Positions 1 through 46,512 of a stretch of DNA of 46,512 nt are shown in pieces. The notes below the pieces were generated by a model that worked only from the letters and a program-made list of their open reading frames with translations, was not told the origin of the DNA and ran no database searches. The DNA is taken from the IMG/VR virus record IMGVR_UViG_3300010430_006906, positions 1-46,512 of that record. One strand, 5' to 3'. The DNA comes from a virus. How positions within the stretch are numbered: position 1 is the first letter of the stretch; each line of letters starts with the position of its first letter. The position numbers and the translations under genes were made by a program.

Positions 1-1185
1 TCACTCCCGCTGCCCCCTCACCATCCCGACGACGCGGGCCACCGCGCCGCGGCGCTCCTCAAGGGTCACCGCAGAGTAGCGCTCGCCGATCGCCTCGTCC
101 GCGTGGCCGATGAGCGCCTGGCGGACGATCTCGGAGGCGTTCTGCCGGATGAGGTTGTTCCAGGTGTGCCGGAGCATGTGCACCGCCGGCCGCCCGTCGA
201 GCTCGATCCCCGCGGCGTCGCACACGCGCAGGATGGCCTTGCGCGCGTACACGTTCGCCACGTACGTGGCGCCGCGGCGCCTCGAGGGGATCACGAGCGG
301 CGAGTCGCACCCGGTCTGCTGGTGAGCGACCAGCGCGCGCCGGTGCTCGCGCAGAACCTCGATGAGCTCGTCGGGGATCACGACGGTGCGCCGCGACGCT
401 CGAGCCTTCACGTGGCCGACGATCCCGCGCCACTGCGCCCGGCGGACCCGGATGGTGCCGGCCTCGAGGTCGACGTCTCCCCATTCGAGCGCGCTCGCCT
501 CGCCGAAGCGCAGACCCGTCCAGGCCATCGTGGCGACGAGCGCCCAGACGCGGCGCCACGGCTTGGTGACCTCGCCGCGCTGGGTCACACCGAGGCGAGG
601 CCCGGCGGCGAGGAAGCGCCGCAGCTCCTCGATCGACAGCCCGCGCCCCTCGTCCTCGAGGCGCTCGTCCTCGCGCACGTCGCGGCGAACACCGACGCCG
701 GCGACGATGCACGCGACGCGCTCCTCGCGGGCAAAGGTCCGGAGCACGCGCAGCCGGCAATCGAGCGTGCTGCTGGCGTCGCCGCCCTCGCGGCCGCCGG
801 CGAGTGCCTCGCGCACGTCGTGCGGCTCGAGCTCCGCGAGTAGGTAGTCGCCGAGGACCGCCGTCCACCAGGAGACGGCCGAGGCGTAGGTCGACGCCGT
901 GCTCGGCTTGATCGTCAGCCGCTTCTCAGCGAGCCAGCCGGCCAGCGCCTCACCGAGTCTTGCCGGTCCCGCCTCCACCACGCGCCGCCCGCGCTCGCGC
1001 AGCCAAGCGGCGCGCTCGAGCGCGCGGTGTTTCGCGGCGCTGGCCGGGCTGTCGGCCTCGATCCGTCGATCGATCTCGTGCTCTCGGCCCGTCTTCGGGT
1101 GCCGCACCTTCGCCCGGATCCGGTACACGCCGTCGCCCAGCGGCGTCACCCCCGGGTAGCGCCTCTTCGCTCGCCTCTTCGCCAT
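1..1185 (-). CDS. int: Tyrosine recombinase (prophage integrase)
   Basis: Site-specific recombinase expected to insert and excise the prophage at a tRNA-Gly attachment site. The N-terminus carries the AP2-like arm-binding motif (RYPGV...YRIRAKV). A SAM-like core-binding domain follows, then a catalytic domain with Arg in TGLRFGEAS, the HMLRHTWNN box (HxxR), His in LIGHAD and the nucleophile Tyr in GERYSAV, so the active site looks complete. I chose the ATG at 1185 because a GGAGGG ribosome site precedes it closely; the frame stays open to 1251. The stop codon is the first bases of the window, so the attachment site lies just outside. Length (394 residues) is normal for the family. Confidence 0.93.
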   Translation of the reverse strand: MAKRRAKRRYPGVTPLGDGVYRIRAKVRHPKTGREHEIDRRIEADSPASAAKHRALERAAWLRERGRRVVEAGPARLGEALAGWLAEKRLTIKPSTASTYASAVSWWTAVLGDYLLAELEPHDVREALAGGREGGDASSTLDCRLRVLRTFAREERVACIVAGVGVRRDVREDERLEDEGRGLSIEELRRFLAAGPRLGVTQRGEVTKPWRRVWALVATMAWTGLRFGEASALEWGDVDLEAGTIRVRRAQWRGIVGHVKARASRRTVVIPDELIEVLREHRRALVAHQQTGCDSPLVIPSRRRGATYVANVYARKAILRVCDAAGIELDGRPAVHMLRHTWNNLIRQNASEIVRQALIGHADEAIGERYSAVTLEERRGAVARVVGMVRGQRE

Positions 1186-1387
1186 CTGCCCTCCGTCGGA
1201 TCCACGCGTCGACGTCGGCCGCGCGGAACAGCAGCACGCCCCTCGCCCCATGACCGTACACCTGCGGACCTCGTCCCCGGCGCACGAGCTTGGTCACCGC
1301 GCCCCGGGTGCAGCGCAGGATCGCGGCAACCTCGGAGGTGTCGAGGAGCTGGGGGAGCGCGCTGCGGTCCTCGGCGAGCTCGCCCAT
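950..1387 (-). CDS. Excisionase-like helix-turn-helix protein
   Basis: A small DNA-binding protein probably acting as recombination directionality factor. Residues about 14-65 form an AlpA/MerR-type winged HTH (LLDTSEVAAILRCTRGAVTK ending in the usual LLFRAADVDAWI). The ATG overlaps the stop of the upstream gene (TGATG). The open frame runs 236 bases into the integrase gene in another frame, giving an Arg-rich tail with no recognisable domain. Only the first 75 or so residues look meaningful. The degraded integrase at the right end of the window has the same HTH-then-int arrangement in the same relative frame, which supports the pairing. Confidence 0.7.
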   Translation of the reverse strand: MGELAEDRSALPQLLDTSEVAAILRCTRGAVTKLVRRGRGPQVYGHGARGVLLFRAADVDAWIRRRADGEEASEEALPGGDAAGRRRVPDPGEGAAPEDGPRARDRSTDRGRQPGQRRETPRARARRLAARARAARGGGGTGKTR

Positions 1388-1662
1388 CAGCCGCGCGCGA
1401 TCTCCAGGTCGAGGGTGCGACGCGCCGCGTGCGTCGGGACTCCGCGCAGCGGGGCCCCTGCCGTCGTCCGACACAGCTCCCCGGCACGGGCACCGCAGGT
1501 CGGGCAGGCACGGGTCAGCCCGTAGCGTTCTCGCGCGTCGCCGAGCAGGACCTCCAGCGCCTCGCGCTCGTCGTCTCGCACCCGCACGCCGGCCGCGAGC
1601 TGCTCGAGCACCGGCAGCGCGAGGAGCACGGGCACGGCCGGCTGGACCCTCAGCTTCGACAT
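1387..1662 (-). CDS. Small zinc-finger protein
   Basis: Unknown phage protein of 91 residues. Its C-terminal half has the pattern CPTCGARAGELC followed by His and Arg in PTHAARR, a common phage zinc-knuckle of the C-x2-C-x6-C-x(n)-H type. I chose the ATG at 1662 because GGGAGG lies five bases upstream; a slightly longer in-frame ATG at 1677 lacks such a site. It overlaps the end of the upstream gene by 13 bases and the start of the HTH gene by one base, so all are probably co-translated. Binding to nucleic acid is inferred from the knuckle only. Confidence 0.6.
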   Translation of the reverse strand: MSKLRVQPAVPVLLALPVLEQLAAGVRVRDDEREALEVLLGDARERYGLTRACPTCGARAGELCRTTAGAPLRGVPTHAARRTLDLEIARG

Positions 1663-1973
1663 CGATCCTCCCGCCAACGCAGCATGACGCGTGCGACCGC
1701 GCGCAGGTCGACCTCCGAAAGCGCCTGCACCCCCTCGTGCTCGAATCTGGGGATGACGCGCGCCATGCGCGCCACATCCTCAGGGCGGATGCTCCGGATG
1801 AGGGCCGCGGACAGCGGTCCCCGGGACACGAGCTCGACGATCGCCTCCTGCATCAGCAGCGCGCCGGCGTGCGCGTCTGCGCACGAGGTGCAGAGGTCGC
1901 GATCCGCGTCGACCCACGCGCAGCCCTCATCACAGGCGTCGAGCTCCGTGCAGCCGCAGACCCGGCAGATCAT
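1650..1973 (-). CDS. Small zinc-ribbon protein (ICRVCGCTE type)
   Basis: A protein of 107 residues with an N-terminal zinc cluster, MICRVCGCTELDAC followed by GCAWVD and LCTSCA. This widespread phage motif is often found beside DNA-metabolism genes. The rest is a helical segment without recognised family. The ATG overlaps the stop of the ParB-like gene (ATGA), so it was taken as the start. The function is unknown; zinc binding by at least four of the Cys is inferred from spacing. Confidence 0.65.
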   Translation of the reverse strand: MICRVCGCTELDACDEGCAWVDADRDLCTSCADAHAGALLMQEAIVELVSRGPLSAALIRSIRPEDVARMARVIPRFEHEGVQALSEVDLRAVARVMLRWREDRCRS

Positions 1974-3775
1974 GACGACGCCTTCTTCTTCGGCGCCTTC
2001 TTCTTCGGTGCCTTCGGCGCCTTCTTCTTCGGTGCCTTCGGCGCCTTCATCTTCGACGGCTTCTTCTTCGACGCCCTCGACGCCTTCCGCGCTTCCCGCC
2101 TGTGATGCGCGACGTCGACCCCGTAGTGCTTGAGAACCTGGCGCGGGCCAGCCTTCGCGGCGAGCGGGTCGCGGTGCGCGGCTTGAGCGAACGCTGGCGC
2201 GAGTACGAGCTCGACGAGCAACGCGAGGAGCTCGCCGCGGTCCATCGGCTTGGCGAGCTTGGTGATCCGGGAGGTGGAGTCGAAGAAGTACGCGGGGACC
2301 TTCTGCCCGCGGCTGTTCAGGACCCACCCGACCGCCGACGTCGAGGAGTGCTGAACGGCGACGCGCACGAGCGCGCGCAGCACCTCCGCGTCAAGCTCGC
2401 CCGGGCCGTCCGCGATCGCGCTGCGGAGCGTGGCAGCGCACCGCCGAATGACCTCCTCGTCGCGCTTCGCCTTCTCGCGGCGTTTGCGCTCGCGCTCGGC
2501 GTGCTCGCGCCTCCTCTCCTCGTAGTCGCCGCTGATGTCCTCGAGCGTGCCGTTGCTCGACCGCGCGCGACGCGCTTCGCGCACGCGCGCCGCACTCTCG
2601 GCGCTGTTGGGGTAGCGGTCCTGCACACGAGACCATGCGAGCTCCTCGTCGAGCGCCTCGACGAGCTCTCCCTTGGGCGTGCAGATGACCGTGAGGTCCT
2701 CGACGGCAAGCTCGCCGACGATCTCGCGCCACGTGGGCACCTCCGGCTCATCGGGATCGAGGTCCTGGTAGACCTCGGCCGGCTCGTCGAGCGTGACCAA
2801 TCCGCTGTCGTGCCGGACTTCGCATCCCCAGGCGATCACGCTCTTGGCCGCGTCGCCCTCGAGCACCGTCGCGCCAGCGGCCTCGAGCTCCGCCCTCCGG
2901 GCCGTCCACCAGCCATCGACCTTGGCCTCCCAGCACGCGCCGTCGAGGCACAGGTCCTCGCCGTCGGCGTCGCCGAATAGCTCGGCCTGCGCAGCGGTGC
3001 GGCGCGGGCAGCTCGCACACGCTCCGGCGTTGGGCACGAGCTGCGCGTCGGCCAGGTCCCAGGGCGCCTCGGCGAGCACACGGCACGCCCGCTTGATCGC
3101 GGCGCGAACATGCTGGCCGCTGGCGACGCCGGGCATCCAGTGTCCGTATTCGTCGCCTTCGAAGCCGTCGGGCCAGTTCTCGACCCGGGGCCAGCGCAGG
3201 GCCGGGCCCATGTGCTCGACCGCCTGGCGCTGCGGGGCGGCGTCCAGCTGCGCGAGCGCCAGCGCGCCCGTGAGGGTGAGCAGGCCGTGCTCGAGCAGCA
3301 TCCGGCCCTCGGGTCCCAGTCGCTGCAGCCGAAGACGCGCCCGAACGTAGCTCTCCGAGCGGCCGAGCTTGGCCGCGATCGCGGCCACGTCCCGACCGCG
3401 CTCGAGCAGCGCCTCGTACGCGTCCGACTCCTCGAGCGGTGCCACGTCCGCGCGCTGGCTGTTCTCGGCGACCATCGCCTCGAGCGCAGCGACGTCGTCG
3501 AGGTCGTAGCGGACGCGCACCGGCACGGTCTTGGCGCCGGCGATGGTCGCAGCGCGCAGGCGGCGAGCTCCGCAGATCACCTCGTATCCGCCGGGCAGCT
3601 CGCGCCCGTTGACCAGGCGCAGCGGCCGCACGAGCAGCGTCTGTAGAATCCCGTCGGCTGCGATCGAGTCGGCGAGGTCTTTGAGCGCGTCCTCGTCGAA
3701 GGTGCGCCGAGGGTTCAGCTCGCTCTCGGTGAGCTGGCCGATCGGGACGTCCAGAGTCTTCGGCTTCTTCGCCAC
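1970..3775 (-). CDS. ParB/RepB/Spo0J-like protein with lysine/alanine-rich tail
   Basis: A 601-residue protein with a GTG start. The N-terminal ParB domain is clear: the GARRLRAATIAGA segment corresponds to the ParB GERRxRA box, and ENSQRADVAPLEESDAYEAL to box II. The HTH DVAAIAAKLGRSESYVRARL follows at about residue 130-150. The middle has several Cys (ACASCP, CLDGACWEAK). The last 35 residues repeat KAPKKKAPKAP, like histone H1, encoded by tandem 24-27 bp DNA repeats near 1980-2070. No ParA ATPase is present anywhere in the window, so plasmid-type partition is unlikely. A chromatin-like or regulatory role on phage DNA is possible. Similar ParB-domain proteins occur in early operons of other high-GC phages. 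Confidence 0.82.
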   Translation of the reverse strand: MAKKPKTLDVPIGQLTESELNPRRTFDEDALKDLADSIAADGILQTLLVRPLRLVNGRELPGGYEVICGARRLRAATIAGAKTVPVRVRYDLDDVAALEAMVAENSQRADVAPLEESDAYEALLERGRDVAAIAAKLGRSESYVRARLRLQRLGPEGRMLLEHGLLTLTGALALAQLDAAPQRQAVEHMGPALRWPRVENWPDGFEGDEYGHWMPGVASGQHVRAAIKRACRVLAEAPWDLADAQLVPNAGACASCPRRTAAQAELFGDADGEDLCLDGACWEAKVDGWWTARRAELEAAGATVLEGDAAKSVIAWGCEVRHDSGLVTLDEPAEVYQDLDPDEPEVPTWREIVGELAVEDLTVICTPKGELVEALDEELAWSRVQDRYPNSAESAARVREARRARSSNGTLEDISGDYEERRREHAERERKRREKAKRDEEVIRRCAATLRSAIADGPGELDAEVLRALVRVAVQHSSTSAVGWVLNSRGQKVPAYFFDSTSRITKLAKPMDRGELLALLVELVLAPAFAQAAHRDPLAAKAGPRQVLKHYGVDVAHHRREARKASRASKKKPSKMKAPKAPKKKAPKAPKKKAPKKKASS

Positions 3776-3783
3776 GGCGCGCC

Positions 3784-4005
3784 TCAGAGGACCATGCGGA
3801 AGGGGATGTCGACGACCTCGGGCCGCGGGGCCTCGTGCTCCTGCAGGTCGCGCTCGAGCTCGCTCGCATCCTCGTCGCGGTCGACCGCGATCCGGGTCAC
3901 GTAGCAGTGCACCGGTACGCCGGCCTCGGTGTGCCCCTGCCAGACGCGCGCGGGCACGCCGTCGAGGTAGACCATCTTCGTGGTGCTGGTGATCGTGATC
4001 TTCAT
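3784..4005 (-). CDS. Small conserved-looking protein, unknown function
   Basis: A 73-residue protein beginning MKITITSTTKMVYLDGVPAR. It is predicted mostly beta strand at the N-terminus, with an acidic helical patch near residues 43-57. It has no membrane segment and no recognised motif. The start overlaps the stop of the upstream zinc protein (ATGA) and eight bases separate its stop from the ParB-like start, so it belongs to the leftward early operon. Clean start/stop coupling and the absence of a better competing frame are the evidence that it is a gene. Confidence 0.6.
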   Translation of the reverse strand: MKITITSTTKMVYLDGVPARVWQGHTEAGVPVHCYVTRIAVDRDEDASELERDLQEHEAPRPEVVDIPFRMVL

Positions 4006-4256
4006 GCGCTCCTCGCGTTCTCAGGGTTCTTGGGGTGCTCGGCCCACTTGCGCGCGTGCGCCGGGCAGAGGTGCTTGTCGGGTGCCGGCGAGCTCGCGCA
4101 GCGGAGGCACAGCCCGCGGCTGCAGGTGCGGCCCTGCCTCTTGCCGCGCAGCTTCCAGTCGCACAGGACCTCGCAGCGGCCGCCGCACTCGGTGCACGTG
4201 CGGCGGCGCTCGCGGGTGCAGACGATGCCGAATCCCGGGATGCCGTGGCAGGGCAT
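4002..4256 (-). CDS. Cys-rich zinc-cluster protein
   Basis: An 84-residue basic protein with about ten Cys, arranged as CTECGGRCEVLC, then TCSRGLCLRC and a final LCPAH. This suggests two or more structural zinc sites. The ATG overlaps the SbcC-like stop (TGATG) and its own stop overlaps the next start, so expression is tied to the recombination genes. The sequence does not match a family I can name; nucleic-acid or protein binding is inferred from composition. Confidence 0.6.
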   Translation of the reverse strand: MPCHGIPGFGIVCTRERRRTCTECGGRCEVLCDWKLRGKRQGRTCSRGLCLRCASSPAPDKHLCPAHARKWAEHPKNPENARSA

Positions 4257-6697
4257 CAGGCCTCCACCTCGACCGCTCCGCCGGCGACGCGCAGCCGGCT
4301 GTCGCACAGCTCGAGCACCTCGGGCGAGTGGCTGACCAGGAGCACGCGCTCGGCTCCGATGTGCGCGGCTGCGCGGCGCAGCATCGCGACGTAGCGCCGC
4401 GCGTTGTCCGGGCTGAGCGCTGCGCCGCTCTCGTCCCGGATCAACGTAAGCCCCTCGAGGTCGCCGCGGCGGCAGGCGAGCTGCGTGAGCGCGAGCGAGA
4501 CCGCCTCGCCGAGCAGCACGCACTCGCCGCCCGAGTACGTCTCCGCGCCCGCCTCGCGCCCGGCGACGGTGTCGAGCACGCGGACTTCGAGCCCCTCGAG
4601 CTGGCGCTTGCCGTCGGCGCTCCTGCGCGTGGTCTCGATCGAGACCGTCCAGCGGGTCGACACGCACTGGTGCAGGAGGTCGTTGATGCTCGCCGTCAGC
4701 TCCGGCCCGGCCGCGTCGATCTCGAGCGCCTGCAGCCCGTCGCGGCCGAGGTCGTTGCCCAGGCGCGTCCACACCGCTTGGCGGCGCTCGAGGCGCACAT
4801 CCGACGCGTGGAGTTCGGTGCGCCGCGCGGCCAGTAGCTGGGCGCGCTGCAGACGCTGCTCGAGCGTGGTCACGGCCGCGTGCGCAACACGGGTGCTTCG
4901 CTCCTCGGCGTCGGCCGCGGCCGCGGCGTCGGAGACGAGCGTCCCGATCGCCGGCGGGGTCTCGGGCAGCGGCGCCGCGGCGAGCGCCTCGTCGGCCGCC
5001 GCCCGACGCTCGCGCGCGTCGCGCAGCTGCGGCTCGATCTCCTCGAGGCGCGCGCGGGCGCCACCGAGGGCGGTGAGGTCTCGATCGAGCGTGGCGAACC
5101 GCTGCCGCTCCTGCTCGCGCAGCACGCGGTGCTGGGCGACGCTCGTCTGCAGCGCGTCGCCGGCGTCGGCCGCGGCCGCGCGCGCCTGCTGCAGCACCCG
5201 CGCGGCGTCGAGCTCGCCCGCGGCCGCCTCGTCGACGGCGACCCGCGCCCGGTCTAGCTCCGCCTGAGCGGTCTCGAGGTCCACGCGTCGCGCGGCGAGC
5301 TGCTCGAGCCGCCCGAGCTTGCCCTGCGCGTCCCGCAGGCCGGATGCGAGCTCCTCGATCTGCGACTCGAGCTCGGCTGCGCGCCCGGGCGCCTGCTCGG
5401 CGAGCTGGGCGCGACCGTCATCCTCCTCGAGGACCCGCCGCCCGGTGGCTCGTGCATCCTGTACGGTCTCGGCCTCGGTCACGTCGACGAGGCCGTCGCG
5501 CAGCGCGTCCACGCGATCGCGAGCGCCGCGCAGCTGCACACGGTGCAGGGCCTCGAGCTCGGCGCGCGCGCCGCGCAGCTGCTCCTCGGCCAGCTCTGCG
5601 TCGTAGCGCGCTGGGCCGAGCAGGTAGCCCGCCTCGCGCACCTGCTCGCCGGCGGCGACACGGCGCTCGAGGTCCTCGACCCGCGCACCTGCCTCATCCG
5701 CGGCGCCGTTCGCGGCCGCGGCCGCCTCCGACGCGCGCGCCAGGTCCGCCTTCGCGAGCTCGTGCGCGGTGCGCTGTTCCGCACCCGTCGCCTGCACCGC
5801 GTCGAGGTCGGCGCGCAGCGCGTCGCGCTCCTCCTCGAGGAGGCGCAGTACGTCCTCGCGCGCGAGGACCGCGCGGGTGGCCGCCTCGCGCCGCTCGAGG
5901 TCCTCGACCGCCGCCGTCGCCCGCGCCAGTCGTTCGGCCAGCTCACTCCGGCGCGCGACGCGCTGCTCGGCGTCGGCGCGCATCCGCTCGGTGGCGGCCG
6001 CCGTCGCCCGCGCCTGCTCGAGCGCCTCGCGCGCTGCGGCCAGACGCTCGTCGGCGCCGACGGCGGCCTGGCGCGCCGCGGCGAGCTCGGCGTCCAGGTC
6101 CTCGACGGACGCGGGCTCATCCAGATCGGACAAGCGCGCACGCACGACGGCCAGCTCCTCGCCGGTACTGCGGCCCCGCGCCCGAGCGCGCTCGGCGAGT
6201 AGCTCGAGGTGCTCGATCCCCAGCGCGCGTAGCAGCACCGCCTTGCGCGCCGCCGGCCGCATCCCGAGGAACCCGCGCGCGCCCTGCACCGCGAACATGG
6301 CCGACTGCAGGACCTCGGCGGGTGGCAGGTGCGCGGCGGCCCACGCATCGAACTCGCGCAGCTTCGTCGACGACAGCAGCGGCCCGCCGCCCTCGTCGAC
6401 CACGACGGCCTCCGCCTTGCCGCTGACCGCGTCGACGAGGTGGCGGATGGTGTAGGTCGCCCCGTACGTCCACGTCGCCTCGAGGACCGCGTCCCGCCGC
6501 GTCGCGAGCTGGGCCAGCGAGCCGCGCGTGGGGCAGCTGCGGTACAGCGCGCCGGGCCCGGCGAGCTCGAGCAGCGTGGTCTTGCCGGATCCGTTGTCCC
6601 CGCAGACGCCGACCAGCGGCCCGGGCACGTCGTCGAGGTCGAGCTCGACGTGGCCCAGGGGACCCATGCCCTGAACGATCAGGCGATCGAGACGCAC
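4256..6697 (-). CDS. sbcC-like: SbcC/Rad50-like SMC-type ATPase
   Basis: Expected ATPase subunit of an Mre11-Rad50-type nuclease complex that processes DNA ends and hairpins. It has 813 residues: Walker A GDNGSGKT at 33-40, a long Ala/Arg/Glu-rich coiled coil through about residue 660, then the ABC signature YSGGE near 725, Walker B LTLIRDE near 750 and an H-loop in LLVSHSPE. The GTG start at 6697 overlaps the upstream TAG. I see no CxxC zinc hook in the coiled coil, so dimerisation at the apex must differ from classical Rad50. The protein is shorter than bacterial SbcC (about 1000 or more). The partner nuclease is one gene upstream, as in phage T4 gp46/gp47. Confidence 0.88.
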   Translation of the reverse strand: MRLDRLIVQGMGPLGHVELDLDDVPGPLVGVCGDNGSGKTTLLELAGPGALYRSCPTRGSLAQLATRRDAVLEATWTYGATYTIRHLVDAVSGKAEAVVVDEGGGPLLSSTKLREFDAWAAAHLPPAEVLQSAMFAVQGARGFLGMRPAARKAVLLRALGIEHLELLAERARARGRSTGEELAVVRARLSDLDEPASVEDLDAELAAARQAAVGADERLAAAREALEQARATAAATERMRADAEQRVARRSELAERLARATAAVEDLERREAATRAVLAREDVLRLLEEERDALRADLDAVQATGAEQRTAHELAKADLARASEAAAAANGAADEAGARVEDLERRVAAGEQVREAGYLLGPARYDAELAEEQLRGARAELEALHRVQLRGARDRVDALRDGLVDVTEAETVQDARATGRRVLEEDDGRAQLAEQAPGRAAELESQIEELASGLRDAQGKLGRLEQLAARRVDLETAQAELDRARVAVDEAAAGELDAARVLQQARAAAADAGDALQTSVAQHRVLREQERQRFATLDRDLTALGGARARLEEIEPQLRDARERRAAADEALAAAPLPETPPAIGTLVSDAAAAADAEERSTRVAHAAVTTLEQRLQRAQLLAARRTELHASDVRLERRQAVWTRLGNDLGRDGLQALEIDAAGPELTASINDLLHQCVSTRWTVSIETTRRSADGKRQLEGLEVRVLDTVAGREAGAETYSGGECVLLGEAVSLALTQLACRRGDLEGLTLIRDESGAALSPDNARRYVAMLRRAAAHIGAERVLLVSHSPEVLELCDSRLRVAGGAVEVEA

Positions 6698-7014
6698 TAG
6701 GCCCCCTGCCCCGTGAACGGGAGGCCGCCGAAGTCGAACGCTGGCACGCCGTCGATGGACAGCGGTCCTTGGAACAACCCGTACGCCGCCCAGTCGCAGC
6801 CGAGCGTCGGGACGTAGCGACCGAGGCACTCCTGCTCGACCCGGAAGTCGCCCTCGCGCAGCCGCGGCAAGTGCTCCCCGAACTCCGACCGGACCCGCTC
6901 GATCGACATCTCCCGCTTGCAGGCCGGGCACGCGAAGCGCCAAGTCGCCTGGTCGGCGCCGAAGAGGTCGCGGCCCTTGCTCTCCCACTCCTCCCGGCTG
7001 ACCTCACGCGGCAT
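6697..7014 (-). CDS. Small Cys-containing protein between sbcC- and sbcD-like genes
   Basis: A 105-residue protein with RDLFGADQATWRFACPACKR near residues 16-35 and further Cys in QECLGRY and LGCDWAAYGLF. This layout resembles small phage proteins annotated as the VVA0879 family, from memory only. CPAC plus the two later Cys could hold one zinc. It sits exactly between the ATPase and the nuclease genes and overlaps both, so it may be an accessory factor of that complex. This is inference from position. Confidence 0.6.
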   Translation of the reverse strand: MPREVSREEWESKGRDLFGADQATWRFACPACKREMSIERVRSEFGEHLPRLREGDFRVEQECLGRYVPTLGCDWAAYGLFQGPLSIDGVPAFDFGGLPFTGQGA

Positions 7015-8209
7015 CGCGCACCTCCACCTCGAGCTCGCCCAGGCCCGCGAGCAGCTCGCCGGCGTAGGTCTCGTCCGGCTCGTCGGCGCGGGCGCGCCAC
7101 AGCGCCTGCAGCTTGTCGGCGAGCGTCGCGGCCGCGCCGACCTCCGGGGCCCGGGCCCGCGTCTTGGCGATCACCCGCTGCTCGAGCTCGACGCGCACGG
7201 CGCCGGCGGCGAGCCAGCTCTGGCGGTAGTCCTCCGCGAGTTCGCGCGCGCGACCGCGTACGTCTGCGGGCGTCTCGTAGCGCAGGCGGATCTCCGCGCC
7301 CGCCGGAGCCACGTCGTCGGTCGCATCGACCGCGAGCGAGATGCCGTCCTCGCCGACGGCTACGTGGCCCTCGAGCAGGAGCATCGGCGCACACGGCGTC
7401 GACACGCGCTGCCAGCGCACCGACAGCAACTCCTCGACGCGAGCGTCGTCGGAGATCTCCAGAACCGCGTAGCCCTTGTCCTCGATCTCCCCGAACGCGG
7501 TGCGGCGCGGCGAGCCGGGATACAGCACGGAGGTGCCGAGATCGCCGCCGGTCGTGCCACCCTCCCATGGCTCCCATGCCTGGGCCATGTGCACGTGCCC
7601 CAGGCAGACGACGTCGGCGCAGGCGAGCTCGAGGGCGCCGAGCCCCAGCTCGAAGTCGCAGCCGACCAGCGGCTGACCCGTGGAGACCCGCGAGCCCCGC
7701 ACCATCGCGTGCGCCAGCAGAATCCGCGGTCCGTCGTGACGGGCGAGCTCGAGCCCCAGCCCTCGGAGCACGTGCTCGAGCGCGGCCGCGGCGCCCTCCT
7801 CGAGGAGCGCGCGGCTGTCGACCCGCAAGAACTGCGCGAGGCTCGCGCGCGACGGCCAGGCCAGGCACGCCACGGCGACGCCGGCGACGACGTGCACGGC
7901 TGCCGCTTCCTCGACGACGATCGGGTGGCGCGTCCGGAGGCGTTCGAAGATCGAGAGGTCACGCGGCGCATCGTGGTTGCCTCGCACCATCACGACCGGC
8001 GCGAGCTCGGCCACGTCGCGCAGCCAGTCGGCGACCTGGGCGCGCTCGAGCGGCGTCGACTTGCGCTCGAAGACGTCGCCGGCGTGCAGCACCAGGTCGA
8101 CGCCACGCTCGCGCAGGTCCTGGGCGATCCAGTTGTGGATCTGCACGCACTCCTCGAGCCGGCTGGACTGATCGAAGTGCGAGTCGGCGATGAGGGCGAC
8201 GCGCGTCAT
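7004..8209 (-). CDS. sbcD-like: SbcD/Mre11-like metallophosphoesterase
   Basis: Expected nuclease subunit working with the SbcC-like ATPase on DNA ends. The five calcineurin-type motifs are present in order: Asp9 and His11 in ADSHFD, GDVF at 44-47, GNHD at 77-80, His in LLAHAMV near 170 and GHVH near 205. Two divalent metals are expected in the active site. A capping region with ordinary composition follows to residue 401, the usual length for SbcD. The start overlaps the next stop upstream by four bases. It sits with zinc proteins and a possible annealing protein, suggesting recombination-dependent replication or repair of phage DNA. Confidence 0.9.
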   Translation of the reverse strand: MTRVALIADSHFDQSSRLEECVQIHNWIAQDLRERGVDLVLHAGDVFERKSTPLERAQVADWLRDVAELAPVVMVRGNHDAPRDLSIFERLRTRHPIVVEEAAAVHVVAGVAVACLAWPSRASLAQFLRVDSRALLEEGAAAALEHVLRGLGLELARHDGPRILLAHAMVRGSRVSTGQPLVGCDFELGLGALELACADVVCLGHVHMAQAWEPWEGGTTGGDLGTSVLYPGSPRRTAFGEIEDKGYAVLEISDDARVEELLSVRWQRVSTPCAPMLLLEGHVAVGEDGISLAVDATDDVAPAGAEIRLRYETPADVRGRARELAEDYRQSWLAAGAVRVELEQRVIAKTRARAPEVGAAATLADKLQALWRARADEPDETYAGELLAGLGELEVEVRDAA

Positions 8210-8442
8210 GACGCGATCTCCCGGGCGCGCACCCGCTGCTGCCCGTCACCGGCGCAGCGCCTACATCTCGCGCCGCGGACGTCCAGGCCGTACCCGTCGC
8301 AGTCCGGACACGCGATCGAGACCAGGGTGGCGCCGGCGATGCGCTGGTAGCAGGCGCCCGCGCACTCCTCGCAGTCCACGCCGCTGTCGCCGTGCACCGC
8401 GCCCGTGCCCTCGCACTCGGGGCACTCGATGAGAACGTCCAT
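8206..8442 (-). CDS. DnaJ-type zinc-finger protein
   Basis: A 78-residue protein with four CxxC-type repeats: CPECEGTG, CEECAGAC, CPDCDGYG and CRRCAGDG. This is the spacing of the DnaJ central zinc domain, which binds two zinc ions; no J domain is present. Phages often carry such stand-alone modules in DNA-metabolism operons, with unknown role. The start overlaps the stop of the next gene upstream by one base and its stop overlaps the SbcD-like start by four. Confidence 0.7.
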   Translation of the reverse strand: MDVLIECPECEGTGAVHGDSGVDCEECAGACYQRIAGATLVSIACPDCDGYGLDVRGARCRRCAGDGQQRVRAREIAS

Positions 8443-9647
8443 CAGGCCCCGTCCCCGCGGCGCGCGAGCTCGTCCTCGATGGCGGCCAGGTCGGCTTGGT
8501 TCTGCGACCGGAACCGCGCCTTGTCCGGGTCCTCGATCGAGCCGCGCAGGACCCGCGCGTAGAACGCGAGGTCGCTGTCGCTGCCGGCGCTGATCGGTTC
8601 GCCGCCCATCCGCCCGAACGGCGGGAAGCGCGGCCCCTCGTCCCGATCGTCGTCGTCATCATCCTCGAGGTCGTCGTCGAGATTCTCGTCGACGGGCGGC
8701 TCGGCGGCCGGCCGGACCTGATGCACCTCCCCGGTCCGCTCGTCGACGACGACGTCGTACTGCCCCGAGTCCGGATCGCTCTGCCCGACGGGCGGCGGGG
8801 GCGCGACGCGGGGTGTTGGAGCCGGCGCCGGCAGCACCGGCTGACCGAAGAGCGCCTGCGTGCCGCCCAGGAACGCGCCCCGCACCGCGGCGGCGTTCTC
8901 TCGGCGCGTCTGCGGGTCGTCGGAGTCGCCGGTGTAGATCGGCCGCACCGCCACGATCGGCTTGCGCTGCAGCTCCGCCCGCGAGTAGCCGTGGCGCAGC
9001 CCGAAGCGCTTGCGGATCGCGCGCAGCTGCGCCTTCGTCTCTGCGTGGCTCTGCACGTGCAGCAGCACCTGGCGGATCTGCCCCTCGGCGCGATCCTCGG
9101 CTTGGCGGCGCACCTCGGACTTGGACAGACGGTTGTCTTTGTCGTTGCGCCGGATCTTGGCGGCGCAGCGCTCGATGATCTGCTCGACCTGCGGCGAGCC
9201 CGGCCGCATGTCGACCTCCTTCTCGCCGACGAAGCTCTCGAGCGCGCCGTCGAAGTGCTGCACGTAGCCGACCGCGCGCCAGCGGCAGTAGCGGGGGTCC
9301 GATCCGTCATCGAGCCGGCAAGACAGCGTCGGGTCCCATCGCACGCCCGCGGCCGCCGCGGCGCGGTACAGGACCGGGCCGCCCAGCCCGAGCTTGTCCT
9401 GCCCGTCGTCGTCGCGGCCGAGCTTGTAGGTCTCGCGCCCGACGTCGACGAGGATCGCGCTGACGGCTACGGCGACGCCCTCGGGCACCGCCTCGGCCGT
9501 GGTCGTGGGCGACACCAAGATGCACCGCTCGGCCGCGGCGCGCAGCGCGGCGTCGATCGCGCCAGCCTCGCGGTGGGTACCGAGCACGCCCTTGGGGACG
9601 CGAGCGAGCGCGGACGACCCAACCTTGTTCGTGGCGGCGCGGCTCAC
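8442..9647 (-). CDS. Large conserved phage protein, possible recombination factor
   Basis: A 401-residue protein with a GTG start that overlaps its neighbour (GTGA). The central part includes YCRWRAVGYVQHFDGALESF and VGEKEVDMRPGSPQVEQI, followed by a basic helical stretch rich in Arg and Lys. The C-terminal third is Pro-rich, then strongly acidic (DDDLEDDDDDD), then helical. I do not recognise a firm family. Its place beside the SbcCD-like genes and the pattern of a beta-rich core with basic helices and an acidic tail would fit a single-strand annealing (RecT-like) role, but that is a guess. Confidence 0.55.
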   Translation of the reverse strand: MSRAATNKVGSSALARVPKGVLGTHREAGAIDAALRAAAERCILVSPTTTAEAVPEGVAVAVSAILVDVGRETYKLGRDDDGQDKLGLGGPVLYRAAAAAGVRWDPTLSCRLDDGSDPRYCRWRAVGYVQHFDGALESFVGEKEVDMRPGSPQVEQIIERCAAKIRRNDKDNRLSKSEVRRQAEDRAEGQIRQVLLHVQSHAETKAQLRAIRKRFGLRHGYSRAELQRKPIVAVRPIYTGDSDDPQTRRENAAAVRGAFLGGTQALFGQPVLPAPAPTPRVAPPPPVGQSDPDSGQYDVVVDERTGEVHQVRPAAEPPVDENLDDDLEDDDDDDRDEGPRFPPFGRMGGEPISAGSDSDLAFYARVLRGSIEDPDKARFRSQNQADLAAIEDELARRGDGA

Positions 9648-9943
9648 CGGTCGCCTCCGAGGGCCGCGGTGGCGAGCGCGACCTGCAGCTCGTTGTTCAC
9701 CTCGTGGCGCGCCAGCCGCTCCACGAGCTCGGCGCGTGGCCGCGGCGCGATCCCGAACCGCGCGGCCCGCGCCTCGAGCGCGTCCAGCGCGAGCGCGCCG
9801 AGCTGCGCGCGGCGTAGGTCGAGCCGGCGCTGGTGTTCGGGCTCTCGGTGGACGCGCGCGGCGCCCTGCAACGCAGCGCGCATGTCCACGCCGCGGTCGG
9901 CTTCGGTCAACGCCGTCGCGACGACGTTCTCAAAGGTGTCCAT
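9644..9943 (-). CDS. Small helical protein, unknown
   Basis: A 99-residue, Ala/Arg/Leu-rich, probably all-helical protein (MDTFENVVATALTEADRG). I chose the ATG at 9943 because AGGAGG lies eight bases upstream. An alternative ATG at 9964 overlaps the upstream stop (TGATG) and would add seven residues. No family is recognised. It lies directly upstream of the possible recombination protein and overlaps its GTG by four bases. Confidence 0.55.
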   Translation of the reverse strand: MDTFENVVATALTEADRGVDMRAALQGAARVHREPEHQRRLDLRRAQLGALALDALEARAARFGIAPRPRAELVERLARHEVNNELQVALATAALGGDR

Positions 9944-9963
9944 GGTTCGATCCTCCTCTGCCA

Positions 9964-10242
9964 TCAGGCGCGCCCTGCGCGGGTGCGCGTCAGCCATGCG
10001 GTGCGCAGCCGCAGCGCAGCGGCGCACGCGTGCTCGGCGCTGGCCCACTCGGAGGCCGGCACCCAGCGCGCTTCGGTCAGCGCCCAGACCTCGAAGCGGT
10101 CGTCGAGCAGCTGGTGGCTCGATAGCCGGCGGCAGACGAGCAGCATCCCGCAGTCCGAGCGCAGTCCCCTGTCGCGGCGGCCGCCAGCGACGTAGTGCAG
10201 CAGAACGGCGAGCTGCGCGTCGGTGAGCCTCGACCAGTTCAC
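9964..10242 (-). CDS. Small protein of unknown function
   Basis: A 92-residue protein starting with GTG at 10242, preceded by a weak GGAG. The N-terminal half reads NWSRLTDAQLAVLLHYVAGG and the C-terminal half is Ala-rich and helical (ASAEHACAAALRLRTAW). There is no membrane segment and no known domain. The open frame extends upstream to 10596, but that part overlaps the lipoprotein gene and has shadow-type composition, so I left it out. Confidence 0.5.
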   Translation of the reverse strand: MNWSRLTDAQLAVLLHYVAGGRRDRGLRSDCGMLLVCRRLSSHQLLDDRFEVWALTEARWVPASEWASAEHACAAALRLRTAWLTRTRAGRA

Positions 10243-10261
10243 CGCCAGCTCCGGGGCCCGC

Positions 10262-10624
10262 TCAGTGTCCGAGGCATTCGCGAACCTCCGTGAGCGACGG
10301 CCGGCACTGCAGCGGGAAATCGCACCCGATCGCGCTCGTGCACGCCCACGCCACCCGCGCACCAGGCGCGCACGCGTCGAGGTGATGCGCGTCGTCGAGG
10401 CGACCGCAGAACTGCCCGCAGTCCACGATCTCGCACGGCCGACACAGGTCCGTGCAGTCGTAGTAATCGAACGGCGGTGCGCAGCCGACGAGGAGCAGGC
10501 CGAGCGCGGCCAGACGCGCGATCCACGCATGGCGTAGCCCGCGCTGTCGCGCGCGCGCGCGGCGGCGCTGGCGGCGACGGTGGTGGCGGCGCGCACGGCG
10601 ACGACGATCGTCGCGGATGCTCAT
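10262..10624 (-). CDS. Cys-rich lipoprotein with unusual Arg/His-rich leader
   Basis: A 120-residue predicted lipoprotein. The first 33 residues are extremely basic (repeated RRRR and HHRR blocks). A short hydrophobic stretch AALGLLLVGC ends in a lipobox whose Cys would be lipidated. The mature part has ten more Cys and is probably cross-linked by disulfides outside the cytoplasm. The n-region is far longer and more basic than normal for a signal peptide; a later start is possible, but I see none better placed. The start overlaps the upstream stop (ATGA). A cell-envelope protein in an early phage operon suggests superinfection exclusion or another host-surface role; this is inference. Confidence 0.55.
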   Translation of the reverse strand: MSIRDDRRRRARRHHRRRQRRRARARQRGLRHAWIARLAALGLLLVGCAPPFDYYDCTDLCRPCEIVDCGQFCGRLDDAHHLDACAPGARVAWACTSAIGCDFPLQCRPSLTEVRECLGH

Positions 10625-11061
10625 GAGCGCCTCCGGATGGGCATCGGGCCCGGCACCTCGTCGCAGAACACCGCGTGCTCGGCGTCGACGTGCAGGAGCT
10701 CGACCAGCTCCTGCACCGCCGCGACCCAGAGGGCGTCGCTCACGCTGGCGACGCCCAGCAGGCGGACCTTCCATCCGACGCTCGGCGCGAGCCGCGCCAC
10801 CTCCACTGCGGCGACGGCGTCGACCTCGGGCCGAGCGCACGCGGCGGCTATGCGACCCTCCTCGAGGGCCATCGTCACCGAGGACCAGCTCGACAGCCGG
10901 ACCTCGTGGATCACGACGCGGTCGGCCTCGAGCGAGACCCACCAGAGCTGGGTCGTCAGCGCCGTCACGTGGAGCGGCGGCTCGACGGCGTCGATGGCGG
11001 CTCGCTGCGCGCGAAGCTCGTCGAGCACCGCCAACCCCTTCTCCGGAATGGTCGGCCGCAT
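10621..11061 (-). CDS. Unknown early protein (146 residues)
   Basis: It begins MRPTIPEKGLAVLDELRAQR and includes a hydrophobic beta-rich middle (VTALTTQLWWVSLEADRVVI). It ends with PGPMPIRRRS. I see no signal peptide, membrane helix or known motif. It shares one base with the upstream stop and four with the lipoprotein start, so it is part of the leftward early operon. The frame is open far upstream, but that extension runs across the operator and repressor region and is not credible. Confidence 0.55.
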   Translation of the reverse strand: MRPTIPEKGLAVLDELRAQRAAIDAVEPPLHVTALTTQLWWVSLEADRVVIHEVRLSSWSSVTMALEEGRIAAACARPEVDAVAAVEVARLAPSVGWKVRLLGVASVSDALWVAAVQELVELLHVDAEHAVFCDEVPGPMPIRRRS

Positions 11062-11348
11062 CAGAACGGCTCCGGTTCGTCTTCGACCATGTGCAGGAGC
11101 GGCGGCGAACACACCGCCTCGAGACGGGCCAGCGCGTCGACCGGCACCTCGGCCCGCTGCTCCCACCCGCCCGGCACCCGGGCCAGGATCCTGAGAGTCG
11201 CGATCCCGCCGTCCGCGGCTCCGTCGAACTCCAGCGCCACCGCCCAGTACGGAGTCGCTGCGGCGAAGGTCGCGCGCTCGCCGTCCAGCACCATCGCCGC
11301 CGCGCGCCCTGGCTCCGCGATCGCTCGCCTGCATGTGTTCTCGTCCAT
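11061..11348 (-). CDS. First gene of the leftward early operon, unknown
   Basis: A 95-residue acidic protein (MDENTCRRAIAEPGRAAAMV) with no recognised domain. It lies immediately downstream of the left operator/promoter and is therefore the first gene expressed leftward. Proteins at this position in other temperate phages are often antiterminators or host takeover factors, but nothing in the sequence shows that here. ATG is the only plausible start; the operator begins 24 bases upstream. Confidence 0.6.
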   Translation of the reverse strand: MDENTCRRAIAEPGRAAAMVLDGERATFAAATPYWAVALEFDGAADGGIATLRILARVPGGWEQRAEVPVDALARLEAVCSPPLLHMVEDEPEPF

Positions 11349-11371
11349 GGCAGATGAGGTTGGGCGCGGGG

Positions 11372-11397
11372 TTTCCAGTTGTCAAGACATATGGAAA
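11372..11397 (-). promoter_or_regulatory. Left operator/promoter (OL-like dyad)
   Basis: A 26-bp imperfect palindrome with half sites TTTCCAnnTGTC around a 2-bp centre; ten of twelve positions match between arms. Read leftward it contains TTGACA positioned to act as a -35 element for the gene starting at 11348. No good -10 hexamer is visible at the expected distance (CAACCT). It matches the site at 12108-12133 at nearly every position when read in the leftward direction. Confidence 0.75.
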
Positions 11398-11588
11398 GAA
11401 ATTCGGCGCCGGCACCCTTCCCTGCTCCCTCGGCGCAGCAATCGGGCGATCCGCGACAGTCGCTCGGGGTGGGCGCGATCGATGTAGATGGCGACACCCG
11501 GGACAAGTTCGCCTGGCGAGCCGGCACGATGGCGGAGCTCCAGGCCGAGGGCGGCCGCCCAGTGCTCGAGCTGTTGCTGGTCGGCCAT
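11382..11588 (-). CDS. Possible small protein downstream of the repressor
   Basis: An open frame of 68 residues starting MADQQQLEHWAAALGLEL, 48 bases below the repressor stop and on the same strand. Its stop lies inside the left operator. Composition is reasonable (an N-terminal helix, a Gly/Val strand region, an Arg-rich end), but no family is recognised. If real it would be co-transcribed with the repressor and made in lysogens. It could also be a chance frame. Confidence 0.4.
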   Translation of the reverse strand: MADQQQLEHWAAALGLELRHRAGSPGELVPGVAIYIDRAHPERLSRIARLLRRGSREGCRRRISFHMS

Positions 11589-11636
11589 GTCCCTGCCGAC
11601 GGAGACCCGTCCGTCGGACTGACGGGATCGCGTGCG

Positions 11637-12098
11637 CTACCGCCGATGGCTCATGATCCACTCGGCGGGGATGACCCACTCGGTCCAATGCAACACGTCG
11701 TGGCTGGACGTGATCAGGCCCTTGAGCGCCGCTCGCTCATCGGTCGAGAGCCGCTCGAAAGGTCGCCAGTTCCGCTTGAAGTCCTGCCACTCAGGGGGGT
11801 CTCCGTGCTGCCGCCGGGTGCGCAGGTAGTCTCGGTAGTGAGGAGCCGGGGCCAAGTCCGCGTCCTCGTAGAAGAAACGCGCGTCGATGCCGAGGGCCTG
11901 CACGACGCGACCGATGGTTTTCGCCGACGGCGCCGAGCGGCTCCCACTCTCGAGCTTGGAGACCATCGACGGATGCATGCCCAGCATCGCGGCGATCCGG
12001 GCTTTGGTCGCTCGCGGGTGATCCGCCGACAGCTGTTCGAGCAGCAGGACAAGGCGCTCGAGCGGTAGCTCTTCAGGGTCCACGACCCAACCGTGCAT
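11637..12098 (-). CDS. XRE-family phage repressor (CI-like)
   Basis: A 153-residue protein with an N-terminal Cro/C1-type HTH: residues about 24-55 include TKARIAAMLGMHPSMVSKLE and a second part PSAKTIGRVVQALG. The C-terminal part (DFKRNWRPFERLSTDER) shows no LexA-type Ser/Lys protease, so induction by self-cleavage is not expected. The ATG at 12098 follows GGAAAGG. The gene lies between two matching operators, one ten bases upstream of its start and one beyond its 3' side, which is the layout expected for a repressor controlling both arms and itself. Confidence 0.82.
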   Translation of the reverse strand: MHGWVVDPEELPLERLVLLLEQLSADHPRATKARIAAMLGMHPSMVSKLESGSRSAPSAKTIGRVVQALGIDARFFYEDADLAPAPHYRDYLRTRRQHGDPPEWQDFKRNWRPFERLSTDERAALKGLITSSHDVLHWTEWVIPAEWIMSHRR

Positions 12099-12107
12099 CG
12101 CATTGCC

Positions 12108-12133
12108 TTTCCATGTGTCTTGACATTTGGAAA
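12108..12133 (+). promoter_or_regulatory. Right operator/promoter (OR-like dyad)
   Basis: A 26-bp palindrome with half sites TTTCCAnnTGTC, ten of twelve positions matching between arms, between the repressor and the Cro-like gene. Read rightward it contains TTGACA at 12120-12125, placed as a -35 for the gene at 12156; the -10 region (CACACC) is poor. It also overlaps the 5' region of the repressor gene, allowing autoregulation. Confidence 0.75.
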
Positions 12134-12155
12134 CACCCCAGGCACACCGGGGGCT

Positions 12156-12407
12156 ATGCAAGCGCTCGAGCGGATGCGTCGTTGGGTGGCCGAGCATGAG
12201 GCCGCGGGGTTGAACCGGACTCAGGTCGCGGCCCTGATCGGCTGTTCGGAGGGTGGGCTCAGCCGCGTGCTCAGCGGAACCCGCGGCGTCGGGGGACGGA
12301 TGGCCGCGCTGATCGAGCGCGCCACCGAGGGGTGGCACGAGGGCGCGATCAGAGCGGTGGACTGGTACGAGACCGCGGACCCGATGGACGCCACCGCGGA
12401 GGGCTAG
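12156..12407 (+). CDS. Cro-like HTH protein
   Basis: An 83-residue protein with an HTH at residues about 17-42 (GLNRTQVAALIGCSEGGLSR), divergent from the repressor. By position it is the Cro/antirepressor-type regulator and first gene of the rightward arm. The ATG at 12156 is the first start after the operator; the frame stays open to 12093, but that part overlaps the operator and the repressor start. After it, rightward transcription would run antisense through the inverted TM2 gene before reaching the replication genes. Confidence 0.75.
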   Translation: MQALERMRRWVAEHEAAGLNRTQVAALIGCSEGGLSRVLSGTRGVGGRMAALIERATEGWHEGAIRAVDWYETADPMDATAEG

Positions 12408-12446
12408 GTGCCCAACCTGACCACGAGCGCCGCGACCGCAAGGTCC

Positions 12447-12833
12447 CTACCGAATCGCGTTCCAAATGAGGATCGCGCACACGAGCACAAGGAACGTGGC
12501 GAGTCCGGCGCCGACAGCCCCGACTGGGCCCTTGGGCGGGCGAGCGGGCTGAGCAGGCGGGTTGGGTTGCTGGTGAGGTCCCTGAGCAGCGTTGCTCGCA
12601 GCGCGCAGGGCTCGCTGGTTGGCGTTCCTGACCTGCGCGGGGATCGTGATGAGGTCGACGATCAGACCGAGCCCGCAGAGACCCACGGTGAAGAGGTAGA
12701 GGAGGCCCATCCCGGCCTGCCCCAAGTAGAACTTGTGGGCGCCAACCGCTCCCAGGAAGAACCAGAGCAGGTACGCGACCCCCACGTCCTTTTGCGGAGC
12801 GCCCTGGACGACGACGATCTGCGGCCCGGACAT
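12447..12833 (-). CDS. TM2-domain membrane protein (likely moron)
   Basis: A 128-residue membrane protein. Residues about 18-75 match the TM2 domain: two membrane helices with the signature AYLLWFFLGAVGAHKFYLG, then GLLYLFTVGLCGLGLIVDL. A Pro/Gln-rich linker and a third membrane helix near the C-terminus (GAGLATFLVLVCAILIW) follow. The role of TM2 proteins is unclear. It is encoded opposite to its neighbours and part of it (12721-12780) is about 62% GC, below its surroundings. A TATCAT box lies just upstream of the ATG. Together these suggest an independently expressed lysogeny gene. Confidence 0.75.
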   Translation of the reverse strand: MSGPQIVVVQGAPQKDVGVAYLLWFFLGAVGAHKFYLGQAGMGLLYLFTVGLCGLGLIVDLITIPAQVRNANQRALRAASNAAQGPHQQPNPPAQPARPPKGPVGAVGAGLATFLVLVCAILIWNAIR

Positions 12834-12880
12834 GGATCGATGATACGTGACGGCACACGCCGCCGTCATCCGGGGGCCGA

Positions 12881-13924
12881 GTGACGAGGGACGCCGCCGC
12901 GCTCAGCTTCGTGGAGACCGGCGAGCTCGACGTCGAGCGCGCGGCGGCATGGCTCGCCCGTTGTCGCGACGTCGACGACGTACGCGACGTGCGCGACAAG
13001 GCGCGGGCGATCGAGATCTACCAGCGCGCGCGCGGCGCCTCACTGGCTGCGCAGCAGGACGCGGCCGAGATCGCGCTGCGCGCCGAGCGCCGGCTTGGCG
13101 AGCTGTGCGTGGCGGTCCTCACGCCAGGCAGAAAACGGTCGCACGATGCGACCGTTTCTCTTTCAGACCTCGGCATCTCGAAGTCTCAGAGCTCTCGCTG
13201 GCAGAAGCTTGCGGCGATCCCCGAGTCGGACTTCGTCGCCCACGTGGGGCGGGTACGCGAGCGCGGCGAGCGGCTGACCACGAGCGGCACGATCACGGCG
13301 ACGAGCTGCGCCGAGCACGCGCGCGCGGTGGCGCTGTCGCAGTGGAACACGCCCGACGACCTGGCCCGCCGAATGGTCGAGCTCGCCGAGCTGGCGCCCA
13401 ACGCCTGCGTGCTCGAGCCCTCGGCGGGCACCGGCGCGATCGTGCGCGCGGTGCGCGAGGCGCTGCGCTACGCGCACGTGACGGCCTACGAGCTCGACCC
13501 GGCGCTCCTCGAGGACCTGCGCGAGCACGCGCAGGTCGTACACGAGGGCGACTTCCTCGCCGCGCCGATCCCCAGCCGGCGCTACGACGCGTCGATCCAG
13601 AACAGCCCCTACGAGGGCGGTCTCGACGGACGCTTCCTCGAGCGGGCCATGGCCTGCGCCGGCGTCGTCGTCGCGCTGCTGCGCACCAACGCCCTGCACG
13701 GCAGCGACGAGCGCGAGGGGCAGGAGGGCCGCTACGAGCAGGTCTGGTCCAAGGTCAGCGCCGGGCAGTGGGCGCTGACCCATCTGCGCTACCTCCGCAA
13801 GCGGCCGCAGTTCGAGAGCGCCGCGGCCACTCAGGTCGGGGCCAAGAGCGACTTCGTCGTCGTGCGGCTCGAGCTCGCCGAGGACGGCTTCGCTCGCCGC
13901 GGCACGGACGTGGACTGGTGGTGA
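12881..13924 (+). CDS. DNA N6-adenine methyltransferase-like protein with N-terminal helical domain
   Basis: A 347-residue protein with a GTG start. The N-terminal 130 residues are helical (ARAIEIYQRARGASLAAQQD, then RRLGELC and LSDLGISKSQSSRWQKLA) and resemble the leader domain of phage/plasmid replication-linked proteins. The C-terminal domain has an AdoMet-binding motif LEPSAGTG at 178-185 and a catalytic tetrapeptide NSPY at 241-244. Most adenine methyltransferases have NPPY/F or DPPY, so Ser in the second position is a variation that needs testing. There is no adjacent nuclease gene, so this is an orphan enzyme that could protect phage DNA from host restriction. Confidence 0.75.
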   Translation: MTRDAAALSFVETGELDVERAAAWLARCRDVDDVRDVRDKARAIEIYQRARGASLAAQQDAAEIALRAERRLGELCVAVLTPGRKRSHDATVSLSDLGISKSQSSRWQKLAAIPESDFVAHVGRVRERGERLTTSGTITATSCAEHARAVALSQWNTPDDLARRMVELAELAPNACVLEPSAGTGAIVRAVREALRYAHVTAYELDPALLEDLREHAQVVHEGDFLAAPIPSRRYDASIQNSPYEGGLDGRFLERAMACAGVVVALLRTNALHGSDEREGQEGRYEQVWSKVSAGQWALTHLRYLRKRPQFESAAATQVGAKSDFVVVRLELAEDGFARRGTDVDWW

Positions 13925-14841
13925 TGGCCGCGCCCGCACGAGGCCCCCGCTGCGCGCTGTGCGACGAGCCGGCGACGAACGGCCGCTACGGCGAGACGGG
14001 CCGCTGCGATGCGTGCGCGGGCCATCACCTGTCGGGCCGCGACGCGCTCGTGCACCCGACCACTCGCTACGATGACGACGTCGCCGCGCAGCTGTGCGTC
14101 GCGGCGTTCCCCGACGGGATGACGCTCGAGCAGGTCGGCGAGGCGCTCGGGCTGACGCGCGAGCGGGTGCGTCAGATCGAGAAGCACGCGCTGCGCCGGA
14201 TCGCGCTCAAGCTGCGTCAGCTCCGGTCTCGGGCACCCGCCGGCGCGCTGGAGATCGACGCGCTGGCCGCGCGGTTCGGCCACGCACCTGGCGAGGGCCT
14301 GTCGCGCCTGCAGGCCTGGCACGACAGCCCGTCGGGCCACCCCCGCCGCGGTCTCGTCCGCCGATCCCCCGTTCGGCCGTCCGAGCAGCCGGCGCCACCT
14401 CGCCCCGACCCCCCCCCCACGGGGCGGACGGTGGCGCCGGCTCCTCAGGCGGTCGAGCCCCCACCCAGTGCGCCCTCGCGGCGCGGAGGAGGACCCATGT
14501 ACAAGCCACGACGGTGCGCCCATTGCGATTCACCATTCGATCCGACCGGGGCGCGGCAGCGCTACTGCGACAACGACTGCCGGAGCGCGGCCGCCGCGCA
14601 GCGCGAACAGATGTGCGAGGACGTCGCGCAGGACGACGGGGAGAGCCCCGACGAGCCGATCCCCGCCGACGGCGCGCGCACCAACGGCGCCGCCATCGGC
14701 GAGCGGCTCAACGCGCTCTTCGACGGGTCTCAGACCGGTCCGTACGGCCCGACGCTGCTGCTGGAGAGCGCGGGTTACCGCGTCGTCCACCGACAGAAGG
14801 TCCCGCGCGGCGAGCTGCTGATCGTCGAGCCGTCGAGCTGA
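13924..14841 (+). CDS. Sigma-70 region 4-like protein with C-terminal zinc finger
   Basis: A 305-residue protein. After an N-terminal cluster (RCALCDEPAT and RCDACAG) comes a clear sigma region 4 HTH at residues about 63-100: GMTLEQVGEALGLTRERVRQ followed by IEKHALRRI, as in RpoD. A long Pro-rich linker leads to a second zinc motif (RRCAHCDSPFDPTGARQRYC). There is no region 2, so it cannot replace the housekeeping sigma alone. It may bind promoter DNA or RNA polymerase and redirect transcription. It is coupled to the methyltransferase (TGATG). A nested start at 14497 could give the zinc-finger part separately. Confidence 0.72.
   Translation: MAAPARGPRCALCDEPATNGRYGETGRCDACAGHHLSGRDALVHPTTRYDDDVAAQLCVAAFPDGMTLEQVGEALGLTRERVRQIEKHALRRIALKLRQLRSRAPAGALEIDALAARFGHAPGEGLSRLQAWHDSPSGHPRRGLVRRSPVRPSEQPAPPRPDPPPTGRTVAPAPQAVEPPPSAPSRRGGGPMYKPRRCAHCDSPFDPTGARQRYCDNDCRSAAAAQREQMCEDVAQDDGESPDEPIPADGARTNGAAIGERLNALFDGSQTGPYGPTLLLESAGYRVVHRQKVPRGELLIVEPSS
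14497..14841 (+). CDS. Nested in-frame zinc-finger protein (internal start)
   Basis: Inside the sigma-like gene and in the same frame, an ATG is preceded by GGAGGAGG four bases upstream, far stronger than any site before the outer start. It would give a 114-residue protein beginning MYKPRRCAHCDSPFDPTGAR with a CxxC...CxxxC zinc finger, an acidic middle and a beta-rich end (GPTLLLESAGYRVVHRQKV). Either both forms are made or this is the main product of the 3' part. The site is seen directly; its use is inference. Confidence 0.5.
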   Translation: MYKPRRCAHCDSPFDPTGARQRYCDNDCRSAAAAQREQMCEDVAQDDGESPDEPIPADGARTNGAAIGERLNALFDGSQTGPYGPTLLLESAGYRVVHRQKVPRGELLIVEPSS

Positions 14842-14846
14842 CGCCC

Positions 14847-15578
14847 ATGGCAGCGGAGGAGCCCAAACCCACGCGCGCGGGGCCGGCCGGCGTGCCGCGG
14901 ACCGACCCGAGCGCCACCGCGCACGAGGTGTACTGCGCCGCGTACGTCCCCCGCGCGTGGGTCGCCAAGCGGCTGTGGTGCATGGGCCTGCGCACCGAGC
15001 TGCTGCAGCACGCCGAGCGCTGGGAGGACGCTGCGACGGCGTGGGCGGAGGTCGAGCGCCTCGCGCTCGTGCTGCCGCTCGCGCTGCTGCGCGGCGCCGC
15101 GCACCTCGAGGTCGCGCAGGTCGCCGCGATGTGGGTCCACGCGGCGCTCGATCTGGGGCTGACCGAGCGCGAGCTCGCGGGCGTTCGCGTCGCGCTGTCG
15201 CTCGCCGTCTCGGAGCTGCGCCCCGACACCGACCAGCTGTCGCGCTTCCGCGATCGAGCCGCGATCTACGCCGATCGGCTCACGGCGCGGACCCGCCGGC
15301 CGACGCCGCGCTCGCGGTTGTTCGTCGCCGCAGCGGCGACGGCCGACCTCGGGCTGTGCCGGTGGGGCCGGGGTCTGAACGCCGCGATCGACGCAGAGAT
15401 CGTGGGCGATCAGCTCGAGGCCCTCGTCGGCGAGCTCGCAGCGGCCGACCAGGGCGAGCTGTTCGCCGCGCGCGTTCACGCGGGCGGCTTCATCGCCGCG
15501 CGCCTGCGCGAGGCGCGCGCGCAGTTCGGCTGGAGTCAGAACCTCGATCCGAAAGCCTTGCGCTTCGAGGACGCGTGA
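14847..15578 (+). CDS. Unknown protein (243 residues)
   Basis: Begins MAAEEPKPTRAGPAGVPRTD at an ATG five bases after the previous stop. It is mostly helical with many Ala, Leu and Arg (AWAEVERLALVLPLALLRGA) and has no membrane helix, zinc motif or P-loop. The C-terminus contains FAARVHAGGFIAARLREARA. It lies between transcription-type and replication-type genes of the rightward early operon. I do not recognise its family. Confidence 0.6.
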   Translation: MAAEEPKPTRAGPAGVPRTDPSATAHEVYCAAYVPRAWVAKRLWCMGLRTELLQHAERWEDAATAWAEVERLALVLPLALLRGAAHLEVAQVAAMWVHAALDLGLTERELAGVRVALSLAVSELRPDTDQLSRFRDRAAIYADRLTARTRRPTPRSRLFVAAAATADLGLCRWGRGLNAAIDAEIVGDQLEALVGELAAADQGELFAARVHAGGFIAARLREARAQFGWSQNLDPKALRFEDA

Positions 15579-15868
15579 CGGTGGACGAAGCGCTGGCGCG
15601 CTGTCGCGCCCGATGGACGCACCCGCCGCTGGATCGACGGGACGTCGAGGAGCGCGTCGCGCTGCGCTACCGCGACGCCGCCGCGCCGCCGCTCGTGACG
15701 GTCCTCGCCACGCCGCCCGCGTGCCGCATCTTCCGGCTGCTGCAGGACGATGAGGAGCCGCGCCGTCGGCGGTGGACCAGCTGCTACGTGCACCGCCTCG
15801 AAGAGGTCGACCAGGTGCTGGGGTTGCTCGAGGAGCGTGCGCGCGAAGCGGCGAGGCGTGCTGCCTGA
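15575..15868 (+). CDS. Small unknown protein upstream of primase
   Basis: A 97-residue protein with a GTG start overlapping the previous stop (GTGA); a second GTG six bases later is also possible. The sequence has a beta-rich middle (PPLVTVLATPPACRIFRLLQ) and a helical, charged C-terminus. Its stop overlaps the primase-helicase start (TGATG), which suggests coupled expression and perhaps a role near replication. Confidence 0.55.
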   Translation: MTVDEALARCRARWTHPPLDRRDVEERVALRYRDAAAPPLVTVLATPPACRIFRLLQDDEEPRRRRWTSCYVHRLEEVDQVLGLLEERAREAARRAA

Positions 15869-18800
15869 TGGGGTCGTTGTGGGAGTGGGTCCGACGCATG
15901 CGCGACGTGCCGGTGGCACAGGTCGCGCGCGCGCTCGGCTGCAAGGTGACCGAGAAGGGGAGCAACTGGCGCATCGGTCCGTGCCCGGCGTGCGGCGCAA
16001 AGCAGCGCGGCGGCCGCCGAAAGGACAAGCGCGGCGCGGTCGGCTCGCCCAAGCGGGCGCCGGCGGGGTGGCGCTGCCACGCCTGCCAGGCCGAGGGCGA
16101 CACGCTGCACTGGATCGCGCTGTCGCTGACGTCGGCGCGCATGGGCGAGCTCGACGACACGCAGCGCGACGAGGTGCGTGCGTGGTGCGAGCGGTTCTTG
16201 GGGCTCGACGGCCAGCCCCCGATCTACCGCCCCGAGCCGCAGCGCTCGCCCGCGCTGGTCTACCCGCCGGCCGACGAGCTGCTGCAGCTGTGGGATGAGC
16301 TGTGCGGGCCGGTCACGGCCGATCGTGAGCTGCGCGCGTGGCTCGAGCAGCGCTGCATCGATGCCGAGCTCGTCGCCGAGCTCGACCTCGCGCGCGCGCT
16401 GCCTCCGGGCGCCGCGGGCGTCTCGCCGCGGTGGGCGGGGTTCGAGCCGCCCGAGGACAAGCCGGATCAGCCGTGGCGGAGTTGGGCGGAGGCCGGCTTC
16501 CGGCTGCTGCTGCCGCTCTACGACGTGCGCGGCCGCATGCGGAGCCTGATCGCGCGCACCGCCCGTCCGGACGCGCAGCTCAAGAGCGTCAGCCCCACCG
16601 GCTATGACCGCTCGAGGCTGCTGCTCGCCGACGGGCTCGGCCGCGAGGTCCTCGAGCGCGGCCGCGCTCCGGAGGCGCTCGGCGAGGCGCCCCGGGTGGT
16701 GATCGCCGAGGGGGAGACCGACCTGCTCGGCTGGGCGACCGAGCCGCGGCCGCTCGGCGCGATCGCCGTCCTGGGCATCGTCTCAGGCTCGTGGACCGCG
16801 GCGACGGCTAAGCGGATCCCGACGCACAGCACGGTGGTGATCGCCACGGACGCGGACGAGGCCGGCGACGCCTACGCGGAAACGATCCGCGCGTCGCTCG
16901 CCCGGCGCCGCTCGATCGCGCTCGAGCGCTGGCGCCCGAGCCACGGCGAGGACGCCGGCGACGTCAAGCGCGCCGGCGGCGAGCTGTGCGCCCGCGGTGA
17001 GCCGGTCGGCGAGGAGCCGCCACCCGAGCCGCCCGCCGCCTTCCGCGAGAGCGTGGGCGCCGGCGAGCCGCTGCGCAGCGTGGAGCGCTTCGCGCCGTCG
17101 CCGGTCGCCGACGGCGTGGCGGTCCCCCACGGCTACCGGGTGACGTCGGAGGGAGCGGTCTGGACGGACCCACCCGAGGGCAGCAAGAGCGGCCCGCGGC
17201 TGATCGCCTCGCGCGTCCCGCTGCTGCGGCGCGTGCTCTACGACCCGGCGACCAAAGAGGAGCGCGTCGAGGTCACCTTCGAGCGGCGCGGCGTGTGGCG
17301 CAGCGCGATCATCGACCGCGCGATCATCAGCGTCGGCGGGCGCGACACCGCGCGCGCCCTCGGCGCGGTCGGCGCCCCGATCGAGCCCCGCACGTCGCGC
17401 GACGTCGCGCAGTGGGTCGCGAGCCTCGAGGCCGCCAACGAGCGCTCCGTGCCCTACGCGACCGTCACCACCCGCTCGGGCTGGCACGAGCTCGAGAGCG
17501 GTCGGCGCGCGTTCGTGCTCGGCGGGGTGGCGCTCGACGGCACCGGGCAGAGCGACGACGTCGTCTTCGACGATCGCGTCGACGCGGCCGGTGTCGCGAC
17601 CCACGTGCGGGCGCACGGCGATCCGGCCGAGCAGCTCGCTCTGGTCCGGCACGGAATGCGCGCCTCAGACGCCCTGGCCTGCGGGGTCTACGCCGCCCTC
17701 GCCGCACCGCTCCTCGAGCGGGTCGGTGCGCCGTGCTTCGTCTTCCATTTCGTTGGCCCCTCGAGCCGGGGCAAGACCACCGCGCTCGGCGTCGCGGCCG
17801 GGCTCTACGGCTCTCCAGAGGTGCGCGGCGGGCAGGGGTGGGTCTCCAGCTGGGACACGACCAGCGTTGGCCTCGAGCACCGGGCGGCGCTGTCGAGCGA
17901 CCTGCCGCTTTGCCTCGACGAGGCGGGCCTGGTGCCGGCCGAGCAGCGCGAGCGCGACACGTACATGCTCGTCGCAGGCCAGGGCCGCACGCGTGGCGCC
18001 GCCCGCGGGGGCCTGCGCCACATGCAGGCCTGGCGCACCATCGTGCTGTCGACCGGCGAGGACGCGCTCGTGCGAGAGCGCTCGCATGCGGGCGCGCAGG
18101 TCCGCGCCCTGCAGGTCCGCCTCGACGGGCTGGGCACCCTGTCCGGTGCCGACGTCGCCGACCTCGGCGCGGCCAGCCGCCAGCACTACGGCCACCTGGG
18201 CCGACGCTTCGTCGAGCAGCTCCTGGGCGTCGCGGACGCTGAGCCCCTGCGCCTGCGCTACCGCGCCCACGAGCGGCGCTATCGCAAGCTGCTGGGACAG
18301 CGCTCCGCGCTCGAGCAGCGCCAGGCCGAAGCCTTCGGTGCGATGGCGCTGGCCGAGGAGCTCGCGGCCGACTGGATCGGGCTGCAGGCCCCAGGCGCCG
18401 TCGGCCGGCTCGCCGAGAGCTCGGAGACCCGCGTGGCCGTGGTGCCAGAATGGCAGCGCGCCTTGACCGCCGTCGCGGAGTGGGTGGCCAGCGAACCGGG
18501 GGCCTGGCCGAGCCTCGATCCCGACACCACCGGCACCAAGCGGATTGCCCAACCTGAGCGAGACGGCCCGCGCCTCGCCTCCCGTTTCGCCGGCTTCCGT
18601 GACCGGATCTACGTGCGCGAGCAGCCCCGGGACGTCCTGTTCATCGTGCCCGAGATCCTCGACGAGCGCCTCGACGCCCGGGGTCTCGCCACCGGCACCG
18701 TCGCGCGCGAGTGGGCCCGCGAGGGCGTGCTCGTCACATCGACGACGGGGAGCAAGACCCGCCTGCGCCAGCGCGTGCGGCTCGAGGGAGCCCGCGCGTG

Positions 18801-19230
18801 GTTCTACTGCCTCGACGTCGATCGCATGGCCCAGCTCCTCGGGCCGGACGAGCCGGGATCACCTCCGGATCCGGGTGATCCCGGCGGTGATCCCAGGGGT
18901 GCCCAGCGCAACCCCGCGCAATCACGGGGTTTAGCCGAGGGTGGGATCACGGGATCACTGGGATCACCAGAATCGAGGGGTCACGCCCGCGCGCCCGCCC
19001 GCGCACCCGCAGGCGCGCACGCGGCGGCGCGCGCGCACGCGCGCGAAGGGGACGAAAATATAGTGATCCCAGTGATCCCACCTAAAGAAGATGAAGGATC
19101 TCATCAGCTTAGGTTGGGATCACACCCGGGATCACCTGGGATCACTCGCGAAAGCGTGATCCCGGGGGCCGGAACCCCCATCGCACCCAAAGACGAGTTC
19201 GCAGCCCAGTTCGAGGACGATTGGACATGA
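15868..19230 (+). CDS. Primase-helicase (zinc finger, Toprim, DUF927-type ATPase)
   Basis: The main replication protein, 1120 residues. A CHC2-like zinc finger uses CPAC at 39-42 and CHAC at 70-73. A Toprim-type primase centre follows, with the Glu in VVIAEGETD near 280 and the DxD in IATDADEAGD near 325. A DUF927/phage helicase module has P-loop GPSSRGKTT at 630-638 and an acidic Walker B in LPLCLDEAGL near 688. The last 130 residues are low-complexity and are encoded by a dense cluster of GGGATCAC repeats, probably the phage origin. The start overlaps the previous stop (TGATG). Such fused enzymes are common in high-GC phages. Confidence 0.88.
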   Translation: MGSLWEWVRRMRDVPVAQVARALGCKVTEKGSNWRIGPCPACGAKQRGGRRKDKRGAVGSPKRAPAGWRCHACQAEGDTLHWIALSLTSARMGELDDTQRDEVRAWCERFLGLDGQPPIYRPEPQRSPALVYPPADELLQLWDELCGPVTADRELRAWLEQRCIDAELVAELDLARALPPGAAGVSPRWAGFEPPEDKPDQPWRSWAEAGFRLLLPLYDVRGRMRSLIARTARPDAQLKSVSPTGYDRSRLLLADGLGREVLERGRAPEALGEAPRVVIAEGETDLLGWATEPRPLGAIAVLGIVSGSWTAATAKRIPTHSTVVIATDADEAGDAYAETIRASLARRRSIALERWRPSHGEDAGDVKRAGGELCARGEPVGEEPPPEPPAAFRESVGAGEPLRSVERFAPSPVADGVAVPHGYRVTSEGAVWTDPPEGSKSGPRLIASRVPLLRRVLYDPATKEERVEVTFERRGVWRSAIIDRAIISVGGRDTARALGAVGAPIEPRTSRDVAQWVASLEAANERSVPYATVTTRSGWHELESGRRAFVLGGVALDGTGQSDDVVFDDRVDAAGVATHVRAHGDPAEQLALVRHGMRASDALACGVYAALAAPLLERVGAPCFVFHFVGPSSRGKTTALGVAAGLYGSPEVRGGQGWVSSWDTTSVGLEHRAALSSDLPLCLDEAGLVPAEQRERDTYMLVAGQGRTRGAARGGLRHMQAWRTIVLSTGEDALVRERSHAGAQVRALQVRLDGLGTLSGADVADLGAASRQHYGHLGRRFVEQLLGVADAEPLRLRYRAHERRYRKLLGQRSALEQRQAEAFGAMALAEELAADWIGLQAPGAVGRLAESSETRVAVVPEWQRALTAVAEWVASEPGAWPSLDPDTTGTKRIAQPERDGPRLASRFAGFRDRIYVREQPRDVLFIVPEILDERLDARGLATGTVAREWAREGVLVTSTTGSKTRLRQRVRLEGARAWFYCLDVDRMAQLLGPDEPGSPPDPGDPGGDPRGAQRNPAQSRGLAEGGITGSLGSPESRGHARAPARAPAGAHAAARAHAREGDENIVIPVIPPKEDEGSHQLRLGSHPGSPGITRESVIPGAGTPIAPKDEFAAQFEDDWT
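18855..19163. repeat. GGGATCAC iteron cluster, putative replication origin
   Basis: Twelve exact copies of an 8-bp word occur in 309 bases. Forward GGGATCAC starts at 18855, 18943, 18951, 18960, 19116, 19128 and 19138; reverse GTGATCCC starts at 18875, 18887, 19063, 19072 and 19156. Spacing inside groups is 8-12 bases, near one helical turn. An AT-rich patch (19055-19064, and 19081-19115 in part) sits between groups, unusual in this GC-rich DNA. Iterons and an AT-rich zone in the 3' part of a replication gene match the lambda O type of origin. Confidence 0.7.
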
Positions 19231-19502
19231 TCCCCACAGAAATCCCGGACGGGTTCGCGGACCTGTGCGGCAAGGCAGCCAGAGCCCAGGGCGTGCCGGG
19301 CAAGGTCCACAGCTACGAACCGGGCAACGAGTCCCTCCGGGTCCAGCTGGGCTTCGAACAGGAGGGCGGCCTGGTCCTCGTGTCGCCAAGCCTGACGCAC
19401 ATGGTGGCGCAGCTGGAGAGACTGGCCGGGGTGGATACCCCGGGGGGTCGGAAGGTAGATGGCGGCCGCTCCGCGAGCACACCCGACGAGGGCACGTGCT
19501 AA
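19227..19502 (+). CDS. Small unknown protein after primase
   Basis: A 91-residue protein starting at an ATG that overlaps the primase stop (ATGA); a TTG six bases upstream is also in frame. It reads MIPTEIPDGFADLCGKAARA and includes a likely amphipathic helix near residues 55-67 (PSLTHMVAQLERLAG). It has no known motif. It is the last gene before the packaging genes, from which it is separated by 55 bases. Confidence 0.55.
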   Translation: MIPTEIPDGFADLCGKAARAQGVPGKVHSYEPGNESLRVQLGFEQEGGLVLVSPSLTHMVAQLERLAGVDTPGGRKVDGGRSASTPDEGTC

Positions 19503-19557
19503 CCGGCGACGGCTCCGGATTCGCCCGGGACCTCGCCGGGCGGGCACACTCGGGCCG

Positions 19558-20220
19558 GTGGCGTTGACGCACAAGCAGCGGCGGTTCGCCGAGCTGTACC
19601 GAGGCAAGGGCACGGGCATCGACGCCGCCCGGCGCGCCGGCTACGGCGGCGACAAACAGACCTTGAAGGTCACCGCCTCGCGGCTGCTACGAGAGCCCGA
19701 GGTCCTCGCGGAGATGGCGCGCGTGCAGGACGCGGCCGAGGGTACAGCGCCAGCGTCGGAGCTCGAGGAGGTGCAGGAGCTCGCCGCGAGCCGGCCGCCC
19801 GAGCTCAGCGCACGGCACGAGGCGTTCGTGGCGGCGTACGTCGGCGAGGCCGCGGGCAACGCCACCGAGGCGGCCCGGATCGCGGGCTACAAGAGCTCGG
19901 GCAAGCGCCTCCGCGACCGCGCGGCCGCGGTGCTCGCCCGCGAGGATGTCCAGCGCGCCCTGGCGGTGGCTCGAGCGAAGACGCGCGCGGCCGCGGTCGC
20001 CGATCGGCGCGAGATCGAGGAGCGGTTCACCGCGATCCTGCGGGGCCAGGAGGGTGCGACGCCCACGCAGATGATCCGCGCGGGCGAGTCGCTGTGCCGG
20101 ATGCGAGGCTACTGGCACACGCTCGGCAACTCCCTGCCCGACCTGCCGATCCCCGACAACAGCTCGGGCGCGGCGATCGTGGTGTGGCGAGGCAACGGCC
20201 GCGGTCCGCCCCCGGAGTGA
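19558..20220 (+). CDS. terS: Terminase small subunit with duplicated HTH module
   Basis: DNA-recognition subunit of the packaging motor, 220 residues, GTG start. Residues 3-54 (LTHKQRRFAELYRGKGTGID...) match the Terminase_2 N-terminal HTH domain. Residues 83-137 repeat the same module (LSARHEAFVAAYVGEAAGNA...EAARIAGY). The C-terminal part is helical with REIEERFTAILRG, typical of the oligomerisation and TerL-contact region. Most homologues have a single HTH module. The gene directly precedes and overlaps the large subunit. Confidence 0.85.
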   Translation: MALTHKQRRFAELYRGKGTGIDAARRAGYGGDKQTLKVTASRLLREPEVLAEMARVQDAAEGTAPASELEEVQELAASRPPELSARHEAFVAAYVGEAAGNATEAARIAGYKSSGKRLRDRAAAVLAREDVQRALAVARAKTRAAAVADRREIEERFTAILRGQEGATPTQMIRAGESLCRMRGYWHTLGNSLPDLPIPDNSSGAAIVVWRGNGRGPPPE

Positions 20221-21740
20221 GCGTGGCCGCGCCGGCCGAGACGTACGAGGAGCCGACACGGTGGGAACCGCAGCCCGGGCCGCAGACGCAGTTCGCGGAG
20301 TGCTCGGCGGACATCGCGGTCTACGGGGGGAGCGCCGGCGGCGGCAAGAGCTTCGCCTTGATCTACGAGGCGGCGAAGTGGATTCACCTGGGCACGTACC
20401 GGGCGATCCTGTTTCGCCGAACCGGCCCGGAGCTAACCGGCGGGGGCGGCCTGTGGGATGAGTCCAAGCCGCTGTACCGCGCGCTCGGCGGACGCTTCCG
20501 CGAGGGCGCCCACCTCGACGTCACGTTCGACTCGGGCGCTCGGGTCGAGTTCCGTCACCTGCAGCGCGAGCGCGACGTCACGAGCCACAGCGGGCGGCAG
20601 TACGCGTACGTGGGCTTCGACGAGCTGCAGACCTTCACCGAGCGGCAGTTCTGGTTCTTGCTGAGCCGCTTGCGCTCGAGCTGCGGGGTCCGGCCGTACA
20701 TGCGGGGGACATGCAATCCCGACCCGGATAGCTTTCTGCGGACGCTGCTCGACTGGTGGATCGGGTCGGACGGCTACCCGATCGAGGAGCGCTCGGGCGT
20801 CATCCGCTGGCTCGTGCGCCAGGACGACAGCATCTACTGGTACGACTCGAAGGCCGAGGCCCTGCGAGCCCACCCCCACGCGGCGCCGCTGTCGCTGACC
20901 TTCATCGCGGCGCGGCTGGCCGACAACCGATTTGTCGACCCGACCTATCGGGCGTTCCTCCGTGGCCTGCCGCGCGTCGATCGCCAGCGGTTGCTCGGCG
21001 ACGAGGCCCGCGGGGGCAACTGGGACGTCCGCGAGGGCGCGGGGCTGGTCTTCCGTCGCGAGGACTTCGTCGTCGCGGACGCGCCGCCGGCGCGGATCCT
21101 GCGCACGGTGCGCGCCTGGGACAAGGGCGCGCGGCCGCCGACGGCGGACTACCCCGATCCGGACTGGACGCGAGGAGTCCGGGTGTCGCTGTGCGAAGGC
21201 GGATACCTGTGGATCGACCACCTCGTGTCGCTCCGCGATGGGCCCGCGCGGGTGTTCCGGGCGATCCGGCAGACGGCCGCCGGCGGCGACCTGATCCCCC
21301 TCGACGGCGGCGAGGTCGGCGCGGTCGGCGCGACGGACAGCAGCGCCCGGGCGTGGCCCGGCGACGGGCCCGCGTGCACGGTGGTGCTCTGGCGCGATCC
21401 GGGCGGCGCGGGGATCGTCGACACCGAGACGACGCAAGACGTCCTGGCGGGGTTCCCGACCGAGGTGATCCACTCGGCGAGCTCGCCGGTCGAGGGGCCC
21501 AAGCGCAAGGGGCGAGCGAAGCTCGACTTCGCCAAGGTGTGGAGCCGCGAGGTCGACCACCGCCGCGTCTACGTCAAGCGCGCGCCGTGGACCGGTGAAG
21601 TACTCGCGGAGGCGGACGCGTTTCCGGACGGCGCGCACGACGACATCATCGACGCGGTCAGCGCCGCGGCGCAGGTACTGATAGGCCCCGGATTTGCGTT
21701 CCTCGAGGGGCTCTCGGAGGCTGTGAAGCGATGGCAGTAG
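20217..21740 (+). CDS. terL: Terminase large subunit
   Basis: ATP-driven packaging motor and nuclease of 507 residues. Walker A is GGSAGGGKSFAL near residue 38, Walker B is YVGFDELQTF near 137. The C-terminal RNase H-like nuclease has Asp in VRAWDKGA near 300 and the HDDIIDAVS motif near the end. The GTG at 20217 overlaps the TerS stop (GTGA); a GTG two codons later is equally possible. The stop lies inside the portal start, giving a ten-base overlap. Confidence 0.92.
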   Translation: MSVAAPAETYEEPTRWEPQPGPQTQFAECSADIAVYGGSAGGGKSFALIYEAAKWIHLGTYRAILFRRTGPELTGGGGLWDESKPLYRALGGRFREGAHLDVTFDSGARVEFRHLQRERDVTSHSGRQYAYVGFDELQTFTERQFWFLLSRLRSSCGVRPYMRGTCNPDPDSFLRTLLDWWIGSDGYPIEERSGVIRWLVRQDDSIYWYDSKAEALRAHPHAAPLSLTFIAARLADNRFVDPTYRAFLRGLPRVDRQRLLGDEARGGNWDVREGAGLVFRREDFVVADAPPARILRTVRAWDKGARPPTADYPDPDWTRGVRVSLCEGGYLWIDHLVSLRDGPARVFRAIRQTAAGGDLIPLDGGEVGAVGATDSSARAWPGDGPACTVVLWRDPGGAGIVDTETTQDVLAGFPTEVIHSASSPVEGPKRKGRAKLDFAKVWSREVDHRRVYVKRAPWTGEVLAEADAFPDGAHDDIIDAVSAAAQVLIGPGFAFLEGLSEAVKRWQ

Positions 21741-23494
21741 AGGAGCCCGAGGGCCCACTGACGAAGCTGCGCCGCGACGCGCTGGCGACGATCCGAGGCT
21801 GGTGGAACCCCGCGACGGGCAAGGGCGACCCGGCGCGCGACAAGCGCGCGGGGATGCTGTGGGCCGGCGGGGTGCGCATGCAGCACCAGCACCTGCGCTC
21901 GCTGTTCGACTACTCGGACCTCGCCCACACCATCGTGACGGCCCTGCCCGAGTGGGGGCTGCGGCACGGCTGGCAGCTGCAGCTCGACGCCCCGAGCGCC
22001 GGCGACGACGCGTCGCCTGCGCGCGAAGCGCAGACCATCCGCCGCGCCGTCCGCAGCGAGGAGAAGCGGCTCGGTCTCGCCGCGTGCGTGCAGGAGGCGG
22101 CGACGTGGGGCCAGCTCTTCGGCGGCGGCCTGATCCTCATCGGCGCCGTCGACGGGCGCCCCTCGTCGGAGCCGCTCGACGAGTCGACGCTGCAGGAGAT
22201 CGAGTGGCTGCGCGTCGTCGACCGTACGGAGGTCGTGCCCGTCGACGTCGACGACGACCCTGGCAGCCCCCGGTTCGGCGAGCCCGATCGGTACGAGGTG
22301 CAGGAGCACGGGGCGTCGGGAGGCTCGGCGCGATCGACGTGGCACCACAGTCGCGTGGTGCGGTTCGGCGGCACGCGCACGTCGCGCCGCACGAGGCGCG
22401 AGAACTTGGGCTGGGACCTGAGCGTGCTCGATCGGGTCGTGGCGAAGCTGTCCCTGCACGACGGGATCTGGGACGACGTCGGCGCGATGATGGCCGACGG
22501 CAGCCAGGGCGTCTGGAAGATCAAGGGCCTGATGCAGTCCATCCGCGCCGGCCGCCGCGAAGACGTCGAGGCGCGGTTCGAGCTCGCCGATCAGACGCGC
22601 AGCCTCTTCCGCTCGATCCTCCTGGACACCGACGGCGAGGAGTTCGACTTCCGCCACCGGCAGTTCTCGGGCTTCGACGGGCTACTCGCGCAGAGCGCGA
22701 TCCGGACCTCCGCCGCGGCGCAGATGCCCGTGACGGTCCTGTTCGGGCAGAGCCCCGCCGGGATGAACGCCACGGGCGAGTCGGACATCCGCCTCTGGTA
22801 CGACCGCGTCGAGACCTACCAGTCCGACAAGCTCGAACCCGGCGTCGCGCGACTGACACGGCTGCTGTTCCTCGCCAAGAACGGGCCGACGCGCGGCGTA
22901 GAGCCCGAGGGTTGGAGCGTGCAGTTCCCGCCCGTCCGCCAGCCGACCTCGCAGGAGCGCACCAACGAGCGCCACCAGCAGGCGCAGACCGACCTGCTCT
23001 ACCACGACATGGGCGTGCTCGACCCCGAGACGATCGCGGCCGCGCGCTTCGGGCCGCACGGCTGGAGCCCCGACACGGTCGTCGATCCGACTCGGCTGGA
23101 GGAGCCCGAGCCCGAGCTCGACGACCCCGAGCTCGACGACCCCGAGCTCGACGACCCGGAGCCCGAGCCCGAACGCGAGCCCGAACGCGAGCCTGCACCG
23201 GAGCCGGCGGACCCCGACGCCGAGCGCAAGGATCCGCAGTCGGCGCTCAACGGCGCGCAGGTGAGTGCGATGCAGGGGATCGTCAACGCGGTCGCGGCCG
23301 GCGAGATCCCGCGGGCCACCGGCGTGGCGCTCATGACGCTGGCGTTCCCGATCAGCGCGCAGCAGGCGGAGGAGGCCATGGGCGTGGTGGGCACCGATGC
23401 CTGGACGCCGCGCGCCGCAGCGCCCGCACCGAGCCCGCCGCCGCCGCCCACACCACCGACTCCCGAACCTCCGCTCCCTCCCGAGGAGGAGTAG
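21731..23494 (+). CDS. Portal protein (DUF1073 type)
   Basis: Dodecameric head portal, 587 residues. The N-terminal GKGDPARDKRAG...LRSLFDYSDLAHTIV pattern and the later QFSGFDGLLAQSAIRTSAAA and QSPAGMNATGESDIRLWYDR are characteristic of DUF1073 portals. After residue 455 an acidic Pro-rich tail repeats ELDDP three times and then EPERE, encoded by 15-bp tandem repeats at about 23102-23200. A helical segment (LNGAQVSAMQGIVNAVAAGE) common in these portals follows, and the end is Pro-rich. Position after TerL is canonical. Confidence 0.88.
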   Translation: MAVEEPEGPLTKLRRDALATIRGWWNPATGKGDPARDKRAGMLWAGGVRMQHQHLRSLFDYSDLAHTIVTALPEWGLRHGWQLQLDAPSAGDDASPAREAQTIRRAVRSEEKRLGLAACVQEAATWGQLFGGGLILIGAVDGRPSSEPLDESTLQEIEWLRVVDRTEVVPVDVDDDPGSPRFGEPDRYEVQEHGASGGSARSTWHHSRVVRFGGTRTSRRTRRENLGWDLSVLDRVVAKLSLHDGIWDDVGAMMADGSQGVWKIKGLMQSIRAGRREDVEARFELADQTRSLFRSILLDTDGEEFDFRHRQFSGFDGLLAQSAIRTSAAAQMPVTVLFGQSPAGMNATGESDIRLWYDRVETYQSDKLEPGVARLTRLLFLAKNGPTRGVEPEGWSVQFPPVRQPTSQERTNERHQQAQTDLLYHDMGVLDPETIAAARFGPHGWSPDTVVDPTRLEEPEPELDDPELDDPELDDPEPEPEREPEREPAPEPADPDAERKDPQSALNGAQVSAMQGIVNAVAAGEIPRATGVALMTLAFPISAQQAEEAMGVVGTDAWTPRAAAPAPSPPPPPTPPTPEPPLPPEEE

Positions 23495-23686
23495 GTGGAG
23501 ATCCCGCTCGACGAGAAGTGCACCGAGCAGCTCACCGTGAAGGTGGGCAGCACGCTCGCCGCGGCGCTCGAGCGCGAGGCGCGCCGCCGTGAGGAGCAGT
23601 CGGGGCTGCGCATCTCGCGCGCCGAGCTGCTGCGCAAGCTGCTCGTGGCCGGCCTCGAGGCCGAGGCAACGCGCGCGCGCACGTAA
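23495..23686 (+). CDS. Small ribbon-helix-helix-like protein
   Basis: A 63-residue protein starting with GTG right after the portal stop. The segment EQLTVKVGSTLAAALEREAR followed by ISRAELLRKLLVAGLEAE fits a strand-helix-helix of the MetJ/Arc type, which binds DNA as a dimer. A regulator inside the head operon is unusual. It precedes a strong inverted repeat at 23706-23739 that could be its operator. The family call rests on pattern only. Confidence 0.55.
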   Translation: MEIPLDEKCTEQLTVKVGSTLAAALEREARRREEQSGLRISRAELLRKLLVAGLEAEATRART

Positions 23687-23705
23687 CCGAACCGGTCGGT
23701 ACTGC

Positions 23706-23739
23706 GCCAGGGAAACAAGGATTTCTTTGTTTTCCTGGC
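23706..23739. promoter_or_regulatory. Long inverted repeat between head genes
   Basis: A 13-bp stem (arms beginning GCCAGGGAAAC and ending GTTTTCCTGGC, one G-T mismatch) with an 8-base loop, in an 86-base gap. It is AT-rich compared with its surroundings. It could be an RNA hairpin that modulates read-through between portal and capsid genes, or a protein-binding dyad. No T-tract follows, so a simple intrinsic terminator is less likely. Confidence 0.55.
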
Positions 23740-23772
23740 AGCCGGCCAGCTCGGACGGCTACCCCCATCGAC

Positions 23773-25014
23773 GTGCGGCGCCAAGCACGGCTGAGCTTCG
23801 AGCGGCTCGATTCCGACGGAATCCAGCGCACCCCCCAGGGTGGGCTGCGCATCCCGGCGCGGATGACCCGCACCGGGGTGTTCGTGTACCGAGACGCGCT
23901 GACCGGTCGCGAGCGCCGCGAGCTGCGCCACCCCGACGACGTCTTCGCGCCGTCGTCGATGGCGTCCCTGCGCGACGCACCCGTCACCGACCTGCACCCC
24001 GCGGGCCTTGTCACCGCCGAGACGTACAAGCGCGACGGCGTCGGCCACGTCTCGGGGCTGCCGCGCCGGGACGGGCGCTACGTCGCCGGCGAGGTCGTCG
24101 TGCAGTCGGGTGACACCGTGCGCCGTGTCGACGCCCGCGAGCGGGTCGAGATCTCGCTCGGGTACACCTGCGAGATCGAGGAGCGCGGCGGCGTCTACGA
24201 GGGCGAGCGCTACGACGTGCGGCAGCGAGAGATCCTCTACAACCACTGCGCGCTCGGCCCTCGCGATTGGGGACGCGCCGGCAACGAGGTGTCTCTGCGT
24301 CTCGACGCCGGCGACGCCGCCGTGCAGGTGCGCTCCGCGCCGACCCCACACCTTCCGCCGTCGGCGCCCACGCCGCGGCCGCGCACGATGAGGATGGACA
24401 TGGCCGATACGATCCGGATCGACGGGATCCCGTACGAGGTGGGCTCGCCCGCGCAGATCGAGGCGCAGGCCGCCTTCGAGCAGCGGACCAAGACGCGCAT
24501 CGACACCCTCGAGCGCGAGCTCGCCGACGCGAACAAGCGCGCCGACGAGGCGAGCGGGCGCGCCGAGACGCTCGACGCGGAGCTCAAGAGCACCAAGACG
24601 AAGCTGGACGAGGCGACGTCGCCGGCGCGCCTCGACGCGCTCGCGGTCGCGCGCGCTCGCTTCCTCGAGGGCGCGCGCAAGATCCTCGGTAAGGACGCGC
24701 GCCTCGACGGGCTCACCGACCGTGAGATCCGCGTCAAGGCGATCGTCACCCGCCAGCCCAAGCTCGACGGCCAGCTCGCCGAGGCGTCCGACGACTCCAT
24801 CCGCGCCCGCTTCGACACCCTCGTCGAGCTCGCCAGCGACGCGTCGGCGCACGGGCCGAAGATCACCCGCACCCGCGTCGACGAGGTCAGCGACCGCACG
24901 CCGCCGCCGACCGAGCCGCGACCCGACGAGACACGCCTCGACGCGATCCGCCGCGCCAACGAGGAGTTCTACCGCGAGGACGCGGTGAAGAAGCGCTTCA
25001 CGCTGCACCGCTAG
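23773..25014 (+). CDS. Capsid maturation protease/scaffold (DUF2213)
   Basis: A 413-residue protein, GTG start. Residues about 25-190 match DUF2213: RTGVFVYRDALTGRERRELR, HPDDVFAPSSMASLRDAPVTDLHP and later SLGYTCEIEE, a prohead protease-type fold. The region from about residue 210 is a charged coiled coil (TLERELADANKRADEASGRA) typical of a scaffold, ending VKKRFTLHR. Three in-frame ATGs at 24388, 24394 and 24400 fall between the two parts, with an AGGA before the last, so a separate scaffold of 204 residues may be made as in lambda C/Nu3. Confidence 0.8.
   Translation: MRRQARLSFERLDSDGIQRTPQGGLRIPARMTRTGVFVYRDALTGRERRELRHPDDVFAPSSMASLRDAPVTDLHPAGLVTAETYKRDGVGHVSGLPRRDGRYVAGEVVVQSGDTVRRVDARERVEISLGYTCEIEERGGVYEGERYDVRQREILYNHCALGPRDWGRAGNEVSLRLDAGDAAVQVRSAPTPHLPPSAPTPRPRTMRMDMADTIRIDGIPYEVGSPAQIEAQAAFEQRTKTRIDTLERELADANKRADEASGRAETLDAELKSTKTKLDEATSPARLDALAVARARFLEGARKILGKDARLDGLTDREIRVKAIVTRQPKLDGQLAEASDDSIRARFDTLVELASDASAHGPKITRTRVDEVSDRTPPPTEPRPDETRLDAIRRANEEFYREDAVKKRFTLHR
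24400..25014 (+). CDS. Possible nested scaffold protein (internal start)
   Basis: In-frame internal ATG with AGGA five bases upstream, at the exact junction between the protease-like and coiled-coil parts of the DUF2213 gene. It would yield 204 residues beginning MADTIRIDGIPYEVGS. A nested scaffold gene is the rule in lambda-type heads. Use of the start here is inferred and not shown. Confidence 0.4.
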   Translation: MADTIRIDGIPYEVGSPAQIEAQAAFEQRTKTRIDTLERELADANKRADEASGRAETLDAELKSTKTKLDEATSPARLDALAVARARFLEGARKILGKDARLDGLTDREIRVKAIVTRQPKLDGQLAEASDDSIRARFDTLVELASDASAHGPKITRTRVDEVSDRTPPPTEPRPDETRLDAIRRANEEFYREDAVKKRFTLHR

Positions 25015-25093
25015 CCGCCGCCCACCGAGCCAGCCCGACCCACCGACGACCGAGACCACCCGCCGACGATCCCCACCGCAGGAGCCACAGACC

Positions 25094-25951
25094 ATGCCCA
25101 GCGTTCAGACCACCCAGCGCCTCGAGGAGCGCATCGGCCGCCACGGCGCCGCGTTCGACTCCTCGGTCCGCTCGCACAGCCGCATCGCCGACGCCGCGAT
25201 GCGCCCGGGTGACGTCGCGATCCGCGCCGCGGAGGCGTCCGAAGGCGACCTCGAGGCCACGCCGCTCACCGCGCCGGCCGCGGCCGACGCCGATGCCATC
25301 GTCGACGCCGCGCCCACCGCGGCGGGCGCGCAGGAGCTCACGGGCGCCGCGCTCGACGGGGTGATCGGCGCCGAGCCGATGATCCCCGCCCGCAACCTGA
25401 CCGTGGATACCAACAGCCACGCGGACTGGGACGACACCGACATCACGATCGAGGGCGAGGATCCCGAGGGCAACGTGATCAGCGAGGTCTTCGAGGTGTC
25501 CGACGGCGGCGGCGACTCGCTGACCGGCAGCCTGCTGTTCCGCCGGGTGACCAAGGTCAGCGTCCCCGCGCAGTCGGGCACGAGTGGCGTGCTCGACGTC
25601 GGCACCGGCACCGACCTCGGCGAGCTCAGCAGCCGCGACGTCGCCGGGCTCGTGCGCTACCTCGCCGCGCGCGAGGTCGCCGACGTCGACACCGCCGAGT
25701 ACGCGGCCGGCGAGACGCTCAACATCGTGCACCGCGGCCCGGTCTGGCTCGAGGTCGAAGAGGACGTCGCCGACGGCGAGCGCGTCTTCGTCCGCCTGGT
25801 CACGTCGGGCGCCGAGGTCCTCGGCGGCTTCCGCCGCAGCGCCGACGGCAGCGCCGGCGCGCCCGACGCCGTCCCGATCAAGGGCTGGCGGTTCCGTGGC
25901 GCGAGCATCGATCGCGACAGCGTCAAGCTCGCCATCGTCGACATCCCCTGA
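25094..25951 (+). CDS. Capsid cement/decoration protein with inserted domain
   Basis: A 285-residue protein. The N-terminus (QTTQRLEERIGRHGAAFDSS) and C-terminus (PIKGWRFRGASIDRDSVKLA) fit the gp24-type structural cement proteins found between protease and capsid genes. Residues about 61-175 are an extra beta-rich domain (AQELTGAALDGVIG... NLTVDTNSHADWD...) that also occurs inside the tail sheath of this phage. Forty-six bases (25328-25373) are identical to 29333-29378. A good AGGAG site precedes the ATG. Cement proteins stabilise the expanded shell; the inserted domain may project from the surface. Confidence 0.72.
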   Translation: MPSVQTTQRLEERIGRHGAAFDSSVRSHSRIADAAMRPGDVAIRAAEASEGDLEATPLTAPAAADADAIVDAAPTAAGAQELTGAALDGVIGAEPMIPARNLTVDTNSHADWDDTDITIEGEDPEGNVISEVFEVSDGGGDSLTGSLLFRRVTKVSVPAQSGTSGVLDVGTGTDLGELSSRDVAGLVRYLAAREVADVDTAEYAAGETLNIVHRGPVWLEVEEDVADGERVFVRLVTSGAEVLGGFRRSADGSAGAPDAVPIKGWRFRGASIDRDSVKLAIVDIP

Positions 25952-25986
25952 TCGAAAGCAACGCGACCCAGCAGGAGACCCCCAGC

Positions 25987-26991
25987 ATGATTTCCCTCGC
26001 AACTCGGATGATCGCCGAACGGTTCCACGAGGTGATGCCGCGCGGCGCGATGGTCCACCTCGACGACCACGGCTTCGTGCGCATCGACGCCGCCGTCGCG
26101 ACCGCCTTCATCGAGCAGGAGCTGGAGTACGTGAAGATGCGCACGTACGACATCCGGCGCGTGGCGCTCAAGATCCGCACCCTGCTGCCCGTGTCGTTCG
26201 AGGCGCACCCGGGCGCCGAGGTGATCGCCTACGACAGCTACGACGCGTACGGCGAGGCGAAGATCGTCGAGTCGTACTCCGACGACTTCCCCCGCGTCGA
26301 CGCCGACAAGGACCGCCACCGCGACGTCGTCTTCGGCCTGGGCATCTCCTACGGGTTCAGCGTGCAGGACCTGCGCGCGATCGCGATGAGCGGCAGCCGC
26401 CTCGACACGCAGCGGCCGATGCAGGCGCGCCGCGGCATGGAGACGAAGCTCGAGCGCATCGGAGCGCTCGGGGTGCCGGCGAAGGGCACGACGGGGTTCA
26501 TCAACAACGCCGACATCCCGCTGTTCGGCTCGACCCTGAGCTGGACGATGGCCACGCCCGCGCTGACGATCATGGCGGACCTGCAGCGGATCACGCAGGC
26601 GGTCGTCATCCAGAGCGCCGACACCTGGGAGCCCGACACGCTCGCGATGAGCCACGACGCGTACGCCGTGGCGTCGAGCGTCACGTTCGGCTCGGACTCG
26701 CCCATCAGCGCGCTGGCGGCGTTCCTGCGGCAGAGCCCCTACATCAAGCAGGTCGAGCAGTGGGCGAAGCTGACCGGCGCCGGCGCCGGCGCCGGCGAGG
26801 ACCGCCTCGTCGTCTACAAGCGCGACGAGGACGTGGCGGTGCTCGAGATCCCGCAGGACTACGAGGAGTTCCCGCCCGAGATCAAGGGCCTCGAGTTCAT
26901 CACGTACGGGCACATGCGTGCCGCCGGCGTGAGCGTGAAGTTCCCCCTGGCCTGCCAGTACGCCGACGGCACCTTCGACCCCGCGTCCTGA
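25987..26991 (+). CDS. Major capsid protein (DUF2184 type)
   Basis: The shell protein, 334 residues, HK97-fold family expected. The pattern EQELEYVKMRTYDIRRVALK, PGAEVIAYDSYDAYGEAKIV, DDFPRVDADK, then GLGISYGFSVQDLRAIAMSG and an RR-containing helix is typical of DUF2184 capsids. It has a clear ATG with AGGAG upstream. GCCGGC repeats near 26775-26800 give a short Ala-Gly run, probably a loop. There is no long N-terminal delta domain, consistent with a separate scaffold encoded upstream. Confidence 0.85.
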   Translation: MISLATRMIAERFHEVMPRGAMVHLDDHGFVRIDAAVATAFIEQELEYVKMRTYDIRRVALKIRTLLPVSFEAHPGAEVIAYDSYDAYGEAKIVESYSDDFPRVDADKDRHRDVVFGLGISYGFSVQDLRAIAMSGSRLDTQRPMQARRGMETKLERIGALGVPAKGTTGFINNADIPLFGSTLSWTMATPALTIMADLQRITQAVVIQSADTWEPDTLAMSHDAYAVASSVTFGSDSPISALAAFLRQSPYIKQVEQWAKLTGAGAGAGEDRLVVYKRDEDVAVLEIPQDYEEFPPEIKGLEFITYGHMRAAGVSVKFPLACQYADGTFDPAS

Positions 26992-27059
26992 TCCCCACCC
27001 TGATCCCAACCCGCGCCACCCCGGGGCCTGGTCGGCCTCACCCCCTGGAGAGCCCCCCG

Positions 27060-27533
27060 ATGAAGCTCAACGTCACCTCCTCGCAGCGGACCACGCTCGG
27101 CGCCGGCCGGCGCCGCATCACCCTGATGGCCGGCCGCGCCGTGCAGGTCGACGAGGCGCTGCTGCGCGACCTGCTCGAAGCGGGCAACGGCCACGGGCTC
27201 AAGCTCTGCGAGGCCGGCGTCCTCACCATCGAAGAGCCGCGCGTCGAACGCGTCGAGCGGACGACGGCGCCCGAGTACCTCGAGCTCGAGCGGGAGGGCG
27301 AGGGCACGCCCAACGCTCCGAGCACGCCGGCGACCCTCCGCGACTTGACGATCGCCGAGGCCGAGCCGCTGATCGCCGCCGAGACCGACCTCGACCGGCT
27401 CGAGCTTTGGGCCGAGGCGGACGAGCGGCGCGGTATCCACGACGCGGTCGCCAACCGCCTGGTGGAGCTCGAGAGCGCGGAGCCGCGCACCGAGGGCACC
27501 GACAGCGACCGCGAGGACGGCGCGGAGGACTGA
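27060..27533 (+). CDS. Head-associated protein of unknown function
   Basis: A 157-residue protein, ATG with GGAG nine bases upstream. The N-terminal half is beta-rich (MKLNVTSSQRTTLGAGRRRI), the rest acidic and helical (IAEAEPLIAAETDLDRLELW). It stands between the capsid and the DUF4054 connector, so a minor head protein is likely. The 68 bases before it have no clear hairpin. Confidence 0.6.
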   Translation: MKLNVTSSQRTTLGAGRRRITLMAGRAVQVDEALLRDLLEAGNGHGLKLCEAGVLTIEEPRVERVERTTAPEYLELEREGEGTPNAPSTPATLRDLTIAEAEPLIAAETDLDRLELWAEADERRGIHDAVANRLVELESAEPRTEGTDSDREDGAED

Positions 27534-27536
27534 TCG

Positions 27537-27842
27537 GTGGCCAAGGCGCACCTCACGCAGGCGCAGTTCCTCGACGCGTATCCGGTCTTCGAACCGGCCG
27601 CGACCGAGAAGCCTGCGCTCGTGACGGCCGCGCTCGACAACGCCGCCCTCGAGACCCCGCTCGACGTCTGGGAGGACCTCGCCACCCACCGGCACGGGCT
27701 GCTCGCCGCGCGCTTCCTGGCGCGCTCCCCGTTCGGGCGCGACGCCCGCCTCAGCAAAGACGACGGCGCGACCGTCTACGACCGAGACCTCGAGCGGCTC
27801 GACCTGTCGGTCGGCGCCGCCGTCACCGTGCGGACCACCTGA
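27537..27842 (+). CDS. Head-tail connector (DUF4054-like)
   Basis: A 101-residue helical protein with a GTG start. LTQAQFLDAYPVFEPAATEK, then ALDNAALETPLDVW and HGLLAARFLARSPFG follow the DUF4054 pattern (YPEF...ALD.A...W...A..LLA.HLLA), the ring below the portal in myoviruses. The order capsid, DUF4054, neck proteins, sheath is canonical. Confidence 0.78.
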   Translation: MAKAHLTQAQFLDAYPVFEPAATEKPALVTAALDNAALETPLDVWEDLATHRHGLLAARFLARSPFGRDARLSKDDGATVYDRDLERLDLSVGAAVTVRTT

Positions 27843-27843
27843 G

Positions 27844-28311
27844 ATGCCGTCGCGCGTCGTCGATCGAGACCTGGGAGCCGCCGCGATGACGCGGCGCGCG
27901 CACCGCCTCGCGCGCGGCGTCGCGGTGTCGGTCGGCGTGCACGAGCAGGAGGGCAGCCAGCCCCATCCGTCCGGACCCACGGTCGCCGAGGTCGGCGCCC
28001 TGGCCGAGTTCGGCACCGAGTCCCAGCCGCCGCGGCCGTGGCTGCGCGGCGCGCTCGAGCGCGAGGCCGAGATCCGGACCGACCTGCGCCGCGCGTCGGA
28101 GGCGGGCCTGCGCGGGCACGACGAGCTCGCCGCGCTGCGCCAGGTCGGCGAGCGGCTGGCCGACGACGTGCGCGATCGGATGGCCGGGCTCGAGCCGCTC
28201 GACCCCGACACGGTCGAGGCCAAGGGCGACGCGACGATCCTCGAGCAGACGCGCACGCTGCGCGACTCGATCCGCGCGCGCGCCCGCCGGCTGGTGGGGA
28301 CGGTCCGATGA
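27844..28311 (+). CDS. Tail completion/neck protein (HK97 gp10-like)
   Basis: A 155-residue protein. The core VAVSVGVHEQEGSQPHPSGP followed by TVAEVGALAEFGTESQPPRP and WLR matches neck or tail-completion proteins (VGVH...AEVGAxxEFG...PxRPWLR). The second half is helical and basic. The start directly follows the connector stop and the end overlaps the next gene by four bases. Confidence 0.75.
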   Translation: MPSRVVDRDLGAAAMTRRAHRLARGVAVSVGVHEQEGSQPHPSGPTVAEVGALAEFGTESQPPRPWLRGALEREAEIRTDLRRASEAGLRGHDELAALRQVGERLADDVRDRMAGLEPLDPDTVEAKGDATILEQTRTLRDSIRARARRLVGTVR

Positions 28312-28880
28312 CGTGGGCGACGTGGCAGACCGAGCTCGTCTCGCTGTTCGCCGACCTGTCGGAGATTCCGTTCGACTGGGCCGCCCAGCCGCGCGGGATG
28401 CACGTCGGCTCGCGCGGGCAGGTCGACCTGATCGGCCTGGCCGAGATCGGCACGCCGGACCTGCGCCACCTCGAGGACGGCGCCGACCCGAACGTCCGGA
28501 TCGAGAAGCGGATCGGGCAGCGGCGGCTGACGCTGCAGCTCGACGTGTGGAGCCCGCGCCAGGCGCTCGAGCACTCCGCCCGCGCGGTGATCGAGCGGAT
28601 CCGCTCGCGGCTGTACTTCGCGTCGACGTCGGCCCGGCTGCTCGCGCTGCACCTCGGCCTGATCCGGCTGACCGATCCGCTGCGCCTCGACCCGATCGAG
28701 GACGCGCGCACGGTGTCCCGCTGGTCGATGGACGCCCTCTTCTCCCTCGCGTGGGAGGAGACCGACGGCGAGCACCCGGGCACGTGGATCGATTCGGTCG
28801 AGGTGAGCTCGGCGTCGCTGCGTGACCCCGGCGGCGACCCGCTGCCCGCCCCCCTCCAGACCACACAGGTGATTCCGTGA
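28308..28880 (+). CDS. Neck/tail terminator-like protein
   Basis: A 190-residue protein beginning MTWATWQTELVSLFADLSEI. It has PNVRIEKRIGQRRLTLQLDV followed by WSPRQ, and later a helical region (EHSARAVIERIRSRLYFAST). This fits the terminator protein that caps myovirus tails (the LIC_12616 or gp12-like group, recalled from memory). Its stop overlaps the sheath start. Confidence 0.65.
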   Translation: MTWATWQTELVSLFADLSEIPFDWAAQPRGMHVGSRGQVDLIGLAEIGTPDLRHLEDGADPNVRIEKRIGQRRLTLQLDVWSPRQALEHSARAVIERIRSRLYFASTSARLLALHLGLIRLTDPLRLDPIEDARTVSRWSMDALFSLAWEETDGEHPGTWIDSVEVSSASLRDPGGDPLPAPLQTTQVIP

Positions 28881-30547
28881 CCGTCGAATCCGTCGTCGAT
28901 GTCCAGATCTCGGCCGAGACTCGGTTCCCCACGAGGGCCGGCTTCGGGACGATGCTCGTGCTCGGCTACCACACCGCGTGGCTCGAGCGCGTGCGCGTCT
29001 ACGAGGAGCTCGACGCGCTGGCCGACGACGGGATCACCGAGAACGATCCGCAGACCGGGAAGATCTACGCCGCGGTCCGTGCGGCGTTCTCGCAGAACCC
29101 CCGGCCGCGGCAGATCAAGGTGGGGCGGCGCGTGGGCGCACCCGACCAGTCGATCCGCCTGACGCCGACCAGCGTCGAGGAGGGCTGGACGTACTCCTTC
29201 TCGGTCGGCGGCGTGCCCTTCGCGTACACCGCGCAGGCCGGCGACGCGGTGGGCGACGTCACGGCCGCGCTCGAGGCGCTCATGGCGGCCGACGACGACG
29301 CCATCGTGGCAGCGGCGGCGACGGCCGCGGCCGCGCAGGAGCTCACGGGCGCCGCGCTCGACGGGGTGATCGGCGCCGCCGCGATCGCGCCGCCGCGCAA
29401 CCTCACCGTCAACACGGACGCGCACGCGGACTGGGACGCGACGACGATCGTGATCGAGGGCCTGGCCCCGAGCGGGCGCGCGATCAGCGAGAGCTTCGAC
29501 GTCAGCGACGGCGGCGACGACGCCCTCGCTGGGACGAAGACGTTCGCGAAGGTCACGAAGGTCACGGTCGCCGCGCAGAGCGGCGCCGGCGGCTCGCTCG
29601 ACATCGGGGTCGGGACGGTGTTCGCCAACGCCGACCTGGACGTCACCGGCACCGACGGGTCGACGCACCTCGACGTGGCGGCGAACGTCAGCGGCGAGTG
29701 GTTCGCGTTCGGCGGCTTCGACGCGCGGATGCTCGTGGAGGACCGCACGGCCGAGCCGGCGACGGCGCTGTCGACCGACCTCGACGCGATCCTCGAGGAG
29801 GATCCCGACTTCTATGGCGTGATCGGCGCCGACGCGCAGAGTCAGGCGCAGATCACGGCGGTGGCGGCCTGGACCGAGGCGCACCCCAACCCGGGCAAGC
29901 TCTACCTCGCGCACTCGATCGACAGCGACGTCGGCACGGCGGCCGACGACGATGTCGCCACCAGCCTCCTCGAGGCGACGTACTTCCGCAGCCACGTGCA
30001 CTACCAGCGCAACGCCCACGGGACGTTCCCGGACGCCGCCTGGATGGCCTCGCTGTTCCCCTTCGATCCGGGCAGCGCGACGTGGGACTTCAAGGAGCTG
30101 TCGGGCGTGCCGATCGACGCGCCGAGCGCGACGGTGCGCACCAACCTCAAGACGAAGAACGCGTCGTACTACGTGCGGATCAAGGGCCGGAACGTGACGC
30201 GGCACAGCAAGACGGCGGCGGGCGAGTGGCTCGACGTGGTGCGCTTCGTCGACTGGACGAAGGACCAGATCGCGACCGACGTCTTCGACCAGGTCAGCGG
30301 CAGCCCCAAGACGCCGTACACCCAGGGCGGGATCGATTCGGTCGGCGGGCGCGTGCGCCAGGTGGGCCGCCGCGGCGTCGCCGCCGGCGGCCTCGACCCG
30401 AACCAGGAGCTCACGGTGATCGTGCCGGTGCTGTCGGAGATCGACCCGTCCGAGATCGCCGAGCGGAACCTGCCCGGCGTGACCTTCGACTGGAGGATCG
30501 CCGGCGCGATCCACGCGGTCTCGATCCGCGGAAACGTCAGCGTCTAA
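28877..30547 (+). CDS. Contractile tail sheath (DUF3383-like) with inserted domain
   Basis: The sheath, 556 residues, GTG start overlapping the previous stop. The N-terminus (VVDVQISAETRFPTRAGFGT, then YEELDALADDGI) and the C-terminal half (FYGVIGADAQSQAQITAVAA, DVFDQVSGSPKTPYTQGGID) fit DUF3383 sheaths. At about residues 135-250 the domain AQELTGAALDGVIG... NLTVNTDAHADWD... SFDVSDGGDD interrupts the usual small beta domain after VTAALEALM. The same domain is in the cement protein, with identical DNA over 46 bases. It is likely to be displayed outside the sheath tube. Confidence 0.85.
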   Translation: MTVESVVDVQISAETRFPTRAGFGTMLVLGYHTAWLERVRVYEELDALADDGITENDPQTGKIYAAVRAAFSQNPRPRQIKVGRRVGAPDQSIRLTPTSVEEGWTYSFSVGGVPFAYTAQAGDAVGDVTAALEALMAADDDAIVAAAATAAAAQELTGAALDGVIGAAAIAPPRNLTVNTDAHADWDATTIVIEGLAPSGRAISESFDVSDGGDDALAGTKTFAKVTKVTVAAQSGAGGSLDIGVGTVFANADLDVTGTDGSTHLDVAANVSGEWFAFGGFDARMLVEDRTAEPATALSTDLDAILEEDPDFYGVIGADAQSQAQITAVAAWTEAHPNPGKLYLAHSIDSDVGTAADDDVATSLLEATYFRSHVHYQRNAHGTFPDAAWMASLFPFDPGSATWDFKELSGVPIDAPSATVRTNLKTKNASYYVRIKGRNVTRHSKTAAGEWLDVVRFVDWTKDQIATDVFDQVSGSPKTPYTQGGIDSVGGRVRQVGRRGVAAGGLDPNQELTVIVPVLSEIDPSEIAERNLPGVTFDWRIAGAIHAVSIRGNVSV

Positions 30548-30556
30548 GGAGCGACC

Positions 30557-31000
30557 ATGGCAGCGACCTACAGCTACAACGGCAACGAGATCACGCTCGA
30601 CTACGCCGGGCAGCTGATCGAGGGCGGGTACGCGGACGGCGAGTTCTTCCGGCTCGAGATGGAGTCCGACGACATCGTGGACGCGGCCGGGACCGGCGGC
30701 GACGTCGTCGTCGCGCCGACCAACGACAAGCGCGCGAACGCCTTCATCATCTTGCACCAGGCCGCCGATGGAAACGACGTCTTGTCGGCGATCCGACAGG
30801 CTGGCCAGCGCACGCCGATCGGCTTCGCCGCCGCTCCGCTCTACGTCCGCGACCGGCTCGGCCGCAGCGTCTTCGAGGGGCTCGCGATCCTCGCGCGCCC
30901 CCCCGACGCGGCGTTCGCGCGCGAGGCCGGTAGCCGGGAGTGGAAACTGCGGATCACCCAGATCAGCCGGTTCGACGGCGGCAACGTCCGGCTCGACTAG
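30557..31000 (+). CDS. Tail tube protein (DUF3277-like)
   Basis: A 147-residue protein of the inner tube. MAATYSYNGNEITLDYAGQL, then FRLEMESDDIVDAAGTGGDV and SREWKLRITQ fit DUF3277 tubes. It follows the sheath by nine bases with GGAG before the ATG. The size is typical for phage tail tubes. Confidence 0.82.
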   Translation: MAATYSYNGNEITLDYAGQLIEGGYADGEFFRLEMESDDIVDAAGTGGDVVVAPTNDKRANAFIILHQAADGNDVLSAIRQAGQRTPIGFAAAPLYVRDRLGRSVFEGLAILARPPDAAFAREAGSREWKLRITQISRFDGGNVRLD

Positions 31001-31008
31001 GAGGCGCC

Positions 31009-31452
31009 ATGGAGTCGGTGAGGATCGAAGCGGACATCAACGGCCAGGGCTACCAGCTGGTCTGCAAGCCCTGGCCGTACAAGGTCGGGCGCCGGTGGCT
31101 CACGCGGCTGCTGGCGATGATGTCGCCCGGCCTGGGCGCCGGCGACGTCGACTTCGCCGTGTCGGAGATCCTCGGCCAGGTGACGCCGGAGCTGCTCGAG
31201 CAGCTGACCGACGAGTGCGAGCGGCACACCGACGCGGTGCCGCTCGAGGGCGGCACGGCCGTGCCGTTCGCCGAGCTGACCCCGCTGCTGCGCGGTCGCT
31301 ACGACGTGACCCTGCGCGTCGTGCGGACGCACGTGGAGCTGCAGTTCACCCCTTTTTTCGCTTCTCTGCCGAGCGTGCTCGCCGGCCCGGACCAGCCGCC
31401 CGCGGAGGCGATCGGCGCGGCGTCGTCGAGCTCGAGATCCCCAGCGAGGTAG
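31009..31452 (+). CDS. Tail assembly chaperone, short form (G)
   Basis: A 147-residue protein, ATG with AGGAGG upstream. It begins MESVRIEADINGQGYQLVCK and is predicted alpha/beta. Position between tube and tape measure is that of the G chaperone, which coats the tape measure protein during tail assembly. Near the 3' end codons CCT TTT TTC form a slippery site; ribosomes that do not slip finish here with a low-complexity tail. Confidence 0.75.
   Translation: MESVRIEADINGQGYQLVCKPWPYKVGRRWLTRLLAMMSPGLGAGDVDFAVSEILGQVTPELLEQLTDECERHTDAVPLEGGTAVPFAELTPLLRGRYDVTLRVVRTHVELQFTPFFASLPSVLAGPDQPPAEAIGAASSSSRSPAR
31353..31359 (+). promoter_or_regulatory. Slippery heptamer for -1 ribosomal frameshift
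   Basis: UUUUUUC in the correct phase (T TTT TTC), overlapped by a second possible heptamer C CCT TTT at 31350-31356. It is the longest T run of the gene in very GC-rich DNA. A -1 shift here enters the open frame that runs to 31595 without a stop. Confidence 0.75.
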
Positions 31453-31595
31453 ACTGGTGGGCGCACCGGATCGCATCGAGCGAGCGCTACTCGGTCGGCC
31501 TGCACGAGATCCTCGAGCACTGGAGCCTGGCCGACGTCCTGGACGCGCACCGCGTCCTGGACGCGTACCTGCGCGCCGAGCTCGCGAGGGGGTAG
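31359..31595 (+). CDS. Tail assembly chaperone, frameshift extension (T)
   Basis: The -1 frame after the slippery site encodes 78 residues (RFSAERARRPGPAARGGDRR, then LEIPSEVDWWAHRIASSERY and a helical end). It would be made only as a fusion to the first 117 residues of the short form, about 195 residues in total. The G/GT arrangement upstream of the tape measure gene is conserved in many long-tailed phages. An independent start in this frame is not evident. Confidence 0.7.
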   Translation, partial: RFSAERARRPGPAARGGDRRGVVELEIPSEVDWWAHRIASSERYSVGLHEILEHWSLADVLDAHRVLDAYLRAELARG

Positions 31596-31598
31596 CCC

Positions 31599-33080
31599 GT
31601 GGCCCTGCGTGAGATCCTCGCCGACCTGGTCGTGCGCGTGCGCGGCACGCGCCAGCTGGCCAACGTCCAGCGATCGGCCACCGGCGTGGTCGGCAGCCTG
31701 CGCGGCGCCGCGCGCGCGTTGGGCGCGGTGGGCGCGGCGGTCACGAGCGCGCTCGCGGTGCGGCAGATCGCGGGGTTCGTCACCGAGGTGATCGACCTGG
31801 GCGACGAGACCGCGAAGACGGCGCGCCAGCTCGGCATCAGCGCCGACGAGCTCGGGCGCTGGCGCTTCGCCGCCGAGCGCAGCGGCGTGGACGCGGACAG
31901 CCTCGCGAACGGGATGCGGCGGTTGCAGCGCAACCTCGTCGACGCGTCCGAGGGGCTGAGCACCCCGCAGCGCGCCTTCCGCGATCTCGGGGTCAGCGCG
32001 ACCGACGCCGACGGCCGCGTCCGAGAGATGGAGGACGTGATCCCCGAGCTCGCCGACGCCTTCGGCCGGCTCGAGACGGACACTCAGCGCAGCGCGCGCG
32101 CGCAGCAGCTGTTCGGCCGCGCCGGGGCGCAGCTGCTGCCGTTCTTCGACGAGGGGTCCGCCGGCCTCGAGCGCCTGCGCGCGCGCTTCGAGGAGCTCGG
32201 CGGCGTGATGGGCGACGACTTCTTCGAGGACGCCGAGGCGGCCCAGGACGCGATGGCGGACTGGGACGTGGCGATGACCTCGATCCGATCGTCGATCGTC
32301 GTGTCCGTGCTGCCGGCGATCACCCGAGTGGTGACGACGATCGCGGAGTGGACCGCGACCGTGCGCCAGGCGCTCGCTCGCTCGAGCGCGATGCAGGTCG
32401 CGCTCGGCGCGCTGACCGTCGCGGCCGCGGCGCTGGCGATCGCGCTGGCCCCGGTGCTCGCGACGGTCCTGCTCCTGATCGCTCCCTTCGCGATCCTGTT
32501 CCTCGTCGTCGAGGACCTGGTGACGATGTTCCGAGGCGGGCAGTCCGCCATCGGCGACTTCATCGACGCGATGTTCGGCGCCGGCGCCGCGGAGTCGGTG
32601 GTGCGCACCCTCACCGAGGCATGGGAGGGGCTCGTGCACGCGATCCGCACGGCGTACGCGGCGGTCACCGGCGGCGAGGCGCCGACGATGAGCGGGCGCG
32701 CCGACGTCGGCGGCTCGGTGCAGGAGGAGGGTGCGCGGCAGCGGCGCGCGGCCGCGCTGCGCGGGGAGCTGCGCGGCTCGCGCGGGCAGACCTACGACGA
32801 CGCTCTGGCCGAGGCCAACCGGTACCGCGCCGAGGCGGGGATGGATCCGCTCGAGCGGCACGCGGCGATGGCGCAGCCGACCCGGGCAGTCGCCGCGCGA
32901 AGCGTCGCGGGCGGCCGCGCCGGCGACGTCCACCAGGCGATCGACGCGCGGACCGAGATCACGATCCAGGGAGGTGACCCCGAGGCGACGGCGCGCGCGA
33001 TCGAGCGCCGGCGCGGCGGCGGGCTCGAGCGCGCCATCGCGCAGGCCGCCGCCCGGACCCCGCAGGCGGGGGACGCCTAG
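31599..33080 (+). CDS. Tape measure protein
   Basis: A 493-residue protein, GTG start. The N-terminus is helical (LADLVVRVRGTRQLANVQRS) with a GGAxRALGAVGAAVTSA-like segment. Residues about 275-310 form hydrophobic helices (LGALTVAAAALAIALAPVLA followed by TVLLLIAPFAILFLVV). The C-terminus is charged. At about 1.5 angstrom per residue a tail near 70-75 nm is expected, short for a myovirus. The hydrophobic helices may help DNA cross the inner membrane. Confidence 0.88.
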   Translation: MALREILADLVVRVRGTRQLANVQRSATGVVGSLRGAARALGAVGAAVTSALAVRQIAGFVTEVIDLGDETAKTARQLGISADELGRWRFAAERSGVDADSLANGMRRLQRNLVDASEGLSTPQRAFRDLGVSATDADGRVREMEDVIPELADAFGRLETDTQRSARAQQLFGRAGAQLLPFFDEGSAGLERLRARFEELGGVMGDDFFEDAEAAQDAMADWDVAMTSIRSSIVVSVLPAITRVVTTIAEWTATVRQALARSSAMQVALGALTVAAAALAIALAPVLATVLLLIAPFAILFLVVEDLVTMFRGGQSAIGDFIDAMFGAGAAESVVRTLTEAWEGLVHAIRTAYAAVTGGEAPTMSGRADVGGSVQEEGARQRRAAALRGELRGSRGQTYDDALAEANRYRAEAGMDPLERHAAMAQPTRAVAARSVAGGRAGDVHQAIDARTEITIQGGDPEATARAIERRRGGGLERAIAQAAARTPQAGDA

Positions 33081-33806
33081 ATGCCCGAGGCCGAGATCGT
33101 CTTCGAGACCGCCGACGGGACGCTGATCGCCGTGCTCGCCGACGCCGTCCGCAGCGAGACGCATCGCCTCGAGGCGACGGCGACCGAGCACGCGGTCGAG
33201 CGCGGGGCGGCGATCACCGACCACGTGCGCGCGGCCCGCGACGTGCTGAGCCTCGAGATCACGATCACCGACAGCCCGATCCGACAGATCCTCGTCGGAG
33301 ACCGCGGCGTGGCCGCCTTCGAGGCGACCGGCGACTTCCGCGACGTCGATCTCGACCTGCCCGCGCGGCAAGCCGCCTCTCGCTACGCCCGGGGCGGGCC
33401 GCCCGCGGAAGGGCTGCAGACCGAGGAGCGGGCGGCCGCGAGCGCTCGGGCTCAGATCTGGCAGCCCGACGCCGACCCGGTCACGCGCACCATCGACTCG
33501 TGGTCCACGCTGCTCGCGGCGCGCGACGGCGCGTGGCTCGCGCAGATCGTGACCGAGCTGCGGACCTACGAGTCCATGGTCCTCGTCTCGGCCGAGACGA
33601 CGCGCACTGCGGTGCGGTGGCTCGAGATCACGCTGGACTTCGCCGAGGTCCAGCAGGTGTCGACCGAGCTCGTCGACGTCGTCGAGGTGGCGCGCCCCCG
33701 CGACCGGCGCACGCAGGACCAGGGCAGCCAGCCGACCGACCAGCCGGACGAGGCGTTGCAGTCGGTCTTGAGCAGCACCCTCGAGGGGATCGGAGGGCTG
33801 TTCTGA
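33081..33806 (+). CDS. Dit-like/tail tube-baseplate junction protein
   Basis: A 241-residue protein. The N-terminal part, with HAVERGAAITDHVRAARDVL and SLEITITDSP, resembles the Dit-like baseplate proteins that open with ITDHVRxxPxxLxLEG. The middle has a helix and DSWSTLLAARDG, then a beta-rich WLEITLDFAEVQQVSTELVD. It follows the tape measure, the usual position of the protein joining tube to hub. Confidence 0.7.
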   Translation: MPEAEIVFETADGTLIAVLADAVRSETHRLEATATEHAVERGAAITDHVRAARDVLSLEITITDSPIRQILVGDRGVAAFEATGDFRDVDLDLPARQAASRYARGGPPAEGLQTEERAAASARAQIWQPDADPVTRTIDSWSTLLAARDGAWLAQIVTELRTYESMVLVSAETTRTAVRWLEITLDFAEVQQVSTELVDVVEVARPRDRRTQDQGSQPTDQPDEALQSVLSSTLEGIGGLF

Positions 33807-34144
33807 TGGCGGTGATCCTCCGGGGCCCGACGGGGCCCGATTCGGTCCAGCGCCTCATCATCGAGGGCACCGAGTACCAGCTGCGCTGGCGGTGGCTCGC
33901 CCGCGCGGCGCGCTGGGCCCTGGACCTGTCGGACGCCGAGGGGAACCTGCTCGCCGGCGGGATCGCGGTCGTGCCGGCCTGGCCGCTACTGGCGGCGGTG
34001 CGCGCCGGCCGACCCGCGCCGCAGTTTCCGGCCGGCGAGATCTTCATCCTGGATCCGCGCGAGCGCCCGGAGCCCCCGACGCTCGAGGGGCTCGGTCGCT
34101 CCCCTTCTCAGATCGTGTACGCCGCGGCGGGTGAGGTCGCGTGA
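33806..34144 (+). CDS. Baseplate plug protein (Pam3 gp18-like/DUF6983)
   Basis: A 112-residue beta-rich protein. LIIEGTEYQLRWRWLARAAR followed by WALDLSDAEGNLLAGGIAVV and PAWPLL matches small plug proteins described for minimal contractile baseplates. It overlaps the previous gene by one base and the hub gene by four. Confidence 0.72.
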   Translation: MAVILRGPTGPDSVQRLIIEGTEYQLRWRWLARAARWALDLSDAEGNLLAGGIAVVPAWPLLAAVRAGRPAPQFPAGEIFILDPRERPEPPTLEGLGRSPSQIVYAAAGEVA

Positions 34145-34989
34145 CGCTGCTGTTCGGACGCACGTGGCGGGTGCAGGTCGGTCGGCTGGTGGTCGAGCCG
34201 CCGCTGCGCGTGGGCTTCGAGATCGAGCGGTCCGCCCGCAGCGCGCCGAACACGGCGACGATCCACCTGCACAACCTCAGCCGCGAGAGCCAGTCGCTCG
34301 TCGAAGAGGCGGCGGAGGCCCTCGTCGTGATCGAGGCTGGCTACCGCGAGGAGCGCACGCAGATCTTTCGCGGGGCCGTGCTCCGCGCGCGCGCCGGGCG
34401 CGAGTCGCCCGCGCGCAGCGCCCGCGACGGGATCGAGGTCGTCACGACGGTCGAGGCGAGCGACGCCGGCGTCGAATACCGGCGCGCGCGCATCGCCCGC
34501 AGCTACCAGCCCGGCGTCAGCGTCAGCACCGTGCTGCGCGACTGCGTCGAGGCGCTGGGGCTCGGCCGCGGGAACCTCGCCGAGGTGGAGGCGTTCGCCG
34601 CGCTCGACGGCGGGCAGACCAGCTACCCCGAGGGCACCGTCCTGGCGGGGCAGGCGAGCCGAGAGCTGACTCGGATCCTGCGCAGCTACGGGCTGACGTG
34701 GAGCGCGCAGCACGGGGCCGTCCAGGTCGCCCGCCGCGGCCGCGCGCTGCAGGCCCAGGCCGTGCGTCTGTCGCCGTCGACGGGGCTCGTCGGCGTGCCC
34801 GAAGTCGGCACGCGTGGCCGGGTGAAAGTCACCACGCTGCTGTCGCCGGAGCTGCGGCCCGGTCGCCGGGTGCGTCTGGAGTCCGAGCGCCTCGAGGCGA
34901 CGCTCGTCGTGCGCTCGGTCCGCTACGAGGGCGACAGCGACGCGGAGTCCTGGTACGCGCACTGCGAGCTCGCTCCGGAGGCGGCGTGA
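34141..34989 (+). CDS. Baseplate hub protein (gp27-like)
   Basis: A 282-residue protein. It has an N-terminal beta region with FEIERSARSAPNTATIHLHN and LSRES, the usual opening of this hub family, and a middle with SVSTVLRDCVEALGLG. A LysM-free end (GRRVRLESERLEATLVVRSV) follows. It holds the spike and connects it to the tube. Both ends overlap neighbours. Confidence 0.8.
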   Translation: MTLLFGRTWRVQVGRLVVEPPLRVGFEIERSARSAPNTATIHLHNLSRESQSLVEEAAEALVVIEAGYREERTQIFRGAVLRARAGRESPARSARDGIEVVTTVEASDAGVEYRRARIARSYQPGVSVSTVLRDCVEALGLGRGNLAEVEAFAALDGGQTSYPEGTVLAGQASRELTRILRSYGLTWSAQHGAVQVARRGRALQAQAVRLSPSTGLVGVPEVGTRGRVKVTTLLSPELRPGRRVRLESERLEATLVVRSVRYEGDSDAESWYAHCELAPEAA

Positions 34990-35687
34990 CCGAGGAGCTC
35001 GATCGCGACTGGTCCGGCCCCGAGGCGCTCGGCGAGCTGCTCGAGGCGTGGCGCGAGGGCCTGCAGGACGAGCTGCACACCTCGACCTTCGGCACCGTCG
35101 AGAGCTACGACGCGTCGACCCAGCGCGCCGACGTGCGGCCGGCGGTGCGCCGGACGCTGTACCGCGAGGACGGCACGCCGGTCGCCGAGGATCTGCCGGT
35201 GCTGCGCGCCGTTCCCATCGTGCAGCTGGCGGTCAACGGCTTCGTCGTGCACCTACCGGTGCGCGTCGGCGACGAGGTCCTCGTCATCGTGCCCGACCGT
35301 GACCCGTCCCGGTGGATTCAGACGGGGCGCGTCTCGGACGCGCCGGACGGCCGGCTGCACCACCTCGCGCACTCAGTCGCGATCCCGTGGCGCTTCACCC
35401 GGGCAGCCGTCCTGAGCCCGGCGCCTCCGACCGACGCGCTCGTGGTCGGCACCGAGGACGACACGGCGCGCATCACGCTCGCGTCGGACGGCTCGGCCAC
35501 GGTCGAGGCCGGCACCATCAAGCTCGGCGGCGCCGCGACCGAGGGCGTCGCCCGCCTGGGCGACACGGTCGACGTCACGGTGCCGACCGGCGCCTTCACC
35601 GACTCGAACGGCGACACGTCCCCGACGGCGCCGGTGACGCTGAGCGGGACGATCACGAGCGCGAGCTCGAAGGTGAGCTCGGAGTGA
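34986..35687 (+). CDS. Baseplate spike, Gp138 N-terminal type
   Basis: A 233-residue protein, GTG start overlapping the hub stop. The OB-like part contains FGTVESYDASTQRADVRPAV, then VPIVQLAVNGFVVHLPVRVG and DEVLVIVPDRD, a classical Gp138-type spike start. The last 60 residues are beta-helix-like (ITLASDGSATVEAGTIKLGG). No Cys/His iron-binding tip is visible, so a separate tip protein may exist or the spike may be blunt. Confidence 0.82.
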   Translation: MTEELDRDWSGPEALGELLEAWREGLQDELHTSTFGTVESYDASTQRADVRPAVRRTLYREDGTPVAEDLPVLRAVPIVQLAVNGFVVHLPVRVGDEVLVIVPDRDPSRWIQTGRVSDAPDGRLHHLAHSVAIPWRFTRAAVLSPAPPTDALVVGTEDDTARITLASDGSATVEAGTIKLGGAATEGVARLGDTVDVTVPTGAFTDSNGDTSPTAPVTLSGTITSASSKVSSE

Positions 35688-36085
35688 CGGTGGATCTCCG
35701 GCTCACGCGCCCCGAGGAGGTGGACGCCGCCAACCCTGTCGCGGGCGACCTGCACGCGATCGGGACCGAGCTCGCGCTCGTGTCGGGCGCGGCGGCCGAC
35801 GTGCAGGAGCTCGAGGTGCGCTGGCGTTGGTGGCGCGGCGAGTGGTTCCTCGATCTCACGACCGGCACGCCCTACGTCGAGGGGATCCTGGTCAAGGGCG
35901 CCGGCGCCGCGAGCATCCGCGGGCTGCTGCTGCGCGAGGCGCGGCGCGTGCCGGGGATCGCGCGGGTGCGGCGCCTCGACGTCGTGATCGACCGGGTGAA
36001 CCGCACGGCCGAGGTCAGCGGCGAGGCGGTCACCACCTCCGGCGAGTCGGTCGGGCTCGCGGGTTCTCTGGGGACGGAGGTCTGA
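35684..36085 (+). CDS. Baseplate wedge protein (GP46/gp25-like)
   Basis: A 133-residue protein, GTG start overlapping the spike stop (GTGA). VRWRWWRGEWFLDLTTGTPY and the later REARRVPGIARVRRLDVVID fit the GP46/gp25 lysozyme-like wedge family, which nucleates sheath assembly. The position before the J-type protein is typical. Confidence 0.78.
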   Translation: MTVDLRLTRPEEVDAANPVAGDLHAIGTELALVSGAAADVQELEVRWRWWRGEWFLDLTTGTPYVEGILVKGAGAASIRGLLLREARRVPGIARVRRLDVVIDRVNRTAEVSGEAVTTSGESVGLAGSLGTEV

Positions 36086-36087
36086 CG

Positions 36088-36801
36088 GTGGACTTCCCGA
36101 TCGGATTCCCCTGGGGTTTCGGCGGCCCTGCCCTCGTCGCGCCGTCGGACGTCGAGACGCCCGACGACGGGCTGACGATGGCGCTGCGCGCCGACGTCTT
36201 CGGCGATGGCGCCGAGCTGCTGCTCGGACAGTTCCGCGATCTGCCGCGTTTCGGCGCGGTGCTCGCCGGGCTGCTCGCCGCGGTGCAGGACGCCGAGTAC
36301 GCCCTGTGGCAGTTGTACACCGAGCGCGCGATCGACACGGGCGTCGGGCGGCAGCTCGACCAGGTCGGCACCGTCGTGGTGCTGCCGCGCGGCGGCCAGC
36401 GCGACGAGACCTACGGCGCCTTCCTGCGGGCGTGGATCCTCGCCCTGCGCAGCGACGGCACCTGGCCCGCGCTGGTGCGGGTGCTGCAGGCGATCGGGAT
36501 CGAGCTCAGCAGCGTGCGCTACGTCGAGGCCGGCGACCCCGCGAGCTTCGTGGCGCGGCTGACCGATGGCCTGGTCGAGCACGTGGCGGGCCCCGAGATC
36601 TTCCGCGTGCTCGAGCGGGCGCGGCTCGGCGGCGTGCGCCTGCTCTTGGAGTACCCGGGCGAGGGCCACGACGCGAGCGACTCGCTCACCTACGGCTCCA
36701 CGCCGACCGGGGCGGCGAGCGCACTCGGGTACGGGAGCGTCAACGACGCCGACGACGGGGGCTTCTACGGCGGCGCGGCCGCCTCGAGCGAGGGGATCTG
36801 A
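36088..36801 (+). CDS. Baseplate/tail protein (DUF2612-like)
   Basis: A 237-residue protein, GTG start. A region of short helices QFRDLPRFGAVLAGLLAAVQ, then ERAIDTGVGRQLDQVGTVVV and a DETYGAFLRAWI segment resembles the DUF2612 family (QLDxxGxxxGxxR...Y...L). The C-terminus is Gly/Asp-rich. It lies between wedge proteins and a fibre-type gene. Confidence 0.65.
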   Translation: MDFPIGFPWGFGGPALVAPSDVETPDDGLTMALRADVFGDGAELLLGQFRDLPRFGAVLAGLLAAVQDAEYALWQLYTERAIDTGVGRQLDQVGTVVVLPRGGQRDETYGAFLRAWILALRSDGTWPALVRVLQAIGIELSSVRYVEAGDPASFVARLTDGLVEHVAGPEIFRVLERARLGGVRLLLEYPGEGHDASDSLTYGSTPTGAASALGYGSVNDADDGGFYGGAAASSEGI

Positions 36802-37496
36802 TGCCGGCACCGAGCGAGAGCTACGACTGGGCGACGAACGCGACCTACGCCGCCGGCGAGGAGGTCGGGCTTCCGACCAAGGTGGAGCCGCCGACCGCGC
36901 AGGCCGAGGACGGCTGGCGGCCGGGCGAGCGCCCGCCCGCGCAGTACCAGAACTTCTGGCAGCACGCCGTGCGGCAGTGGATCGCCTACTTCGCGGGCTT
37001 CTTCGACGGCGCCGCCGACGACTTCGTCTATCCCGACGGACCTCGCGAGCGCGAGATCTGGATCGGTCCGCGGGCGGGGCAAGGCGAGTCGGGCTGGGGC
37101 TACAACCTGATCGACCGCGCCACCTGCACGTCCAACGGGCACGATCTCTTCGTGGACCTGAACGAGACGCTGCGGACCGGCTGGGTGCTCAAGTCGGTGA
37201 CGGCGTTCGTCAAGCCCGGCACCAGCGCGCTGATGGACCTGCAGCTGTACTCGACCGCCGTCGAGGCGGGCCGGGTCGGCGCCGCCGACCCGGCCGACAC
37301 GCAGCTCGGGAGCACGGGACAGAGCGACGCGAGCAACGCCTACCAGGGGATCGCCGTCGCGTTGAGCCCCGGCCACACGGTGGACCGCGCGACCCAGAAC
37401 CTGACCGCGTGGCTCAAGGCGAGCTCGAGCGCGGGCGCGACGCAGGACTGGTACTTCGGGTTGAAGGTCCTCGTCGACGTGCCGGGGCCTCGCTGA
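36801..37496 (+). CDS. Tail fibre-like or baseplate adaptor protein
   Basis: A 231-residue protein starting MPAPSESYDWATNATYAAGE, an opening found in phage fibre and adaptor proteins (WATxxxYxxGxxxGxPTKVxP). The C-terminal domain is a beta-sandwich candidate (LKSVTAFVKPGTSALMDLQL). It overlaps the previous stop (TGATG). It likely links fibres to the baseplate; there is no firm family. Confidence 0.6.
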   Translation: MPAPSESYDWATNATYAAGEEVGLPTKVEPPTAQAEDGWRPGERPPAQYQNFWQHAVRQWIAYFAGFFDGAADDFVYPDGPREREIWIGPRAGQGESGWGYNLIDRATCTSNGHDLFVDLNETLRTGWVLKSVTAFVKPGTSALMDLQLYSTAVEAGRVGAADPADTQLGSTGQSDASNAYQGIAVALSPGHTVDRATQNLTAWLKASSSAGATQDWYFGLKVLVDVPGPR

Positions 37497-37497
37497 C

Positions 37498-38676
37498 ATG
37501 CCCGGCCTGACCGACGAAGGGTTCGTGGCGCGGCGGCAGCCCGAGCTGCTCGACCGGATCCTCGCCACGCTCGAGGCGCAGGACGCCCTGCAGGGGCTCA
37601 ACGTCCGCGCCGGCCCGATCCACCAGCTGGCATCGGTGCTGAGCGAAGAGGTCGCGTTGCTCTGGGAGGGCCTCGAGGCGGTCTACGGATCGCAGTACGA
37701 CGGGGCGACCGGGATCTCGCTCGACCAGGTCGCCGCGTTGACGGGCACCCTGCGCGACGCGGCGACTCGATCGAGGGTCGCCCTCGCGTGCACTCTCGAC
37801 GCGGGCACGACGGTACCTGCGGGGTCGGTCGTCGCCGTGGACGGCTCGCCCGACGCGCAGTTCCGGACGCTGGTCGAGATCGCCAACGGCGGCGCGACCT
37901 CGGCCGTCGTCGACGTGCAGGCCGAGGCCGTGGAGACAGGGCCCGTCGCGGCGCCGACGGGCACGCTCACCGTGATCGTAACGAGCGTGCCGGGATGGAC
38001 CGCGGTCACGAACGCGGCCGACGCCGAGCTCGGCGCCCCCATCGCCTCGGACTCGGCGCTGCGTACCGAGCGCCGGCGCCAGCTCGCCGCGGCGGGCTCC
38101 GGCACCACCGCGGCGATCGCGGCGCGCCTGTCGCTCCTCGAGGAGGTGATCGAGGCCGCCGTCTACGAGAACGTGACGGCCTCCGTGGACGGGGCCGGGC
38201 GTCCCGCGAAGACTATCGAGGCGGTGGTCTGGGACGGCTCGCCCGCCGCGGCCGACGACGACGCGATCGCTCAGGTCCTGTGGAACCACCGCGGCGGAGG
38301 GATCCCCCCCTACGGCAGCGGCGAATCAGGGACGGCCGTCGACGCGCTCACCGGGCAGGAGGTCAGCGTCGACTTCTCTCGGGCCACGCTCGTCCCGGGC
38401 CACCTCGAGGCGACGGTGCTGCTCGTGCCGGGCGCCGACCCGACCGGGTGGATCGACGCCGCGAAGGAATCGATCGCCGAGCGCGGCCAGCAGTACGCCG
38501 TTGGCGAGGATCCCTACGCCTCGCAGCTGTCCTGCGTGCTCCTCGCGCGGCCCGAGGTGCAGGCCGTCGTCTCGCTGGTGATCGGGACGACGCCCGTGCC
38601 GGCGAGCTCGACGATCGCCATCGGCGAGCGGCAGGTGGTCCGGTTCGACACCTCCGACATGACCCTGGGGACGTGA
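37498..38676 (+). CDS. Baseplate J-like protein
   Basis: A 392-residue wedge protein. It has an N-terminal helical region (LLDRILATLEAQDALQ), then GISLDQVAALTGTLRDAATR, the beta domain TTVPAGSVVAVDGSPDAQFR and SDSALRTERRRQLAAAGSGT, features of the Baseplate_J family. It forms the ring that opens when the tail contracts. Confidence 0.88.
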   Translation: MPGLTDEGFVARRQPELLDRILATLEAQDALQGLNVRAGPIHQLASVLSEEVALLWEGLEAVYGSQYDGATGISLDQVAALTGTLRDAATRSRVALACTLDAGTTVPAGSVVAVDGSPDAQFRTLVEIANGGATSAVVDVQAEAVETGPVAAPTGTLTVIVTSVPGWTAVTNAADAELGAPIASDSALRTERRRQLAAAGSGTTAAIAARLSLLEEVIEAAVYENVTASVDGAGRPAKTIEAVVWDGSPAAADDDAIAQVLWNHRGGGIPPYGSGESGTAVDALTGQEVSVDFSRATLVPGHLEATVLLVPGADPTGWIDAAKESIAERGQQYAVGEDPYASQLSCVLLARPEVQAVVSLVIGTTPVPASSTIAIGERQVVRFDTSDMTLGT

Positions 38677-38678
38677 CG

Positions 38679-40622
38679 ATGGGACTGACCACGCTGCCGA
38701 CGAAGACGGCCGACTCGCTCGGGATCGACGTGACCGATCGCCCGAGGCCGTTCGAGCGCGACCCCCGCTACTCGAAGTCGGCGGCCGAGCACAACCGGCT
38801 GATCGAATACGTGATCGCGCTCGCGCTGGACGTCGGCCTCGAGGACGGCAGCACGCCGGGCTCGATCCGCGAGGCGCTGGCAGCCGCAGGCGTGCTGGGA
38901 GGGATCGACGCCAAGCCCGCCGTGCGAGTCGCGACCACCGAGGCGATCACGCTCGCGAGCGAGCTCGAGGCCGGCGACACCATCGACGGCGTCGTGTTGC
39001 TCGAGGGCGATCGAGTCCTCGCAAAGGACCAGGACGGCGGCGGGGCCGAGAACGGGATCTACGTGGTCGCCGCCGCGGGCCCGCCCGCCCGCGCTGCGGA
39101 CCTCCCCGTCGACGCGGCCGCCGCGAGCGCGTGGGTGTGGATCAACGAAGGCTCGCAGGCCGACCAGCTCTGGCGGTGCACGAACGACCGGGGATCGGAC
39201 GTCGTGGGCACCGACGGCCTGGCGTTCGAGAAGTTCCCCGGGTGTTGCGACTCGTTCGGCACCGGAACGGCGAACCAGCTCGAGCTCAAGCCCAACGAGA
39301 CTCAGTCGCTGACCCTCGACGCGACGGGCGCCGACCCCGCGCTCGTCGGCCACGCGCCGAACACCTGGGTGCTCGGCCTCAACAGCGCCCCGTTGAAGTC
39401 GCTGCGCGTCGCCGGCGGGACGTTGGCGAACCCGTCCATGCGCCCGCGCGACGGGCACGGCGTCTACTCCGACGCGCTGAACACGGTGGGGCTCGCGGCC
39501 AACGGTCGGTCGCTCGTCGTCGACCAAACGAACGCGGCGGTAGCCGGCGACTCGGACAACGTGCTGTCGAGCGGCCGCGACGCGGTGCGGTGGACCGGGG
39601 TGTTCACCCGAGGTCTCGACGTCGGCACACCCGGCACGCCGGCGCTTGTGGTCACCAGCGCCGGCGTGCTTCGGACCATCGCCGCCGGCACCCCCAACGC
39701 TCCGGCGGTGGCGGTGCGCGACGAGACGCACGGCATGTTGTCGCCCGCGCTGAACCAGACCGCGCTGACGGCCAACGGCGAGGAGGTCATCTGGGACGCG
39801 ACCACGGGCACGCCCGCACTGCTGCCGCCGAACACGGGCGGGGCCGACTTCGGGACGGCGAGCATTCGTTGGGGGACGATCTTCGCCAACATCCTCAGCG
39901 CCTCGACCAGCGCCGCCATCGGTACGGGTGGCCTCTCGGTCCAGGGCAACGTGTCGGTCCTGAACAACGGCAACCTGACGGTCGAGGGCAAGTTCATCTG
40001 GCCGCGACCCTGGGACGCGAAGGCGGGCACCACCTACACGATGGAGCCCGTGACCGACAAGGGCGACAAGATCGCTTGGAACAACGCGAGCGACGTCACC
40101 ATCACCTGCGACCAGGCCGCGTCGGGGGTGCAGAACGGTGTGCGGGTCGAGTTGTTCAACGAGGGTACCGGCCGACTGATCTTCACCCCGGGGACGGCCA
40201 GCGTGCGCGTGCCGCCTGGCTTCCAGGCGATGAGCAAGGGCCAATACTCGAAGGTCTACGCCGACTACCGATCGAACAGCGAGGTCTGGCTGTCGGGCGA
40301 CCTCATGCCCGGCGGCACGCGCGACCTCGGCACCTCCACGTTCAGCCTCGACGACGCCGACGCGAACCGCCCGTGTCAGTGGCGCGGGACGTCCACGGGC
40401 GTCAACGGCACCGTCGACCAGGGCGTGGCCGGCCAGCAGGTCTCCGTCTCGCTCCGGGGCGTCGGCGGCTCGGTCACCTTCGTCGCGGGATCGGGCGTGA
40501 CCCTGCTCGAAGAAGAGGGCAAGACCACCACGACCAACGTCGTCAGCTCGGGCAAGAGCGTCAACGTCTCGCTCGTGTGGATCACCGGCACCATCGTCGC
40601 CCTCACCGGGGGGCTCGCGTGA
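38679..40622 (+). CDS. Tail fibre protein
   Basis: A 647-residue protein. The N-terminal 120 residues carry the widespread fibre motif VRVATTEAITLASELEAGDT followed by IDGVVLLEGDRVLAKDQ and ENGIYVVAAAGPPARAADLP. A long repetitive beta region with Asn, Thr and Gly-rich turns follows (AVAVRDETHGMLSPALNQTA), then a C-terminal domain with VWITGTIVALTGGLA. There is no obvious Ser/Lys peptidase chaperone. Likely to touch the host receptor or carry the lectin-type tip encoded next. Confidence 0.8.
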   Translation: MGLTTLPTKTADSLGIDVTDRPRPFERDPRYSKSAAEHNRLIEYVIALALDVGLEDGSTPGSIREALAAAGVLGGIDAKPAVRVATTEAITLASELEAGDTIDGVVLLEGDRVLAKDQDGGGAENGIYVVAAAGPPARAADLPVDAAAASAWVWINEGSQADQLWRCTNDRGSDVVGTDGLAFEKFPGCCDSFGTGTANQLELKPNETQSLTLDATGADPALVGHAPNTWVLGLNSAPLKSLRVAGGTLANPSMRPRDGHGVYSDALNTVGLAANGRSLVVDQTNAAVAGDSDNVLSSGRDAVRWTGVFTRGLDVGTPGTPALVVTSAGVLRTIAAGTPNAPAVAVRDETHGMLSPALNQTALTANGEEVIWDATTGTPALLPPNTGGADFGTASIRWGTIFANILSASTSAAIGTGGLSVQGNVSVLNNGNLTVEGKFIWPRPWDAKAGTTYTMEPVTDKGDKIAWNNASDVTITCDQAASGVQNGVRVELFNEGTGRLIFTPGTASVRVPPGFQAMSKGQYSKVYADYRSNSEVWLSGDLMPGGTRDLGTSTFSLDDADANRPCQWRGTSTGVNGTVDQGVAGQQVSVSLRGVGGSVTFVAGSGVTLLEEEGKTTTTNVVSSGKSVNVSLVWITGTIVALTGGLA

Positions 40623-41461
40623 TCGAGCGCGCGCGCATCCATCGGCCCTCGCACGCGGAGGTCGCCCGCTTCACCAGGGCGCAGCTCATCCTCGACGAGG
40701 CCGACAAGTTCGGTTGCGCACCGCCGCTCGGCCTCTTCCATCACGGTGTCGCCGCCGTCGGCGGCCTCGGCACCGCCCCGTTCCCGTCTATCTCCGACGA
40801 GCTGCACCGCTGGGACATGGAGGACTCCACCGTCACAACGAGCAGCGGCGACGTCACGGGCGTGAGCGACCTGGTGGGCTCCGACGATCTCGTCACCGAG
40901 ACGGTCGAGCCGTCGAACGCGCCCGCGGATGTGGCGAGCGATCCGGACCTCGGCGGGCGCCGCGCGTGCCAGCTCGTCAAGTCCAACGACGAGGCGCAGG
41001 AAACAGGCGCGATCTCGGCGGTGAGTGCCCCGTACACGATGTGGCTCATCTTCACCTTCGACGACACCGCGGGAGGACCGCTGCTCGCTACTGGCGCGCC
41101 CGACTACGTCGTCGGGTACGGATACCCCAGCCTAGGTCGGTGGGAATTCGAGACATCGGCCTACGGCCTGGCCCAGGGCAACGTCACCAACCCCTCGGCC
41201 AACACGAGCTACTTCGTGGCCTTCGTCTGCGACGACACGAGCAGCGAGGTCTACGTGAACGACGTCGCGCAGAACATTACGCTGCCGACGTACACCAAGC
41301 ACTTCTACACCGCCGACCTGGAGCGGTTCGTCATCGGGTACACCGACTACCTCGGCACGCACACGTCGCTGAGCTGGACGGCGGCCGGGATCACCGACTC
41401 GGCGATGGGACCGACCGACCGCGCGGCGATCGAAGCGTGGAGGGCCGCCAATGCTGCGTAA
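40619..41461 (+). CDS. LamG/lectin-like tail tip protein
   Basis: A 280-residue protein, GTG start overlapping the fibre stop. Residues 60-280 look like a concanavalin/LamG jelly roll: YTMWLIFTFDDTAGGPLLAT, SSEVYVNDVAQNITLPTYTK and an ending FVIGYTDYLGTHTSLSWTAA with GPTDRAAIEAW. This is a common sugar-binding module of phage fibres, so host polysaccharide recognition is probable. Confidence 0.68.
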   Translation: MIERARIHRPSHAEVARFTRAQLILDEADKFGCAPPLGLFHHGVAAVGGLGTAPFPSISDELHRWDMEDSTVTTSSGDVTGVSDLVGSDDLVTETVEPSNAPADVASDPDLGGRRACQLVKSNDEAQETGAISAVSAPYTMWLIFTFDDTAGGPLLATGAPDYVVGYGYPSLGRWEFETSAYGLAQGNVTNPSANTSYFVAFVCDDTSSEVYVNDVAQNITLPTYTKHFYTADLERFVIGYTDYLGTHTSLSWTAAGITDSAMGPTDRAAIEAWRAANAA

Positions 41462-42170
41462 GCCCACCCCGGCAGAGCTGGCGAGCAACCGCGCGCGGCA
41501 CGCCCGACACGTGCGCGAGGCGCTCGAGCGACGCGCGAAGCTCGAGCGCGGCGAGCCGCTCGATGGGCGTGCCCTCGCAGCCCCCGAGCCGCCGTTGCGC
41601 CCCCCCGTCGAGCTGCCGCAACGCAAGCTGCTCTGTGTGACCGGGACGCCGTGCGGCGGCACGAGCTACACCGCGCAGCGCCTGTACGCGGCTGGCTACG
41701 ACGTCCACCACGAGCACATGGGCGCCGACGGGATGGTCTGCGGCTGGGGGGTGTGGCACTTCCGCCGCCCGTACCCGATGAGCCACTACGCGTTCGACCA
41801 CATCTGGCGCGTGATCAGGCACCCGCTCCGCGTGATGGAGACGCTGCCGATCTTCTCCAGCCGGTTCGCCAACGTGCTCGACGATCCGCCGCGGGATCCG
41901 GTCGAGTGCGCGCTTCGCTGGTGGGTCGAGACGCACGAGCGGCTCGAGGGGGTCCCGACGATCCGACTCGAGCGCCTCGACGCCGATCTGCCTGGCTTGC
42001 TCGCCGAGCTGCCGGCGCGGGAGGCGCGCGCCGTGCAGGCGCCCATCCGCCGCAGCAAGCGACGCCGCTGGCCCCAGGACGGCCGCGACGCCTGGTCGTG
42101 GGCCGACCTAGAGGCCCTGGCGCCCGAGTGGGCCGCGCGTGCACGCGCGCTCACGGAGGCTCTGCTGTGA
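41451..42170 (+). CDS. Sulfotransferase-like P-loop protein
   Basis: A 239-residue protein. KLLCVTGTPCGGTSYTAQRL near residues 59-78 corresponds to the 5'-phosphosulfate loop (xGxxxxGTS/T) and IWRVIRHPLRVMETLPIF near 124-141 to the 3'-phosphate motif (RxPxxxxxS region). This would transfer sulfate from PAPS to a sugar or protein. The catalytic base is not evident. It lies between the tail tip and lysis genes, overlapping the former by 11 bases, which suggests modification of the host surface or fibre. Alternative: a nucleotide-binding protein of another kind. Confidence 0.6.
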   Translation: MLRKPTPAELASNRARHARHVREALERRAKLERGEPLDGRALAAPEPPLRPPVELPQRKLLCVTGTPCGGTSYTAQRLYAAGYDVHHEHMGADGMVCGWGVWHFRRPYPMSHYAFDHIWRVIRHPLRVMETLPIFSSRFANVLDDPPRDPVECALRWWVETHERLEGVPTIRLERLDADLPGLLAELPAREARAVQAPIRRSKRRRWPQDGRDAWSWADLEALAPEWAARARALTEALL

Positions 42171-42646
42171 TCGACTGGTCGCAGGCTCTCGAGCTGGGCG
42201 GCGGCTTCGCCGGCCTCGCCGCCCTACTCGGGGTGTTGGGGCGCTGGTCGTGGACCGCGTGGCGTTCTCGCGCCGAACGGCACAGCGCCGCCGTCGAGGC
42301 CGACGCCAGCGTGCGCGTCGCGCAGGTGATCGCCGAGGAGCGCGTGGGCGTGGAGCTGATCCGCGCCGGCACCGGCGAGGCCGAGCGCCTCTGGCAACGC
42401 CTCGAGGTGGTCGAGGGCGCTCAGCAGCGGTGCGAGGAGGAGCGCCTTCGCGACCGCGAGGCGTGCGGTCGCGAGATCAGCGACCTGCGCGCCGAGCTCG
42501 GGCGCGTGAGCGCGAGGCTCGGCGAGCGCTGGCGAGACGAGGGCCTGGACGACACCGGCGTGCACGAGGTCGAGGAGGTCGCTCGCAAGACGTCGACTCC
42601 GCCGGGCTGGCGCGTCGACGTCGACGCCGAAGACGACGGGTCCTGA
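42167..42646 (+). CDS. Inner-membrane coiled-coil protein (i-spanin-like)
   Basis: A 159-residue protein, GTG start. One membrane helix at residues about 10-32 (LGGGFAGLAALLGVLGRWSW) is followed by a long charged coiled coil (AERLWQRLEVVEGAQQRCEE, REISDLRAELGRVSARLGER) and an acidic end. This is the build of an inner-membrane spanin, located in the likely lysis cluster. A plain membrane-anchored coiled-coil protein cannot be excluded. Confidence 0.55.
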   Translation: MIDWSQALELGGGFAGLAALLGVLGRWSWTAWRSRAERHSAAVEADASVRVAQVIAEERVGVELIRAGTGEAERLWQRLEVVEGAQQRCEEERLRDREACGREISDLRAELGRVSARLGERWRDEGLDDTGVHEVEEVARKTSTPPGWRVDVDAEDDGS

Positions 42647-42664
42647 GACCCAGGGAGAACGAAC

Positions 42665-43384
42665 GTGGACAAGCAGACCATCGGGAAGATCGCGAGCGCG
42701 TGCCTCGCCCTCGGGATCATCATCACGGCCGGGATCATGGCGATCCACGAGGTCGACTGGGCCGAGGCGGCCTTCTGGGCGGGCATCGGGATCGCCGGAG
42801 GGCTCGGCACCGCGCTCGCCCCGCGACTCCGCGAGCCGCGGCCGGATGGCACGCCGCCGAGCTCGCGACGCGGCCGCGGCACACCGCCGCTCCCGGTCCT
42901 CGCGCTGACCGCGATCGCGGCGAGCGGCTGCGGCGGGTCGGCTCTGAGCGCCCAGGCCGACGCCGCGCTGCTGACCTCGAGGACGCTCGCCGAGGGCGAC
43001 GCGGTGCTCGTCGGCGCCCGCGCGCGCGCCCTGGACACGGTGCTCGACGACGCGCGCAGGACGTGCGGCGGGGACGGCTGCACCGACGCGCAGGCCACCG
43101 CGCTGCGCGCGCGCCTGACCGATCTCGAGACGCGCTGGGAGCCGGTGATGCGCTGCCGCGAGCCGGTCGTGCAGGGCGTACGCGCCTGGATCGATGCGAT
43201 CGAGGACGCTCACCTGGCCAGCTCCGACGAGCTCGGCTGGTCGAGCGCCCTCGCGTGGGGCGCCCGCGCGCTCCTCCTCTACGCCGGCTTCGCGGAGTGC
43301 GTCGAGAGCGCCTCGGGTGGCGGCGTCGACCTACCCGAACTGCCGATGGCCGTCACCGCAGTCGTGCAAGGAGCCGCCCGATGA
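42665..43384 (+). CDS. Holin-like/lipobox fusion protein
   Basis: A 239-residue protein, GTG start with GGGAG upstream. It has two hydrophobic helices near residues 8-27 and 34-50 (ACLALGIIITAGIMAIHEVD, then EAAFWAGIGIAGGLGTALAP). Next is a basic linker (SSRRGRG), then a third hydrophobic stretch ending in a lipobox, LPVLALTAIAASGC, near residue 88. The rest is helical with four more Cys and a C-terminal hydrophobic region. The first part looks like a holin and the second like the start of an outer-membrane lipoprotein (o-spanin). I see no in-frame start codon that would separate them. Confidence 0.5.
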   Translation: MDKQTIGKIASACLALGIIITAGIMAIHEVDWAEAAFWAGIGIAGGLGTALAPRLREPRPDGTPPSSRRGRGTPPLPVLALTAIAASGCGGSALSAQADAALLTSRTLAEGDAVLVGARARALDTVLDDARRTCGGDGCTDAQATALRARLTDLETRWEPVMRCREPVVQGVRAWIDAIEDAHLASSDELGWSSALAWGARALLLYAGFAECVESASGGGVDLPELPMAVTAVVQGAAR

Positions 43385-43599
43385 ACGACCTCGTCAAGCA
43401 GACCGCGCTCAACATCTTCCAGGCCGCCGTCGAGCTCGCGCCCGATGTGATCGAGATGATCACTGGGCAGGCCGCCAAGGACCTGCTCGAGAGGATCGAG
43501 CGGGCGCGCGCCGCGCTCAAGAGCCTGCCGGCCGATACGTCGGCCGACGACGCGGCACGCCGCGCCGAGCTCGAGCGGCTCATCGCCGGCGAGGGGTAG
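43381..43599 (+). CDS. Small amphipathic protein, unknown
   Basis: A 72-residue helical protein beginning MNDLVKQTALNIFQAAVELA, ATG overlapping the previous stop. The sequence has an amphipathic N-terminal half and a charged C-terminal half (DDAARRAELERLIAGEG). No family is recognised. It is one of three tiny genes in the lysis-type cluster. Confidence 0.5.
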   Translation: MNDLVKQTALNIFQAAVELAPDVIEMITGQAAKDLLERIERARAALKSLPADTSADDAARRAELERLIAGEG

Positions 43600-43601
43600 T
43601 C

Positions 43602-43709
43602 GTGTTCTGGCTCTGGATCACTCTCGCCGCCCTCGGTGGGCTGGTCGTCGGCGCGCTCGGCGGGGCCGGGGCGCTCGCGGTCGTTCTCGTGGGGTCGCTG
43701 CGGCGGTGA
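43602..43709 (+). CDS. Very short single-span membrane protein
   Basis: A 35-residue protein (MFWLWITLAALGGLVVGALG...) that is almost all one transmembrane helix with an Arg-Arg end. GTG start two bases after the previous stop, with GAGGGG upstream; its stop overlaps the next GTG. It resembles tiny holin-like or antiholin-like peptides. Such short genes are easily missed. Confidence 0.5.
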   Translation: MFWLWITLAALGGLVVGALGGAGALAVVLVGSLRR

Positions 43710-44044
43710 CCGTCCGGCTCGACTTCTTGATCCACCGAGAGGACCAGGCCGTCCTCAAGGTCCGCCGCCTCGAGCGCGACTACCAGCGCGCCGTGGGGCG
43801 GTCGCTCGACCACGGGCGCTGGACCTGGGCCGGGCGGCTTGCGGCCTACGCGGCGCGCGTGAGCCACTTCCGGCTCCGGCGCGCGCGCCGCGACCTCGAG
43901 GCGGCCCGGGTCGCCGTCGACGAGGAGCTGGTCGCCCGCGACCGTGCCGAGCGCCGTCGTCGCGGGCTGCACGTTTACGACCCCGCTGCGGGACTCGGCG
44001 CCGAGGTCGGTCCACGCGACACCCAGGAGCCGGACGATGGGTGA
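43706..44044 (+). CDS. Small basic helical protein, unknown
   Basis: A 112-residue protein with a GTG start overlapping the previous stop. It is highly Arg-rich and helical (RRLERDYQRAVGRSLDHGRW, LRRARRDLEAARVAVDEELV). It has no membrane helix and no motif. It might bind nucleic acid or be a structural minor protein. About 96 bases with no gene follow. Confidence 0.5.
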   Translation: MTVRLDFLIHREDQAVLKVRRLERDYQRAVGRSLDHGRWTWAGRLAAYAARVSHFRLRRARRDLEAARVAVDEELVARDRAERRRRGLHVYDPAAGLGAEVGPRDTQEPDDG

Positions 44045-44140
44045 GCTCGCGCGCGACGCGCCCCGAGCGGCACCACCATCGCCGCGATCCGAGACAGCGA
44101 CCCGTCCGAGCTCGAGCCGGACTGAGAGGAGACGAGCACC

Positions 44141-45016
44141 ATGCCCCAGCCCCCCATCGACCTCGGCATCTGGATCGACGACCCGCCGCGCATCGTCCTG
44201 CGCGAGGGCTACCTGGACCCGCTGCGGTCGCTCCCGCTGAGCCACGTGGCCGTGATGGCGGACGGGCCCGAGCCCGGGCTGGTCGACCAGCGGTGGGATC
44301 GGCGCGACCTCGAGGCGCTCGCGCGCGCGCTGCCGCACCACCACCGCGTGCTGACGCTCTGGGTCTCGGCCGAGCGGCGCGCCCTCGACGAGCTCGTGGC
44401 CCGCGTCCCCGGCATGCTCGAAGCGCTCGGGTCGATCGTCTTCGAAGGCGACATCGAGCCGATCGGCCACTTCAAGGAGAGCGACGTGCGCGGCTTCGTC
44501 GACGAGGACCTCGACGGCCGCGAGCTCGACGACGCGGCGGCGGCGATCGCGCAGGCCCTGGTCGAGCTGCCGGTGTGCGAGATCGAGGTGACCACCTTCC
44601 CCGGCGCGCTCCGGGTCGCCCTGTCCTTGCTCGAGGAGCTCGCCCGCCGCGCGTCGCCGGCGCAGCGCGTGCGGCTGTGGGCGCAGCTCTACGCGGTGCT
44701 GACGCGCGCGGTGGGGGCGATCGCCTGGGACGGGCGCCTCGGCCCCGTGCGCTTCCCTCGAGACGGTCTCGTCGACCTGCGCGAGCAGGTGCCCGCCAGC
44801 GTCGAGGTCTGCGCGGGGCTCGCCGCCTACGACACGGTCTGGCCGGGGCACGGCGAGTCGATGCTCGTCGCGGCCGAGTCGGCGATCCTCGCGGGCAGCC
44901 CGGGCGCGCGCTGGTGGTCGAGCAAGTGGCTCTGCCGCAAGGCCGGTGCGCAGCGTCGCCGGCGTCAGCTCGAGCGCCTGGTCGAGAGGTCGACGGCGGC
45001 GAGCTCGCGGGCGTAG
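44141..45016 (+). CDS. Candidate endolysin with TIM-barrel-like fold
   Basis: A 291-residue protein, ATG with AGGAG upstream. Alternating strands and helices start at IDLGIWIDDPPRIVLREGYL, then SHVAVMADGPEP, HHRVLTLWVSAERR, GSIVFEGDIEPIG, EIEVTTFPGALRVA, and an end WWSSKWLCRKAGAQ. This looks like a (beta/alpha)8 glycosidase-type enzyme similar to hypothetical phage proteins near lysis genes. The Asp and Glu after strands could be catalytic. No other peptidoglycan hydrolase is visible, which favours a lysin role, but the assignment is inference. Confidence 0.5.
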   Translation: MPQPPIDLGIWIDDPPRIVLREGYLDPLRSLPLSHVAVMADGPEPGLVDQRWDRRDLEALARALPHHHRVLTLWVSAERRALDELVARVPGMLEALGSIVFEGDIEPIGHFKESDVRGFVDEDLDGRELDDAAAAIAQALVELPVCEIEVTTFPGALRVALSLLEELARRASPAQRVRLWAQLYAVLTRAVGAIAWDGRLGPVRFPRDGLVDLREQVPASVEVCAGLAAYDTVWPGHGESMLVAAESAILAGSPGARWWSSKWLCRKAGAQRRRRQLERLVERSTAASSRA

Positions 45017-45037
45017 AAGCGACACCGCGGCGGGTAG

Positions 45038-45058
45038 CTGGGGCAGCTCATGCCCCGG
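45038..45058 (+). terminator. Hairpin after the last prophage gene
   Basis: An 8-bp stem (CTGGGGCA/TGCCCCGG, one G-T pair) with a 5-base loop, 22 bases after the stop of the last gene. No T-tract follows, so it is a possible terminator only. Beyond it, 45059-45218 holds the short direct repeat described separately and no gene. Confidence 0.4.
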
Positions 45059-45090
45059 TGCATCGGCTCGGCGCCGGGCCCGTTGCGTCC

Positions 45091-45113
45091 TCGATCCCCA
45101 CTTCGATCCCCAC
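45091..45113. repeat. Direct repeat near the attachment site
   Basis: Two exact copies of TCGATCCCCAC, 12 bases apart (45091-45101 and 45103-45113), about 105 bases from the tRNA-derived core. Tandem short repeats flanking a core are typical arm-type integrase sites, so this is a candidate arm site. Only two copies are seen. Confidence 0.35.
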
Positions 45114-45218
45114 CTACGTCTCCCCGAACGTCGTCTCAGCTCGCCGATCGGCCCCCTTGTCGCCGCGGCGAAGCCCAGAATCGCCTAGGTTTTGGACCTA
45201 CACGCTGGAGAGAGTTCG

Positions 45219-45261
45219 CTTCCCAAGCTGAATGTCGACGGTTCGAGCCCGTTCACCCGCT
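45219..45261 (+). other. attR: Prophage right attachment core: 3' half of tRNA-Gly(CCC)
   Basis: The sequence folds as the 3' part of a tRNA. The anticodon loop TTCCCAA is at 45220-45226 with anticodon CCC at 45222-45224. The 3' anticodon stem is GCTGA, the variable loop is five bases and the T stem GACGG...CCGTT carries TTCGAGC as loop. The 3' acceptor strand CACCCGC at 45254-45260 is followed by discriminator T at 45261. The sequence before it does not continue as a tRNA (TTCGC cannot complete the stem). This is the duplicated tRNA end left by integration; the complete gene is expected just left of base 1. Confidence 0.8.
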
Positions 45262-45280
45262 ACCGTCAAGCACCGTGATC

Positions 45281-45313
45281 GCGGCCGGTTGGGGCGACGC
45301 CCGAGCCGGCCGC
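45281..45313. terminator. Perfect 8-bp hairpin downstream of the tRNA end
   Basis: Arms GCGGCCGG (45281-45288) and CCGGCCGC (45306-45313) are perfectly complementary, with a smaller GGGC/GCCC stem inside the loop. It lies 20 bases after the tRNA 3' end and could have ended transcription of the original tRNA gene, or that of the integrase remnant. Confidence 0.45.
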
Positions 45314-45347
45314 TTCGCGTTGGGGGCCCTCGGTGTCACACGGCCTG

Positions 45348-46280
45348 TCACATCGGGCTGATGGGCGTCACGCCCGCCGCCAGACACGCGCGCCGCAGCG
45401 GCGTGAGCCGGCTCGACGGCTGCATCAGCCCGCCCGAGCGAGACGGGAACACCCACCCGCCTCCAGCCCCGGCGCCTGTCGCTGCAGGAGTGCACGGCGG
45501 TGCACCTCGAGCACCGCCTTCAGCTCCGGCACCAGCGGCACCTCCTTGATGTCGTCGGTCTTCGTCGAATCACCGTGTCCACGCACGTGGGCGCGCTCGA
45601 TCCGGATCACGCGTTCGTCGTCGATGTCGAACCACCGCAGCGCGGCGACCTCACCCCAGCGCGCGCCGGTGAGCGCGAGCGTGAGCGCGATCGGATGCCA
45701 TTGCGGAGCGTCCTGCCGGAGCTGCTCAAGCACCCGCCCCAGGTCGGCGGGCTCGAGCCCCTTCGGCTTGTTGGTTCGGCGACCCGCCCGCACCGAGCGA
45801 AGGCGAGACGCCGGATCGTGCCGCTGGCGCTCGTGCATCACGTCGGCGAAGAGCGTCTTGAGCGCGCGCAAGCGGCTGTTGATGGTGGCCGGCCGACCCA
45901 CCTGCGCATCGCGCCACGCGACGAGGTCCGCCGTCGTGGTCGCGTCGAGGTAGTAGTCGCCCAGCGCGGGGAGCACGTGCAGATCGAGCACGTCCGCGTA
46001 GTGCCTACGGGTGCTCGCCTTCAGCTCGGCGAGCTTCCAGCGAGCCACGAGTGAGCGACATCCCGGAGCCGCTCGCGGCTCGCGGGCGCGTCGCCTCCCC
46101 GCTCGATTGCGACGCGAAGGTCGGCGCGCATCCGTGCCGCGTCTGCCGCGGTGGCCGCCTCCACGTCCCTCCTCTTCCTCTTTCGCTTCCCCGTCTTCGG
46201 GCACCACCCCGTCGCATCGAGGCGGTACCTCCCGGCGGAGAGCGGTAGACCCCGGGGTACTTCGTCTTCTTCATACGCAT
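45348..46280 (-). pseudogene. Degraded tyrosine integrase of an older element
   Basis: Integrase sequence is spread over three frames. The N-terminal motif KKTKYPGVYRSPPG is near 46240-46280. It is followed in another frame by RYRLDATGWCPKTGKRKRKR up to about 46050, then in the third frame by KASTRRHYADVLDLHVLPAL to TGARWGEVAALRW and EVPLVPELKAVLEVHRRAL. Back in the first frame it ends with GWVFPSRSGGLMQPSSRLTP and a stop at 45348. Three frameshifts and loss of the HxxR, His and Tyr catalytic segments make it inactive. Strand and orientation toward the tRNA match the intact integrase at 1-1185. Confidence 0.8.
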
Positions 46281-46512
46281 CTCCTTCACCCCGGAGCGCT
46301 GCGTGCTTGGCCCCAACGTACCGCAGCGCGCGAGCCTCGAGGAAGCGGTCGAGGGTCGCCCGGCGGAAGAGCACGCAGCGCCGCCCTCCCCGGCCGTCGG
46401 GGGCGAGCTCGCCGCGGTACACCGCGGAGCGCACGCCTTGCGGGGACATGCGAAGGAGCGCGGCGGCCTGGGTGACGTCGAGCCAGTCGGTGGGGTGCGG
46501 GGTGGCCAGCAC
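46021..46512 (-). CDS. HTH (excisionase-like) protein of the older element, start may lie outside
   Basis: Residues about 9-58 form a winged HTH: LDVTQAAALLRMSPQGVRSA then CVLFRRATLDRFLEARAL. This is the same class as the HTH gene next to the intact integrase. The reading frame begins with a GTG at the window edge, so the true start may be outside. After about residue 65 it runs into the integrase remnant and by a frameshift carries part of its sequence. The first 65 residues are the meaningful part. Confidence 0.6.
   Translation of the reverse strand: MLATPHPTDWLDVTQAAALLRMSPQGVRSAVYRGELAPDGRGGRRCVLFRRATLDRFLEARALRYVGAKHAALRGEGDAYEEDEVPRGLPLSAGRYRLDATGWCPKTGKRKRKRRDVEAATAADAARMRADLRVAIERGGDAPASRERLRDVAHSWLAGSSPS

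Follow-up and report, generated by a model that had tools for sequence, protein, structure and literature searches.

A predicted beta-sandwich domain common to the head cement and tail sheath proteins of an uncultivated phage

Phage virion proteins can carry Ig-like domains, T4 Hoc being an example (Fraser et al. 2006, as cited in PMC9230969 and PMC10385173). The domain described here resembles them as a promiscuous, predicted beta-sandwich accessory that appears to move between structural proteins independently of their core folds and for which weak surface binding can be proposed. In contrast to them, it is inserted into loops, has no significant match to the Ig fold, and is found as a single family on the cement and the sheath of the same virion. 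A second parallel is provided by the accessory domains of contractile sheaths, which are located away from the tail tube and for which a part in adhesion or stability has been proposed (PMC9230969); in the Pa193 sheath, a separate flexible domain (residues 91-210) lies around the core (PMC11042391). Similarly to the type 2 and type 3 sheath accessory domains (PMC9230969), the present sheath has an additional beta domain away from the tube; unlike them, it carries the insert within that accessory domain, and the head cement protein contains a homologue of the insert.

On the head side, the closest described proteins are the cements E217 gp24 and Pam3 gp6 (PF22758), which belong to the same family as the cement core studied here, although the known members that were compared lack the insert. 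The trimers of the E217 cement protrude from the capsid, and the omega loop of gp24 (residues 58-75) touches the N-terminal arm of its neighbor (PMC10329688). Modular reuse of domains has likewise been described for the BACON repeats of crAss-like phages (PMC6949934) and for phage domain mosaicism in general (PMC10684548), but the cement-sheath pair is not among the cases described there, and neither PHROGs nor Pfam has a model for the present domain. No account of a domain common to a head decoration protein and a tail sheath was found in open-access papers.

The phage and the shared segment

The DNA analyzed here (the window, 46,512 bp) is the entire virus record IMGVR_UViG_3300010430_006906, which by gene content reads as a temperate contractile-tailed phage. 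Minus-strand genes for an integrase and a ParB-like protein are followed by a DUF927/Toprim gene and the genes for the portal and a DUF2213 protease/scaffold, and then by those for the cement, major capsid, neck, sheath, tape measure, baseplate hub, and baseplate J proteins. Around the two genes of interest, the order of structural genes matches that in Pseudomonas phage E217 (compared with PMC10329688). The tyrosine-type integrase (4-1251, minus strand) and the ParB-like protein (1970-3775, minus strand) point to a probably temperate lifestyle, perhaps with plasmid-like partition. The early region also contains a calcineurin-like phosphoesterase gene (7004-8209, minus strand). A 993-aa open frame (27776-30757, minus strand) runs antisense to the neck and sheath genes and is most likely a side effect of the high GC content.

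Table 1. Features in and around the cement and sheath genes of the window
Feature	Position	Strand	Basis
Head cement/decoration protein gene, 285 aa, E217 gp24/Pam3 gp6 type	25094..25951	+	PF22758, phrog_563, Pam3 8hdt_G, site just upstream of major capsid gene
Shared predicted beta-sandwich domain, cement copy, residues 64-172	25283..25609	+	Domain profile and alignment
47-bp tract, identical to 29332-29378; candidate gene-conversion tract	25327..25373	+	DNA match and codon statistics
Major capsid protein (context)	25987..26991	+	PF09950, E=1.7e-43
Contractile tail sheath gene, 556 aa, DUF3383 family	28877..30547	+	PF11863, E=2.5e-15; phrog_205 ("tail sheath"), E=5.8e-85; PDB 9zdk_S, E=1.9e-52
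Shared predicted beta-sandwich domain, sheath copy, residues 138-246	29288..29614	+	Domain profile; sheath relatives skip the segment
47-bp tract, identical to 25327-25373	29332..29378	+	DNA match and codon statistics
KPP10 Orf10/phrog_280-type structural protein after the sheath (context)	30557..31000	+	Profile matches

The cement protein matches PF22758 (Phage_cement, E=1.6e-10) over profile positions 38-143 of 146, with the insert interrupting the remainder, and its gene immediately precedes the PF09950 gene, as in E217. The sheath protein matches DUF3383 and the PHROG "tail sheath" family (Table 1) and retains both the N-terminal and the C-terminal parts of the sheath core. The names cement and tail sheath, assigned to these two genes in the first-pass annotation of the window from sequence alone, therefore hold.

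Local alignment of the two proteins gave a score of 373 (BLOSUM62), compared with 50.6 ± 9.3 (maximum, 86) for 200 shuffles, and the common segment, cement residues 64-172 and sheath residues 138-246, shows 64-66% identity; outside it, the proteins have little alike. The similarity, aligned at both the DNA and the protein level, is real, and the earlier suggestion that the cement and the sheath have one domain in common is borne out. Its boundaries, set here from a profile of all copies together with alignments to empty sites, are close to those proposed at first sight (61-175 in the cement and 135-250 in the sheath). The longest exact DNA match, initially given as 46 bp, is indeed exact but extends over 47 bp (Table 1). 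The 46,512-bp record contains these two copies only, with no third one.

An insert outside both protein cores

A tblastn search of cultured phages with the window sheath retrieved 792 records with homologous sheaths, none of which covered 80% of the query, and the best matches listed among them were two-piece alignments that skipped the middle of the protein. The same pattern is seen with the solved sheath 9zdk_S, in which chain residues 5-130 and 175-428 align with query residues 4-140 and 299-556, leaving only 44 chain residues in between. Natural empty sites are found in the sheaths of four of the loci described below (L039, L040, L041, and L051), the first three of which have the same helix and strand with a short loop replacing the domain. 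Segment 138-246 is thus not part of the DUF3383 family core.

The cement proteins follow the same trend. The Pam3 cement (8hdt_G) matches a profile of 30 relatives at E=2e-7 and lacks the insert: profile positions 1-53 and 180-273 align with chain residues 1-55 and 67-156, with ∼11 residues at the insert site. Naturally domain-less cements of 162-167 aa are encoded in L005 and L018, and the one from L018 spans positions 2-164 of the 173 in phrog_563, which is nearly full length. When the window cement was modeled with AlphaFold (pLDDT, 88.7), its structure matched numerous phage proteins 136-164 aa long, with TM scores of 0.7-0.76 by target length; these alignments are ∼290 columns long, which implies a large gap at the insert. 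The empty sites, the two-piece matches to 9zdk_S and the Pam3 cement, and the gaps opposite the cement model place the segment outside both cores, as had been supposed from the sequence, and contradict, at the level of sequence and, for the cement, of fold, the possibility that DUF3383 sheaths and gp24-type cements normally include it in their cores.

Modeled alone with 55 relatives, the domain is confidently predicted by AlphaFold to form a beta-sandwich of seven strands and ∼110 residues (pLDDT, 93; pTM, 0.86). The model had no match among solved structures at E ≤ 0.001. The best matches, to subunits of the Bacillus endospore appendage (Ena), parts of tailspikes, and carbohydrate-binding modules, all had TM scores below 0.5; the comparisons with carbohydrate-binding modules and AlgX combined such scores with E values above 0.05. 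The likeness to Ig-like domains drawn in the first-pass annotation is therefore unsupported as a label for the fold, and adhesion cannot be read from the fold either. The nearest predicted viral structures belong to unnamed proteins from uncultured phages (A0A6J5SB67; TM score, 0.77). The domain profile retrieved from PDB sequences only a T-cell receptor beta chain (E=1.2), and searches of 55 copies against PHROGs and Pfam yielded no consistent family; a FlgD_tudor assignment, seen in 2 of the 55 copies (best value, 3.9e-5), was taken as spurious. Among the copies, mean column identity is 46%, and 14 positions are conserved at 90% or more. The conserved loops HADWDATT, IPNGG, and IPAQSGTGGT are common to head and tail copies, a conservation that may be structural.

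Distribution and exchange of the copies

Neither copy had a direct tblastn match in 50,697 cultured phage records, and single-copy scans of viral contigs, as well as the first genome scan, were likewise empty, so that relatives were sought by using alignments as queries. The alignment of both window copies matched 8 contigs, and an enlarged alignment recognized 44 loci in viral contigs and 1 in a Myxococcales MAG. The collection comprises 70 domain copies in 47 loci (one locus per contig; uncultivated phage contigs), whose host genes were classified with insert-free profiles. With two loci from myxobacterial genomes added, both genes are visible in 30 records. Both carry the domain in 21 of these, the window included, which correspond to ∼16 to 18 distinct lineages given that some of the records (e.g., L024, L025, and L026) are near-identical; as all records were found through the domain, this head-tail association has no baseline of phages with neither copy. 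Six records have the domain in the cement only (L039, L040, L041, L042, L051, and L064), and three have it in the sheath only (L005, L018, and L063). The two added myxobacterial-genome loci are L063 and L064.

The prediction that the domain would be found at variable places in other phages proved correct: as with phage Ig-like domains, one family is present in different structural proteins, namely cements, sheaths, and additional hosts. Proteins without a cement match carry it in L049, L052, and L053, in two copies in the case of L053, and the sheath of L029 (L029:7242-9251) contains two tandem copies that are 54% identical to each other. The tandem copies in L029 and L053 argue for autonomy of the domain.

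Two of the additional hosts, L053:7374-8474 (with two copies, from a 195.8-kb contig) and L049:7770-8534, look like structural proteins with an alternative N-terminal region common to both, and neither has a PHROG match. In the Myxococcales MAG, L054:5666-6403 (the same as L058), the domain and the cement C terminus lie in separate frames, through either a frameshift or an assembly error. Weak relatives (L059-L062) are found in other, mostly unannotated proteins from myxobacterial genomes; they belong to a wider, diverged family with a motif like VPRNVSVTFGASWDGGNVTVTGTDQY..SETIVANPGNTV.GVKVFKTVT, which is also present in Virus Rctr197k (KX853510). The idea that motifs of this kind are widespread among phage proteins was put to the test with a diverged relative, which gave only one match in the cultured collection. 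A host link to Myxococcota, based on strong matches in three genome assemblies, is uncertain, and misbinned phage contigs are possibly among these.

In a tree of 58 copies, the cement and sheath labels require 9 changes, and copies of the two kinds do not form separate clades; at least 3 label changes in the first tree and 4 in the second are forced by branches with good support. A single clade of all sheath copies is rejected (AU test, p = 0.0196). The two window copies are sisters in both trees (support, 99/93 and 100/95), and the two copies of L022 are also each other's closest relatives (98-99%). The rejection of one sheath clade and the sister position of the window copies show that the domain has been copied more than once between head and tail genes. 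In the insert-free sheath tree, domain occupancy switches at least three times. The copy alignment is short (110 columns), with many forks unsettled; the pairing of the L022 and L063 sheath copies is not rejected (p = 0.24) and the sheath-copy clade expected from the sheath core is borderline (p = 0.063), so that no claim is made on the direction or the number of transfers.

Outside the 47-bp tract, 38 of the 61 codons at same-residue sites of the window copies are identical, against 38.1 expected from codon usage alone. Synonymous sites are thus saturated there, and the duplication is old. The tract itself spans 15 codons without a difference (P = 0.00015 if codons are chosen independently; P = 0.0027 by shuffling) and is longer than the exact match in any of 788 cement-sheath pairs from different contigs (maximum, 32). 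Its simplest reading is a short, recent gene conversion. Of the two origins suggested earlier, recent duplication of the domain is ruled out by the synonymous saturation, and local conversion is plausible given the statistics of the tract.

Possible roles of the domain

The segment is best explained as an autonomous beta-sandwich module of ∼110 residues that occupies loops in virion proteins. The cement carries it in the loop that joins the N-terminal part to the rest of the beta-tulip fold; the sheath carries it between a helix and a strand of the accessory domain, which known sheaths place away from the tail tube. Its presence or absence leaves the host fold undisturbed. Gains, losses, and copying between head and tail genes within a genome have shaped its distribution, with at least some short-tract gene conversion. 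Most likely, many copies are displayed outside the head and the tail, where they would give the particle a weak, multivalent surface property, probably a capacity to adhere to polymers of cell surfaces or of the environment. The prospects of this reading, of a dispensable insert exchanged between head and tail and displayed outside the particle, are about even. Its parts differ in strength. The sharing of the module, its insertion sites, the natural empty sites, the repeated head-tail exchange, and the confidence of the fold prediction are established by the present data. The location of the sites in the outer accessory domain of the sheath and in a cement loop makes exposure on the particle likely, whereas the adhesion role is plausible at slightly less than even prospects. 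Given that head and tail copies have conserved loops in common despite their differing neighbors, we infer that one external role is likelier than two packing roles.

Alternatively, the domain could be a structural clamp that extends the inter-trimer loop on the head and bridges neighboring subunits in the sheath, stabilizing both and binding nothing. Cement proteins of this family stabilize capsids through loop-arm contacts between trimers (PMC10329688), and extra sheath domains have been proposed as stabilizers of the tail (PMC9230969). The sequences are too divergent for the insertion to be mapped onto E217 gp24, and its coincidence with the E217-type omega loop, the inter-trimer loop, is tentative; if correct, it would favor a structural role. 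However, a single clamp would have to fit two quite different lattices, the domain is absent from either gene in some records, and the conserved residues are common to head and tail copies, which have different neighbors. Such a clamp appears unlikely, although it deserves consideration, above all for the cement.

Less probable still is a near-neutral or selfish insert, spread by recombination and tolerated in the loops of abundant structural proteins. The patchy occurrence, the tandem copies, the further host proteins, and the repeated gene-to-gene copying would all fit such an insert, but the conservation of the protein sequence across a long divergence, together with the synonymous saturation between the window copies, points to purifying selection, and the occupation of both genes in 21 of 30 records also speaks against it. 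Finally, an ordinary core segment of DUF3383 sheaths and gp24-type cements, or low-complexity convergence, can be set aside as extremely improbable: A, T, and G are abundant in the segment, and the Pfam match (PF22758) in the cement begins inside it, at residue 155, but close relatives have empty sites, solved proteins match in two pieces, the alignment score far exceeds those of composition-preserving shuffles, and a separate fold is predicted confidently.

For the exposed, exchangeable surface module, a broader proposal can be put forward tentatively, namely that this undescribed beta-sandwich family is a coat module of the whole particle. Phages, at least some of them associated with Myxococcota, would carry it on cement and sheath, gene conversion would keep the copies exchanging, and head and tail would present one binding surface. 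Descriptions of phage accessory domains usually concern a single protein; a module that sits on the head shell as well as on the contractile sheath, and whose copies have been exchanged, provides a natural test of accessory-domain function, in which lineages with neither, one, or both copies offer matched comparisons. As a domain family without a Pfam, PHROG, or solved-structure assignment, it also marks an annotation gap in environmental phages.

Follow-up and report, generated by a model that had tools for sequence, protein, structure and literature searches.

Features at the two ends of the record

The window analysed here, a stretch of 46,512 nucleotides, is the complete IMG/VR record IMGVR_UViG_3300010430_006906, and its body is that of a contractile-tailed phage, with terminase, portal, protease, major head protein, tail sheath and tape measure genes. 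Base 1 is the stop codon of a minus-strand integrase gene and position 46512 the start codon, a GTG, of a minus-strand HTH gene; such codon-edge ends fit the pattern expected from provirus trimming. Near the right end lies the 3' half of a tRNA-Gly(CCC), followed by a second, decayed integrase with its own HTH gene (Table 1).

Table 1. Integrase cassettes, tRNA half and paired repeats of the window
Feature	Position	Strand	Match or proposed role
Intact tyrosine integrase of the putative present prophage	1..1185	-	PF00589 E 2.8e-15; phrog_1 E 5.7e-47
HTH_17/excisionase-like gene upstream of the intact integrase	1146..1387	-	HTH_17 E 1.1e-10; phrog_66 E 5.8e-8
Paired repeat TCGATCCCCAC x2, period 12	45091..45113	+	putative arm site of the left integrase, phage side
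3' half of tRNA-Gly(CCC)	45218..45261	+	presumed attR core of the prophage, also serving the older element as attachment core
Paired repeat TGTCACA x2, period 12	45334..45352	+	putative arm site of the older element; role presumed
Decayed integrase	45354..46280	-	tblastn with the left integrase E 1e-16; PHROG integrase family phrog_1 E 9.4e-32
HTH_17/excisionase-like gene of the decayed cassette	46282..46512	-	HTH_17 E 3.1e-10; phrog_66 E 2.9e-5

Each of the two integrases has an HTH_17 gene with an excisionase-family match upstream. On the left, the integrase starts with MAKRRAK at 1185, within a frame that is open up to 1251, and its start is overlapped by the HTH_17 gene, whose coordinates are those of the piece tested and whose open frame continues. 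On the right, the integrase is broken by three frameshifts (near 46241, 46040 and 45465) and its similarity stops near 45354, the C-terminal part with HxxR and the catalytic Tyr being missing. The original prediction of an inactivated integrase and an HTH partner beyond the tRNA half is thus borne out. The old and the left integrase are 31% identical over 209 residues, both belonging to phrog_1, which is one broad family. In an integrase tree, they are found in no well supported group, either with each other or with users of tRNA-Gly, and this tree is uninformative on a common target. A search of viral contigs found no relative of the remnant integrase.

Elsewhere in the window, the structural protein encoded at 25094-25951 and the tail sheath (28877-30547) have in common a 94-residue domain of 65% identity, which may be a surface domain that was copied from one virion protein to another. 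In the early region, genes for a ParB_N protein (1970-3775), which ends in a short tandem-repeat tail, an AAA_23 protein (4256-6988) and a calcineurin-like phosphoesterase (7004-8209) are adjacent; we take the last two to be SbcC/SbcD-like. A terminator scan found none.

The tRNA half (GCTTCCCAAGCTGAATGTCGACGGTTCGAGCCCGTTCACCCGCT, GCTTCCC...CCCGCT) is unique in the window at up to 3 mismatches, and a match was present in 0 of 100 shuffles. At the same tolerance, 248 genomes from a single class of Planctomycetota contain 20 sites matching its 43-mer, spread over 17 of the genomes. As 17 of the 20 sites receive a tRNA-Gly(CCC) call from ARAGORN (L006, L047 and L048 are without a call), the window sequence is the 3' half of that gene. 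It is broken at the anticodon loop; the window holds no whole tRNA, and the Rfam tRNA score of the half, 14.5 bits, is under the cut-off of 29, as a half would give. The RNA fold of the half alone is not better than that of shuffles. The exact 43-mer was found in one further viral contig and in one genome contig, the Planctomycetota MAG contig L003 (JAFMML010000114.1) being the only one among the scanned genome contigs. The sequence of L003 stops at the crossover edge CAGCTTCCC (4656-4701), as would happen if some members of the population had the site occupied.

The genomes G222, G280 and G566 contain both a whole and a half copy, with common blocks of 47, 46 and 50 nt, respectively. These blocks begin at the edge of the anticodon loop, identical to the start of the window half. 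The whole and the half tRNA of G222 share a contig at a separation of 31.9 kb, and an integrase lies next to the whole one. Given this crossover edge common to whole/half pairs, the tRNA half can be relied on to mark where an element ends. The window carries, at the end away from the intact integrase, a displaced 3' tDNA fragment that reaches the tRNA 3' end, and the tRNA-Gly(CCC) half originally predicted at the right end is confirmed.

The target tRNA and the relatives of the left integrase

tRNA-Gly(CCC) is a target common to several unrelated integrases. A looser pattern of the tRNA half matched 13 viral contigs, 4 with a whole tRNA and 9 with a lone half, this last count including L063, whose ARAGORN call of 72 nt was read as a half; the call in L040 was likewise read as a half. 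In 7 of the 9 lone-half contigs, an integrase is encoded about 20-870 bp downstream of the half; these integrases belong to several unrelated lineages. In Planctomycetota, one integrase type is found beside the tRNA in both G280 and G566, and another in G222 and G339.

Close relatives of the left integrase were reached via the tRNA pattern and then by alignment. Searching 392 Planctomycetota genomes with this integrase gave distant matches only (139 genomes with a match at E 0.001, best identity 36%), the 201 genomes searched from the order to which G358 belongs gave no match at E 1e-8, and a viral-contig search with the integrase alone gave only a relative of 26% identity. The two close relatives are L069 (IMGVR_UViG_3300032212_000064, of which 21,155 of 39,060 bases were examined), with 75% identity, and G754 (IMGVR_UViG_3300045947_000141, also listed as L054), with 62%. 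Both are unintegrated phage DNA with a tRNA half. The final 127 bases of G754 are identical to its initial 127, so that it reads as circular; its integrase is at the left edge and its tRNA half at 39714-39756. Between this half and the integrase lie, in that order, QueD-like and QueC genes (12582-14401 in L054). In L069, one gene starts over the integrase stop codon, and the tRNA half, with 39 of 44 bases alike, is found further on. The half is thus separated from the integrase gene by 0.67 kb in L069 and by 1.69 kb in G754. Among the 45 predicted ORFs of the window, the only ones matching G754 at E 1e-8 are the two integrase sequences. A tblastx comparison of G754 with the window gave GC-rich noise and was set aside.

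As both close relatives carry the tRNA half, this integrase lineage goes with tRNA-Gly(CCC), with an attP 0.67-1.69 kb from the integrase gene and cargo between them. These distances do not support the original prediction that the decayed integrase lies at the same distance from the tRNA end as the left one does. Directly behind the integrase stop codon, the slot holds different genes in each relative. The first base of G754 is, like that of the window, part of the integrase stop codon, and its 127-base overlap begins there; two records starting at the stop codon of related integrases hint at variable DNA directly behind this gene.

The integrase located beside the tRNA half had been considered as near-proof of stacking. 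This argument was dropped, because the attP regions of the free phages G754 and L069 look just like such a stack, and the case for stacking now rests on the repeats. The same relatives indeed suggest another explanation, in which the window would be a free circular phage cut between its integrase and the next gene, with the tRNA half as attP, the decayed cassette as cargo and no second chromosomal element. Both relatives are ordered in this way (core, cargo on the integrase strand, integrase), with QueC/QueD or another gene in the slot between attP and integrase and with cargo that starts at or over the integrase stop codon. Joining the window ends would likewise give a stop codon followed by a GTG and, since the window and the circular G754 have the same starting codon, the window could be circular too. 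However, the terminal stop and start are also explained by trimming at gene borders, and the window shows no end overlap, with no direct repeats linking its two ends. The motif of the intact integrase is missing right of the core, where another pair is found instead (see below), so that we consider a free phage improbable.

Paired repeats on the two sides of the core

Putative pairs of arm-type sites are described as flanking attP cores inside a tRNA gene in the available part of PMC10865867. In the family of the left integrase, the paired motif consists of TCGATCCCC-type repeats. L069 and G754 both carry the paired repeat CCCCGGCTCGATCCCCGGC on the cargo side, at about +114 to +117 from the core start in L069 and +104 in G754. 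On the phage side, each of them has a similar pair at -123. The window carries TCGATCCCCACTTCGATCCCCAC on its phage side from -128 of the core start, in register with the corresponding pairs of these two relatives. On its right side, no copy of the left-integrase paired motif was found between +100 and +130; TGTCACACGGCCTGTCACA, which differs from the left pair, is present at +115.

The repeats were compared among 10 lone-half records with both flanks, namely nine viral contigs and L069; L064 and L065, whose whole tRNA lies within long tRNA arrays, were excluded. Repeats of period 11-12 are found on both sides in five of the ten: L054 (G754), L059, L061, L063 and L069. In all five, which represent three integrase families, the motif is identical left and right. 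L058 has a left pair only, and L002, L055, L056 and L057 have no pairs. The longest word common to both flanks was compared with 500 shuffles per record: none reached it for L059 or L063, 5 did for L069 and 24 for L061; for G754, 157 did, which taken alone is not beyond chance. The flanks of the window have only a 6-mer in common, and 418 of 500 shuffles reached it.

The TGTCACA pair was found after the fact, and the window contains 35 independent 7-mer repeats of period 12, this pair included; by our own estimate, the chance of such a repeat in a 30-base target is about 2%. Among 12 intact tRNA loci of Planctomycetota that lack an integrase, one also has a right-side repeat. At the window junction, the left pair fits the left integrase family and the right pair differs, its role as an arm being putative. 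In an attP, to judge from the two relatives, the pairs left and right of the core would be alike, and this is not what the window contains. The window is comparable to the lambda-like attP described in the available part of PMC10865867 in its putative pairs of arm sites around an attP core inside a tRNA gene, but its pairs differ on the two sides, as the junction of two elements would give. As the motif is the same left and right in an attP, and a simple attR would have one arm followed by host DNA, the mixed pairs of the window fit a prophage beside an older element.

A further possibility is that the prophage integrated in this way, and that the remnant past attR is an unrelated chromosomal resident with another site, placed there by chance. 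The record holds no second tRNA end, and no close relative of known target was found for the old integrase, both of which are compatible with such a neighbour. Nevertheless, the 3' end of the decayed integrase faces the core from only about 90 bp, as at several tRNA-Gly(CCC) sites, and the period-12 pair at +115 adjoins the core. Chance proximity therefore seems very unlikely to us.

Probable stacking on one tRNA-Gly(CCC) site and comparable systems

The best-supported explanation, to which we give a probability of roughly 0.78, is that two elements are stacked on one tRNA-Gly(CCC) site. The window would be an integrated prophage cut from a longer contig. Its left-end tyrosine integrase would have recombined the phage attP, with its tRNA-Gly(CCC) 3' half, and the host tRNA-Gly(CCC) at the anticodon loop. 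This event would have restored a complete tRNA beyond the left end of the record, leaving the displaced 3' half as attR. The DNA just past attR would be the tRNA-proximal end of an older element, an earlier user of the same tRNA, which would comprise its own arm repeats and an HTH-integrase cassette that later decayed. The core would thus be common to both elements, with the arm of the new phage on one side and that of the old element on the other. The two elements originally predicted on one tRNA are in agreement with the tRNA half serving as attP in the relatives and with the unlike repeats on the two sides; the argument from distance that accompanied them finds no support.

Several points nevertheless weigh against stacking or against details of it. 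Neither a whole tRNA nor a further tRNA end lies within the record. According to the part of its description available (PMC11324519), geNomad moves the border of a provirus out to a tRNA that lies within 5 kb, and the record stops at the integrase despite this extension, if geNomad cut this record. The whole tRNA would be expected up to about 2 kb to the left of base 1, because the relatives carry cargo between integrase and core. Finally, the older element is placed first because of its decay alone, and a second element inserting at the half would yield an identical junction.

Accretion of elements at one tRNA is already described. In the available part of the Islander report (PMC4383910), island ends are defined by a tDNA and its displaced fragment, the anticodon loop is among the listed crossover subsites, and the tables give 3919 islands and 125 tandems with at least two members. 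The window contains what such islands do, namely an internal tyrosine integrase, a displaced tDNA fragment and a lineage using this tRNA (2 of the 2 close relatives found), and also, as in a tandem array, a second integrase (decayed cassette 45354-46512) beside the tDNA fragment of the first element. In the Islander tandems, as far as the same part of the report goes, an element ends likewise in a tDNA fragment and every member carries a fragment and an integrase of its own; in the window, unlike these tandems, the second integrase is broken, and the whole tDNA and second fragment would be outside the record. The accretion of AICEs at a Streptomyces tRNA-Arg, as presented in the available part of PMC9513070, similarly involves successive elements, different integrases and a decayed older remnant, but these are conjugative elements in sequenced strains with both flanks, whereas the window would be a prophage from a virus record. 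The Dehalococcoides ssrA islands, in the portion available of PMC3146451, are also tandem islands at one RNA gene, some of them without an integration module; they differ from the window in their tmRNA target and their serine recombinases.

Given these precedents, the mixed-arm junction is the useful point. In the accessible portions of the literature on arm-type sites and tandem integration, a left/right arm mismatch used as a mark of stacking was not found, and we do not claim that it is unpublished. If true, this mark would be readable even in virus records without either flank, where comparing the left and right arm repeats might separate a true stacked junction from an attP followed by cargo. 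This distinction decides whether genes near the tRNA end should be assigned to the phage or to the element next to it, and so affects provirus borders and cargo lists. A broader proposal, which we regard as rather doubtful, is that unlike left and right pairs around a tRNA core could mark stacks from sequence alone, that a scan for them would reveal many hidden stacks, and that in some of these the younger phage might co-excise the older element.

Two minor observations concern other tRNA-Gly(CCC) halves. The short viral contig L061 has integrases on both sides of its half (1-1185 and 2144-2977), and is possibly another stack. In L053 (335-1747; G280), L046 (1486-2913; G566) and L069 (11158-11982), integrase or cargo frames cross the antisense strand of the half, giving terminal peptides such as AGDRTRTGDIQLGK; these tails are the tRNA read backwards, and no protein domains.
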